The notes beneath the pieces were generated by a model. The model was not told where the DNA came from, ran no database searches, and was given only the letters and a program-made list of their open reading frames with translations. From Panaeolus papilionaceus (lineage: Eukaryota; Basidiomycota; Agaricomycetes; Agaricales), in NCBI GenBank assembly GCA_015501605.1, contig JADNRZ010000021.1, positions 558,001-622,000 of the forward strand: a stretch of DNA of 64,000 bases. Direction: 5' to 3'. Below, piece by piece: positions 1 to 64,000 of this stretch. A program made the translations under genes and the position numbers. Numbering within the stretch: the stretch's first letter is position 1; every line of letters starts with the position of its first letter.

Positions 1-1
1 T

Positions 2-1345
2 AACCTCTCAGATGCCGACTACACCTCATTTATGAGATACTGCACTGAATTCTTTGTTTCAAGCAATCGACTATGGCGAAAGGACCCCAAAGGCGAACAC
101 CGACTGGTGGTTCCACCTCACAAGCGATATTTTATACTTGCTGCTGCGCATAATGACGTTGGACACCATGGCTTCTTTGCTACAAATTCCCTTATTTCGA
201 TTCGATACTGGTGGCCACTCATGGCTCATGATATCGCTTGGTATGTCAAGACTTGTGATCTATGTCAAAAGCATCAACATTGTCAGGTTCTACTACCACC
301 CACCGTCTCACCACCTGCCCCACTCTTCTCCAAAATCTATGCTGATACAATGCACCTTCCAACATCAGGAGGATTCAAATATATTGTCCAAGGTCGCTGC
401 TCACTCTCTCATTGGGTCGAATTCAACATGCTTCGAAGAGAAACTGCTAAAACCATTGGAGAATGGATTATGCATTCATTTGTCTTTCGCTGGGGAACCC
501 TCCTCGAAATTGTGACTGATAATGGTACTCCATTCGTGAAAGCGCTCGCCTACATCGAAAAGCGCTATCATATCAAATGGATCCACATATCAGGCTACAA
601 TTCTCGTGCCAACCTGGCAGAACGACCACATTTCGATGTTCGACAAGGATTGTTCAAGGCTGCTGATGGAGATCAATCGAAATGGTCTTCAGTTGCTTAC
701 TCTGTGTTTTGGGCCGATCGTGTCACCACCTGCCGCCGCATGGGATGCTCACCTTATTTTGCTGTCACAGGAACACATCCCCTCCTTCCTCTAGATGTTG
801 TTGAAGCTAGCTATCTATTACCTCCACCAGATTCAATTCTATCAACCACCGATCTCATTGCTCGTCATGCTATTACCCTTCAGAAACGTTGTGATCAACT
901 CTCCATTCTACACACCAAAGTTTTCGAAGCAAGAAATCGAGCCGCTCGACGATTCGAGGAGCATCACTTTCGCACCATTCGAGACTACAACTTTCACCTC
1001 GGAAATCTTGTATTAATTCGAAACACAGCAATCGAGAAATCGCTGAATCGCAAGATGTGTGCCCGTTATCTCGGTCCACTCATTGTAATATCCCGAAACA
1101 GAGGGGGCGCTTACATTTTATGCGAACTGGACGGCTCCCTTCTCGATCGACCAACTGCTGCCTTTCGTGTCATACCATATTTCGCTCGCACTTCAATTCC
1201 TTTGCCTCCACTCCATGAATTATTGGATGTATCAACAAATCGACTTCGAGAACTCGAAAACTCGACACAAGAAGATCCCGAAGATGACAATGAAGAACTG
1301 GACGACCTTGATGACACTCAAAATCGACTTTCTCAACCAGACTAA
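2..1345 (+). CDS. Ty3/Gypsy Pol, integrase end (5' cut by window edge)
   Basis: This is the C-terminal part of a retrotransposon polyprotein; the integrase inserts element cDNA into the genome. The frame is open from base 2, before the first ATG at 32, so the gene continues outside the window. An H..H..CxxC zinc-binding region (ending TCDLCQKH) is followed by the integrase core with ADTMH, VTDNGTPF and AERPH, which supply D, D and E. A GPY/F-like module (ARYLGPLIVISR) and an acidic tail follow. It aligns along its length with the integrase of the complete element downstream, so the two elements are related families. The last D and E are 34 residues apart, against 35 in the downstream element, and the usual NGK before the E reads NL, so one codon seems lost. 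It may be inactive. Confidence 0.9.
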   Translation, partial: NLSDADYTSFMRYCTEFFVSSNRLWRKDPKGEHRLVVPPHKRYFILAAAHNDVGHHGFFATNSLISIRYWWPLMAHDIAWYVKTCDLCQKHQHCQVLLPPTVSPPAPLFSKIYADTMHLPTSGGFKYIVQGRCSLSHWVEFNMLRRETAKTIGEWIMHSFVFRWGTLLEIVTDNGTPFVKALAYIEKRYHIKWIHISGYNSRANLAERPHFDVRQGLFKAADGDQSKWSSVAYSVFWADRVTTCRRMGCSPYFAVTGTHPLLPLDVVEASYLLPPPDSILSTTDLIARHAITLQKRCDQLSILHTKVFEARNRAARRFEEHHFRTIRDYNFHLGNLVLIRNTAIEKSLNRKMCARYLGPLIVISRNRGGAYILCELDGSLLDRPTAAFRVIPYFARTSIPLPPLHELLDVSTNRLRELENSTQEDPEDDNEELDDLDDTQNRLSQPD

Positions 1346-1500
1346 GGACAGTTACCAATTCAGTTGGGAGGACAACATCCCTTTCCATTTATTCCACATT
1401 GCACACCCCATCCAATCATTACCTTTACTTCTTTCATTTCGAACCCACCCCATCATTTTTTCGACATTCTTATACTATCCCATTGTTCTAGCTCCAACTG

Positions 1501-1537
1501 CTGACTGCGGACAGTCAGATTTTCAGTTGGGAGGAGA
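1501..1537 (+). promoter_or_regulatory. Stem-loop plus polypurine tract of the first Gypsy element
   Basis: CTGACTG (1501-1507), loop CGGA and CAGTCAG (1512-1518) form a perfect 7-bp stem. Then comes TTTCAGTTGGGAGGAGA, a purine tract that ends where the LTR begins with TGATGA. Polypurine tracts prime plus-strand DNA synthesis. The same stem, loop and tract arrangement occurs before the 3' LTR of the complete element. A related motif (GGACAGT, then TTCAGTTGGGAGGA) also spans 1346-1372, right after the pol stop codon. Confidence 0.6.
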
Positions 1538-2170
1538 TGATGAGCAGCTATAGCCCCTACACCCTGGAATAGGATTGTAGTAATTATTCAATTAGTATTG
1601 TTCATCTCGCTTCCTTATCACATGACCTCCGTTTCACAGCTGTAGTCATGTGACCTCCGTTTCACAACCTCTTTAGTTTAACTATTAGTTTAGCTCACGG
1701 CTCCCTCTCGTGACCAATTCATTCCCAGCCCATACTTGCAGAGTCGATGCACTTAGCGCTCATAAAACCTGTAGGACGACATTTATCCCCTTCTCAAACA
1801 CTCATAAATCCCCTCTTCATTTCCCTCCACATTTTGCTTTTATCCCATACCTTTCAACATCTAGTTACATTTTATGATTCAATTCTTTTGTAGTTTTACA
1901 TTTCACTCCTCATATTTTAGGGTTTTATTACCAGTTAATTGGTTGTATGACCAGTTCATGTGTAGTTTATGACCAGCTTATGTGTAGTTTATGACCAGCT
2001 TATGACAACCTCAGCTCCCTTTTGGTTAGTTACTTCTAATATATAAACCATGTATTTAGGATAGTTTTAAGGAGAGACAATTTTCGCTTCCTTTCCTTCA
2101 CTCAGATTAAGACATCAAAATCATTCTATTTCTAATCCACTATCTACTTCTACAACTACCAAGGTCAACA
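1538..2170 (+). repeat. 3' LTR of the first Gypsy element (right end approximate)
   Basis: The start is fixed by the purine tract and by the TGATGA start shared with the complete element. A TATATAAACC box near 2038 would place U3 at about 1538-2070 and R-U5 after it. CA at 2169-2170 is the likely end, but the partner LTR is outside the window, so this cannot be confirmed. Inside are two imperfect tandem repeats: CATGTGACCTCCGTTTCAC units at about 1620-1670, and TTATGACCAGCTTATGTG units at about 1946-2004. Confidence 0.6.
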
Positions 2171-2633
2171 AGTAGGCCCTCTGCATCGAAGTCCGTGACC
2201 CGCAACCTCAGAGCGCCCCCTTCAGCAATTCGCTTTCTGTGTTATTTACTTTATTTGCATCGTTAGCCGGATTGCACGCGCATCATTGTTTGTCGCTGCT
2301 CCCCGCAACCCCTCCTCTCTGCAATTCCCTCGTGAGGCTTCATTGCTTCAAGGATATTGTGAGTTCCTGCTCGGCTCTTCAGCCCCTTAGTGTCAAGTCG
2401 CCATCCCTGGCTGATTCATCCCCAACAGAACGGTGAACGATGGTTGCTGTAGAGCATGCCACGCATTATACGCAGAAAATCGTACCACAAAAACATGTGC
2501 AACAGCGCGCGACGTGGCCCTTTTTGTTGATTGCTGCTGAATCGTTGGGGAGAGGTGGATAGGGTTGGACATTGGGTAGATCTATAAAACGAGGGTATCC
2601 ATACAGGCATGGTCTCCTTCTCAGGGTGCTGGT
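2171..2633. other. Unannotated stretch between Gypsy remnant and hAT-like gene
   Basis: I see no gene, repeat or terminal inverted repeat that I can support. It holds the 5' flank of the hAT-like gene that begins at 2634. Confidence 0.4.
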
Positions 2634-3715
2634 ATGTCTTGTAGGACCTATAGCTGTGACTGTGGCTCCCTGGGGCCAGAGTCGTGTACATGCTCTCCAG
2701 ACCCACCCCCAACCCCATTTACTTTACATCCTATGTATGCTCAAGCTAATGTGCAATACTATCCATCTTATTCATATTATCATCCCTATCCATGTGTGCA
2801 CCCTCATCTACAATCTCATCAACATCATCATGAATCCCCTACAAATCCTTCACCATCACCTGCACTGCTGCAAGCACCACAAGCTCCCCTTGGCTCCATT
2901 ACTAACTTCATCATAAGCACTCCCAACTCAATCGCCACTCGGCAAGCTACCCAATCAACATCTACATCAAAGCGAAAGGACCCGCCTCAGCCAACTGAAA
3001 CTGTAACCCCATCCACATCAAAGCGTCGTCGTCTAGCTCAGCCCACTACCTTATCTTCAAACCACCCTTCCGAAACTTCTCCAGCATACCAGCCACCAGC
3101 AGCATATGGGATTGGGCCACAGATCACACATGGTAGCTCCCATAATGTGCCATCTACACCAGCGGCCCCATTACCTCAACAACAACAACAACCTGGCTTT
3201 TCATATCGTGACAATGTGGATAACCTATCAGCCCTTCACCGATCACTGCTTAAAGCACCAAAGACCAACAACACTGTGGCGACTGATGTTTGGTATTTTA
3301 CTTGCGGTCTCAAATCGGAAGCGCGACCATTGTTATGCCCAGCCAACGAAAAGTGCTCAGTAGAGCGCCCTAGTATGTCAGAGTTCTTGCATCTGGGGTG
3401 CAAGCTTTGCAAGTATGTCAAGTACTTTCCCTTCTGAAGCAGTCTCTTATTAATATGATCTTATTTACTAGATATGAGCAGGCTTGGACAGTGTGGAAGA
3501 ATGGTGCTGGTCAAACAGCAAATATCCGGCACCATCTTCAAACCAAACATGCCAAATTGTGGCGAGAACTTGTCGTCTTGAATGAGTTGAAGGGCTGGAA
3601 GGATTTATCAATGGTGAAAGTGTCAGATGCCTCCACCGCATCACGAGTGCGAGAGCCCTTCACACTTTGCAGGTTTCATGATCAACTAGTCAAGTGGATA
3701 ACAGCTGATGATCAG
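2634..3715 (+). pseudogene. hAT-like transposase, 5' part (exons 1-2), split by a retrotransposon
   Basis: This encodes the N-terminal part of a BED-finger/hAT-type transposase. Exon 1 (2634-3412) gives a Pro/Ser/His/Gln-rich leader. It then reaches CKLCK, the first half of a BED-type zinc finger. A 59-nt GT-AG intron (3413-3471) separates it from exon 2 (3472-3715), which supplies YEQAWTVWKNG and HHLQTKH and so completes the finger. Exon 2 ends in WITADDQ, the start of a motif well conserved in fungal hAT proteins. The next base is the GT donor of intron 2, where the 11.4-kb Gypsy element is inserted. The rest of the gene lies at 15184. The start at 2634 is the first ATG of the frame and is not certain. 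The upstream in-frame sequence is not obviously coding. Confidence 0.7.
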
Positions 3716-3716
3716 G

Positions 3717-4729
3717 TGATGACCCTTGCGGGTACCCAGGCCTGAATTCGCGCGAATTAAAAATTAAAATAAAATAGTATTATTCCAGATACGAGTCGCG
3801 ACTCGTTGTCGGGTGTGAAACAAAAGTAGAATACTGAAACTAAGGTCGCGCGTCTAATAATCCGGAGGCACAGAAGCATTGGATGGGAATGTGACGGAGC
3901 AGGCGTCGCTTTCACACGCCCACCTCCGCTTCAGACTGGTGACGATGTGGACCGACACCTAGCAACGGGGAGGCGCTTGTGCATGGAGTAACACATTATT
4001 GAGAATACTAAATAAAGAAATGACAACGCGACGAGACTTACCTGGACCGACAAGTGACATCAGCCCAGCAAGAAGCTGACTAAAAGCCCCACCCACCTTT
4101 GTAGGGGTCCAATGAAGCCGAGACGAAAGCTTACCAAGCTATGGGGAGACGCCCAATGAAATAGCGACGCCGAGAAAGAGCTGAATAAGCTTGTGTGGAG
4201 CAACTGGTAAGCGATGAAGGGACAAGAAGAAAACGAGGGAAACAGGTGGAACACGACCTACCGAGGTTAATCCGAGGATCACGAGAGAGAGGGAGCAACA
4301 AGGTATAAAAGGAGGGGAGGATTGAGGCGAGAGGGGCATCGAAGAAGCAGAAGAAGGACTAACAGAAGGTAATCAGAAGCCGTTTGCGCGTTGCAGACAC
4401 GTAGGATAGAAGAAATAGAAGTTTTCGTGCGGAGTGCGCGATTGAAGTTAGTGTGATATCAGAAGTCCTAATTTGGAAGTCAGAAGCCAGAGCGCGTGCC
4501 GCGCCCTATTAAACTCAGAAATACCAACCAGAAGTCTAGCGCGACCTTTAGCGCCTGTTTGAAATTAATTTCATATTAGTTCACTCAGTTCTATTGTAGT
4601 CCAACACTCGTTTGTATTCCATTTTCCCCACAACTAATTACAATTGTTTCTACTCTACCTGTTACTCGTGTGACTCGAACTTAGTGTTCTCGCCACACTT
4701 TTGTGGGTGGATTTAGAGCAATCGTATCA
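3717..4729 (+). repeat. 5' LTR of the complete Gypsy element
   Basis: It starts TGATGACCC and ends ATCGTATCA, giving TG...CA ends with near-inverted TGATGA/TATCA termini. GTATAAAAGGAGG at about 4303-4315 is a good TATA box, so U3 would be about 3717-4335 and R-U5 would follow. The small minus-strand reading frames inside occur in both LTRs and are taken as chance. Confidence 0.95.
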
Positions 4730-4731
4730 TC

Positions 4732-4749
4732 TGGAGCCCACCGCGAGGG
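4732..4749 (+). promoter_or_regulatory. Putative tRNA primer-binding site
   Basis: TGGAGCCCACCGCGAGGG begins two bases after the 5' LTR. It starts with TGG, the complement of the CCA end of tRNAs, and lies where minus-strand DNA synthesis is primed. I could not assign the tRNA. Confidence 0.6.
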
Positions 4750-5051
4750 GGAAATTGATTAGAAACGAGCAGCAAGCTCTCTAGAATTGAGCAAACATAC
4801 CTTGTTATTCAGATACAGAAGACGAGATCAGCAATTTACTTGCCAATCTCACCCTTGAAACAGAAGTTGATTACCATAGTTTAGAAGAAGACGAGTCAGA
4901 AGAGGACTCACCTTTCGAGATACCACCAAGAAAAAGCAAGCGTTCGATACAAGCCGGAGTAGAGCCGGGACTTGAGAAGGAACCAAGTTACAGGAGAACG
5001 AAGTCAGTAGCGAGTGCAAGCAGAACAAGGAGCCAAACACTTACCGAAGAT

Positions 5052-6551
5052 ATGACAAACGGAGGAACAGGAACAGGAACGAGTAGTGGCACTCCTCCAG
5101 GAGCACCCATTACAAACGCGACTGTAACTAATAGTCAAGTAGGGTCGCGTGCACGATTCCCAAGCCCTCGAGATAATAATGCACCGAGATTTGATAAAGA
5201 TGAACCTGTGGAATTGACACGGTTCATAATGGAAATGGAAGAATTATTTACAGATTTTGGTATTACGGATGCACGCGATAAGATGAAGAAGATAGTTAGA
5301 TATACTGATAGGGAGACAGAAGACCAGTGGAGAGCCTTACCTTCGTATGGAACAGGTGATTGGGAGAAGTTTAAGAAAGAATTGATTAGGAGCTACCCAA
5401 AGGCTCGAGAAGTGGAAAAAGGGAGTTTGCGTCGTCTTGATGAGGCAGCTCGAAAATACAGAAATTTGACAACTCACCATTCTGACGAAGTGCATGAGTT
5501 AGTGCGCATTTTCCGTGGCGAAGTGAAGAAGCTCGAAGAGCGACAGGCTGTAGGGAAGGGAATTACCTCACAGCGTGAGCTTGTTGAGATGTTCTTCAGA
5601 GCACTCTCACGCGAATTTGTGGAGCGCATCAAGAGCAGCATTGATAATGATTTGACAACGGCACACTATGCTGAGGTCGCGCTGGCGAGATATAATAAGA
5701 CAGCCATTCCGGAGGAGCCAGATTGGTCAAATGAAGAAAGATATACCATAGCGCGAGTGATTCAGCACGCGCAAAAGTTAACAGATGTGTTACCTTCAAG
5801 TGACATGGGAGACTCAAATATGAACTTAAACGTTGCAGGAGGGAGAAATGACACTCAGTCAATCAAAATTGAGGGGCTGAGCGACTTTAAATTATATATT
5901 AATAAACTAGAAGACATGCAGCGGCAGAGCGAGCAACGACAGATGGAAATGTTCGAAAGGTTGATGCAGGAGACCCGTATGCAGTTCCAGAGTATGAGCC
6001 AGGGTCAGGGTGGAGTTCAGAACTCGAACCCGCGGCCCTATGCCCCTGCCTCTAACTCATTTAATGGATCACGCTTTGGGAACTCCAACTTCAACCGACC
6101 GAGAAACCCACCTGTGAATGAACGCGAAGCCGGGGCATGTTATTACTGCAGACGCAAGGACCACTTGTTCCAAGAGTGTCCTTTCCGTCTGGGTGATCGC
6201 GACAATAATAGGATTATTATTGAAAATGGAAAGACACGCTTACCTGATGGGAGTCCGATTCCTCGGTTCCCTGAAGACAAGTCAATGAAAGAAAAAGTGG
6301 ATGATTGGCACAAAAATAGAGAGAGTAATTATCTGGAAGTTGATGAGACAGGGGAATATGTACCTATTACCCCAGATCCTGAGCCTCCGCGAATGTCAAT
6401 CTACACCAATAAAGTCCGTGATCAGCGCGACGAGGTAATTGAGAGATATGCACGTGAAGGTGGAGCTGATGTGGGAGTAAATGGGACGCAAGCAACGCTG
6501 GTGAACACCAGAAATAGGCAGTACCCTGAGAATCAGCAGGGTTTCCGGTAA
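5052..6551 (+). CDS. Gag polyprotein
   Basis: This is the structural protein of the retrotransposon particle, which packages genomic RNA. The 499-aa frame from the ATG at 5052 has a helical capsid-like region (about residues 35-250). A Gln/Met-rich helical stretch is next, and then one CCHC zinc knuckle (CYYCRRKDHLFQEC, about residues 364-377) that binds nucleic acid. The same frame is open upstream to 4791, just after a TGA, without any ATG. That 87-codon extension is rich in acidic and basic residues and looks coding, so Gag may be longer if translation starts elsewhere or the mRNA is spliced; an acceptor-like TTATTCAG lies near 4812. Gag ends six bases after a GGGTTTC slippery heptamer. 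Confidence 0.85.
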   Translation: MTNGGTGTGTSSGTPPGAPITNATVTNSQVGSRARFPSPRDNNAPRFDKDEPVELTRFIMEMEELFTDFGITDARDKMKKIVRYTDRETEDQWRALPSYGTGDWEKFKKELIRSYPKAREVEKGSLRRLDEAARKYRNLTTHHSDEVHELVRIFRGEVKKLEERQAVGKGITSQRELVEMFFRALSREFVERIKSSIDNDLTTAHYAEVALARYNKTAIPEEPDWSNEERYTIARVIQHAQKLTDVLPSSDMGDSNMNLNVAGGRNDTQSIKIEGLSDFKLYINKLEDMQRQSEQRQMEMFERLMQETRMQFQSMSQGQGGVQNSNPRPYAPASNSFNGSRFGNSNFNRPRNPPVNEREAGACYYCRRKDHLFQECPFRLGDRDNNRIIIENGKTRLPDGSPIPRFPEDKSMKEKVDDWHKNRESNYLEVDETGEYVPITPDPEPPRMSIYTNKVRDQRDEVIERYAREGGADVGVNGTQATLVNTRNRQYPENQQGFR

Positions 6552-7561
6552 GTTCGAGGAAGGGAGCAGGTACACGTACCAAGGCACAGCTCCCGGAGAA
6601 CTCAAATAAAGAGTCGCCTACCAAAAGCCCAGAAAAAGATAAAGAGAAAAATAGCTTACCTTATGCTGATCTCTCTGAGATCCAGCCTCGAATTGAGACA
6701 CGAGAGGATTTTGAAGCAAGACAGAAGGAGAGATCATACCGGAATAGAGCTGAAGTTGAAGAAGAGGGATTAGCAAGTAAAGTAGTTGAGAAATTGCTGG
6801 AGTCACCATTTACCTTAACAACAAGAGAGCTTTTGAGTACATGCGCACCAGCGCGTGAACTATTAAAGAAAGCGATAACTCGAACTCGACAGAATGTGAA
6901 GGAGGGTGAAGAAAAGTTAAGACAGTTAGAGATGTTGGAGTGCAACTTGGTGCAGGTGGACGACTTACCTGCACCGACAGTAACCATTCTTACACAAGAG
7001 ACAGAAGGAGTACCTAAAGGCTCGCTTATAGTAAGCGACCCAGTACTTCAATATTTGGAAGACTTAGACCCAGAAGAGGCAAAGCGGAAGGTGTTCGTGG
7101 CTCGAGAATCCCACGGGCTTCGAGCTATCTATCCAATTGTCAATCGAAGTCAGTCTGAAGAAGCTTTATTGGACAGTGGGTCACAAATAATCTCAATGGA
7201 TTGTCGCATCGCGCAATCATTGGGAGTGACTTGGAATCCAGACATTCGTATTCAAATGCAGAGCGCGAATAAACAAGTGGAGAGTACACTTGGTCTTGCC
7301 AGAAATGTGCCATTTAAAATAGGTAACATTGAAGTCTACCTACAGGTACATATTATGCGAGATCCAGCCTACCGTATCCTACTTGGGCGACCATTTGATG
7401 TATTAACTGCAAGTGAAGTGTTGAATAGCACCAACGGTGCTCAAATAATTACTATTACAGACCCGAACTCAGGCGAGAGATGTACAGTACCTACTTATGA
7501 AAGAGGTACTCGCCCACCTGAAATCGAGAATGATTCTTTTCCGAAGACCTCAATGAGCTGA
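6530..7561 (+). CDS. Retrotransposon aspartic protease (separate frame)
   Basis: This frame encodes the retropepsin that cleaves the polyproteins. The catalytic DSG is in ALLDSGSQIISMD (near 7170), and LLGRPFD marks the end of the fold. It has no early ATG; the frame opens at 6530 inside the end of Gag and runs -1 relative to it, so expression by frameshift is likely. About 200 residues of charged helical linker precede the protease. The frame ends at 7561 and overlaps the next frame by 28 nt. Confidence 0.85.
   Translation, partial: ESAGFPVSSRKGAGTRTKAQLPENSNKESPTKSPEKDKEKNSLPYADLSEIQPRIETREDFEARQKERSYRNRAEVEEEGLASKVVEKLLESPFTLTTRELLSTCAPARELLKKAITRTRQNVKEGEEKLRQLEMLECNLVQVDDLPAPTVTILTQETEGVPKGSLIVSDPVLQYLEDLDPEEAKRKVFVARESHGLRAIYPIVNRSQSEEALLDSGSQIISMDCRIAQSLGVTWNPDIRIQMQSANKQVESTLGLARNVPFKIGNIEVYLQVHIMRDPAYRILLGRPFDVLTASEVLNSTNGAQIITITDPNSGERCTVPTYERGTRPPEIENDSFPKTSMS
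6539..6594 (+). promoter_or_regulatory. Candidate -1 ribosomal frameshift signal at the Gag-protease overlap
   Basis: G GGT TTC (6539-6545), read in the Gag frame, fits the X XXY YYZ slippery rule. The Gag stop TAA is at 6549. The protease frame is exactly -1 and is open from 6530, so the heptamer lies inside the overlap. Downstream, GGGAGC (6562-6567) pairs with GCTCCC (6589-6594), and GGTA/TACC (6569-6572 and 6577-6580) can form an inner stem. The 16-nt spacer is longer than the usual 5-9 nt, so the stimulator is less certain than the heptamer. The Gag stop also overlaps a GTAAGT splice-donor match. Confidence 0.6.
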
Positions 7562-10500
7562 TAGAGAGGCAGGGAGAGGTCGCATTGGCAGTTGAGTGGG
7601 ATGGAGAGGGATTGCAATTGCTTGGGTATCGATTACCTGATGCTGGAATGAATTGTTTCAATAAGAAAGACAAGCGCGACGCTTACCTGGAGCTTGTAGC
7701 AATGATGCAGGTCATGGATAACACAGCCCAGAAGCGACTTGATGCTTACCTTAACCAGAAATATGAAGGATTGAACCAACCTTCAGAAAAGGAGGCAAAG
7801 CGAAGTGTAATGGGGAAGTATGTGGTAGGGAGGCAACCTGTGAGAAGTCAATTTGGGAAGTATAAACCCGTAGCACTGAAGGTTCGACCTCAATTCCGTG
7901 ACTTACCTCCGGAATTTAGAATTATTCGAGACATTAGAGGCGACCCGTTAGCCGAAATGCCACCGTTGAGTAAAACTCCGGGGGATTTTAAACCAACTGG
8001 TCGCTATACACAGGAGAGAATGGAAGAGATGGATAAGGCACACAAGGGAGACTTCCTGTGGCCTGAAGAACGAAAATTGCTACATGAGTTCATGATGAAG
8101 AATAGCGAAGCGTTTGCTTGGGAGGATAGCGAACGAGGACATTTTAGGGAGGACTTCTTCCCACCTGTGAAAGCACCAGTAGTTGAACATAAGCCCTGGG
8201 TGATGAAGAACATACCCATCCCGCCAGGGTTGTATCGAGAAATCTGTGATATTATTATGACAAAAATAAAAGCCGGAGTTTACGAACCAACCAACTCATC
8301 CTATCGAAGTCGTTGGTTTGTGGTGTTAAAGAAAAATGGAAAGCATCGAATAGTGCATAGTCTCGAACCTCTAAATAAGGTTACGATTGCACATTCAGGC
8401 TTACCACCAGCAACCGAGACACTTGCAGAGAACTTCGCAGGAAGAGCATGTGGCGGAATTTTAGACTTGTATGTGGGATATGATGAGCGCAAGTTGGATG
8501 AATCGTCGCGAGACTTGACAGCGTTCCAGACACCATTCGGAGCGCTAAGATTAACCACGCTACCAATGGGATGGACAAACTCAGTCCCGATCTTTCATGA
8601 CGATGTGACTTATATCCTACAGGACGAAATTCCAGATTACACAATTCCATATATTGATGATGTCCCTATTCGAGGACCTAAAACTAGATATGAACTACCA
8701 GATGGAGGGTATGAGACGCTTCCTGAGAATCCAGGAATACGAAGATTTGTGTGGGAACATTTCCAGAATGTAGCGAGGATAGTACAGAGGATGAAGTACT
8801 GTGGAGGGACGTTCTCAGGTCACAAGTCAATCCTCTGTGCAGAAGAAATTACGGTAGTAGGACATTTGTGCACTTATGAGGGACGCAAAGCGTCGCCTGA
8901 TGCCCTATGGTCTCTCAAAAATTGGAAACCATGTGAAAGCGTAACAGACTTAAGGTCATTTATGGGTACGATGGTCGCGCTACGGCCATACATCCCTAAT
9001 TATGGGGCTAAAATTGAAGTGTTGCAACGCTTATTAAAAGCGAACACACCTTGGCAGTGGGGAGAGGATGAGCAGAAGTGTATGGATGATATTAAGGCTG
9101 CTCTGGACCATACTGTATGCCTAAGACCTATAGATTATGAGGCAGATGGCGCAGTGGTACTAGCAGTTGACACATCTTACATAGCAGTTGGGTATTATAT
9201 CTACCAAGAAGACCCAACCGCACCAAATGGAAAGAGATATGCCCGTTTTGGTTCCATACCTTTGGAAGAACGCGAAACACGATTCTCGCAGCCAAAGCGG
9301 GAGCTATTTGGACTTATGACAGCGTTGAACGCTTGTGAACATTGGTTGAAGGGATGCCGGAAGTTAATTGTTGAGACTGATGCTTCTTACATCTTTGGAA
9401 TGCTTAAGAATGCGGGACTTGGTCCAAATGCGACAATAAACAGATGGATTGATACCATTTTAATGTTTCAATTTGAATTAAGACATGTAAAAGGGAAAAC
9501 CTTCGCCGCAGATGGACTGTCGCGACGAAGCCCAAGTGATGAAGATCCTGTAGAGCGAGTAAGAAGGGAGGACGAGGCAGATGAAGAGCCATTAGGCCCA
9601 CCTGTACTCACCAAGAAGTTCGAAACGGATCCAGATCCACTGGATTTCGAAGATTTCAAGATAAATATTGATACAAGGGGTGGATACCTTGTAGCGAAAG
9701 CTGGGGAAGGGTGTGCAAGGAGTGTTGAAGAATTTAAAGAGGATTTGAGTCGTGCAAAGCGACAGGCTGAGGAGGAGTTGGTGCTGTGGCAAGCAGCAGC
9801 AAAGAAGGAGCACCGAAAGGTCAAGAAAACCATTCGAGAGCGAGTATTAGTGTTATCCAACTCGATTAAAAGTATCGAGATGGACGTCTCGAAAGCAAAT
9901 GAAGTGACTTACCCAGAGGAACATCGCACTGTAACAGCGCGACTGCAAGATGATAAGCTACCAAAGATAAAAACATGGTTAGCAAATCCAACACCAGAGA
10001 TTGAAGGATTGTCATATAAAGAGACACTTAACTTCAAGCGCTCTGCAGGAGCGTTCTTCTTGGATAATGACAGCAGATTGTATCGACGATCTGTAGATGA
10101 TAAACACAAGTTAGTGGTTGAAAAGTCAAAGAGGATGTGGGTACTTAGTAGCGCACACGACGCACTAGGACATAGAGGCTTTTACGCGACGAAAACATTG
10201 ATCGGAGAGCGATTTTGGTGGCCTGAGTTTGAGCGCGATGTGAGCTGGTATGTGAAAAGCTGTCACATATGTCAAGAGCGACAGAAAGAAATGATAGCTA
10301 TTCCACCTACCTTAACTCATACGCCGTCGCTCTTCCAGAGGGTGCACATAGACACAATGCACATGTCACCACTATCCAATGGTTGCAAGTACATTGTACA
10401 TGCCAGAGACTCATTGTCTTCATGGCCAGAAGCGAGAGCACTGAGGCGCGAGACCGCTAAGTCAATCGCTAACTTTATCTTTGAAGACTTACTGTGTCGT

Positions 10501-11364
10501 TGGGGTTCTATTAGAGAGATAGTGACAGACAATGGAACACCATTCAGAGCTGCGCTGGCATGGTTAGCGCAGAAATACGGGATCAAATACATTCGAATCT
10601 CACCTTATAACTCGAAAGCGAATGGCAAGATCGAACGCCCACATTGGGACATTCGACAAATGCTCTATAAAGCGACAGGGGGTGATGTTTCGAAATGGTA
10701 CTGGTTCCTCAATCATGTGCTGTGGTCGGACAGAGTGACAGTTAAGAAGGGCACTGGATGCTCACCTTACTTTTTGGTAACTGGAGCGCACCCAGTGTTA
10801 CCGTTAGACCTTGTTGAGGCAACCTGGTTAGTGAAGCTGCCAGACCGAACCTTGACAACAGCGGAATTGGTTGGATATCGAGCGCGTGCACTTGCGAAAC
10901 ACAAAGCGCATGTGGATGAAATGATAGCGCGTGTGGATGAGCGCAAGCATAGAGAGCTGGAGGAGTATGAAGCTAAAAATAAGCACAGAATTAAAAATTA
11001 TAAGTTTAAGAAAGGAGACTTGGTGATGGTTCGAGATACGAGTATCGAGGGATCTCTGGACAGAAAAATGAAAGGGAGATACCTTGGACCGATGGTTGTA
11101 TTGGCAAGGCTCGAGGGGGGAGCTTACATTGTTGCAGAACTGGATGGCTCAGTCTGGCAGAATCGCGTGGCTGCATTTAGGGTTGTACCTTATGTAGCGC
11201 GACGAAAAATAGACTTACCTCCAGACTTAGAAGAATTCATGGATATCAGTTTGGAAGAATTAAAGAAATTGACTAAGTTATATGATGTCGAGAGAGACCC
11301 TAACGAAGATTTTATCTTTGGAGCTACGAAGTATGAAAGAAAAATGATTAAAGGGCGTCAATAA
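7534..11364 (+). CDS. Pol: reverse transcriptase, RNase H, integrase
   Basis: This polyprotein copies element RNA into DNA and integrates it. The frame opens at 7534; residues here are counted from 7585 because no ATG lies near the start. The RT has LPMGWTNS and the catalytic YIDD (Y356). RNase H shows AVDTSYIAVG, KRELFGL, VETDASY and FAADGLSR, so its D-E-D-D set is present. The integrase has the H..H..CxxC finger (KSCHICQERQ), then D923, D982 and E1017 in DTMH, VTDNGTPF and NGKIERPH, and a GPY/F-like module (GRYLGPMVVLAR). No chromodomain is visible. It is -1 to the protease frame with a 28-nt overlap, but I see no good slippery heptamer there. Its last 17 bases overlap the end of the convergent antisense gene. 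Confidence 0.95.
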   Translation, partial: FFSEDLNELIERQGEVALAVEWDGEGLQLLGYRLPDAGMNCFNKKDKRDAYLELVAMMQVMDNTAQKRLDAYLNQKYEGLNQPSEKEAKRSVMGKYVVGRQPVRSQFGKYKPVALKVRPQFRDLPPEFRIIRDIRGDPLAEMPPLSKTPGDFKPTGRYTQERMEEMDKAHKGDFLWPEERKLLHEFMMKNSEAFAWEDSERGHFREDFFPPVKAPVVEHKPWVMKNIPIPPGLYREICDIIMTKIKAGVYEPTNSSYRSRWFVVLKKNGKHRIVHSLEPLNKVTIAHSGLPPATETLAENFAGRACGGILDLYVGYDERKLDESSRDLTAFQTPFGALRLTTLPMGWTNSVPIFHDDVTYILQDEIPDYTIPYIDDVPIRGPKTRYELPDGGYETLPENPGIRRFVWEHFQNVARIVQRMKYCGGTFSGHKSILCAEEITVVGHLCTYEGRKASPDALWSLKNWKPCESVTDLRSFMGTMVALRPYIPNYGAKIEVLQRLLKANTPWQWGEDEQKCMDDIKAALDHTVCLRPIDYEADGAVVLAVDTSYIAVGYYIYQEDPTAPNGKRYARFGSIPLEERETRFSQPKRELFGLMTALNACEHWLKGCRKLIVETDASYIFGMLKNAGLGPNATINRWIDTILMFQFELRHVKGKTFAADGLSRRSPSDEDPVERVRREDEADEEPLGPPVLTKKFETDPDPLDFEDFKINIDTRGGYLVAKAGEGCARSVEEFKEDLSRAKRQAEEELVLWQAAAKKEHRKVKKTIRERVLVLSNSIKSIEMDVSKANEVTYPEEHRTVTARLQDDKLPKIKTWLANPTPEIEGLSYKETLNFKRSAGAFFLDNDSRLYRRSVDDKHKLVVEKSKRMWVLSSAHDALGHRGFYATKTLIGERFWWPEFERDVSWYVKSCHICQERQKEMIAIPPTLTHTPSLFQRVHIDTMHMSPLSNGCKYIVHARDSLSSWPEARALRRETAKSIANFIFEDLLCRWGSIREIVTDNGTPFRAALAWLAQKYGIKYIRISPYNSKANGKIERPHWDIRQMLYKATGGDVSKWYWFLNHVLWSDRVTVKKGTGCSPYFLVTGAHPVLPLDLVEATWLVKLPDRTLTTAELVGYRARALAKHKAHVDEMIARVDERKHRELEEYEAKNKHRIKNYKFKKGDLVMVRDTSIEGSLDRKMKGRYLGPMVVLARLEGGAYIVAELDGSVWQNRVAAFRVVPYVARRKIDLPPDLEEFMDISLEELKKLTKLYDVERDPNEDFIFGATKYERKMIKGRQ

Positions 11365-12596
11365 GCGCACGAAGATGATCACGAGTGCGAGTCAAGACTT
11401 CAATGCGGACATCGAAGTATTTGATCTCAGCCTCAAGATCAGCGACGGCGTTACGAGCACCCAGAGAAGAGGAATCGTCGAGACGAGTCCTCTTGCCAAG
11501 CGACGAAGAACGGAATGAGGGAAGTGATTTGAACTTGAGAAAAGAGGGAGATGTTAAGTCCAAGCCAGGAACCTCGGTATACGAAAGGAAACATACCTCC
11601 GGTTTGGCCGGGCCAGATGAAGCGACAGATTTGGTCTGGACATTCAAACGAGTTAGTCTGGATTAAGTGGAAATAAATACTAGACTTACCAAAGAGCTGC
11701 GAGACGAACCAGAAAGGACAACAGAGCCAGGGTTACTGCTGGAGCGATGACCTTTGGAGCCAGAGGATGAAGCAGATGCAGTGGGAGCGGAATCGTTCGA
11801 AGGAGTGGTGGACTCAGTTGCTCCACTGGCATCTGACATGACAACGTCGTTGTCCTGAGTAATAGTAACCTGGGGGTCCTTAGGCGTAACGGAAATGGTG
11901 GAGACAGTCTTAGGGATGTTGATATCAACATCAGAGTCGTCTGCACCCTCTGGAACGTATTTCGGGGTCTTGGTACGAGAGCCCTTGGTGCGACGAGTAG
12001 CCTAGAAGACAATAAACAATATTAGAATGCAATTGTGACAGGAAGGAGAACTATGCTTACATTGTGACGGTCAGCCGCAGGCTCGGTTGGAATTGAGACA
12101 TTAGCATCAGTGGCAGGATTGGAAGCGGGAGAGGAAGAAGTGTTGGAATTGGAAGTGGTGGAAGAATCGGTGGCCTTAGCGGCCTCGCGCTGAAGGTGAA
12201 TCGCCTTGGTGAACTCGGTGATGGCATGATAAACCTTGGGGAACTTGAAATCGGTGCCTTGATGGTGTGGCCCATGATTAAATTCGGACTCCAGGTCGTA
12301 GTAGAGATCGCGGATAGCAAAGATTGCGTCCACTTTCTCCTTATCGGACCAGAGCGAATCAACGTAGGGACGCCAGAGCAACTGAACGATAAAATAGCCA
12401 TCAGAAATTAATAGAGACAAAAATAAAGAAAGGAGAAACTCACTGCTAACTCAGCGGCAGAGTTCAGCCAGACCAGGCGCATGGAAAAGGCGGTGGTAGG
12501 AAGTTTACCACTCTTCCGATCAACATATGCCTTGGACATAAAGACCTTGACATCAGCGACAGTAGGGAGGTCAGTAGGAAGAGATGAAGAGGACAT
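11348..12596 (-). CDS. Antisense accessory gene 2 of the Gypsy element (four exons, unknown function)
   Basis: This spliced gene runs against the retrotransposon between pol and the 3' LTR. Exons: 12596-12444, 12381-12061, 12001-11690 and 11635-11348. The introns (62, 59 and 54 nt) are GT-AG and all phase 0, giving one frame of 357 aa. An in-frame 63-nt GTATGT...AAG stretch within the last exon might be optionally removed. The first 125 residues are Trp/Tyr-rich and helical (LVWLNSAAEL, LWRPYVDSLWSDKEK). A long Ser/Thr/Asn-rich section follows, and the C-terminus (ADLEAEIKYFDVRIEVL) looks like a short coiled coil. I do not recognise the family. A TATAAATA box lies 77 nt before the start. Its introns can survive retrotransposition because the element's own RNA carries them in reverse. 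Confidence 0.75.
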
Positions 12597-12672
12597 AGTG
12601 AAATGAGCTTCGAAATATCAATGGAACTGGACAATGCGAGATGATGAGGCGTCGTGAGGGTGTAAGCAGGGG

Positions 12673-12680
12673 TATTTATA
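12673..12680 (-). promoter_or_regulatory. TATA box of antisense gene 2
   Basis: TATAAATA on the minus strand, 77 nt upstream of the ATG at 12596, at the normal distance for a fungal promoter. It lies in the short gap between the two antisense genes, so gene 2 probably has its own promoter. Confidence 0.6.
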
Positions 12681-12823
12681 CCTCACAGAGATGATTTCGA
12701 ACGAAATAACTTGTACTATTGGAGCTACGCTAGGGTACACGTCATCCTAGGGACTAAGACGAAGTAGCTACATGAAATAAAACAAGGAAATTGGTCCGAA
12801 AATTGAGAGGTGAAGTCATAGGG

Positions 12824-13916
12824 TCAGTCGGCACCGGAGACAAGGGGTTGCTGACGTTCGAAACGAGCACAAGCTCGCCCTTGAGCTCGATCGCGATGAC
12901 GAGTTGAGGGAGCGGTTTGGTTTGTTGGGAGTGCAGTGGTGGTGTTGGATCGCTCCGCTTCGTTGGACAGTTCGTACCAGGATGTGAGCGGCTGAAGGAA
13001 GCGATAACTAAGTGAATAAGAGAGAAATAGGAAGATAAAGACAACAGTAAAACTTACCAATGACGCATCGCCTTGAGGAACCGGCGCGTTCAGAGCGTTG
13101 CTGAGGTTTGGTTTGGGCCTGTTAGAGGGAAACATAGCGATCCTGGATAAAATGGAAGCTTGAACAGCTTCGAAATCGCGATCCAAAGGAAGGTGGTTGG
13201 ATTTAAACCAGCCTCGAAGCTTTGAAAGACCCGTAGCGACGAACTTCCAGTCAGCAGGGTGGGAGCGGCGATTGTGGGGTGCTTCGAGCTCGTGTTGCTA
13301 GAAAGAAAGTGTTTAAGAAAGACAATGTAAAACAAGGAGGAAAGCCATACCAGGGCAGGAGTAAGGACGCGTACGAAGTCCTGAACCAGATTAGGAGACC
13401 AAAGCGTGGTGAGCCGAAGGAAATTGGCATCAGCCAACCAGTAGAACGGAGGAGTATGAGCAGGAGCGCTTCGAGTGGCGAGAGATTCATCTCCTCCAAG
13501 CCAACGACAGACTTGGAGGGACGATTCGGTCATCTCGAGACGAAACTGACCCACACCTTTGGGACAATTAGGGAGGCAGAGTAACTCGAGAGAATGCATG
13601 ACAGTGGGAGGTGGAAGCTGAGGGAATAAAAGATGAAGTCGATCGAGGAGCGCGTAAATGACCTTAGCGCGACCGGCGACAGCATCTGAGACGATATTGG
13701 GGTCATTGCGAGAAAGCTGAAACAAAAATGATGAAGCCAAGAGACATACAACAGTAGGGGAGAGAGACTTACCAGCTGGTGAGCGCTCATGCTCAGCAAG
13801 TGCTGGACACGAGACGCCTCAATAACGCTCCCTATCTTGCGGAACGAAATAAGCTGCCAGGCAGTGAGCAAGTTGACATCGAGCGGTTCGAAAATAGAAG
13901 CAGGAGGAGAAGACAT
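12824..13916 (-). CDS. Antisense accessory gene 1 of the Gypsy element (four exons, unknown function)
   Basis: Exons: 13916-13773, 13716-13351, 13297-13058 and 12991-12824. The introns (56, 53 and 66 nt) are GT-AG and all phase 0. They join into one 305-aa frame with no stop. An in-frame ATG at 13955 was not chosen, because a CTATAAAG box sits only a few bases before it; transcription starting about 30 bases from that box would begin after 13955. Visible features are a helical, Leu-rich middle (VIYALLDRLHLLFPQLPPP), several Trp residues and a basic, polar C-terminus. No signal peptide, membrane segment or catalytic motif is seen, so an envelope protein is unlikely. I do not recognise the family. 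It lies in tandem with antisense gene 2. Confidence 0.75.
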
Positions 13917-13958
13917 CGTACAGTTTGGTTTGCAATGGGGAGGGCGGATGCGCATGCC

Positions 13959-13966
13959 CTTTATAG
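13959..13966 (-). promoter_or_regulatory. TATA box of antisense gene 1
   Basis: CTATAAAG on the minus strand, 43-50 nt before the preferred ATG at 13916 and about 150 bp inside the 3' LTR boundary. It decides the start choice for antisense gene 1. Confidence 0.5.
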
Positions 13967-14071
13967 TAATGACGCGCGCAGACCGAACGCTATGGAATGC
14001 GCTGGAAAGCGAGACTTAGGGTTGCGCATATAATTCAAAATTGCAAATCGGAGCTATCATTCGCTTAAGTC

Positions 14072-14108
14072 AAGGCTGAGGACAGCCTTATTTTTGGTTG
14101 GGGGGAGA
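14072..14108 (+). promoter_or_regulatory. Stem-loop plus polypurine tract of the complete Gypsy element
   Basis: AAGGCTG (14072-14078), loop AGGA and CAGCCTT (14083-14089) form a perfect 7-bp stem. ATTTTTGGTTGGGGGGAGA follows and ends at the LTR. The layout matches 1501-1537 although the stem sequences differ, which suggests the structure itself is conserved. Confidence 0.65.
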
Positions 14109-15121
14109 TGATGACCCTTGCGGGTACCCAGGCCTGAATTCGCGCGAATTAAAAATTAAAATAAAATAGTATTATTCCAGATACGAGTCGCGACTCGTTG
14201 TCGGGTGTGAAACAAAAGTAGAATACTGAAACTAAGGTCGCGCGTCTAATAATCCGGAGGCACAGAAGCATTGGATGGGAATGTGACGGAGCAGGCGTCG
14301 CTTTCACACGCCCACCTCCGCTTCAGACTGGTGACGATGTGGACCGACACCTAGCAACGGGGAGGCGCTTGTGCATGGAGTAACACATTATTGAGAATAC
14401 TAAATAAAGAAATGACAACGCGACGAGACTTACCTGGACCGACAAGTGACATCAGCCCAGCAAGAAGCTGACTAAAAGCCCCACCCACCTTTGTAGGGGT
14501 CCAATGAAGCCGAGACGAAAGCTTACCAAGCTATGGGGAGACGCCCAATGAAATAGCGACGCCGAGAAAGAGCTGAATAAGCTTGTGTGGAGCAACTGGT
14601 AAGCGATGAAGGGACAAGAAGAAAACGAGGGAAACAGGTGGAACACGACCTACCGAGGTTAATCCGAGGATCACGAGAGAGAGGGAGCAACAAGGTATAA
14701 AAGGAGGGGAGGATTGAGGCGAGAGGGGCATCGAAGAAGCAGAAGAAGGACTAACAGAAGGTAATCAGAAGCCGTTTGCGCGTTGCAGACACGTAGGATA
14801 GAAGAAATAGAAGTTTTCGTGCGGAGTGCGCGATTGAAGTTAGTGTGATATCAGAAGTCCTAATTTGGAAGTCAGAAGCCAGAGCGCGTGCCGCGCCCTA
14901 TTAAACTCAGAAATACCAACCAGAAGTCTAGCGCGACCTTTAGCGCCTGTTTGAAATTAATTTCATATTAGTTCACTCAGTTCTATTGTAGTCCAACACT
15001 CGTTTGTATTCCATTTTCCCCACAACTAATTACAATTGTTTCTACTCTACCTGTTACTCGTGTGACTCGAACTTAGTGTTCTCGCCACACTTTTGTGGGT
15101 GGATTTAGAGCAATCGTATCA
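14109..15121 (+). repeat. 3' LTR of the complete Gypsy element
   Basis: It is 1,013 bp and reads as identical to the 5' LTR at 3717-4729, including the TATA box. CAGG at 15122 repeats the target site, and the hAT-like gene resumes right after it. Confidence 0.95.
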
Positions 15122-15183
15122 CAGGTGAGTATATCATTATCATGTCCACCATGCTGCATATTGATAATTGAGCTTTTCGGAAG

Positions 15184-15543
15184 GCATTCAATGTTGTTGA
15201 ATCGCCTGAATGGCGTGAACTGATGTTGTATGTTGGTAATCACCTGGATGACGAAGATCTTCCACATCACACCCCTTTAGAAGGTTATATGGGTGTAACT
15301 GCCCATTACATCGTAGAAAGGTTGAAATGCCTTGAGCTGCGAAGTGATCTGATTGCTTTCCGTGCGATTCACGGCTCTCATACAGGGGCAAATATTGGGA
15401 ATGAGATGCATAGCATCCTGAAGGAAATTGTAAGGGATAGGAATGCCCACATCACAAAAAGGCACTTGGGCCAAAAAGACTCCTGGAGTCTCCTGGAGAG
15501 GCCAAAGATACAAAAGATACAAAAGATACATGGACATTTATAA
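15184..15543 (+). pseudogene. hAT-like transposase, downstream part
   Basis: This continues the gene broken at 3715. From the CAGG copy, GTGAGT at 15125 to AAG at 15183 is a 59-nt intron. The next exon starts AFNVVESPEWRELM, in phase with WITADDQ upstream, and so restores the hAT motif DDQ-(A/P)F-VVE. TPLEGYMGVTAHY, AFRAIHGSHTGAN and following residues match the middle of fungal hAT proteins. About 100 residues usually found between LPHHT and GYMGVTAHY are missing, and the end degenerates, so this copy was probably already defective or non-autonomous before the retrotransposon arrived. Confidence 0.65.
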
Positions 15544-16470
15544 AAGTTTTATAGGTCGTATGTCCTGCTTTTTTACAACTTCGGAAAGTCTTTCCAGTAA
15601 CTCCCAGATGTCTTTTGAGTAACTTTGAAATCTTTTGGGAGTCTCCTGGAGTCTCTGCAGTATTTCTGAAAGACTGGTAGTTTGCATGACAATTTTCATT
15701 TTCCTTCTCAATTTCAAGTCCAACATGTAGTGTGAAAGATTAAAGGCATATATTGCAACTGATAATCTACAACATATAAAACTAGCATACAGGTAGCATA
15801 GAGTATAAAAAAGCAACAAAAAAGCGGACTAATAAAAATGAAGGAGAGAAGTCAAGGAGAATGTATATCTTGAACTAAATGGTAACATGACAGCTAAATA
15901 ATAAAAGTAGCAAAAAAGCGGACCAAAGTAGAACCATAATAGAGAGAAAAAAAGCATAGGAACATAGTAGAGGAGCTAAGGTGCAAGATGGTGATAGTGA
16001 TGACATGGCAGCAGACATAGTCAAAGGGATAATTAATGATTTAAAAAGGGAGAAAAAGCGGACTTGTGAAGGTGTTCCATAGTCACCAACCCCTACAATA
16101 AACCTAGAGACAAGTGAGAAAACAAGTAACAGGTAGGTGTTGAGAAGGGAAAAAAAGCGGACTATTAAAAGAAGAGGAAAGGAAAGGAAAAGAAGAGAAA
16201 GAAAGCAGAAGGAAATGGAGAGCATGGGTGAAAGTGATAACATGGCAGCTACAGAGGGTGTTCAGCACAGTGACAGCACAACATAATACATACCAATACC
16301 AGCCCATAAATGCTCTCTATGCACATCAACTCCTACATGAACCTTGAGAGAAGAGAAGAAAAGAGAGAGATGATGAGGGAGGGGAAGGGGGGAGAGAATG
16401 GGTGGGGGGATGGTGGTGGAAGGGAAGAAAGAAGTGGTGATGTGGCAGCCAACAGCACTGCTGACATGAG
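15544..16470. repeat. AG-rich degenerate tandem repeats with an AAAAAGCGGAC core
   Basis: AAAAAGCGGAC recurs near 15820, 15913, 16054 and 16152, at intervals of about 95-140 bp. Variants of a second motif, TGACATGGCAGC, lie between these (about 15888, 16000, 16230 and 16440). The units are purine-rich and imperfect. No coding frame is supported. GGGAGTCTCCTGGAGTCT-like motifs at about 15480 and 15640 lie at the left edge. Confidence 0.45.
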
Positions 16471-16946
16471 CTGTTTATAAGTGCTGATAAATGCTTAGAT
16501 AAATGTTTTGTCCTGTGTTTAATATTGACGATGATGTCAAATGACCCGAAAATGTTAAGAAAATGTTAAAAAGTACTCAGAGAACTATTGTTTGAAAATG
16601 AATCGTTGTTAAGTGATTGTCAAGAAAGGGAAATGTTAAATAGGTACAACATTTTTCAGTGCTGATGTAGTCGGTATCTATACAACATTTATTGTTTTTT
16701 ATCTTGTCAGATAAATTTATTGTAGTTACATCAAGAAATATAATCAGACTTTTCTGAGTTTTCCAAATATTTATTCAACAGAGAATTTTAACGTAGATCA
16801 AAGGATTTTCCGTTGCGGAAAATGTGGAGAAAAACATTAAATTTTTTGATGGGATCTACGAGGTACTCGCTCAGTGAGTCGCGCAGCATGTGCTGTGCAT
16901 GTAGGTTCTATGTCGGGGTCGTATTTGGACTGCTAAAGGTCCTTGA
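16471..16946. other. AT-rich stretch without recognised features
   Basis: I see no gene, terminal repeat or conserved motif here. It lies between the AG-rich repeats and the low-complexity pseudogene. Confidence 0.35.
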
Positions 16947-19900
16947 TTGGCAAGTAACTTTGGTTCAGTACCAAGTCTGGATGTTGTCACATCCCATCCT
17001 ACCTTATGTGTTCACATATCAGCCCAGATACACAGTGACGTTGTCGCTGTATCGGAGTTGATACAGCAGAGACAGTTACAACAGATGCAGAAAGTTGCTG
17101 CTGCTGCTAGTGGGGCTGGAGGCAAGATGGCACCCCCTCCTGCTGCGTTACTTGGGAAGAGGGTTGCAGTGCCTGCGCTGAAATTGCAGGCAGAGAGATT
17201 GATGCCTTTGTTGTCCCTTTCCTCTCTCTTGTTGTTAAGCCTGCCAAGTAGTCCTACCGATGGCACCAGCAATGCAAATGGTAATGGTAGAGGAGCAGGT
17301 GGAGGACAGGTGCAGTATCGCCCTCCGAACCCGATTACGACTCCACTGATTGCACATGGGAGCACTATGCTGACTGTGCATTCGCCGTTGACGCCTGGGT
17401 GTAGTTTGGAGAAGATTGGAGGGGTGCAGGGGATGAGTGGTAGTGCAAGTGCAAGTGCAAGTGGGGGGAGTACGCCTAGTCAGGGGTTGGGGAGTGCAAC
17501 TACTAACAACAGAAATACCACCACCACAAACGTGACGACTGAGCCACCCTCGGCACCTGGATCGCCATCTTCGTCTACTGCGTCCCTTGCTGGCTCACCT
17601 ACCTCAACATCACCACATACCTCACATTCTCTATCTGCATATGCTCTGACGTTGCTCCATACGCACATGCCTCTGACGTCGCCGCCTCATTCGCCGAATT
17701 TGGGCCTTTGGAGGGGAGTGGGAGTGGGATGGGCAGGATGGGTGCTGGAGGCACTGTGAACCCAATTGGGGCGGAAAAGCCGTAGGGGCGGAAATTTGAA
17801 AGGGAAAATGCGCACCTTGACGTCATAATTTTCACTCATTTGCGTTGTGGGATTAATAGTGGGCGGGAATATGCACTACTTTTGAAATGTGTCAACAACC
17901 CACTGTGTTGATCTGCCAGATCTCTGTCCGAATTGGGAAAAGCATAATCACGTGAGACCCAGTTGGACTTCGACACAGTTCAACGACATCAACACCATCT
18001 TTCTCTTTTCCCATTTCCATCATCTTCACAGTTGCCTCCCTCCCCAGTCCAACCTTTGCTCACTGCTACACCCATCATTCACCCAACCATCCAACATGCT
18101 ATCTCCTTTCCCCTTGGGCCAGACTCTCGTCACCCAATTTTTATCATTCTTTCTGGGGCAGACTCAATGTCACCTCTTTCATCACATCTTCCTCTGAACC
18201 TGATTTCACGCTCGCAGGAGGCCAATACCCAAGAGGGAAGCTACTAACGGTATGTTTTTATTCATTATCACTCTTCGGGCTGTGTTCATTTACTAAACTT
18301 TTAGCATGTTTTTGGGGAAGGTGCTCATGTGTTGTCATTACGGAGTTTTTGGTGAGTCAATTACATTCTCTGGTCAATACAGTATAGGTGACTCATTCCT
18401 GGCAGCTTCTCTGGGTACCCTAGATATACAAGCCATAGTAATTTTATTTTTTTTGTATTTTAATCTATTACCTACATTGTACAAAAATACTGCAGAAAGC
18501 TGGCATAAAATATAACTTCATTATTGTTACAAATTGTGTGCTTGAAAAGTGGCGGGAAATCTATTCTGAATTTGGTAGGTGGCGGAAATCAATCAATACC
18601 AGCGTATAAACGCTCCTAAAAAAAGGCAGATATCGAAAGTTTACAGGCGGTTCATCAGCCGCACTCCACACATCCAACCTGCACATGTAGGGGCAGAAAT
18701 TTCACACCTTTACATGCGGGATTACCGCCCCTCATTGGCGGTTTTCTGGTGGCGGGTTTTCCGTAGGTGCTGGGTTCACAGTGAGGGGGGGTTGGGGGCC
18801 CTCCACTTGACGCTGTTGATGTGGGCCTGCTTTTGCTGTTGAGTTTGGGGGCGAGTGGGACGAAAGAAGGAGGAGGGAGTGTGGGTGCGGGGAGTGGGAA
18901 TGGGAATGGGAATACGGGGAGTTTGGTCAGGAGGAAGGATTTGAAGGAGAAGGAGAGAGAGGTGAAGGAAGAGGAGGTGACTGGGAAGCTGTTGATGCCC
19001 ATGAGCGTTTTGGGAATCTCAGTGAAGGGGTTGATGGCGTTGGATGTGCCTTCTGCGATAAATACTTCAGCTACGAATTCTCCTGCTCCGACATCAACTA
19101 CGAATACGCCTGTTGGGAGCCCTGTTACGGCCCTTTCGACGATTTCGGATGTGGAGCAGCCGTCAACGCCCCAGTCTACTTCTCAAGTTTTGACATCGAC
19201 AGCCACGACCACAACCGGTGTTGCTCCTCCAGCTTCATCTACTCTGTTTGCGATCCCGCCACCTTTGCTAAATTCCGTCGGTGAGGTTGCACCAGACGAG
19301 CCCCGTTACGGCTGCCACGCCGTTGTTGGATGTCACTACCACTACTTCTTCATCGACTCCACCTGCTCCTGCCCCTGTGTCTCTGCCAATGACACTGGCC
19401 AGTGAGAGTGAAATCGGATTTGGATTTCAGCCTCAGGAGGGCTTTTTGTTTGCATCTACCAACTCATCTACACCTGATGTGTCGAATAATACTGCAACGC
19501 CGACGATGCCGAGTATGGAGAGTGTTGATATGAATGTGGAGCCTGATCAAGCTCCTGTTCAGCCTCTTGCACAAGATGAGATGGGTGGTGTTACGAATAC
19601 CAGTCAGGCTCCGCAACAGGCACAGCAGCAACAGCAGCATGTGGATCTTGGCACGTTTGGGATGTTCGATGCCCTTGGAGGTGCGAATGGGATTGGAAGT
19701 GGGTTGGTTGGTATGGTGGGCGTTGGAGGTGTTGATAGCCCTTTCGGGGTTTATCATCATCAGGCGCCAGATGTTCAACAGGATGGGGAGCAGCAAGGTC
19801 AAGGTCAAGGCCAGACAATGCAGCAGACTCAGGACCCACTTCAGCCACAAACGTAGCAAGAAGCACCATCAGATGCACTTCAATACTCGTTTTTCAGTTC

Positions 19901-20177
19901 TCTTTCACCACTTCCGTCCAGTGTTGGAAGTGTTACGCTGGCTGGGGGTACGATTTTTGGACATCACCACCACCCGTTGCACCATCACCATTCACATGAG
20001 TCGTTGGGTTCACATGATGTTGGGGGTAACACTCAGGCGGGACAGAGTGGACAAGGGGGCGAAGGCGGAATGTTGCTTGATCCTATGGGGTTGCAGATGG
20101 CGGGTATGGGTGATATGCAGATGGGTGGTGGGGGAGGTGGTAGTGGTGCGGGTAATGGAGGTGGAAGTACGCACTGA
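16947..20177 (+). pseudogene. Decayed Ser/Thr/Gln/Gly-rich (regulator-like) gene
   Basis: Fragments of one large low-complexity protein can be followed across this region. The first (from about 16947) includes SELIQQRQLQQMQKV, Ala/Pro runs and Ser/Thr-rich tracts to about 17751. After the inserted element at 17752-18783, the frame resumes as GVGGPPLDAVDVG and runs to about 19280. There it shifts to another frame, rich in Thr/Pro, then Gln, ending in a TAG at 19854. Beyond the TAG the same frame continues with His- and Gly-rich sequence to 20177. Such composition suits a fungal transcriptional regulator, but no DNA-binding domain is visible and the family is not recognised. The transposon, at least one or two frameshifts and the TAG make it a pseudogene. 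The start and any introns are uncertain. Confidence 0.5.
17752..18783. mobile_element. CACTG-ended non-autonomous DNA transposon (CACTA-like)
   Basis: The left end CACTGTGAACCCA (17752) and right end TGGGTTCACAGTG (to 18783) are a perfect 13-bp inverted repeat. AGG flanks both sides (17749-17751 and 18784-18786), fitting the 3-bp duplication of the CACTA superfamily. GC-rich GGCGGAAA/TTTCCGCC-type motifs recur near both ends, as subterminal repeats do in that group. No transposase is encoded. Removing the element and one AGG restores an open frame in the host gene, which supports the boundaries. Confidence 0.7.
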
Positions 20178-20421
20178 CTCAGATATCTGAACAAGTGTTA
20201 AAACCACAGACACAATGTAAAACAAAAGTACTCACACCATGAAAGTATCCTGCACACAATGACTCTACAGCCCAGCGATTGCTATTGATAAAGAGAGGAT
20301 GTTGTTTGAGGTGCCCCGAAACGAGAGGAAATCATGGTCAGATATGAGGGGATATCTGCAAGCAGCTTGAGTCATGCGTAGCCCAACGAATTTGTTCGTC
20401 ACGCACCCTGCCATTTAAGCT

Positions 20422-21208
20422 ATGCTTGATCTGCCCGACTACGACTACTCCCTCTTAAACCTCACCCAGCAACACAACCCCCCTCCTCCCCCTACTGTAC
20501 TTTCTGACGCGAGGGGTAAGTAAATTTCAAGTATAAACACAGTAAATCACTGACAACTTTGAAAAAGACTTCCTAGTTCACGCGCCCACATCGCCCACAC
20601 CCTTTAATATGGTCAAGGCCTACAGTCCATCACTTATTGTGAACTTGGCTACGGTTTCGCGTGTCGTTCAGGTGGTGATAGTGTCTATTGGGGACCATAT
20701 ACAAATGGAGGGTCAAAATGGGTATTGGGAGGTAGGGGACGTTGTGTGGGGCGCTCCTGCGCATTGTCGTTGGCCAGGTCAGGTACGTGCTGAACTTTTC
20801 CTTTGTCTTTTCGTCACCCATCCTTATACGACTACATTGAAGGATGGCACACTGCAAGCATTGGAGCGCCAAAGTGAACGGCCACACCCAATGGTGATAA
20901 TCGCGATGAAGCCCCAGGAGCTGGAGGTTCTCATTTGCTCGCATGCGCTACCCATTCCGCTTCATCGTCGCTTGCAAAGAGCAAACAACTACACACATCT
21001 CGCCAACAGTTGCTTCAAAGACAAGAAAACGACACGAGGCTCAAAGGAATTGGAAAAACCAACAAAAATTACCCTTTATCCTATGGTTATCGAGCCGAAA
21101 TATGTTACCCCAAATGACCCAGCCAAAAGCCCATACTTGCCTTCACATTTGCATCCATGTGGAATACGGATGCTGAGACAAGATATGGACCGAACATCAT
21201 TGTCATGA
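20422..21208 (+). CDS. Small three-exon gene with a PWWP-like stretch
   Basis: Exons 20422-20515, 20577-20782 and 20843-21208 join through 61- and 60-nt GT-AG introns into a 221-aa frame (phases 1 and 0). Exon 2 contains WEVGDVVWGAPAHCRWPGQ, which resembles the first strands of a PWWP domain (GD-V-W...WPG-V), a chromatin-binding fold. The third exon is basic and does not clearly continue the domain; another acceptor or a broken gene is possible. The start codon opens an acidic, Pro-rich leader (MLDLPDYDYSLL). I am unsure that it is intact or functional. Confidence 0.35.
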
Positions 21209-21702
21209 AATGTGTAGAGTAATGAGATCGACTTATGTTGCTCTGTTGTTGTATGAGGACCTCATTAGTATGACTGCACTCTTCTTGGGCCTTTTTTTTC
21301 ACCATAAGTTTACTATAGAGCTGTGCTATTCCAGCCTTTCTTGTATGCTATCTGTAATATCCTGATCTATATTTCTAAAATTCAAATGACAAGTTAGTCA
21401 AGGCAGAGAGCTTGAAATTTAATCAATGATGTGCGTTGGAAGGCTTAACTCTGTAAATCATGCCCAGAGTGAGCTTCTAGGGTGATAATTTTGAGTAAAA
21501 AGTCAATTTCGATCACAACCATTTACGCGAATCGACTGGCACGTCGACATAATGGGAGTGATTGAACACATCAATGCACTAATACAAAATGATACAATTG
21601 GTTATTTGGGGCACAAAACCTACATAGTGAGCCAGAAACTGAAACCAAGACGTCTTCTGGGTAATATTACACTTCTAAATCCTGAAAAGATATTAATATT
21701 TA

Positions 21703-23329
21703 TTAACAAAGCTCATCAGTCAGGCTTACCCTTGAGAGAGAGACGACAACCATCGCATCCTGCCCTTCGTGACATACAGGAAGTACAGCACAATGGGAAA
21801 CAATATTGCTGGGGCGATAAAGTTGCAACGACCCTAGCTTTCTACTCCACAAGGCAGATTGAAGAAACGGGAAGGTGGCATAGGGGTCCTGAACAACACT
21901 GATAGGCAAACATGGACGGGCCGCAATCCATGTGATCAGCTGACTCCCATCTTTAATCGGAAGCTGGACAATGTACTGAATCTGAGCGGGTAAGTGTCGT
22001 TTCAGGTCATCAGAGCGGAGGAGGACTAAAGAATTTCCTAGGTGTGACTTGGACACAGAAAATCTTGTGCCATCAACAATGAGGTGGGGAAGGAGGAAAC
22101 CCGCTGTTTCGTGAAAGGCACTGTCAACACATGTGCGAAGTGGCTCTGGGAGTAGCTGTTTGGTGGAAGAGACCTTCTTGGCTTCTGACAGCTCTGTTTG
22201 TTCAAAGCTGTCGTCATTGTCGACAGACATCCATGATGACAGGTGAAGGATGTCCATAACGAGTGTGTTCCTTGCTTGTGGATGCACGAGCTTCTCAAAC
22301 ATGGGTTCGCAGTTACGTATGACCTCAGGTGTAGCAGACATGTGGAGAATGCTACGAAGATTATTGGCGCGAACGAAAGATGTTGCAATCGTAGACTCGT
22401 ATTCGCCTTCGAACATGTTAGTTTAAAGTTGGAGTATATGTCAAAAAACACACCTGGTTTGTAATTAGTTGATATTCGCTGAAGCATCCCAATGATGCGT
22501 TCAAATGGAAATGTCCACCATGCATGAACAGGGCTGTAAAATCGGATATAGTCTGACAGGTGGAGTGCGGCGTGATGATTGGGACGAAAAGAGTAGTCGG
22601 GGAATATTCTTTTCAATCCTTGGAGATATGCAAGCATGTGTTGGTGATAGGTTGAAGCATGTGCTGCTGATGTGGTATGAGATGCTGCAACTTGTACCGC
22701 AGATATGAGGTGTAGAGTGAGTTTGAGAAGTTCTTGGCGGGCCAGTGTCGCATTGTACCAGATGCGGGTCATTGACACAGGAAGGATGGTGGTACCCAGC
22801 GCTCGCCACTGATCAGCTTTGAGTTTTCCGTGAGCAGCGACACCAAGTTGCACAGGGACAGATGTGAACCAAGAAGGTTGCAGCATGCCAGCAATGTCCT
22901 TGTGCAGTTCCTTGAGCTCGTTCTTGCGAAAAATTTGGCCAGCAAAGGTTTTTTCACCCTCCTGTTGCCCCAGTCGCTGAAAAAAGGACATCAGAATGAG
23001 AACTAGCTGCGAAAACCATAGAAAGCATACCCAGTTTAACATGCCTTGTGAATAATCTTTGCAGTGCCAGTTGGTGTACTTGCGTTGATCAGCACCAATT
23101 GGATCAAAGCCGAGGCGCGTAGCTAGGTGCTGTAATGAGGCCAGTCGTTGTGATGCAAACCAATTAAGCTGTTCTCTCCAACCAGCCTCAGTGAGTAATG
23201 TGTTGACCATAGGTAACTCTAATCGTTTAACCATCTTCCTCAAACTTGCTACCTCGGAGTCCTTCAACCCATCGTACAAGTGCTGAAGTGGTATCTGGAG
23301 CACCAGTAGCTCCCTGGAGTCCTCTGCCA
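21703..23329 (-). pseudogene. Tnp2/DUF4218-type (CACTA) transposase, C-terminal part
   Basis: Exons 23329-23031, 22976-22454 and 22406-21703 join through introns of 54 and 47 nt. The signature HHAALHLSDYIRFYSPVHAW, continuing with WTFPFERIIGMLQR and, across the second intron, KPG-EYEST, matches the DUF4218 region of fungal proteins annotated as Tnp2-family (CACTA/En-Spm) transposases. The C-terminal IDGTRFS and VVSLSRV segments also fit. The catalytic Tnp2 domain should lie further upstream, but the frame meets a stop near 23335, exactly where the palindrome begins. CTAG just before the first exon could be a splice acceptor. The copy is therefore 5'-truncated, or separated from its first half by the palindrome. 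Confidence 0.65.
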
Positions 23330-23333
23330 CTAG

Positions 23334-26300
23334 TTATTGTTAAGCCTGAATGATTTGGGCATGGCAATGCCATGACAACTCATTGTAATTTGCCATAACA
23401 GAAATATCATAACTCATAGGCAATCATTGAGGTGCGATAATCAATAGTCAAATCATTATTGCGAAACATGGTGCAAAATCATTAGCATGCCATAAAAATA
23501 AATCATTTGTATGATGAGCCAGATCATTCTTTTTATCAGACAATCCAAATCATATAAATCATTATCATTGTCAATAGTGCGAAATCATATAGGTTGATAG
23601 CATAAGGCTAAATTATAATCATTACCAGTGGTGCGAAATCATATGAACCAGGAAGAGAAAATCATTATTGTTGCATGTGATGCAAAATCATATAAATCAG
23701 AGTGCGAAATCATTGCTGCATCATGGTAAATCAATATTTCTACCAGCAGTGCGAAATCATTGCTGCATCATGGTAAATCATCAATTCTACCAGTAGTGCA
23801 AAATCATATCAAGGCCAGTAAGAAATTATTTGATCAACATGGTGTTATAATGATTTTGTAGAGAAAAAAATCAGGATTCTGGAATGGGTATTTTCAGGGT
23901 GAGGGGATCAGTGGTTGGTGAGCAATTAAGGAAATACACTCTCAGAGCCAGTGATAAATCAAAATAAATCGAAAAAATAATATAAATTGTGAATAGCACG
24001 CTCATTTCTGCTCCGATTGGGCTGAAATTTTGAACGCAGCCTCCCGCATATGAACCCCATCGATCCATATAAAAATGTTTTTTTACATGGGTCACTTGAA
24101 AAGCCCCTATCTTTGGCCCAAACAGTATCCTGCTCAATATTGCACCGCTCTGGGCACTATTTTGGGTGATCTATATATTGTTAGAAAGCTATTAACAGCC
24201 TCTATAAGATCCCACCATCCGATCTGCCAATTTGTACCAGCATCCCAGCAGATCAGGTTTGCTTTTTCCGCTTTTTCAGCCCCTATTCCCCCTACTACAA
24301 TTATTTCCTCAATATTGCTTCGCTTTTGGCACCATTTGGGGGGATATATATATCATTAGAAAGGTATACACTATATCTATCCATTCATCCAGTCCGATCT
24401 GCCAAATGTGGCCACAGAAGCAGCAGATCTGCTCTGGTTATTGTGCATTGATTAAATGAGCCCCTATTTACAAATCAAATCTTCGTCCTGATCAGGAATA
24501 TTAGTGTGATGTCATTGATCCCATTTAATCTCATCAATCCTCATTAATTAGCTTCGCTTTTTTGGGAAATTGGCATCACTGATCTGCTCTCAGGCACTAA
24601 TGACACCACACTAATTAATTAATCCTCCCCCACAAATATTGCAGCATTAATTGCACCGCTTTTTAGCTATTTTTTATTATAAATATATATATCACCAGAA
24701 AGCTACAAATGTCTACTTTCAGGATCTGAAGACAGAATGGAAATGTTGTGCTTGTGGGGGGAGCAATTGCATTTCGCATTTTGGGTACTAGAGCGTGGGA
24801 ACACCCCTTGATCCTCCTTCTCCTCCTCCTCCTCCGCTTTTTTGGCTTCATTTCTCCACACTCCCTGCAGCTACCACCCTGAAACTTGGTACATCCCTTT
24901 GTGCACATTATTAAATGGCTCTCACCAGCCCAATAGTTAAAATACAAACTATCTTGCATTCTCTCAGCAAAAAAGCGGAGGGAGGAGGAGGAGAAGGAGG
25001 ATCAAGGGGTGTTCCCACGCTCTAGTACCCAAAATGCGAAATGCAATTGCTCCCCCCACAAGCACAACATTTCCATTCTGTCTTCAGATCCTGAAAGTAG
25101 ACATTTGTAGCTTTCTGGTGATATATATATTTATAATAAAAAATAGCTAAAAAGCGGTGCAATTAATGCTGCAATATTTGTGGGGGAGGATTAATTAATT
25201 AGTGTGGTGTCATTAGTGCCTGAGAGCAGATCAGTGATGCCAATTTCCCAAAAAAGCGAAGCTAATTAATGAGGATTGATGAGATTAAATGGGATCAATG
25301 ACATCACACTAATATTCCTGATCAGGACGAAGATTTGATTTGTAAATAGGGGCTCATTTAATCAATGCACAATAACCAGAGCAGATCTGCTGCTTCTGTG
25401 GCCACATTTGGCAGATCGGACTGGATGAATGGATAGATATAGTGTATACCTTTCTAATGATATATATATCCCCCCAAATGGTGCCAAAAGCGAAGCAATA
25501 TTGAGGAAATAATTGTAGTAGGGGGAATAGGGGCTGAAAAAGCGGAAAAAGCAAACCTGATCTGCTGGGATGCTGGTACAAATTGGCAGATCGGATGGTG
25601 GGATCTTATAGAGGCTGTTAATAGCTTTCTAACAATATATAGATCACCCAAAATAGTGCCCAGAGCGGTGCAATATTGAGCAGGATACTGTTTGGGCCAA
25701 AGATAGGGGCTTTTCAAGTGACCCATGTAAAAAAACATTTTTATATGGATCGATGGGGTTCATATGCGGGAGGCTGCGTTCAAAATTTCAGCCCAATCGG
25801 AGCAGAAATGAGCGTGCTATTCACAATTTATATTATTTTTTCGATTTATTTTGATTTATCACTGGCTCTGAGAGTGTATTTCCTTAATTGCTCACCAACC
25901 ACTGATCCCCTCACCCTGAAAATACCCATTCCAGAATCCTGATTTTTTTCTCTACAAAATCATTATAACACCATGTTGATCAAATAATTTCTTACTGGCC
26001 TTGATATGATTTTGCACTACTGGTAGAATTGATGATTTACCATGATGCAGCAATGATTTCGCACTGCTGGTAGAAATATTGATTTACCATGATGCAGCAA
26101 TGATTTCGCACTCTGATTTATATGATTTTGCATCACATGCAACAATAATGATTTTCTCTTCCTGGTTCATATGATTTCGCACCACTGGTAATGATTATAA
26201 TTTAGCCTTATGCTATCAACCTATATGATTTCGCACTATTGACAATGATAATGATTTATATGATTTGGATTGTCTGATAAAAAGAATGATCTGGCTCATC

Positions 26301-26477
26301 ATACAAATGATTTATTTTTATGGCATGCTAATGATTTTGCACCATGTTTCGCAATAATGATTTGACTATTGATTATCGCACCTCAATGATTGCCTATGAG
26401 TTATGATATTTCTGTTATGGCAAATTACAATGAGTTGTCATGGCATTGCCATGCTGAATGATTCAGCTTAACAATAA
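23334..26477. repeat. 3.1-kb near-perfect palindrome (long inverted repeat)
   Basis: The left arm 23359-24844 and right arm 24968-26454 are reverse complements. Reading along them I found only a one-base difference, in a CTC-rich run near 24832. The spacer is 123 bp (24845-24967). The outermost TTATTGTTAAG is also inverted at both ends (23334 and 26477), while about 13 bp just inside differ between arms. Arms are AT-rich and packed with TGCGAAATCAT and TGCAAAATCAT motifs. Reading frames of 88, 94 and 75 aa occur in both arms only because the arms match, and show no protein-like features. The flanks on the two sides differ, so this is a discrete insertion-like unit of the fold-back type. Confidence 0.85.
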
Positions 26478-27159
26478 GCACTCCATCAATCGGAAACGCA
26501 ACCTGGCAGAATCGGACACCATCGGGAAATACTTATCCCGTGGATACCGAATGATTCGTGGATTGCAGTGTCAATCAACACGAAAGGACAGCAAAACTTA
26601 TTTCAACGAATCTCGGCGTTTCGTAGGTGACTCCAAGACTTGGGTCATTCCCCTCGATAAGGATCTTCTCGAGCCATTGCAAGACCCTTTGCAAATCAAC
26701 AGTTGGGAACTGTGGTTCAACCGCGACGAACGATGGACCAGCCAAATGTCTTATAACCTTCTATCTTCGCCTTTCCTTAGAACTTCATACATCGCAGCGG
26801 ACGACGTGGCTTTAAACCTTGTGAAGTATGCTCTTCTCGAAATGCCTGCTGTACAAGACCATTCATCGGACAACGATGACTTGCTGGAATCCTCATCCTC
26901 TTCTTCGGATGAATATGAGGACACATCTTCTGATCCACATGGAAGTCAATCCAATTTTTCTGAGATATCCGACATCGACCAATCAATCGCTACTATGACG
27001 GCTCCCTTGCATACTATGTGAGTCATACTTTTTCTAATAATTTGACACGAGTTGACATTGGGCAATAGTCCGGTTAATATTAGTGTGGATCTCGATATTT
27101 TGACAGCTGTAAAAAGAGCCTTTCCTGATTGCTTTCCCAGTAGGAACGTCTCCTCCTAA
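26458..27159 (+). CDS. Two-exon gene of unknown function beside the palindrome
   Basis: Exon 1 (to 27017) joins exon 2 (27069-27159) through a 51-nt GT-AG intron, phase 2. The ATG at 26458 lies inside the terminal few bases of the palindrome; AATAAG just downstream could instead be a splice acceptor, so the real 5' end may have been lost. Visible features are a basic start (SINRKRN), a Trp-containing middle (NSWELWFNRDERWTSQ), then a highly acidic Ser/Asp/Glu tract, ending in PVNISVDLDILTAVKRAF. No family is recognised. It is read in the same direction as the next gene. Confidence 0.5.
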
Positions 27160-27306
27160 ACGTCTTAGATATCATGCCTAAAAAACGCCTTATGTTTTGT
27201 CGTGCCCCTATCTCGCCTTATAGACTGGAATCAATGACACTGTTTATCCGTCTTTGAAATAAGTCTGTTGGCCAACAACATGATCTCCTTTATAAGTGTC
27301 AATATC

Positions 27307-27314
27307 TATATAAC
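27307..27314 (+). promoter_or_regulatory. TATA box of the gene at 27382
   Basis: TATATAAC, about 70 nt before the ATG at 27382, a usual distance for fungal genes of this type. Confidence 0.5.
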
Positions 27315-27381
27315 GTCGACTCCTTCTAGCTAAACCATAACACCCATTAACTCCAACTGCAATCTTCTATTGTTTTTCATC

Positions 27382-28917
27382 ATGTCTTCCCAATCTGTCC
27401 ACGCTGACGTTCTCCTGGAAATTCCTTCCGATCAATATGAAGCTCGTCGCACGCCTAACGGGATTTACCATACCATTGGCGACAACCTTTGTAACCCACT
27501 TCATGAACGTGCCTACTTGGGAACTGGAGGTGTTACCATAAGCGAGGATTACATTATGGTCCAAGAGCCATCTGGAAGAGATGACGGCTGGAAACACATT
27601 TCTTTTTTCTTCAATGATCAATCCAAAACCAGCTTCTCAACAATCCTGTTCGGCAAGTGCGATACCAAAGCTGCAGGAACTCGTCTAGGCCTTATGGGTA
27701 ATTTCTACCCTAAAGGAGACGAAAAGGTGCGTGTTTTTTTACTGGCATAATGAAGAACCTAACCAGAACAAACTTTAGGTTATGAACGACGGCTCATCTG
27801 TTCGCAACGTAGTCCAAATCCGTTGTCCTACATTAGCTACAAATACATTGCAGGTGGCATGGGACAACCAAGTTCAAGAAATCGCGCAATTAACAGACAT
27901 CGTAAGGGAAAATTTAAAGGTATTTTAAGCTTTTCTTCGCTTCTCTTTATTTTCTTCCCCGTTTCTGAGCCAATATCTCGGCTTCTTCTTTATGTTTAAA
28001 CTTTTTTAACTTTATTTATTTCGCTTTCAACAGGCCAATGACATCAAAAGCGTCTTGACTGCTAGTTCCGCTTCGGATTACAGCATACGGATTGCAACCC
28101 GTCCCATATATGTGGTACGTGACCCAATCATTCAGAGGTATTGTTCGTCAATTTGCTTTTCTTTTTTCTCTTTCTTTTTCTCAAGCGCGGACCAAACGAT
28201 CCTGTGCCCTCGACGGTGACACGGACCAGCGCTAAAGTTAAACTTACCAAGGAAATCCAACAAGTGGTGGAATCTGAAGGATTGGACACGCTTCCTCATG
28301 CCCAAAAAAGGGCAGATCCGGGTAAGTTATTTTCTGATGACATGTTGATCCTCACTGACTCAACGCTAGATAATTCGGACATTGCACCTGGAAAACTGTA
28401 TGATTGCCTGTGATATCCTGGCTATAAAGACTACAAGGGAACTTTTTTCATGCACCAACACTCGAAATTACTGCAACACGATATCTACGACATCAACAAT
28501 AACTTGGTCCCACCTTGGCGGACCCATGAGGTGTTAAAGCCCGGAGTTCTAGCCCTTTTCGAGGGAATTTTCACGGTCTGGTGCCCACCCGGTAGACGAC
28601 CGGTATGTCTTCATATTAGTGTTATAATTGTTAGACGCTAACGAAACCCTTATTAGACTCTGCAGTTTATCGCAGATTCGATTAAAGTTATCGCTGATAG
28701 CTCCAATGATTTCGAAATGCCGGCGTTGCCAAAGGAAATCGAGCAATCGTCCATCGTCCAACCCGTATATCAAACGCCTAAGCGAAGCCAAGCGTTCGAC
28801 ACCTTCGGACATGCTGAAGTAAACTCAACGGACTTGGGTTCACCATCAAAAAAGACAAAAACGTCTCACAGCAGGGCAACCAATAAAAAAGGAAAAGAAA
28901 AAGCATCTGAAGCGTAA
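27382..28917 (+). pseudogene. Six-exon gene of an unnamed fungal family, one in-frame TGA
   Basis: Exons 27382-27726, 27779-27919, 28034-28114, 28186-28321, 28370-28602 and 28657-28917; introns are GT-AG with phases 0,0,0,1,0. The product would be about 398 residues. TGA at 28411-28413 interrupts exon 5, yet the frame on both sides is conserved in the paralogue at 28968-30227. Conserved blocks are ILFGKCDTKAAGTRLG (exon 1), LLQHDIYDINNNLVPPW (exon 5) and QFIADSIKV (exon 6), followed by a basic Lys/Ser tail. The gene is probably newly broken, unless a longer intron (28322 to an AAG near 28430) skips the stop in frame. The start at 27382 is the first ATG after the TATA box. Function unknown. 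Confidence 0.65.
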
Positions 28918-28967
28918 ATAATGCTTCATTTCTGCTAGAAGTAGAGTGCTTAACTTGTGTTACAAAA

Positions 28968-30227
28968 TCAATATATGTCTATCATGTCTATTCCCTCTAA
29001 GGGTGCATCAAGGATCGATACCGACTGCGCAATGAATTTTGACCACTATGATGGTTTAATAATTGCTTAACGCGTGAGACATGAAACGTACCCCTGGCTC
29101 TCTTTCACTAACGCAAACAACAAAATATCCCTCTGCATACAAAAGAGTGCCCGCACGCATAACGACGGGAAGATGCCATGGTGCAATGAGTACGCCTTCA
29201 GCGTCGTAGATCTCCGGCTGACGAAGAAGTGCGTTATGGTTTTCAAACTGTAACCCTCCATAATCAGGAAGGTTCGTGGGGCTATAAGTCCGATTTAATT
29301 CTAACTGAGTCGCTATTTAAAAAAATTAAAAGGCAATTTAAACAAAAGTAATGTAAAGAAGCAAAAACAAATACCCCATTGAGAAAGCGGTCGCAACATC
29401 CGAAAAACGGGATGCGTATGCTGCCACGAGCAATCAAGGAGACACTCCGATTTCCAAACGTGTGGATTATGCAAAGCTGGTGCGACCGGTTCATTCTACC
29501 AAAAGTTGTAAAACTAATTGAATATGGTGAATTCTTTTCAAATCGTGAGCTGCGACTTACACCGTATAAGGGTGTGCCGTCTATCTGCACACCACATATA
29601 TTCCCAGCATCATCATAGCGCAGCGGATTCAACATACAATGCGAGTTGTACGTTCGATCCTACAACACGCCCCTAAGAAAATAACAAGCGATAAAAATAA
29701 AATAAATACGAACGTTAATATCGCCCGCCGCCCGCCGTAAGCCGTCAAACTCGCGCATTTGCGCGTCCCAAAAGTGATCCATAAGGGGCGTAGACATCGC
29801 AGGACGGCGTAATACATACGCATTACAGCAAACTGTGTCAGAGGATATAATCTAAAAATAATATCATGAGCTATGAAATGTAAATACGGACGATACAACA
29901 TACTGAATGACCATGGTGTGGACTAGGCCTCCAGCTACCATGTGCACCCACACGGGTGCCTTCGGTGGCTGGAGCAAGTTCCCCGAATATAATAGTCTGA
30001 AAAGAGCGATTGGTTTCGTATAGCCAGGAACTTTCGTATCGAGACCATCCATTGTGTGGATAACAGTAACGCAAATCTAAAGAGTAATGTTCTCCAATTA
30101 ACGTTCGGCCACTACCAAGGAAATGTTGGCCTATATCATGATTTGCGATGCACCCGCTTAACACATCATACAATTTAAGTCGTTTCGGCAAAGGCGGCAT
30201 AGGAGTAGCGAGCGGAGTGGCATTCAT
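28968..30227 (-). CDS. Intact paralogue of the same unnamed family
   Basis: Exons 30227-29904, 29851-29714, 29659-29561, 29495-29375, 29312-29092 and 29045-28968; introns of 52, 54, 65, 62 and 46 nt, phases 0,0,0,1,0, identical in order to the neighbouring gene. The product is 326 aa without internal stops. Blocks matching the neighbour are IIFGELAPATEGTRVGAHG, LLRQPEIYDAEGVLIAPW and KFIAQSVSIL. It lacks the neighbour's basic Lys/Ser tail. The two genes converge with only 50 bp between their stop codons. No enzyme motif, signal peptide or membrane segment is visible. A TATAAATA box lies 58-65 nt before the start. Confidence 0.75.
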
Positions 30228-30284
30228 AGTAGTAAAAGTTAGAGTACCACTGAAATGCGATTAAACAGAAAATCACATACGATG

Positions 30285-30292
30285 TATTTATA
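30285..30292 (-). promoter_or_regulatory. TATA box of the gene at 28968-30227
   Basis: TATAAATA on the minus strand, 58-65 nt upstream of the ATG at 30227. Confidence 0.55.
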
Positions 30293-30299
30293 AGTGTGA

Positions 30300-30835
30300 C
30301 GAAGTGAAATTAAAAAAGTTGCGGGCTACGCCATGCGCAGCGTGGCCTTACCTTCAATTATGATGATGAAGTGTGCTCGGCTGCAAGATCACGGGGTCTG
30401 GAGAGTTATGGTTTAGAGAGGTTGGCTGAAATGGTAGGGAGGGTTTCGCTTCGGCGACAGCGACACTGTGGGACTGAGGGACGAAAGGAGGTGATATATG
30501 AATGCTGGAACTGACCAAAGACAAAAAACGGCGGCAGCCAGGACTGGTAATGAAAGCCAGCAGCTGTGACTATGTAGAACAACTGCTAGATGACTGAAAG
30601 ACAAAGGAAAGCTAGGAGACTAGGAGACAACGAAATGCGACGAAGCTTGATCAAGCGACAGCTAATATGACTGCTGAGACGAAATGAAACAGAGACAAGA
30701 CTCAGATACGAAATCCGGGGAGCATAACTGATCCAATCTAAACAGAGAGCTAGCGTGCATCTAGTAGTTAAAGTACGCTGGTCACGAGCGTCGCAATTCG
30801 GCCTGAAATCGTTGTGATTGGGACTGAATTTTATT
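30300..30835. other. No supported gene
   Basis: Only short, biased reading frames occur. A small imperfect hairpin (GCTACGCCATGCGCAGCGTGGC) lies near 30328-30350 but has no assigned role. Confidence 0.3.
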
Positions 30836-30837
30836 TT

Positions 30838-31360
30838 GACCATGCTGTGAATGTCACGAGTTTCGCTGTTCTTTGTATAACCATAAGCGCAATGGTAGAG
30901 GCATTCAAATTTTAACACAAGTGTTGATGACATGGCTGAACACCTTTGCACGGGTTTCGAGCCATTGAGTGACAGATGTTCTGTGCAAACAATTAAATAT
31001 GTGCATCGTGCCACCATCCGAGAAGGAAAAGGCCCAATAAAGCAACAGAGAATACATACAGCCTTTATCAGACCAGATTGCGACCATGCTGTGAATGTCA
31101 TGAGGGCACATTTCCTCTCAGCGCAGGTTATAATGCACGAGAAATCATCGTTCATTGTATAAGCGCTCCGGTAGGCATCAAATTTGCACGGGTTTCGTGC
31201 CTCTGAATGGCAGACGTTGTGTCCAGACTCCCAACCGTATGTTCACCCTTCGCGCTAAGATATTAGATATGTAACAACCATCCGAGATCTTGAAAAAAGG
31301 ACCCATCACCCCATAAATCAACGGCGGATACAAACAGCCTTAGACACCCAAGGCAAAGCC
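30838..31360. repeat. Degenerate tandem duplication, about 245-bp unit
   Basis: Both halves start GACCATGCTGTGAATGTCA (30838 and 31082). In the same order they contain GCACGGGTTTCG, TGACAGATGTT/TGGCAGACGTT, ACCATCCGAGA and an ACAGCCTTA-like end. Identity is moderate and indels are frequent. No coding function is seen. Confidence 0.5.
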
Positions 31361-31991
31361 ACAGGCCAAATCTAGTTTCATGTGGTGTACCGAGAGAACT
31401 GAATGGCAATGAAATAAATGAGACGAAGAGAGGAAAGGTAGAATAGGGATTTTGAATGAAATGAGTGAAGAGGAGGAGGGATCAAGGCGTAAACGGTGGT
31501 GGCTCGAGTGTGTATGTTATGAAATGAAATAAGATATGGGAAAGTGGTGGTGGGCGAGATAGCTTGTGCGCTCGAGTATGATGTTGATGCGGTGCGGTGT
31601 GCATGATGAGTTGTTGAATTCATCGAAAATCGCAAAAAACAAGGGTATGTGGGCACACCGCTTATCGCCGACACTTGCGTAAGTTAGGTGTGGATTAAGG
31701 TAGCGGTTCGGTGAATCCAAGTTTAAGGTATTTCGTGCAGCACTGCAAATCATATTGTGATCTTCAAGGTTGGTTGCCACGAGTAACAGCAATAAGAAAG
31801 GAGAGGGCGGGTGGGAAAGAAAAGAAATAAGATAAAACACTGAGCCGAGCGACAATCTGTCGCATCGACTAGAGCGCGAGGCGAAGTACGATAATAGTAG
31901 TTTAGTGGGAGAGACGTGGATGAGTTGCCAAAGGGTGACTTCGCTCACGTGACCAAAAAGTGCGATCTGTGCGTGCACAGATCTTCACAGG
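31361..31991. other. No supported gene
   Basis: Left flank of the segmental array. The minus-strand reading frames here show no protein-like features. Confidence 0.3.
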
Positions 31992-34900
31992 ACGGGGTAT
32001 CTTAGACTGCTGTAAAATTGGATAATGAAGAGAAGCGGGAAAACTTGTCTATGTTCGATGTAAGTGACTGAAGGACGGTGTTACGGTCTTATTGTTGAGA
32101 GTTAATCATTAGTGATGTGACGAGTTGCACGTGTCGTGACGTGTGGCGGTGATCACGGGTCGTTCATGACCAGCTCCCTTAGTTTTGACCACGTCGGCCA
32201 CACTCAGAATCACTCACAAACGGCTTTCTCTGCCCTCATCATCACCCTTATAGATAATTCTCGATATTCTGGCACTTTTTTGCTCAGAATCGGTTGTTTG
32301 TATCACGCCGTTGTATTCTGACTAGTTCTATGACATTGACGGTATGTCTCCTTTCCTTCCTCACTCTTTCGCCCTCCATTGAATACACGTCCTTTGCTAA
32401 ATATTATCTAGATATTCGATAAACCTTTCATATTCATCGTTGCTGTATCTCAATCCTAACATAATGTTAACCACCGCTCTCTTTCCGCCGCCGTGTCACT
32501 TCCAGACTCAAAAACTCGAATACTCTGAATCGTCGACGTAGAGATACCACTGTCTTGACTTCCACCCCACGTAATACCACGTCATCTGTGCACCGGTCGC
32601 ATCCGGTTTTAATTCCGCCGAGGATATCATATGGAGGGTCAGTAGGAGGGAGGTGAGGATAACGAGCGGTATGTTTCTATTCTTGGTTGTTTCCTTTTGG
32701 TCACTTTACTGTTGCTATTCTCTATTCGTTTTCTCATCGTTCTTTTTCGCTACTGGTCTGCTCCTTACCTCTGTGTTCATATCCATTCCTTAATTCGATC
32801 GCTGCTGTTTTTTCTTTCTTCCTTTCCATCGTGCTCGTGGTAAACCCGACACCATATTCACACCAACACGAGGCGACGCTAGGGTCCTAAAGCCTTGCGT
32901 CTATTATCCCACATTCATGCGCTAAACTATTCAACCTAGCCTCGTGGAGTTCTATTCATGGTCATCCTTGTTCTCAGCCCTTGAACGTGCCCGTTCTGGT
33001 GCTATTAATATTACACCCTCCCTTGTGTCTGAAGGACACACCCGTCAATCCGGGATCATCCTTATTTTTCTACTGGAGGTCCAGATCTTGATCTACCCAA
33101 CGTTGCCGTCCCACTCATTCAATTACATTACATGCCCCTACCCCAGCTCGCTTTCCTTCCGTTACCCTCTTACAATACCATGTTTATCTCTTCTGCCATT
33201 CCATTTGTTTCTATTGGTAGAGTATGGGGGCAGCGTTCGGACCCTGTTGTGGATTTTGCATTGGAGTGGAACGGATAGTTTCGTGGCCCGATAAACCACT
33301 ACTTTCGTGTTTTCATTCCCCTGGTCGTTAACTTTCTCGTCTACCTTGAGCTTTCGTGTTTCTCTTGTCCAGAACCTCGCGATCACCTCAAAGAGAACGC
33401 CGGAATTAGTCTATGCTTCCTTTACTCGTATTCCCATTTTTTGATTTGCTGGGGATCCCAGCAGAATTACATGGCAAACGCTGCTCCAGGGGTGCGGAAA
33501 TAATATAACACCCCGCAGCTCAGCGCGAGGTTATGGTCGTGTTGGGGTCATTGAGCTGGCTTGTGGGATGGATGGTCCTCGTTCGTTATTCCCCCGTCTT
33601 TCTCTTTCATCGTTTCCTTCGTCATTTTACCTTTTTTTCTGCTTCAATTCCGGTTTCAATTCGTTCCTTATGAATCTTTCATTCTCTATCCCATCATCTC
33701 GTCCTTTGCAACGCTCTTCAATGCTTTCACGAATACTGACATACTTTCGCCTCTATCCACCCAGATCGTATCATCCACCAGCAGCATCCCCCACAACGGC
33801 TCATCCCCGTATCGTCTTCCTGCCCCAGGATGGTGATCCTGCCAACCATCGGATCGTGTTCAGACTGTCCCTCTGCCATCACGAACTGAGCCACACCCCT
33901 CCACGTACGCTCATCAGTCCTGCCAAGCTTTTTTGGAATCGTTGCCACTTGGTCAACTGACAGGATACCTGTCCCCGATCTCCCAGAACGGCCGCAAAGG
34001 CGGCGTCTCTGAGCAGGAGTTCCAGCGCGATTACGAGAGAACTTGGTATGTGAGGGACCACAGGCAACTTGATTCCCCCCAAACCCCTCGTCTTGAACTC
34101 TCGCTCAACACCGCTCCATACCACAGTCCTCAGTCTCCTCGTACGCACCTTCACACCTCCACGCCAAACGCGTATCAACTCTATGCCTCACGCACCACCA
34201 TCGCGTCTTTTCGTACTACAATCGCCTATCGCCGTGTTTCACCTTCGTCGCCTGCACTTTCCACCTCCCGTTTCTTGTGTGGCGAAGTGGGATGTGATAA
34301 GACAGGAGAGCGTGGTGGTGGTGTGGTATGATGGGGAAGGGGTGAGGATGTACCGTTGCGGAAACCTGTCGGGAGTTGAGGAGGTTCTTGACGTTTGTAT
34401 CAGTAACGGAGAAGTCCTGGGGAACGTCAAAGAGAGTCGGAGTAAGGAGCTGGATAGGGAGCGGCAAGACGAGAAGGAGAGGGAGGTAGAACGGGAAGTT
34501 TGAATCACTCTTGAAAGACCTCAGTTGAATGACTTTGGATCATGTGTGAGCGCATGGGCGAGGCGTGCTTTGGGGTCATCGTTTCTTCATGGATGCGCCG
34601 CGTCGGGTTCCTTTCCGAGCGCATCGTCTCAACCCCTATTTCTTTCTTGAATACTGACATTCTTTTGATGGCGTGGAGGGGGTGATACAGTTAGGTTGGT
34701 TTGCCTTTGATCGTGATTGAAGCGACGGTTTCCTTCGACTTGTGTCTTTTCGACATCATTTTGCTCCCCCGCCTGCGATCGTCGTTCCGTTTTCGACCCC
34801 GGATTTTCTGTACGAACTGAAGTCGTAGCTTGTCACCAGCTCCCATCGATCTCACCTCCACGTTCTCCAGGATATCAACACGACATCCACCAGTGCATCA

Positions 34901-35443
34901 AAAAGCCTGCGGTTGAAGTAGATATTGGATCGGTGATGGTCGCGTGCATGTTGATACACACCCATGACTCGGAGGTTAGCATCGCTGGCCATGGATGGCG
35001 CCATGCTTTAGCCAGTACACATATACTCCCCTCATGTATGTTGATATCATGGCGATAGCTAATAATATAATAAAATGTTTGCATGTCTACACATTCACGT
35101 CCCGCGCGACACGCTGCGATAGGTTTTTATCCGATGAAATCACCGCATCCATTCAAGATGTTAAAGAATGACCTTCCATCAAAATGAGTGAAACTCATCC
35201 ACAACTCAACGACATGTCTGCTGGTCAGAGCACCGATCGTCTTGATCTGACAATTGGATTCAAGTTCAACGGGACTGGCACCTGGCACGACACTCACATG
35301 CCATGTTATGGATGCCTCGATGCTTACTCGTGTGCATTTCACCGTATATGGAGAGCTTGCACTTCATCATCTGCTCCCCTTTACTAACTTGACTTGATAC
35401 GACCACGACCCAGTTTTGCACTCACAAATATCTTGCCACCATC

Positions 35444-36747
35444 ATGGAAGCTCCTCACACCGCCGAGTACAGCGCAATCAGTGTTATCGGTACCGTATCG
35501 GTCGAATTGATTGACCGTCTCGAGGAGGTCAGGGGCAAAGTAGATCCTTCCGATGTTACCTTGTGAATGGATACCTCTGTTCATATGTCCAATGTTTTAT
35601 TAACCTTTGTTTAGGATTTTGGGTCCCACAGGAGCGGGAAAAAGCACCGTAAGTCGCCATCACCAGGAAATTGATTCGAGATTGATAATGCTCAGCTATA
35701 CTTTCCCAGTTTATAGAAGCACTGGACTCCAACAAATCCCTCAAAATATCCAGCAATCAGCTCGAAGGTTTCACGCAGTCCATATCACTCTACAGACTTG
35801 ACAATATGAGGCGCAAGGATTCTGGGAGATCAATTTATCTGCTCGATGTCCCGGGATTCGCAGATACAAAAATATCCGAGATGAAGATCGTCTCGATGTT
35901 GAAGGATTGGATGAAAGAAGTAGTGTAAGTGTCCACTCCTCTATCAACGGAACAGGACGGCTAAATATGTCTACTAGGTTGGATAATATATACCGTGTTC
36001 TGTACTTTACCCCTGTCAACAACCCGCGTTTGCCAGGCAGTCACCGACAGGTGCTTCGTACATTCCAGGCTCTAACAGGTGTTGAGACGGGCAAAAGTAT
36101 CGCGATTATAACAACGATGTGGGACTGTGTCTGGAGCGAGACTGGAAGGAAGCGGGCAGAGAGTAATTTCAATCAGCTTCAGGATGAAATATGGAAGGTA
36201 GGTGTGTTGTGGATAGAACCTTATATGTTCTGACTTTTTGTTTCAGGAATATGTGAAGGAAGGCGCTGAGATTCTCAAATTCCACAATACACAAGAATCA
36301 GCTCTTGCCATTCTGAATAAGACTTTTGGTCATTGTTCTGGCCCCGATTTCGCACTTGTACGAATGGTAGGCCTTGCTGAGACTCATATTCGAGACACCT
36401 CATTTGGCTCCAACCTCTATAACAACCTCCAACAACGGATTGAAAACCTCAGCCTGGAAATTGCCAACATCGAGTCTGACTTACATGGAGCAGCAGAACG
36501 AGATGACACACAACTGACTGCGATGCTTGTTCCGCGGCTCGACTCAGCACAGAAACTCCTTGCAACGTTTGAGCAGGAGATGCACGAATTCAGACTACCG
36601 TCTATCAATTCCACTCCTGTCCACAACCAACCATCAGTATCATCCCTGCCAGAGATGCTTGCTGTAGCCTCGCAAACACACACTCGCAGAGTGAGGCTCC
36701 CCAGAGTTTTGGATTGGATGAAGAGGTGGATCAGGAAGTTGCATTAG
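35444..36747 (+). CDS. GIMAP/AIG1-like P-loop GTPase, copy A
   Basis: A predicted GTP-binding protein of a family widely expanded in Agaricomycetes; its role is not established. Exons 35444-35562, 35615-35648, 35710-35924, 35978-36197 and 36247-36747 (phases 2,0,2,0) give 362 aa. ILGPTGAGKST is the Walker A/G1 loop and is encoded almost alone by the 34-nt second exon. YLLDVPGFADT is G3, and TTMWD takes the place of the G4 motif, as in this fungal family. A helical region with NLYNNLQQRI follows and the protein ends in a basic segment (RVLDWMKRWIRKL). No transmembrane anchor is clear. All motifs look intact. Confidence 0.85.
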
Positions 36748-37929
36748 CGTCTCCATAATTGATTTATATCCTTGGTGTGTCCGATGTTTCGTGATGTAAT
36801 ACAGCTTCTCAAGTGTGACCATTAGAGCTTGGTTTTCTACCACTCCCGTTCGTTGATGAAGATCCAATTTCCTTCTCTGTTAACCTATTTCTCGTTTCTT
36901 GGTTGGATATTTTTCAATCATGTCCGATAGCGCTAGTGCTCACTGTCCCCTTGACTCATCTCCTGCACTTATGTCGGTGTTACTCTACATACCATTTCTG
37001 TGAGCTGCCTCTATCTTTTGTATTTATTCGATTGTGACTGTAATTGTGATAATTATCAGCCTCATGCCATCTGTCATCCATTGTGTTTATGCTTTTCAAC
37101 ATTCAAATAAATGAGAGTGGGCGAGAACTTCACAGTCAAATTAAGGTATGGTGTTCAAGTTTGGGAGTATGTCCCAATGTTAAGACAGACTATAACGAAA
37201 ATGCTCAATGGATATTGTCCCACTGAAACCTACATATTGGCCTATAACGGATGCTTGAACACTCCCGGGTTGAGCTATAGAGCAAGTGGGGGTGGTCAGC
37301 GTATATGAGGATTGGAGGTGCACCCTATGAAATAACACATCGTGCTGTCAATAGGGTGATTCAAAGTTGGCGCATCTCTGCAGCGCTGTGGGCTTTTGCA
37401 GCAGTTTTCCCAGGACTGATTGTCACTCGGTCGTCACATCTCCCGTTCTCTAGCCTCGAATATTAATCGCATAGTTCATTTTGAAAGTAATGCATAGTTA
37501 CACATATTCTTGATTCAAGGTTCAGAAATTCTGACTATATCTAAAGCCATTTCCCCCGATAAAATTATTTGATTTGGGTTGGGCTGATTTTGACGAACAG
37601 GTTGGCGGATGCGCAATGTGGCATTTAGTCATAGTAATTCTTAGCGAAGACAAAAAAGGTACACCTGATATATATATTTCAAAGGTTAAATCTTCAAGTA
37701 GCATGTTCTAAGTTATACGGCTGTCAGCATTAGTAGGGGCTTCATGCACGAATCTTAGGGGCTGTGGTCACACGCGTCACAGATTTGAACGTCCCTAATC
37801 GCTTTGCTGTGTTACGATAGTCACATAAAGGTAAAGCTACAGGACTTCATTGTGCTGCGCAATAAAAATTAGAGAACACACGAAACAAATGAGCCAGACA
37901 TGAGTTTGATTGGATTGGGGTGATAGACT

Positions 37930-38067
37930 CAGAGTATGATGAGCAACTCGACGCCATTCTTGTTTCACAACTTGACAAGGCGGAGAAAGTGCTTGTGACA
38001 TTCAAGGAGGAGATGCGCGAGGTTGAATCACCCCCTATGACACCTGGGACTCCTAATACTTTCTAAG
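37930..38067 (+). pseudogene. Relic of a GTPase C-terminal region
   Basis: The frame beginning near GATGAGCAACTC encodes DEQLDAILVSQLDKAEKVL, then TFKEEMREVE and a stop at about 38067. This matches the DTQLTATLTPRLSEAQKLL region of the full GTPases. No G domain precedes it, so it is a leftover of an older tandem copy. Confidence 0.55.
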
Positions 38068-39412
38068 AACTTGGAATCGTCCCATCTTGACTGAAGGGGT
38101 GAACCAGGGAGCTTCACAAGCGCAGCGATGACCGACCTAACTGGTGCATCCGTATTTCCAGGATGTTAGAGCTTCACCCATGAGTGTTTAGTTCTCGTAT
38201 ATCTGTCTTCTCTCGTCTGACACCTGCAACTGAAAGAGGGCTTATCTCTTGGGGTCACGGTCGACGATAAGATTGTTTGGACGGGTTGCACCTGACGTGA
38301 CTACCGGTCACAACGAATGGTTCAGTCAGAACACCTTTGGTTTTGACCACCCAGCTTTCTATCGCTTCTTTCTTGTCTGCACTCATTCCTGCCTTCATCC
38401 TTTTTCGTTGTTATTGCGCTCTGCTTCCACTCTGGATGATTCCTTAATGCGAGAGGTCGCTCAGAGAAACCCTTGCTTGTAGCTCCCCGCATTCAGCTGG
38501 GACACACTTGTTTTGTGGAGGCCTATTCGTAGTCGTCATTCTTCCCTCAATGCGCCATGCGCCGGTTGCCAGCCTATACTCTGCTCTCGTGTCTAAAGGA
38601 TATCACACATCCTCATTCTCGTACTCCGAGCCCCGGATCATAATTTGGGTGTGGATGGGGTGGGTTGGTATTCGTAGATGAGCGTTACGTTGCAGAGGCC
38701 AGTTGGACTTTCTCGTTGTCGTTCTGGAGAGGACTTCTTCTTAGGATAAGCTTACCCTACTCGCTGTCACGTCGATGTTTACAGGGTGTTGGATATGAAG
38801 TGTCTGGGTTGCCGGCTCCTGTCGGTTAGCATGAGTGTTGATGGTGTCTGGTCGGACAGCAGTTGTCGTTCTGTTTCTCTGCCTGTCATCGCTCTCGCGT
38901 TATTTCATGTTTCTTTTTCATTTCGTTTATGTTTCTATCCGTTCTTTAACTCTCTTACCACTACGACGTCGCTTTTTTGCTTCTCTTATCAATAATTTCA
39001 TGAACACTGATATGTTTCTCCTCCGTATTCATCAGGATAATACCATGCATGATGTTAGAGAGTTGCTAAAGTGTGATCAGTAGCACTTGGTTCTCTACCC
39101 CTCCTGTTCGTTGATGAAGGTACAATTTCCTTATCTATTCTATTTCTTGTTTCGTTGTTGTGATGTTTTTCAATCGTGTCTCGTAGCGCTAGCGCCCACC
39201 TTTCCTTTCTCTCAATGACCACTCTTACGTATCCATACCATCTCTACAAGCTTGTTCTGTACGATATATTTATTCAATCGCGACAGTAATTCTCATACCT
39301 TTGGGCCTTGTCCGATTGATTCTGTTGATTGTTCAATAAATGCAGCATGAAAGCGAAGGAGAATTTAACTGCAGAGGCACAGGAATGTGCTCGGGTGACA
39401 TAAATCTGATGG

Positions 39413-39600
39413 GATTGGAGCGGCAGACTCAGAGGACAATGCACAACACGATGCCATTCGGGTTTCACAACTGACAAGATGCAGAAACAGTTTGCGGTGT
39501 TCGAATGTGGGATGCACGAGTTTGGATCACCCCCTGTGACACCTGGGCCTAGGACTCTTGATATTTTCGCAAGACTCGCGTTCGTGTTAGGAGACTGCAT
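39413..39600 (+). pseudogene. Frameshifted GTPase C-terminal relic, unit A tail
   Basis: Two frames are needed to follow the match: an AIRVSQL-like start, then DKMQKQFAVFECGMHEFGSP. It is almost identical in DNA to 47253-47440, so it was duplicated together with the unit after it decayed. Confidence 0.5.
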
Positions 39601-39829
39601 AAGCGTATTGATGACAGATTTACCTGGTGTGTCGGTAGTTTCATGATGCTAGAGCGTCGCTCATAGGTGTTCAGTTCTCATGTATCTTTCTTCTCTCGTT
39701 CTACGTGAGCCTACAATATACCTTTCTCAGGTTGACTCTTTGAATCCTTATTTTTTCGATCGGATGGTTTTCGTTCCTTGCTATAGCGCGAGCACTTCAC
39801 CATTCCCTTCATTCCACCGTCCTACCTAC

Positions 39830-40759
39830 TTTCGCGTGGTGCCATAGCCACGTCATGATCGAGCTGATGAGTGATTGAGACAATGTATACTACGGCACTG
39901 TTGTCCCGACAGTGAATCAGCGCCTAGCAAAATCACATCGTCTGATCAAGAATACATTGTTCGTGATATGTAGTGTAAGTTGAGCGTAACGCAATGATAA
40001 TGTAAGCACTCAACCACAAGAAAAGGGTCGGTAGAAAACGTCACCCCGACATCGATAGAGCCCCCAGTTTTCCCCTCTGGTTCTTTTCAGAAGTGCAGTG
40101 ACTTGGCAGAATTTATGATAGGAATAATCAAGTTAAGGGCGAAAAAAAGGGTAAAAGTTAGACGTGAAGCGCATTGTACGAACTCGCTGCAGTCGAAACC
40201 ACCACCATCAGACACGAAACACAATGACACCACCCGTGTGGGTGTTGAGGATTATCAACATTGGCGGTGCGTTGATCAAGGGACCTCCGTTGAGTGGGTT
40301 GGGCATGAGTAATGACGCAAACGGGTCTGAAAAGGCAGGGATGAACAGAGTGGGTGAAATACATAGGAAGAACAAGAGAGAAAACGGAGAGAAGAAACCA
40401 AGGGCGATCCAGATTATCCGGTCCAAAGACAAGGCCAGGATCGGGAGGGTAATAAAAATACCGTCGGTTCAACACGAACATGCTGTATGAGAGCCGGCCC
40501 ACATCTGGTTCGTCAATCTTCGATGTTTTACTTTATAGAGAGTATGACACAGAAGAAGTGATATCAGCGTTAAACAGTAGTCGAAAGAAGAGAAAGGGGT
40601 GCAACGAAAGCACTCCGCCAACTGAAATGCAAGCGACGACAAAAGAGCACAACAGGAGAAAGCGCTTTGCAATTTCTACCCCTCCCATATGTCTCCGCTA
40701 TTACAATAGGCGAAGAATATGTGAGCATGGAGTGATTGAAGGCGACAACGGATTAAACG
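39830..40759. other. Spacer between units A and B
   Basis: Unique to this site. A minus-strand frame at 40208-40432 has a hydrophobic stretch (IIWIALGFFSPFSLLFFLCI) that could be a membrane segment, but it overlaps a longer frame and has no other support. Confidence 0.25.
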
Positions 40760-40886
40760 CAAGAATGGGGATAACCAGAGGGTCAGGATGAAAAAGACAG
40801 GGAAAAAGGTAGGGGACGGGGTATCTTAGACTGCTGTAAAATTGGATAATAAAGAGAAGCGGGAAACTTGTCTATGTTCAATGTAA

Positions 40887-41588
40887 GTTGATGAGCAGCG
40901 CGCTCACCTGAACCCGTAACCCACCTTTTTCGCTTTTTCACCATCACGCATGCACGCGCTCCTAATCACGACGCTTACCCATCCCGGTTATCACGGCTTT
41001 GTCACCAATTCACGGCGCTATCGCATAACTACAAGCGTTGCTCGTTAGCATTACCATCAGCCGCCACAACACCAAAAGGATAGCCCGACCAACATACCTT
41101 GCAACAGCGCACCTCATGATGCATACAGGCGTTAAGTCCGTTTACTTCATCATTTTCGTTAACATTTACCCTCGTTTTTATATTCCAACTCCCGTTTCCC
41201 CTCACTTCACCCCTCCCCTTTACCATTTATAGTTTATTTCTTTTGTTTCAAATCCTTTCATGTGCGCTGCAGCGCTTTCTTAATTCGTTTCAAACCCCCC
41301 TAGTTAGTAGTATAGCTCCGATTCGAGCATGTACATAGTCTAGGAGGCTTCGTAAAAATACAACAGCTCATTTCATGCCCACATTTCGAACCTCTAAGTT
41401 TTAGTCTCACATATAAGTCCTAGGAAGCGTCGTCTGCTTCAAATATCTGTTTATTCTATCGCTACGAAGGTCTAGTCAACTACGGAAACACCTACACGCA
41501 CCCTCAGAGCGACTCTTGCGACGTTGACCTCACTCCGGTCATCAGTGTGATTTGTTTACGCACCTGAAGACGTCGCACGCACATCAAA
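40887..41588. other. Insertion of about 700 bp present only in unit B
   Basis: In unit A the sequence runs directly from ATGTAA to GTGACTGA; in B the same words are separated by this block. I see no inverted ends, LTR, poly-A tail or clear target duplication, so its nature is open; it could be an unrecognised element, or A and C may share a deletion. Confidence 0.45.
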
Positions 41589-44500
41589 GTGACTGAACGA
41601 CGGTGTACGGTTTTATTTTTGAGAGTAATCATTGGTGATGTGACGAGTTGCACATGACGTGACGTGTGGCGGTGATCACGGTTCGTTGTCAACCAGCTCC
41701 CTTGGTTTTGACCACGTAGGCCACACTCAGAATCACTCACAAACGGCTTTCTCTGCCCTCATCATCACCCTTATAGATAATTCTCGATATTCTGGCACTT
41801 TTTTGCTCAGAATCGGTTGTTTGTATCACGCCGTTGTATTCTGACTAGTTCTATGACATTGACGGTATGTCTCCTTTCCTTCCTCACTCTTTCGCCCTCC
41901 ATTGAATACACGTCCTTTGCTAAATATTATCTAGATATTCGATAAACCTTTCATATTCATCGTTGCTGTATCTCAATCCTAACATAATGTTAACCACCGC
42001 TCTCTTTCCGCCGCCGTGTCACTTCCAGACTCAAAAACTCGAATACTCTGAATCGTCGACGTAGAGATACCACTGTCCCGACTTCCAACCCACGTACTAC
42101 CACGTCATATGTGCACCAGTCGCATCCGCTTCCAATTCCGCCCAGGGTATAATATGGAGGGTCAATAAGAGGGAGGTGAGGATAACGAGCGGTATGTTTC
42201 TATTCTTGGTCGCGTTTCCTTTTGGTTACTTTGCTGTTGCTATTCTCTATTCGTTTTCTCATCGTTCTCTTTCGCTTTTGGTCTGCTCCTTACCTCTGCA
42301 TTCATATCCATTTCTTTATTCGATCGCTGCTGTTTTTTCTTTCTTCCTTTCCATCGTGCTCGTGCGGTAAACCCGACACCATATTCATCCCAACACGAGG
42401 CGATGTAGGCGTCCTAAAGCCTTGCGTCTATTGTCCCACATTCATGCGCTAAACTATTCAGCCTGGCCTCGTGGAGTTCTAATCATGGTCATCCTCGTTC
42501 CCAACCCTTGAACGTGCCCGTTCTGGTCCTATTAATCTTACACCCTCCCTCGTGTCTGAAGGACACACCCCTCAATCCGGGATCATCCTTATTTTTCTAC
42601 TGGAGGTCCGGATCTTGATCTACCCAACGTTGCCGTCCCACTCATTCAATTACATTACACACCGCTACCCCAGCTCGCTTTCCTTCCGTTTCCCTCCTAT
42701 ATTGCCATGTTTATCTCTTCTGCCATTCCATTTGTTTCTATTGGTAGAGTGTGAGGTGGGCCTTCGGACCCTGTTGTGGAAGTTGGATGGAGTGGAACGG
42801 ATGATTTTGGCGCCCGATGTACGATTTCTTTCGTGTTTTCATTTCCCTGGTTGTTATCCTTCTCGTCTGTTTCGAGCTCTCGTTTTTCTCATTTTCAGAA
42901 ACTCGCGATTTCCTCAAAGAGAATGCTGGAATGATGCTTTCTTTACTCAGATTCTCATTTCTTGACCTGCTGGCGATGGCAGTAGCATTTCATGGGAAGA
43001 GCTGCTCCAGGGACGCGGAAATGAAGAATTGCCGAAGACGTTGAAGCAACACCCTGCAGCTCAGCGTGGGGTCATGGCCGTGTTGATGTCATTGAGCTGG
43101 CTTGTGGGATGGATGGTCTTCGTTCGTTATTCCCCCGTCTTTCTCTTTCATCGTTTCCTTCGTCATTTTACCTTGTTTTTTGCTTCAATTTCTCTGTCAA
43201 TTCGTTGTTTCTGAATCTTTCATTCTCTATCCCCTTCAACTCGTTCTTCACGACGCTCTTCAATACTTTCACGAATACTGACATACGTTCGCCTCTGTCC
43301 ACCCAGATCGTTCACCCACCAGTAGCATCCCCCTCATCGGCTCATCCCCATATCATCTTATAGCCCCAGGATCGTGATCCCGCTCAACCATCGGCTCAGG
43401 TCCAACTCGTCAGACTGTCCCTCTGTTATCATGAACTCATCCGCACCCCTCCTCGTACGCTCACCAGTACTGCCAAGATTCTTTGGAATCGTCGCCACTT
43501 GGTCAACCGACAGGCTACCTGTCCACGATCTCTGAGAACGGCCGCATACACGGCGTCTTTAAGCCGGAGTTCGAGCGCGAATACAAGAGAACTTGGGACG
43601 TGAAGGACCACGGGCAAATCTATCACCCTCAACCCCCTCGTCTTATACTATCGCTCAACGCCGCTCCATGCCACAGTCCTCAGTCTCCTCGTACGCCCCG
43701 TCACACCTCCACGCCAAACGCGTATGAATTCTATGCCTCACGCACCACCATCACGCCTTCCCGTACTCCAAGCGCCCCTTGCCTCATCTCACCCTCATCG
43801 CCTGCGCCTTTCAACTCCTGCTTCTGAGGCGGATACGGAGCAGTTGTGGGTGGTGTCATTCCTGCTGCTGGGCAATGAAGCGGGCTGCCGCAGGAGATTA
43901 GGAGGGCGTGGGTTGCATTTGTGTTGTCGCAGACTGATGGATCGCGTCTGAGTGGGTACGGAGGGTGCTAGGGGCATGGGGAGAATTCGTCCGGATGTTG
44001 TGAGGGAAGGGGAGCGGACGAAGATGCGGGGACGATGATACGGAGTCTGGCGTTAGGGACTACGATGAGTAACGTTTCGTCGAAGCCGAGTGTGGCGAAG
44101 GGGGATGTGGTGAGACAGGAGATAGGAGAGCGTGTTGGTGTTGGGGTATGATCGGGGAAGGGGTGACGATGTGCGATTGCGGCTGTTGGGAATTGAAGTT
44201 ATCCTTGACGTTCGTTTCAGTATCGGAGAGGTCTTGGGGAACGTCGTGAAAGAGAGTCGGAGTAAGGAGCTGGAGAGGGAGCGGCAAGACGAGAAGGAGA
44301 GGAAGACGAAACGGGAAGTCCAAATCACCAGCGTATGCCTTTTGAAAGACCCGAGTCGGATGGCTTCGGGCCATGCGAGAGCGCATGGAAGAGGAGTGGA
44401 TTGAATTCGTCTTTTTTTCATGGACGCTTCGCGTTGGGTTGCTTTCCGAGCACATCATCTCAACTCCCGTTTCTTTCTTGACTACTAAAATATTTTGATG

Positions 44501-45285
44501 GCCTGGAGCAGGTGACGATGTTGGGTTGCGCTATCGTTTATCGTGAATGAAGCGTTGGTTTGCTTTCGACTTGCGTCTTCTCATCTTCATTTTCTCTCCT
44601 GCTCCATTGTTTTTGTTCCATTGCTCGCAGATTCAATTTTCCTTTCTTGAACCGATGTCGTACCCCCATCTCCCACCGTTTTCGCATCCTTGTTTTCCAG
44701 CATATCAACGTGACATCCACGAGCGCATTAAAAAGCCAGCGGTTCAAGTAGAGGTTGGATCGGTGTTGGTGTACCCGTTGCATGCGCACCAGATTGTGAC
44801 TCGGAGGGTTAGTGTTGCGGGCCATGGTGCCGTGTTTTAGCCAGTACACGTATACTCGCCTCATGTATGTTGATATCATGGCGATAGCTAATAATATAAT
44901 ATAAATGTTTGGATCTCTACACATTCACGTCCCGCGCGACACGCTGCGATAAGTTCCTATTCGATGAAATCACTGCATTCATTGAGCGTGTAACAGAATG
45001 TCCTTCCATCAAAACAGGTGAAGTCCATCGACGATTCTACTACGCGGTTGCTGGTCAGAGCACCGATCGTCTTGATCTGACAACTTGGATTCACGTTCAA
45101 TGTGGCTGGCGTTCGGCACCTGATTGCCGTGACACTCACATGCCATGTCATGGATGCCTCGCGGTTCACTCATGTGCATTTCACTGTATACGGCGAGCTT
45201 GCACTTCATCATCTGCTCCCCTATACCAACTTGACTTGATACGACGACCACCCAGTTTTACACTCGCAATCATCTTACTACCAGC

Positions 45286-46858
45286 ATGGAAACTCCTCCT
45301 ACCACCAAGTACAAGGAAATTAAGGTTGTCGGCACCGTATCAGTTGAATTGATCGACCGTCTCGAGGAGGTCAGGGGCAAAGTACATCCTGCCGAAGTTA
45401 TCTTGTGAATGAATACCTCTTTTCGTATGTCCAATTTGTTATTAACCATTGTTTAGAATTTTGGGTCCTACAGGAGCGGGAAAAAGCACCGTAAGTCGCC
45501 ATCACAAGGAGATTGATTCGAGATTGATAATGCTGGGCTATAATTTCCCAGTTTATAGAAACACTGGACTCCAACAAATCCCTCAAAATATCCAGCAATC
45601 AGCTCGAAGGTTTCACGCAGTCCATAGCTCTCTACAGACTTATTAATGTGGAGTCTTATGGTGATCCGATTTATCTTGTCGATGTGCCGGGATTCGCAGA
45701 TACGAAGATATCAGAGATGAAGATCGTCTCGATGTTGAAGGATTGGATGGCAGCAGTAGAGTAAGTGTCCACCCCTCTATCAATGGAAGGGGCCTGCTAA
45801 ATATGTCTATTAGGTTGGATAATATATTCTATGTTCTGTACTTCACACCTGTCAACAACCCACGTTTGCCAGGCAGTCACCGACAGGTGCTTCGTACTTT
45901 CCAGGCTCTAACAGGTATTCGCACAGCTGAAAGTATCACTGTTGTAACAACAATGTGGGACTGTGTCTGGAACGAGACAGGAAGGAAGCGAGCCGAGGGT
46001 AATTTCATTCAACTTCAGGAAGACATATGGAGGGTATGTCTATTGTGGATATCATTCACAGTATGATCTGACCCTTTATTTCAGGGATTTGTGGACCGGG
46101 GCACAGAGATTCTCAAGTTCCGTAATACACAAGAATCAGCTTTGTCCATTCTGGATAGGGCTTTCAATCGTTATTCTGGACCTAATTTCGCCCTTGTGGG
46201 AATGGTAGGCTCTGATGCAACCCATATTCGAGACATCTCATTTGGCCCCAACCTTTACAACAACCTCCAGCAACGGATTCAAAATCTCAACATGGAAATT
46301 GCCATTGTCAAGTCTGACTTACTCGGAGCAGCAGAACAAGGCGACACACAGTTGACAGCAACACTCACTCCGCGACTTTCCGAGGCGCAAAAGCTTCTTG
46401 CGATGTTCGAGCAGGAAATGCATGAATTTGGACCGCTGCCTGTTGATGCCTCTCCGCTCCACAGTCCAACGTCACTATCACCCCAGTTGGAGATGCTTAT
46501 TTCACCCTCGCAGACACACGATGCACTCTTATTCGCACCTCCTCTAAATGCCACTCGAATTGTGGATCCAACATCAGAAGAATCCAGGGACCAAGTACAG
46601 GAGCCAGCATCGCAAACACCTGTCCTCGTTCTTCCTGCTACGCACCCATCCGACCCTGTTCATCACCAACTGCTTATGATTCCTCAAGTGGACGCTTCTC
46701 ATGCTCCCCACATGTCCATTTCTCTGCCAGAAGAGCAAATTGTTGACCCTATTTCGATTCAGTCAAACACCAACAGTCTTCGCAGAGCAAGGCTCACCAG
46801 AGTTGTGGAGTGGATGAAGAGGTGGATCAGGAAGTTGCGCGAGCGTCTGCATAATTGA
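45286..46858 (+). CDS. GIMAP/AIG1-like P-loop GTPase, copy B (longest)
   Basis: Exons 45286-45404, 45457-45490, 45552-45760, 45814-46033 and 46085-46858 (phases 2,0,2,0) give 451 aa. G1 is GPTGAGKS (residues 43-50), G3 is D95 in VDVPGF, and TTMWD lies at 166-170. The helical region (NLYNNLQQRIQNL, LSEAQKLLAMFEQEMHE) is shared with A and C. Copy B then has about 130 extra residues rich in Pro/Ser/Thr before the common basic end (RVVEWMKRWIRKLRERL). A and C lack most of this linker. The order of splice sites is identical in all three copies, so they arose by duplication of one gene. Which copies are expressed cannot be told. Confidence 0.88.
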
Positions 46859-47252
46859 TTTATCTACTTGGTGCGTCTGATGTTTCATGATGTTAGAGAG
46901 TTGCTAAAGCGCGACGAGCAGCACTTGGTTCTCTTCACCTCCCGTTCGTTGATGAAGGTACAATTTCTTTCCCTGTTATTCTATTTCTTGTTCTTTCTTG
47001 TGATATTTTTCAATCGTGTTTCGTAGCACTAGCGCCCACCTTTCCTTTCTCTCAATGACCACTCTTACGTATCCATACCATCTCTACAAGCTTGTTCTGT
47101 ATGATATATTTATTCAATCGCGACAGTAATTCTCATACCTTTGGGCCTTGTCCGATTGATTCTATCGATTTTTCAATAAACGCAGCATGAAGGCGAAGGA
47201 GAACTTAACTGCGGAAGCACAGGAATAGGCTCGGGTGACATAAATCTGATGG

Positions 47253-47440
47253 GATTGGAGCGGCAGACTCAGAGGACAATGCACAACACGATGCCATTCG
47301 GGTTTCACAACTGACAAGATGCAGAAACAGTTTGCGGTGTTCGAATGTGGGATGCACGAGTTTGGATCACCCCCTGTGACACCTGGGCCTAGGACTCTTG
47401 ATATTTTCGCAAGACTCGCGTTCGTGTTAGGAGACTGCAT
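47253..47440 (+). pseudogene. Frameshifted GTPase C-terminal relic, unit B tail
   Basis: Near-identical in DNA to 39413-39600 and broken in the same way, with the same CACCCCCTGTGACACCTGGG end. Confidence 0.5.
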
Positions 47441-48059
47441 AAGCGTATTGATGACAGATTTACCTGGTGTGTCGGTAGTTTCATGATGCTAGAGCGTCGC
47501 TCATAGGTGTTCAGTTCTCATGTATCTTTCTTCTCTCGTTCTACGTGAGCCTACAATATACCTTTCTCAGGTTGACTCTTTGAATCCTTATTTTTTCGAT
47601 CGGATGGTTTTCGTTCCTTGCTATAGCGCGAGCACTTCACCATTCCCTTCATTCCACCGTCCTACCTACATACCAGCTATACAACCTTTTTCCATCTGTT
47701 CAATGTAATCAACATTCCCAGGACTAATATTGAGACTCGACTCATGACATCCCTTGCTTGTCGTGTTTTTTCATTTCAATAGTATAATCTTCTTCCACCA
47801 CATCGTTTTACATTGGTTCCTTCGTGGTACTGACATGCAAGCTGGTGAACTCTAATGGCGAACTGTGAGTCTGGAGGCTTATCGGTTCTCATACTCAGTC
47901 ATCGCATAGCAAACCGGGTCGTAAGCGCATCAGGTAGGTTAATCGAATGCCACCCATACCTGGCTCATCGATTCTCAATACTCGACTTTGGAAGGAAAAT
48001 TGTGTTGAGAAATAGGATAGAAGCGCTGATGAGAGGAGAGAGAACAACAGTAACTACAG

Positions 48060-51000
48060 ATGGGGATAACCAGATGGTGAGGATGAAAATGAAAGGGAAA
48101 AAGAGGCGATGGCGTATCTTAGACTGCTGGAAAAATTGGATAATGAAGAGAAGTGAGCAACTTGTCTATGTTCAATGTGAGCCATTGTGAGGAGCTGAAC
48201 GACGGTGTTATGATCTTATTTTGGAGAGTTGATGATAAGATGCTTTGGTGACGTGACGGGTTGCACCTGACGTGACGTGTGGCGGTGGTTATGGTTAGTT
48301 GTCCTCATTACTGATCGTCTCCCTTGGTTTTGACCACCTAGGAATCTCAATGGCAGACTCAGACTCACTCAAGAACTGCTTTCTCTGCTCTCGTGTTTCT
48401 CTTCTTCATCATCCTTATTGCTAATTCTCGATATTCTGGCACCTTTTGCTCAGAATTGGTTGTTTGTATCACGCGATCGTATTTTGACTAATTCCCCAAC
48501 ATGGATGGCATGTCGTTTTCTCTTCCTCACTCTTCCGCTGAATACACGTTCTTTCCTGACTATTATCTAGATATTCAATACCCTCCATATTCATTATTTA
48601 TGTATCTCAACAGCAATCCCCACTCTCTTTCCACCGCCATGTCACTTCCAGACTCAAACCCGAACACTGGTTGACGTAGAGATACCACCGTCTTGACTAC
48701 CACCCCACATACGGCCACGTCATCCGCGCACTAGAATTGCGACCCAGATAGGCCGCATTGCCTTCCAAGTTCGCCAAGTGTGTCTCAAAACGTAGAGAGT
48801 ATATGGATTGGGAGTGCGAAGCGGAGGGATGTGAGAATAATGAGTGGTATGTTTCTATTCTTAGTCGTTTTATTTTCGTTAATTCACGCCTGCTCTTCTC
48901 TATCTGTTTCCTCATTGTTCTCTTTCGCCACTGCTCTGCTCCTTACCTCTGCGTTCATATCCATTCCTTCATTCGACCGCTGCTGTTTTTTCTTTCTTCC
49001 CTTTCTGTCATGCTCGTGCGGTAAACCCCACACCGTATTTATCGCAACTCAAGGCGACGCTAAGGGTTCTAAAGCCCTGCGTCTATTGTCCCACATTCGT
49101 GTGGGATGTCTTGACGCTAAATATTCAACCTGGCCTTGTGGAGTTCCATTTATGGTCCTTCTTATTCTTAAGCCCTGAACGTGCCGGTTCTGGTCCTATT
49201 AAAGTTACACCCTCCCCCCGTGTCCCAAGGACACAACCCTCAATCCGGGATCACCCTTATTCTTCTGCTCGAAGTCCAGATCTTGATCTACCTAATGTCG
49301 CTGTCCCGCTCATTCAATTACCTTAAACGCCCCTACCCCATTTCGATTTCCCTCTGTTACCCTCGTATGATGTAATATTTTTTTCTTCTGCCTTTCCATT
49401 CGTTTCTGTTGGTAGATTGTGGGTTTGGCATTCGTTCCCTGTTTTGGATGCCAGATGAAATGGAATGGGTGGTTTTGTTGCCCGATGTACTATATCTTCC
49501 ATGTCGTCATTGCGCCATCTGTAATCCTTCTCGTCCATCTCGAGCTCTTGTGTTTCTCCTTTCCAGCACCTTGCGATCACCCTAACGAGAACGCTGGCAT
49601 GCGCCTATGCTTCGTTTACTCGTATTCACCTTTCTTGACCTGCTGGCGAAAGCAGCAGCTATGCATGGGAAACGCTGCTCCGGGGACGTATGAATGTGAA
49701 ATGGATCAGCCGAGGACGTTAAAGTGATGCGCTGCAGGATAGCACGAGGTCATGGTGTTGGGGCCATCGAGCTAGCTTGTGGGATGGATGGTCGTTGTTC
49801 GTCTTTCTCCCATCATTCTCTTTCATCGTTTTCTCCATCCTTTTATTCTTCTTTTCTGCTTCAATTTCCGTTTCAATTCGTTCTTTACGACACTCTTCGA
49901 TACTTTCACGATTACTGACATGCTTTCATCTTTGTATCCACCCAGATAGTGTCCTTGTTCCATATCACCACCCACATCGGCTCATCCTCATATTGTCTTA
50001 TAGCCCCAGGTTCGTGATCCCGCCCAACTATCGGCTCAGGCTCAAATCGTCAGGCTGTCCCTCTGCCATCACGGACTCAGCCTCACTCCTCCTTGTACGG
50101 TCACCAGTACAGCCAAGATTTTTTGTAATTGTCTCCACTTGGTCAACCAACAGGATACCTGTGTCCGATCTCTCAGAACGGCCGCAAACGCGGTGTCTCT
50201 GAGTAGGAGTTCCAGCGCGAATATGAGAGAACTTGGGATGTGAGGGACCACGGGCAAATCTATCGCTCCACACTGCTCCATATCACAGTCCTCAGTCTCC
50301 TTGTACGCACCGTCACGTCTCTTCCTCGCCAAACACATGTAAACTCTATGCCTCACGCGCCACCACCGCGTCTTGTCGTACTACAATCGCCCCTAGCCTC
50401 ATCTCACCTCCTTCGCCTGCGCCTTTCAACTCTTGTTTCTGAGGCGGATATGGAGCAGTCGTGGGTGGTGTCATCCCTGATGCTAGGCGATGAAGCGGGC
50501 TGGCGCAGGAGATGAGGAGCACGAGATTCGGTTGGTGTTATCGCTGACTCATGGATCGCGCCAGAGTGGGTACGGAGGGGGCCAGGGGTATGGGGAGAAT
50601 CCGTCCCAATCCGTCCCGGTGTGGTGAAGGAAAGGGAGCGGACGAAGATGCGGGGACGATGATACGGAGTCTGGCGTCAGGGACTACGATGAGTAACATT
50701 TCGTCTAAGCCGAGTGTGGCGAAGGGGGATGTGATGAGATAGGAGATAGGAGAGCGTGTTGGTGTTGGGGTCTGATCGGGGAAGGGTGAGGATATACAAT
50801 TGCGGAAACCTGTTGGGAGTTGAGGAGGTTCTTGACATTCGCTTTAGTGTCGGACAGGCCTTGCAGAACGACGTGAAAAAGAGTCGGTGTAAGGAGTGGG
50901 AGCGGGAGCGGCAAGGCGAGAGGGAGAGGAAGATGGGAGGTTTGAATCACCAGCGTTTGATTGCTGAAAGAACCAAGTTGGATGACTTTGGATCATGCGT

Positions 51001-53250
51001 GAGCGCATGGGCGAGGCCGTCCTTGAGTTCATCGTTTCTTCATGGATGCGCCGCGTCGGGTTCCTTTCGCAGCGCATCATGTCAAGTCCCGTTTCTTTCT
51101 TGAACACTGACATTCTTTTGATGGCGTGGAGGGGGTGATATAAGTGGCTTGGTTTGCCTTTGATCGTGATTGGACCGTCATTTCTTATACCTTGCGTCGT
51201 TTCAACATCATTTTCTCCCCCGCCTTCCGGTCCTCGTTCCGTTTTTCGCCCCCGGTTTTTTTTGTACGAACGGAAGTCATAGCTCGTCGCCGCTCCCATG
51301 GATCTCACCGCTTCGTTCTGTAGGATACTGATGTGACATCCACGAGCGCATTAACAAGCCTGCGGAAGTAGAGGTTGGATCGGTGTTGGTGTACTCGTCG
51401 CATGCGCACCAGATTGTGACTCGGAGGGTTAGGATCGCTGGCCATGGCGCCATGTTTTAGCCGTTACATTTATACTCCCCTCATGCGCGTTGATGTTATG
51501 GCGATAGCTAATAATATAATATCAATGTTTGCATGTCTACACATTCACGTCCCGCGCGACACACTGCGATAAGTTCTTATCCGATGAAATCACCTCATCC
51601 ATTCAAAATGTTACAGAGTTTCCTTCCATCAAAACCAGTGTAGCTCATCCACACCTCAATGACGTGTTTGCTGGTCGGCGCACCGATCGTCTTGATCTGA
51701 CAATTTGGATTCACGTTCAATGTGGCTGGCGTTCGGCACCTGATTGCCGTGACACTCACATGCCATGTCATGGATGCCTCGCGGTTCACTCATGTGCGTT
51801 TCACCGTATATGGCGAGCTTGCACTTCATCATCTGCTCCCCTTTACCAACTTGACTTCATACGACGACCACCCAGTTTTATACTCGCAATTATCTTGCTA
51901 TCATAATGGACACTCCTACCACCGAGTACAAGCGAATCAAGGTTGTAGGCTCCGTATCAGTCAAATTGATTGACCGTCTCGAGGAGGCCAGGGGCACTCT
52001 GTACGGTCGAAGTGTTATTTTGTAAATGGATACCTCTCTCTGTATGTTCAATTTTTCATTGACCATTGTTTAGGATTTTGGGTCCCACAGGAGCGGGAAA
52101 AAGCACTGTAAGTCGCCATTACAAGGAGATTGATTCGAGATTGATAATGCTTGGCTATAATTTCCCAGTTTATAGAAGCACTGGACTCCAACAAATCCCT
52201 CCAAATTTCCAGCAACCAACTCGAAGGTTTCACACAGTCCATATCACTCTACAGTCTTATCAATGTGACGCATATAGGTCATCCAGTGTATCTCATTGAT
52301 GTGCCGGGATTCGCAGATACAAAGATATCAGAGATGAAGATTGTTTCGATGTTGAAGGATTGGATGAAAGAAGTAGGGTAATTGTCCACCCCTTTATCAA
52401 TGGAACGGGACTGCTCAACATGTCTACTAGGTTGTTTTATATATTCCATGTTCTGTATTTCACACCTGTCAACAACCCACGTTTGCCAGGCAGTCACCGA
52501 CAGGTGCTTCGTACTTTCCAGGCTCTAACAGGTGTTGACACAAGTGAAAGTATCACTGTTGTAACAACAATGTGGGACTGTGTCTGGAACGAGACTGGAA
52601 GGAAGCGGGCAGAGAGTAATTTCAATCAGCTCCGAGATGAAATATGGCAGGTAGGTGTGTTGTGGATAAAACATTATATGATCTGACTTTTTATTTCAGG
52701 AATATGTGGAGGAGGGCGCTGAGATTCTCAAATTTCACAATACACAAGAATCGGCTCTCTTCATACTGGATAAGACTTTCAGTCGTTTTTCGGTGCCCAA
52801 TTTCGCCCTTGTGGGACTGGTACGCTCTGATGTAACCCATATTCGAGAGTACTCATTTGGCTCCAACCTCTATAACAACCTCCAACAACGGATTCAAATT
52901 CTCAACACGGAAATTGCCAACATCGAGTCTGATTTACTCGGAGCTGCAGAGCAAGATGATGCTCAACTGACAGCAACACTCACTCCACGACTTTCTGAGG
53001 CAAAAAAGCTTCTTGCAATATTCAAGCAGGAGATGTTTGATTTTGGACCTCCCCTTCATGCCCCTCCAATTGACAATATGCCACACCCTCAGATGTTACA
53101 GTCCAAGCACACACACACCCCACTCACTGCTCCCACTGCTTCCATGCATCCTCAAATCAACTCGCACCGCATAGGGACATTTGATAGAGTCCTGAACTCG
53201 CTCAAGGGGTTAGGCCGGAAGTTCCACCAGCGTCGCGAGGACTGATGTGA
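48060..53250 (+). repeat. Segmental unit C (GTPase-carrying)
   Basis: It begins in homology to unit B at GGGGATAACCAGA and follows the same order of blocks, without the 700-bp insertion of B. It diverges more than A and B do from each other in the leader. The homology ends near the GTPase stop codon; the shared 3' tail of A and B is missing. Confidence 0.7.
51906..53245 (+). CDS. GIMAP/AIG1-like P-loop GTPase, copy C
   Basis: Exons 51906-52021, 52074-52107, 52169-52377, 52431-52650 and 52700-53245 (phases 2,0,2,0) give 374 aa. ILGPTGAGKST, YLIDVPGFADT and TTMWD are intact. Exon 1 is one codon shorter than in A and B. The end of the protein differs: after LSEAKKLLAIFKQEM a His/Pro/Thr-rich stretch leads to a basic end (RVLNSLKGLGRKFHQRRE) in place of the MKRWIRKL end of A and B. 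The C-terminus therefore diverges most among the copies while the G domain is kept. Confidence 0.85.
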
Positions 53251-55283
53251 TTGGTGCGCCTATTTTTCCCTTTTATTATGGGCGATCTTATTGACCTCGA
53301 CGAAATAGATTTTTAATATTCCATGGTCCACTTCCATTTCCCTTTCGCTTCCTCGTTTATAGTTTTTGTACTCCTAGTTCGCGCACTTGTGTGGCATCAT
53401 CTTTTCAATCTCTGATGTGAATTCTCATTATCCAATGAATGTTTGTTTGGAGTTCATTCTCTTATTCTGTCATGTAGCGTTGCGAACAATATATTTCTCA
53501 CTTTGTCTTTCTCGTTGTGAACCAAAATACGTTTCAGATTCAGGCTCTTTCGCACTTATCACCATATGCTCTGCCACTTGATTGAATCGCAGCTGAGCCT
53601 AATGCGTGTTATTTCACTATGATAGATTAATCACCCAAGATTATATTATTACACGATGCTATATCGGTAAAAGACTGGGGCGAAGTCGAAGCCACTATCA
53701 TTTCGTACCAATGAGGTGGGAGGGCGAGAACTGGATAGGTACAGATACCGTAGAAGGTCACGAGTTGACTAGGAGCAGGTTGTGATCGTGGCTTTGGCGA
53801 GCCAACTAAGTGAGAAACCCAACAAGTACAACATAACACTAGAGATGAAAGGGGAATAGGAACATACTGTCCACCTCTGCTGACCCTCTCGTCTTACCTC
53901 ATCGCACCAGCACCACCAACATCCTCACCCACTCACGCACCGTCTGTGCCACTGACGACGTCGTAATCTAGGCCTCCCACGCCTAATCTCCAGGCTGTCC
54001 CCATCCATAGCATCCAACCCTTTCTACGGTGATGGGTTGCTCATGCCTGCGGTATTGTAGAGTGAGGGTCTATATTCGAGCTGGTCAGAGAGGAATATGT
54101 CTTGGAAATTAAACGCTATCGAGACGCGAGGATTGGGGCCGAATTGGGATCAGTGGGACTCCGTTATCGGAATGATGAGCGCTGCAAGGTGGGAAGGGAG
54201 TTGAGGTATGTCGCAAGACCTGATGGGGGCGAGGAATGCGAACGCCGCTACAGTCATGCCAATAACACTCAAAAGCGTCAGGAAAAACAATGAAAGAGGG
54301 AATCAAAGACCCTTGCATTGCCTCCAACAACAGTGTATACGTCCCACCTACGAATCGCCCAATAACCCGTTGCGTGATCCAAAACTATTTTCACCTCAGT
54401 TTGCCTCTGCCTGTTTGCTTTTCTATCTCGCCCTGCCTCTCCCTATCCCTCTCTCTCCCAGCTCCTTAACTCCACCCACCCCCTTCTTCGCGAACAAGCA
54501 GGCGGTTTTGGCGAAATAAATCTCTCCTTATCCAGTATTGAGAATTTGCATTGGCGTAATTATTTACAAGTTACATCTGCAATGGAACAGTTAGTATTGT
54601 TTTCAACTACAGATCCCCAAACTCACCAATTTTATTTGCTCACTTGCCGTTTCTTTGCGGTTCCCCCTCATCATATACCAACATTGACATAAAAAATACG
54701 AGACGCGCCTGATATTACTGAAATTGGGGTAAGTAGTGGGAAAACCAAGAGGAAGGGCTCAAAACAAGCAAGAGTTCGTTGTCGCGACAGTAGAGGTGGT
54801 GGCGGAAAGAAAGAAAGGTATGTCACCGACAACATCACATCAGGGTGACCGTGACTTTTCATGAGCGCATCAAACCCGCACTGTCAAGCAAACCTCGACG
54901 AGATCCTGAACGCTGGGCGGCTCGTCCCTATTGCTAACACATGATCAAGCGTAACTAGCTTTAAAAAAAGAAAAGTTCTAAATAACCCTACGTTCTAGAT
55001 GGCACATACCAAAAACCCCAAATTCAACGTAGGGGTTAAGTTGGATTTTTCGGATAACCAGAGACTCCATAAGACATCCGACATCGGCGATGTCGAGGGA
55101 CTGCTCTAGAATAATCCTTAGGGATGTGGGATATTACACGTACCCGACAGGTTTAAGTGCTAGGTCAAAATTTCGCGACCTCATATTCGTAGGTAATCAA
55201 ACCCACACCTCCATTCCGCTGTCGCGCAAGTACATCATTCTGGACTGCATCGGTGTGTGGATCTTCCAATCTCGGGGTTGGTA
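53251..55283. other. No supported gene between the GTPase array and the Pogo element
   Basis: A minus-strand frame near 54220-54300 has a hydrophobic run (LFFLTLLSVIGMTVAAFAFL) like a membrane helix but lacks a convincing gene around it. CCCTACGTT (about 54983) and AACGTAGGG (about 55027) form a 9-bp inverted repeat about 35 bp apart. Nothing else was recognised. Confidence 0.3.
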
Positions 55284-55285
55284 TA

Positions 55286-58200
55286 CAGTCATTAGGCGGT
55301 CCTTGGAACAGTCAAATTTGTTTGTCAATTTGTTATTCATCGGGTGTACCTCTGGCCATGAAACTTGACAAATATATAGGTATATATAGTTATAATACAA
55401 ATCTAAAAAAATATCTATGCATTTCGACAAAGTAAGAGAATAATTCGAGATTTGATTGGAATGAAGGATGTGGAACAAAAAGCGAGGGCATTCGTAAGTT
55501 GGAAATTCCGGGGAACATTTCCGGCGATCAGTCCGGCGGAAAATGCTGGTCAAGTCTTAAACCCCAAGCATTGGGGCTCAAAGACATGGTAAACACCCCA
55601 AATTAACTAAAAAATCTCATTTAAAGTCATAAAATTGAATAAGGTAGCAATTTGGTCAATTAAACGAGATTTTTGTGCGAGCGCATAGTGTTTTGGTTGA
55701 CACACCACAATTGTCACATCGTCACAAGGTAGCCTGGTCAGTTGCGACACTAGATTAGCATTTAAAACGGGCCTGACTCCCAGTAAAAATAGTCAAGAAT
55801 TCATTCTTAGACACCTGTAGGCCTGAAAATTAAATTATTGCTTTGAATTCAATAAAAAAACAGATGAATGCTAGCCTGTCAGCACAACATTCACAATCAC
55901 TCAAATCTCTCTCAATTTCACGTGTATTGAGGGAAAAAAATTCTTAGTAACCACAGAGAAGATGTTTCTAGTCCTCCACACGTATAAATCTGGTCTTTTT
56001 TTGACTAAGCGCTCAAGACACGTTGCAAGCGTTCACTATTACTTTGCGCGCGTGACGACATACCCTCCAAATGTATCACACCCCTCATCGGCACATGATG
56101 TTCCCCGGACTTTTCTCCCGGACTTTCCATGTTCGGGATGCATTGCAAAAAGCGGTCCTTGGAACAAGTGGCCATCACCAAGCCGAGAGTCCGGCATGTG
56201 CGGCTGATGGTGGAAACTAATCGGTGTTATCTTGATCATCGTCATCACTGGAGTCGTCGTCATCATCTTCGTCCTCCTCTTCCCCACTTTCACTGTCGTC
56301 GTCATTCTCCATCAGCACATCTTCACCCTCTACTTCATCCCTTTCCACCATAGCATCCTCCTCCTCCTCTGCATTTACAGCCGCCTTCTTTGGTGGTGGC
56401 TTTTCAATTCCTGTGAGCTTTGGTCTGTTCCATCTCGGCTTTTTTCCCTCCTTCCTTGCTGCATCCCGTTCCTTTTCCCATTCATCTACCGCTATTTTAT
56501 GTAATCTCCTTCTCTCGTTGTTCCTCTCTACCCTCGCAGCATTAGCCCTCTTCATATCTGCTGTCTCCACTGCTTTTTCCACCCTCATCATCTTCCTCAG
56601 CTTGGCACGCTCCGCCTTATCAGCTGCCTCCGCTTCTACCTCCTGGACATATTTGTGAAACTCATCCCCACTCAACATCTTCGGCATCCCATCCCCAAAC
56701 ATCTTCTTTGACTGACCTCCCTTCGCCTTGCTTTGGCTCTGCAGTTGCTCCTGTGCCTTGAGGTTCCAAGCACTCTGCAGAACCATACTCGCCTGCATGG
56801 ATAATAGCAATTTTTTGTACTCGTTCTCGCGGGTCTGTGCATCTCGCAAGTGTGAGAGCAGCTCCTGCTCGCGATCTGTTGCTGGCTCAATTGACATAAG
56901 TGGTTGATAGCGGTTTATTGTAGGGGTGATAATGGTGGTTTTAATTGGAGGAGGGGTAACAGAGCCACGAAGTGGAGTGAAGAGGAAGCTAGTTGATGCG
57001 GTCTCTCAGAGCGCAGCAACAGTTTCCTCATCGAGAACTGACTCTGGACTGGGAATGGGATCAGGTGAGGTGTTTCTGCTGTTGTTCAAACGTCGTTGTA
57101 CGCGCGCCTGATTTTCTCGCAGGTCTATGGTATCTGAATCTGCACGCCGGCGCTTGCGGGACCCTGACGATGAGGAATAGAGGAGTTGGGCGATTTTTTC
57201 GATGGGACTTGGAAGGGGTACAGGCATGGCACTGGTAGTAGATGATGTTTGAAGGCTAGGAGCCATCATTTGTGTAGTTACTATGTCGGAATTGAATGGT
57301 ACGACACCTGTTTTACTGAAAGCAGCACGGATATTGTCAGGCGTGAGAGCGGCTATGTGCGCTTGCGCATACACCTGTAGAAAGTTGGTTTTGTTGACAC
57401 GGCCGTTTATCCTTTCAAATGCATCACGGAATTTAGTCCAACACCTTTTTAAGATGCCGAAAATGACGACGTCGAGGCCCTGATAAATATGGGTAGAGTG
57501 GGGTGGATAACACAAGACATGGATTTTGTTGGCACGAGCATATTCAATGAAACCAAGTGTGTAATGTGAATTGTGGCCGTCGACCAATAGCAACCGATAC
57601 TGTCCATTTGCCTTCTCCTTGGTGTGTTTATCAAAGTGTTTAATCCATTCTACACCGATCTCCCCATTGGTGTACCCTTTTTTCGAATGACCAAGTCTAT
57701 AAATATTAATTCATGATTAATTCTCATAGCATTGATAAATAAAATAAATCCTACGATGCGTTTAGTGGGTTTTCTTGGTCCCACCGTACTTGATATCCTT
57801 CGCCTTTATAGATAACAGCTGGTGGCACAGAAGCAGTGCCGTCTGCGCAGATTGCCACAATGATGGTAATATTTTCACGATCCCCACTGCGTTGCTGATG
57901 TTGAATTTTACTGCCAGATGGGCCAATGACGCGCTCAGAAACACCAACACCTGGTTGAATTCCAGTTTCGTCAACTCCATAGATTAATTCAGGTGGGACA
58001 GGCTCCTCGCCTTCATTCTCGTAGATAGCCTTTCTGAGTAGATTAAAATATGCCTCCTTGGTAATGGGGTTGACAGCACGAGCACGAGAATGGTCCAGGC
58101 TCTTTGACCAGCAGCTTTTTAGCCGATCGGAGTGTCGCTCCAGGAATCGTGATGTCCAAGAAACCCCAACACCCTCCTCAGGGAAGCTCTCTCCTAACCG

Positions 58201-59081
58201 GCTACGAGCAATATCATTGGCATGCTCCTCCAGATGTCTACGGCTCAAAGGAAAGCCCTGTAGAGCTACATTTACTGCAGTTGTAACAAGCTTGTCCTCC
58301 TCTACATTTGAAAGCCATCTTTTGGTCTCATTAAACTCCTGAATGGTTCTACCACCACTCGCCTGCCTAGAAAGTGAGGTTTTGCTCAACTTCAGCCTCT
58401 TTTTTCCGGGGTGCTTTGACTGGTATACACCCTCTGTCCATGCAATAACCTTGTCCATGCTCATTCCACCCGCTTTCTCCTTCTCCTCTTTGTACTTCTC
58501 CACAGCCATCTGCATATACTCAGCTTTGAGTGCAGAAGCCTCCATCCTCTTTCGAGACTCAGATTTTGCCTTGCGAACCATTTGGGGGGGGGAGGGGGAG
58601 AAACAGAAGGATGGTTAATGACAACGTTGTTATCTACAGTAAGCGGCTTTTCATCACATCTGTCCCAAAGGAGTAGTGATAGTGCTTTTGATGGGCCATC
58701 ACTGTGCCATCAGTGGCGCAAACCCCTCGACTTAACCCTCCTCCGGCATCTCATTTCTGAGGAAAGTATTGGGTATACCTGCTTTAAGTTTTGTAGAAAA
58801 TATTTAGGATATATACATCTCTCGTAATAGCAAAAAAAATTTGGCAATTTCCACCTTGTCCGATGACAGCAGCCCAAGTCATGCCTTTTTCATCATTTTC
58901 ACCTACATAATGGGTTGTATCATATGAGTATATCATTATATCTGTACAAAAACTGGAAATAGGGTAAAGAAGACATAGACGAGCTTATATCCCAAATTTC
59001 AGGCCAATCCGTTCAGAGGAAGCCCCGAAATTGGGTTTTGTTCCAAGGACCGCCTCTGTTCCAAGGACCGCCTAATGACTG
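55286..59081 (-). mobile_element. Pogo-type (Tc1/mariner superfamily) DNA transposon
   Basis: The left end reads CAGTCATTAGGCGGTCC and the right end its reverse complement; the inverted repeat extends to about 25 bp (through TTGGAACA). TA flanks both ends (55284-55285 and 59082-59083), the target duplication of Tc1/mariner elements. The element is 3,796 bp with one transposase gene on the minus strand. The right end holds a second copy of GTTCCAAGGACCGCCT (59038-59054 region) beside the terminal one, and a further AGCGGTCCTTGGAACA lies at about 56151. About 930 bp at the left are without a gene. Confidence 0.9.
56217..58581 (-). pseudogene. Pogo-family transposase with one in-frame TGA
   Basis: This enzyme cuts and inserts the element. 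Exon 1 (58581-57755) and exon 2 (57696-56217) are joined by a 58-nt intron, phase 2. N-terminal DNA-binding helices are followed by a CENP-B-like stretch (SWTSRFLERHSDRL, about residues 141-154). The DDE core has D204 in GVDETG, D315 in LVDGHNSH and D351 in GLDVVIFG. After 505 codons a TGA (57006-57008) interrupts, but the same frame continues for 262 more codons: an Arg/Glu/Lys-rich helical section (RKMMRVEKAVETADMKR), then a strongly acidic Asp/Glu end. Either a recent nonsense mutation truncates the protein after the catalytic core, or the truncated form still works. Confidence 0.8.
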
Positions 59082-59083
59082 TA

Positions 59084-59180
59084 TATAAACAGAAGGGGTC
59101 GTTATTTTCCAGACAACCTATTGGTCGGTTGTTCCTGGCTACTTCTCATCTTTCCAGCATCTACGAGAATTTCTCTTCAA
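59084..59180. other. Short spacer between two DNA transposons
   Basis: About 100 bp of probable host DNA. It joins the 60876 flank when the 59189-60867 element is taken out. Confidence 0.4.
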
Positions 59181-59188
59181 GACGCCAC

Positions 59189-60867
59189 CAGAAGTTCTCA
59201 CTCTCCCCGGAGTACCCTAGAGACTCCCTAGGGAGTCTGCACATTTTTGAGCATTTCCCTAGGGAGTCCCTAGGGAGTCTGTGCGGAGTCTCCAGGGACT
59301 CTGTACAGAGTCTGTAGCTTAAGAGAAATAAAACAAATAAAATTTTTATTTATTGATTTTGTAGTCTACGTACAGCAGAGAACGTATCTACAGAGAGCTG
59401 AACTACGTACCTTTCATGGGCAACTAGCACCCACCCCATCCCCATTCCATCCCCCCTTCTTGTCGCGTCATGTCGCGTTTCCCCTCATCGTGTCGCGTCG
59501 TGTCGCGTTGCGTTTCCTCTCGTCACATCGCGTTGCGTCTCCCCTCCCACCCTCTTCGCTCTCCCTTCTCCTCTTACCTTGTCGTGTCGCCCTTCTCCTC
59601 GTTGCGTCGCCCTCTCCTCATCACGTCGTGTCGCCCTCTCCTCGTCGCGTTGCGTCTCCCTCTTGGTCTTGTCTGGTCGCGTCTCCTTGTCGCGTCGTCT
59701 GCCTCGCCCTTGTCGCATCTCCCCCCCTCTGGTCGTCGTGTCTGCTGGTCCCCCCTTCTGATCATCGCGTCTGCTGTCCTCCTTGCGATCGCGATGCGTC
59801 TCCCTGTCCTCCTTGTATCGTCTCCTTCTCCTCGCGGCGCGTGGTGTCTCTCTCCCCTCCCCTCGTCGCGTTTTACCTCCCTTCCCCTCCGCATCTCACC
59901 TTGTCTTCCCTTCCCGCCTGGTTGTGTCTCGTCTCCCCTCCCCCTCTCATCTCACCTGGCCTTCTCGGCTCCCCCTCCACTCCTCTCGTCTTCCCTCCCC
60001 TATCCCACCTTCCCCACCTCATCCCTCCCCGTCCCTGACGTTCGTCGCCTCCACCATCATCGTTCGCTGTCGTCGTCGTCGTCGTCGTGTTTCGTTGTCG
60101 TTGTCGGCTTTGTTGTGGTCGTGGTAGTGTGTCGTTGTTGTTGTCCTCGTGTGTGGTTATGCACTTGTGACGTGGCACAATGTGGTGGTGGTGGTGGTTG
60201 GTGAGAAAGGAGTGGTGGTGATGGCTGGCACGAGCAGCGAGCGCGTCGTGAGCATGGACACAGGGATGGTGGTGATGGGTGGTGGAGAGAGGAGGGAAGG
60301 GACATGACTGATTGTCACGCTGCATGATGATTTGCGCACGGGCCAGCCGCACTACATCACGCGATCAAAATGATTATTAAAAGGGGAGAATTGATAAGAT
60401 AAGGATAAGATTAGATAACGAAAATATTATGAAAGAAAAATCACAAAAAAATCAATAAAAATCGCAAAAAAATCGCAGAAAATATTAAAAAATCCAAATA
60501 AAATGTATACATTGTATAGATACATTCTCGACTGAAACCTAATGTAAAATACCCTTAATCATTTGTATAATACATATTTTACATAGAATACAAGGCACTC
60601 CCTACAGACTCTGTAGGGATTATAGCCGGGTGTCAGTCAATAGGGACCCATGAGAGTCTCTACAGATGTCATGACTCCCTAGAGACTCTCTAGAGAGTAC
60701 CTACAGAGTCCCTAGGGATTTTCATAGTCATTTCAGGCCAAATTAGACTTATTGAAAATGGTATGGACTCCCTAGGGACTCCCTAGGGAAATGCTCAAAA
60801 ATACACAGACTCCCTAGAGAGTCTCTAGAGAGTCTCTAGGGTACTCCGGGGAGAGTGTAAAGTACTC
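59189..60867. mobile_element. Non-autonomous hAT-like transposon with pyrimidine-rich core
   Basis: GACGCCAC flanks both sides (59181-59188 and 60868-60875), an 8-bp duplication as made by hAT transposases. The ends are imperfect inverted repeats of about 100 bp. CACTCTCCCCGGAGTACC is shared, and TTTTTGAGCATTTCCCTAGG follows. They contain several GACTCCCTAGGGAGTC-like palindromes. Just inside are AT-rich arms. The core (59460-60300) is a pyrimidine-rich, imperfect TCGTGTCGCG/CTCCCC repeat, and its long reading frames on both strands reflect composition, not genes. No transposase is encoded. Confidence 0.75.
59460..60300. repeat. Degenerate CT-rich satellite-like tract
   Basis: Imperfect repeats of CGTCGTGTCGC and CCCCTCCCC words, turning into GTCGTCGTCGT and GTGGTGGTGGT runs at the right. 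It lies wholly inside the hAT-like element and looks like an expanded simple repeat. Confidence 0.6.
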
Positions 60868-60875
60868 GACGCCAC

Positions 60876-62940
60876 ATGGAAGTGATAGTTATTTCTGAGG
60901 GCACTCGAGAATCGCCCTACTCAATTGGTACGGGTTAGAACGGCAGCAATGATGTGGTGGGGACGTTTGATTTGATCTGGAGTGGATGGCCTTTTCAATG
61001 TCCACTCATTTCAAATTCATCTTCATTCGATTGTATCACCCCTTCCCGTTCAATTTCCAATTCGTCGTTTATTTCTTTTTCTCCTACCAAAACCACGTCG
61101 CTTTTTGCTTCGTCGATCCATAATGCGAGAAAGACTGGATTTTCTCCCACCTCACCTCAATCGAAATAGCACCAACCAAGTGTATCACACCCTTTCTTTG
61201 TGATTGAAATATTCTTACATCGTATTGCAACCAAAGGCTCGACGCTCTCCTGAGCCTTGGAATGTTTGCCAACTCATCCTGTTGGAAGTACGGAGCCGGC
61301 TAATCCGGTATTCATCATCTTGAATGATGTATAATCTACATAATATCTCAGTAATATATGAATGGACATTATTCAGTAGATTATTTATTGTATGACCAGG
61401 TATGTAGGTATATAAGATGTATCTACTTAGCTACGAGAATATTATCTATCTGTTTATCATCCTCTGCGACCCGTGCTGCCAATACGTCCCCACTCCCAAC
61501 CCTCACAACACGCATTTGAATGATCGATCCTCCGAAAACCCAAATAAAGGTCACCCCTAACTCAGACACTGCCATCTGGATTGTGAGGCGTACTCTATAA
61601 TCCTCATCTTGCAAGGCGTACATTTACTCCCTGTGGAATCTTGCTGCACCTTACCCCTATCAATCTTATATTTTACTCTCTTTATGAAAGGGTTGGTCGA
61701 AAATGCCCAATTGACGCTTCCCTCATGTGGTCGACATAGGGATGAGTGCTTGAGTGCTGGTAGGTACAGCTTGATATTCATCTGGGGAGCTAAACCTAAA
61801 TAAAGAAATAACGAAAGGGACTTACAAGAGTTCAGAGATCGAGTGTATTTATGAAATACTGTACCGTACCTGAAACCACATTGCATTCTCAAACGAAGGG
61901 TAGATCACGCTACGTCGTCCTTGAAGAACAAAATGGTGCAGTGTGGAAGAGGAAATGGCCTCCTGGTGGGGATAGCGATAGACAGAAGATGATAGCGAGT
62001 GTGACGATGTGTGAACAATAAAATAAAGGTTCCCTAGCGAGGGAACAGTGAGAATGAATGTGTGATGTGTGAAGATGCGGGCTCAGCGGGCTCGGCTCAG
62101 GCTCAAAGTTGCTCAGATGGTCGCGCGACACGTAAGTGGGGCAAAAGAGATGATGATAATTGAGTGGAGGTTCGTACTATATGTGAGAAAACACTAATGA
62201 GTGTGATACTGGACGCGCACGTACTCTCGCGCCGCCCAGACTTTGTAGAATGTACGTATTTGAATTGTGACTAGGCTATGTAAGTGTCCGTGATTGAAAG
62301 AGAATAAACAAATATTTCTCCATTTATCCTTGCCTGACGTCGCGTCCTTTCCTCGTCGCGTGCTCGACACTTCCCTGAGTCGAGATGACCAGGCTCGAGG
62401 TGGTGCATCACTCCACCTGTTACTGCAGGAGCGGAGCGCGAGAGAGAGGGACGGAGGTGAGGTTTAGATGAGATAGGAGCTGTAGAACTTGAAATAGAGA
62501 GGAATTGATGAGAGTTTAAACAAAAGCGGGTGTTGGGAAGAGAAAAGAGGCGTATGATCTATGAAATAGGAGTTGTTCCCTTATAAGGAACGGGGAGTCT
62601 CCAAGCGCGATAGTATGGGAAGAAGTAGGAAATGAGAAAATAAAAGAGAAAGTGTGTGCTAACCCTGAACCCTTATACCCGTCGCGATTCCGTTATGACA
62701 TTCTTATTTGTGGCCGTTGAGTTTACCATGGTGGCGCGCAGTGAGGGAGGTTGGGTGTAGGAGTACAAGTGCGAGTGCGAGACTGGATTAGGAAGGTGAA
62801 GTTTTGATGCGTTGATGCGTGGTTGAACGCGCGACGTGATTAGTTGGACGCGTGTTGTGTTCGCGCTTGCGTTGCTAGAAGAGGTGATAGAGATAGATTA
62901 AAGTTTTAAGGGCATTTAATTGTATATTTACACGAGTGGC
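60876..62940. other. No supported gene
   Basis: A short minus-strand frame at 61423-61623 (with VRLTIQMAVSELGVTFIWVF) and an out-of-frame stretch upstream may be a decayed gene, but no family is recognised. The remainder shows no feature I can support. Confidence 0.3.
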
Positions 62941-63587
62941 TCAACTATCTATTCCACAGTGCCCCCCCCTTAAAATGTTGTCCCGAACATTCCAAGGATG
63001 AGATGGAAGAGAAGGGATAGGTTGTGTTACGGTTGACTTGTTCAGTGCGTACGAGTCCGGCCATAGAGTCAACAAGAACAAAGTTCGAAGGTGGAGTCGG
63101 AGTTGGTTTCGATGAGTTACGTTCGAGTTCAAGAGTATCTAACTAAGAATGCCACTTCGAGTGATCGCTCGATGGTATTGTCTTAGCAGAGAGCGAGTAA
63201 AAGAAGTCCGGTAGAAATTAACGTTCTATTGTAGTTAAAGAACTAGCTAGAGAACATAGGGTATAATACCGGGGTTTATATACGTAAAGCTAATGGTCCG
63301 TGCGCAATAAAAGAGGTCTGTGCGCAAGATAAATAAGAGTCAGAAGACGGGGAAACGGAGTCATAATGAAGCGTGTACGGGAATATAATAGAGAACGAGT
63401 CATAAATGTGAGAGAGGTAAGAGTCAAAGAACGGAGTATAAAGTGGAGTGAGAGAAAGAAGAAGATAAGACAAGCTATAAGTACAAAGAGAGATGATAGT
63501 ACACGAAGATAAGATAATAGTTCGGATAAGATGAAGGAAAGATAGGGGCATAGTAATAAGATGAAAGAGAAAAGATATAGCGTAACA
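62941..63587 (-). repeat. LTR of a minus-strand retroelement (left end uncertain)
   Basis: On the minus strand TGTTACG begins right after a polypurine tract, at 63587. CGTATATAAACCCC (about 63271-63286) is a good TATA box, giving U3 of about 300 bp. The far end is not fixed. A second purine run, AAGGGGGGGGCAC, followed by TGTGGAATAG at about 62955 could be the start of another, older LTR. Confidence 0.4.
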
Positions 63588-63590
63588 TTA

Positions 63591-63621
63591 CCCCCTTTTT
63601 AAGGCTGATTGACCACAATCA
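63591..63621 (-). promoter_or_regulatory. Stem-loop plus polypurine tract of the minus-strand retroelement
   Basis: On the minus strand TGATTG, loop TGGT and CAATCA form a 6-bp stem (63621-63606). GCCTTAAAAAGGGGG and the LTR follow. The layout repeats that of the two Gypsy elements at the other end of the window. The first bases of the stem are the stop codon of the preceding gene. Confidence 0.5.
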
Positions 63622-64000
63622 GGTGTTGATGTTGTGGATGGCTTCGTCGCACATGTCGTCGTCATAGTCAGAGAAATCGTAAGCCCAGGTGCCGTCGTCG
63701 TTGGTAGTGCTTTTTGGAGTCCACTGTTTGCTTGGTTTATCGTTGGTCCATGTAGAATCCCAAGCGTTGTTCCTTCCCCAAGGGTTGGAGGATCTTGACG
63801 AGCTCTTCTTGTTCTTGCCTTTGTTGCTTGACGTGGGTGGCCGCCTGGAGCAAGTGCTAGCGAGATGGCTGGGAGCGTATCTCTTGCAATGAGGGCAGCG
63901 ATACTTCGGGCAATTTTGTCGAAAATGGTCTTCTGAGTTAGGACAGGAACGGCATAAATCTTGTCCTCGTTTCATTAAGCTGAGGACGTGGCATCGGGTA
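63619..64000 (-). CDS. Zinc-knuckle Gag-like protein (N-terminal part beyond the window)
   Basis: The frame is open to the window edge, so the gene starts outside; the ATG at 63975 is only the first inside. Two cysteine/histidine knuckles lie in tandem: CRSCPNSEDHFRQNC (CX2CX5HX4C) and CPHCKRYAPSHLASTC (CX2CX6HX4C). These are close to the CCHC nucleic-acid-binding knuckles of retroelement Gag proteins. A polar Ser/Asn/Lys/Trp-rich tail and an acidic end follow. A polypurine tract and LTR start just after the stop, so no pol follows it; this may be a non-autonomous element or a Gag-only fragment. A cellular zinc-knuckle protein is less likely given this context. Confidence 0.6.
   Translation of the reverse strand, partial: TRCHVLSLMKRGQDLCRSCPNSEDHFRQNCPKYRCPHCKRYAPSHLASTCSRRPPTSSNKGKNKKSSSRSSNPWGRNNAWDSTWTNDKPSKQWTPKSTTNDDGTWAYDFSDYDDDMCDEAIHNINT

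What the first reader, a model, noticed from the sequence alone, without database searches (positions are those of the whole stretch)
11348..13966. Two spliced antisense genes carried inside a Ty3/Gypsy retrotransposon
Between pol and the 3' LTR of an apparently intact 11.4-kb element lie two tandem minus-strand genes (12824-13916 and 11348-12596). Each has four exons, GT-AG introns of 53-66 nt and a TATA box, and each joins to a clean frame (305 and 357 aa). Introns on this strand would not be spliced from the element's genomic RNA, so they can persist through reverse transcription. Antisense ORFs are known in some plant Gypsy lineages, but I do not recognise these proteins. They may be regulators of the element, captured host genes or a new accessory module.
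Basis: partly seen in the sequence, partly recalled or inferred. Interest (0 to 1): 0.9.

Follow-up and report, generated by a model that had tools for sequence, protein, structure and literature searches.

The report
Spliced antisense genes inside mushroom retrotransposon
A family of retrotransposons in the mushroom Panaeolus papilionaceus carries two extra genes on its reverse strand, each predicted to be split by introns; selection has preserved their protein sequences, so the proteins likely help the element control or complete its own life cycle.

Summary
A Ty3/Gypsy element (3717-15121; both LTRs 1013 nt and identical) carries two minus-strand genes between pol and the 3' LTR: A (305 aa) and B (357 aa), each joined from four exons by three phase-0 GT-AG introns. 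Five further near copies in the same genome keep all six splice sites; A is open in 6 of 6 copies, B intact in 2 of 6. Homologues of A and B lie antisense beside pol in diverged families of the same genome (pol 61-77% identical over the integrase end), with two A introns and the first B intron at identical alignment columns. dN/dS is 0.11-0.13 between two diverged elements, and 0.13-0.33 in 26 of 27 informative near-copy pairs. Protein searches found homologues only from Panaeolus. A related family (pol 50%) has no room for the module. So this is a conserved accessory module, not a chance ORF or a recent capture. Antisense aORFs are known from plant Gypsy elements and from Boty (brtn): a new variant of a known kind. 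No RNA evidence was available; the function (likely regulation) is inference.

The parts
3717..4729 (+). 5' LTR (1013 nt, TG...CA), identical to the 3' LTR; TSD CAGG at 3713-3716
5052..6551 (+). GAG frame, 499 aa
   Evidence: no significant Pfam hit; identified by position and by similarity to GAG frames of related elements
6530..7561 (+). protease frame (gag-asp_proteas)
   Evidence: Pfam PF13975 E 7e-07; open frame limits
7534..11364 (+). POL frame: RT, RNase H, integrase; last ~14 codons altered by a deletion at 11320/11321
   Evidence: Pfam Integrase_H2C2, RT_RNaseH_2, RT_RNaseH above cut-off, RVT_1 below its cut-off (E 7.5e-05)
12824..13916 (-). gene A, 305 aa, four exons, including stop
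13773..13916 (-). gene A exon 1
13351..13716 (-). gene A exon 2
13058..13297 (-). gene A exon 3
12824..12991 (-). gene A exon 4
13960..13965 (-). TATA box of gene A (TATAAA, -49 from ATG), inside the internal region and not in the 3' LTR
11348..12596 (-). gene B, 357 aa, four exons, including stop
12444..12596 (-). gene B exon 1
12061..12381 (-). gene B exon 2
11690..12001 (-). gene B exon 3
11348..11635 (-). gene B exon 4; encodes the C-terminal leucine-zipper-like coiled coil
12673..12680 (-). TATA box of gene B (TATAAATA, -84 from ATG)
14100..14108 (+). probable polypurine tract GGGGGGAGA before the 3' LTR
   Evidence: read by eye
14109..15121 (+). 3' LTR; TSD CAGG at 15122-15125

Best explanation
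The Ty3/Gypsy element at 3717-15121 carries two tandem minus-strand genes, A and B, whose protein sequences are under purifying selection in sibling copies and in a related pair of diverged elements, and which are predicted to be transcribed from their own TATA promoters, spliced by the host and translated into accessory proteins that likely regulate the element. Shown by sequence: position and orientation, open spliced frames, splice sites kept in six copies, shared intron columns in diverged families, dN/dS far below 1, and absence of the module from a related family. Inferred: because the element's genomic RNA is the plus strand, the introns appear there as reverse complements and would not be spliced, so they survive reverse transcription. 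Predicted: A is two helical bundles with a disordered tail; B is a helical head, a disordered Ser/Thr-rich linker and a C-terminal leucine-zipper coiled coil. Most likely mechanism (inferred, about 0.35 by itself): B dimerises through its zipper and, with A as a helical partner, modulates LTR-driven sense expression or a later nuclear step, in the manner of antisense retroviral regulators such as HBZ and the APH proteins. The module looks like an exchangeable cassette: copies show different histories for pol, A and B, as expected from template switching.
For: Open spliced frames and 6 of 6 GT-AG phase-0 introns; all six introns GT..AG in 6 of 6 copies; A without stops or frameshifts in 6 of 6 copies. 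dN/dS (NG86): A 0.21-0.25 in the 12 of 15 near-copy pairs that have synonymous changes; B 0.13-0.33 in 14 of 15 pairs; C56 against C21: A 0.127, B 0.106, POL 0.062. A and/or B antisense beside pol in C56, C21, C67 and C52; C52 A against window A scores 135, best of 1000 shuffles 62. A intron columns 60 and 192 are shared by 4 of 4 elements in the alignment (window, C56, C67, C52), column 133 by 3 of 4 (absent in the window); B intron column 53 by 3 of 3. TATA-like motif at -44 to -85 in 18 of 18 upstream regions tested (permissive motif set, no shuffle control). NCBI model P0010 equals my C67 A model for 282 of its 294 residues. Panaeolus cyanescens has A (49% over 99-100% of the query in two proteins) and B (48-53% over 99-100% in three) and, in two cases, A and B have consecutive locus tags and equal contig lengths. 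The C11 family (pol 50%) has its LTR about 0.62 kb from the end of the pol match. A model pTM 0.72; B zipper heptads in window, C56 and C67. No sequence reaches 1.8 in a 19-residue hydropathy window (16 of 16), which argues against an env-type protein.
Against: No RNA or protein data: transcription, splicing and translation are unobserved. B is broken or cut in 4 of 6 near copies: +1 insertions in L005 and L006, small deletions and the contig end in L003, a nested element in L004; the L005 copy still has a long open POL frame (1277 aa), so B may not be needed in cis. One B pair (L002-L003) has dN/dS 1.16, on nine differences. A evolves fast (about 30% identity where POL is 67%), and C52 A against C67 A scores 54, reached by 4 of 1000 shuffles. 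B introns 2 and 3 do not all share columns, nor does A intron 3. The regulatory role rests on analogy: no domain and no solved sequence relative for A or B, and no Foldseek match at E <= 0.001 for A; a KR-rich cluster of the pattern I scanned occurs in 1 of 7 B and 0 of 9 A sequences, so nuclear location is weakly supported. That the P. cyanescens genes lie in an element was not tested.
Confidence: 0.6

Rival explanations
1. A and B are structural or particle-borne accessory proteins (assembly, import of the preintegration complex, integration targeting) rather than regulators of expression.
For: A is predicted to be a compact helical protein and B a zipper protein with a disordered linker; selection acts on both. 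Several retroviral accessory proteins act at such steps (recalled).
Against: Separate antisense promoters would uncouple their supply from gag-pol (inference). The fold comparison of A was inconclusive and does not decide.
Confidence: 0.25
2. The antisense transcripts themselves are what matters (double-stranded RNA or interference with the sense RNA); the frames are by-products.
For: Antisense RNA regulation is discussed as an option for plant aORFs (PMC7264820, passages); spliced A and B RNAs would pair with the genomic RNA (inference).
Against: dN/dS of 0.11-0.33 in all informative pairs but one, and the excess of third-position changes, show selection on the proteins.
Confidence: 0.07
3. 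Recently captured host genes carried as passengers by one element.
For: Multi-intron structure with own TATA boxes looks like ordinary host genes.
Against: Homologues sit in the same place and order in several diverged elements with shared intron columns, and the 6 protein homologues of A and 4 of B that were found are all Panaeolus (in 14 and 44 only the 7997 and 7995 best candidates were scored). The four diverged own-genome places that I read lie beside pol. An ancient capture is not excluded.
Confidence: 0.05
4. The gene models are chance open frames in a 2.6-kb spacer.
For: Only gene prediction supports them; no RNA.
Against: Splice sites in 6 of 6 copies, low dN/dS, matching NCBI model P0010, 48-53% homologues over nearly the whole length in a second species.
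Confidence: 0.02

Closest known systems
Antisense aORFs of plant Tat-type Gypsy elements (maize Grande gene23, rice RIRE2, Silene Retand; TRP28 and SMC-like proteins)
   Different: Host is a basidiomycete; no Pfam family, TRP28 included, matches A or B above cut-off; two multi-intron genes with conserved intron positions, whereas the word intron does not occur in the main text of either paper (the 2020 review calls for a look at antisense and spliced transcripts).
brtn of Boty-like elements in Botrytis cinerea and Sclerotinia (Zhao et al. 2011)
   Same: A fungal LTR element with an extra antisense gene (cited in PMC7264820, PMC8365987 and PMC4227169, passages).
   Different: Element with a chromodomain in an ascomycete (host class recalled) and one such gene named. 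The Zhao paper is not held, so its sequence and intron structure could not be compared.
HBZ and APH proteins of primate T-lymphotropic viruses
   Same: Antisense regulators with spliced transcripts; HBZ is a bZIP protein (PMC10186651, passages).
   Different: The HBZ promoter is TATA-less and in the 3' LTR, and APH-2 transcripts also start in the 3' LTR; here TATA boxes lie in the internal region, there are two genes with three introns each, and no basic region of bZIP type was seen before the zipper (by eye).
Intron-containing genes moved by Penelope-like elements in bdelloid rotifers
   Same: Introns survive a retroelement cycle; an antisense template is suggested as one reason (PMC3846280, passages).
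   Different: Those are host genes mobilised in trans, not a conserved part of an LTR element.

Membership tests
Ty3/Gypsy LTR retrotransposon | two LTRs, TSD, and PR-RT-RNaseH-IN domain order | tested here: met
   (RVT_1 matches below its curated cut-off; the others are above)
aORF-bearing LTR retrotransposon (antisense, pol to 3' LTR) | extra antisense frame between pol and 3' LTR | tested here: met
aORF-bearing LTR retrotransposon (antisense, pol to 3' LTR) | present in most copies and conserved under selection | tested here: met
   A open in 6 of 6 near copies, B intact in 2 of 6; the copies were found by searching with the module itself, so copies without it were not counted
Plant Retand/Grande antisense aORF proteins | TRP28 (PF04195) domain | tested here: not met
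   Pfam scans of window A and B and of 9 A and 7 B sequences, no such hit
Boty brtn | sequence similarity to BRTN | not tested
   paper not held; no Botrytis protein among the hits
HBZ-like antisense bZIP regulator | leucine zipper | tested here: met
   heptads in B of window, C56, C67; long helix 311-348 in the P0006 model
HBZ-like antisense bZIP regulator | antisense promoter in the 3' LTR | tested here: inconclusive
   TATA motifs lie in the internal region, but start sites are unknown
HBZ-like antisense bZIP regulator | represses sense LTR transcription | not testable with these tools
   needs a reporter assay
Env-like accessory gene | transmembrane segment | tested here: inconclusive
   no 19-residue window reaches 1.8 in 16 of 16 sequences; two exceed 1.6; no dedicated predictor run

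The most novel reading that the evidence does not exclude
A clade of mushroom Gypsy elements has an HBZ-like two-protein control system encoded entirely on the antisense strand as an intron-marked cassette: A and B form a zipper-based regulator of the element's own expression or integration, and the cassette swaps between elements by template switching, while its introns record that it travels only through the sense genome and are lost only when a spliced antisense RNA is copied back.
Probability: 0.2. Interest if true: 0.85.

Novelty: new variant of a known kind. Interest (0 to 1): 0.62.

Why it matters
Antisense extra genes of LTR elements are described mostly for plants in the two papers I saw passages of, and their roles are unknown (PMC7264820, PMC11963269). 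Here is a fungal case with two proteins, intron positions conserved across diverged families, and a copy young enough (identical LTRs) that transcripts can be sought. Because the host is a fungus, expression and localisation tests are practical. The introns give a natural marker of which RNA strand has passed through reverse transcription: one intron of A (column 133) is absent, without loss of flanking codons, from the window copy, which could reflect copying of a spliced antisense RNA, or gain in the others.
Full report
Check of the observation. The element is bounded by two LTRs of 1013 nt, identical to each other, at 3717-4729 and 14109-15121, with a 4-nt duplication CAGG. GAG, protease and POL lie on the plus strand, with Pfam hits to protease, RNase H and integrase above cut-off and to RT below it. 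B ends 17 nt inside the POL frame of this copy.

Near copies. A search of the window's own genome (50.9 Mb, 71 contigs) with the 2.6-kb region found eight places: the window, five near copies at 94-98% identity (L002-L006), one diverged place (L007, on C37) and one piece (L008) on the contig of L004. Aligned to the window, all six introns are GT..AG in 6 of 6 copies. A has no frameshift or stop in 6 of 6; its only length change is +3 nt in three copies. B is intact in 2 of 6 (window, L002); L005 and L006 have a one-base insertion, L003 has small deletions and is cut by the contig end, and L004 is interrupted by another LTR element. The four pieces in which the pol/B border could be compared (L002, L005, L006, L008) have 124-128 nt more than the window at 11320/11321, so the window copy has a deletion that changes the last ~14 codons of POL. 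The copies were found by the module itself, so copies of the family without it would have been missed.

Selection. By NG86, A gives dN/dS 0.21-0.25 in 12 of 15 pairs (the other three have no synonymous change); B gives 0.13-0.33 in 14 of 15 pairs and 1.16 in one pair with nine differences. These pairs share ancestry and are not independent. The separate pair C56-C21 gives A 39 synonymous changes in 222.5 sites against 17 in 680.5 (0.127, Fisher 2.5e-13), B 43/253 against 16/797 (0.106, 4.0e-16) and POL 0.062. A and B are thus constrained, somewhat less than POL.

Diverged families. Protein searches of the genome gave weaker hits on C37, C56 and C21 (A) and C67 (B). Fetched and read, these four lie beside pol on the opposite strand. 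C56 and C21 have complete A (301 aa) and B and are close to each other; C67 has A, and B if one extra intron is allowed; a further element, C52 (pol 61%), has A over four exons and a B that I could model only in part, with in-frame stops (B by tblastn E 4e-04). C52 A against window A scores 135 (best of 1000 shuffles 62), but against C67 A only 54, reached by 4 of 1000 shuffles. C37 has a decayed A and no recognisable B, next to a pol 94-96% identical to the window's. An element on C23 (911 kb; pol 54%) has a B-like stretch found by eye: its score is reached by 1, 0 and 0 of 2000 shuffles against window, C67 and C56 B, and its best tblastn E is 0.012, so it is suggestive only. A introns fall in alignment columns 60 and 192 in 4 of 4 elements and in column 133 in 3 of 4, the window lacking it; B intron 1 is in column 53 in 3 of 3; A intron 3 and the other B introns agree less well. 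TATA-like motifs lie at -44 to -85 in 18 of 18 upstream regions examined; L003 B, L004 B and C37 were not examined, the motif set was permissive and no shuffle control was run.

Limits of the clade. Over a 397-residue integrase-side query, elements in which I found A or B have pol 100-61% identical to the window's, or down to 54% if C23 is counted; 104 of 208 candidates were scored. The C11 family (50%) has its LTR about 0.62 kb from the end of the pol match: of 43 match rows to a 701-base query from behind its pol, 41 touch the first 344 bases, as expected of LTRs, and 10 reach beyond (40 of 77 candidates scored). Stretches behind pol in C8 (49%) and at the start of this window (49%) gave no A or B. 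Other families at 41-49% were not read.

Proteins elsewhere. The search of 5.8 billion proteins gave 5 hits for A, 4 for B and 6 for the A profile, all named Panaeolus; for B and the A profile only the best 7997 and 7995 candidates were scored. In P. cyanescens, A and B have consecutive locus tags (CVT24_010886/010885; 010995/010994) and equal contig lengths (9581; 9546), so the pair is linked there; whether pol lies beside them was not tested. No P. papilionaceus B model appeared in the results. P0010, an NCBI model whose contig length is that of C67, equals my A model for 282 residues, then ends in a short exon that I had not modelled.

Structure. A, folded as P0001 with 12 rows, gives mean pLDDT 75, pTM 0.72: helices from about 10 to 121 and 137 to 225, and a low-confidence tail. 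B, folded as P0006 with 7 rows, gives a helical head (15-107), a low-confidence middle and a long C-terminal helix (311-348), pTM 0.35. That helix has hydrophobic residues at every seventh position in window, C56 and C67. A and B are not detectably related. No fold relative could be named.

Exchange between copies. Over A codons L003 equals L005, while over 261 B codons it differs from L002 by nine changes. L005 and L006 are 99.85% identical to the window over 9973-11320 of pol, but 92-93% over 11321-15121, which holds B, A and the 3' LTR; L002 has dS 0.388 in pol but 0.06-0.07 in A and B. C37 pairs a near-identical pol with a strongly diverged A. Pol, A and B therefore have partly separate histories, as expected of template switching during reverse transcription (inference).

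How it likely works. The minus-strand genes have their own TATA motifs and introns, so they would be read by host polymerase II and spliced, independently of the LTR promoter. The genomic RNA carries the introns in reverse complement and keeps them. B would dimerise by its zipper. I favour a regulatory role, by analogy with HBZ and APH proteins (PMC10186651, passages) and with the nuclear protein of Grande (PMC7264820, passages); this last step is the weakest.

Known or new. Antisense aORFs between pol and the 3' LTR are known in plants and in Boty. In my searches I found no description of such genes in basidiomycetes, nor of conserved multi-intron antisense genes in Gypsy elements; the library holds open-licence papers only, and the original Boty paper could not be read. 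I rate it a new variant of a known kind.

Noticed in passing
window 6530-6551 and 7534-7561: GAG, protease and POL lie in three successive frames, each -1 to the last, with short overlaps; a slippery heptamer G GGT TTC stands in the GAG frame just before the GAG stop, but none of the usual form was seen at the second overlap (heptamers by eye).
   Followed up: partly
window 11320-11321: The window copy lacks 124-128 nt that four near-copy pieces have between pol and B, changing the end of POL.
   Followed up: yes
window 2634-3716 and 15122 onward: The element is inserted in what looks like a hAT or BED-finger transposase gene, at a splice-donor-like CAG/GTGAGT (by eye, not searched).
   Followed up: no
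window 32-1345: 3' end of another Gypsy pol, 49% identical over the integrase side, without A or B found behind it.
   Followed up: partly
L004 and L008 (contig C46): A C11-family LTR element sits inside exon 4 of B of this copy.
   Followed up: yes
L072 (contig C23, 912501-916000), reverse strand: Behind a pol of 54% identity lies another antisense frame of about 166 aa preceded by a Cys-rich stretch (CVTCASK...CAPC), unlike A; possibly a different cargo protein (by eye).
   Followed up: no
L074 (contig C8), minus strand positions 5-706: A sense frame of 234 aa continues or follows pol in a related family.
   Followed up: no
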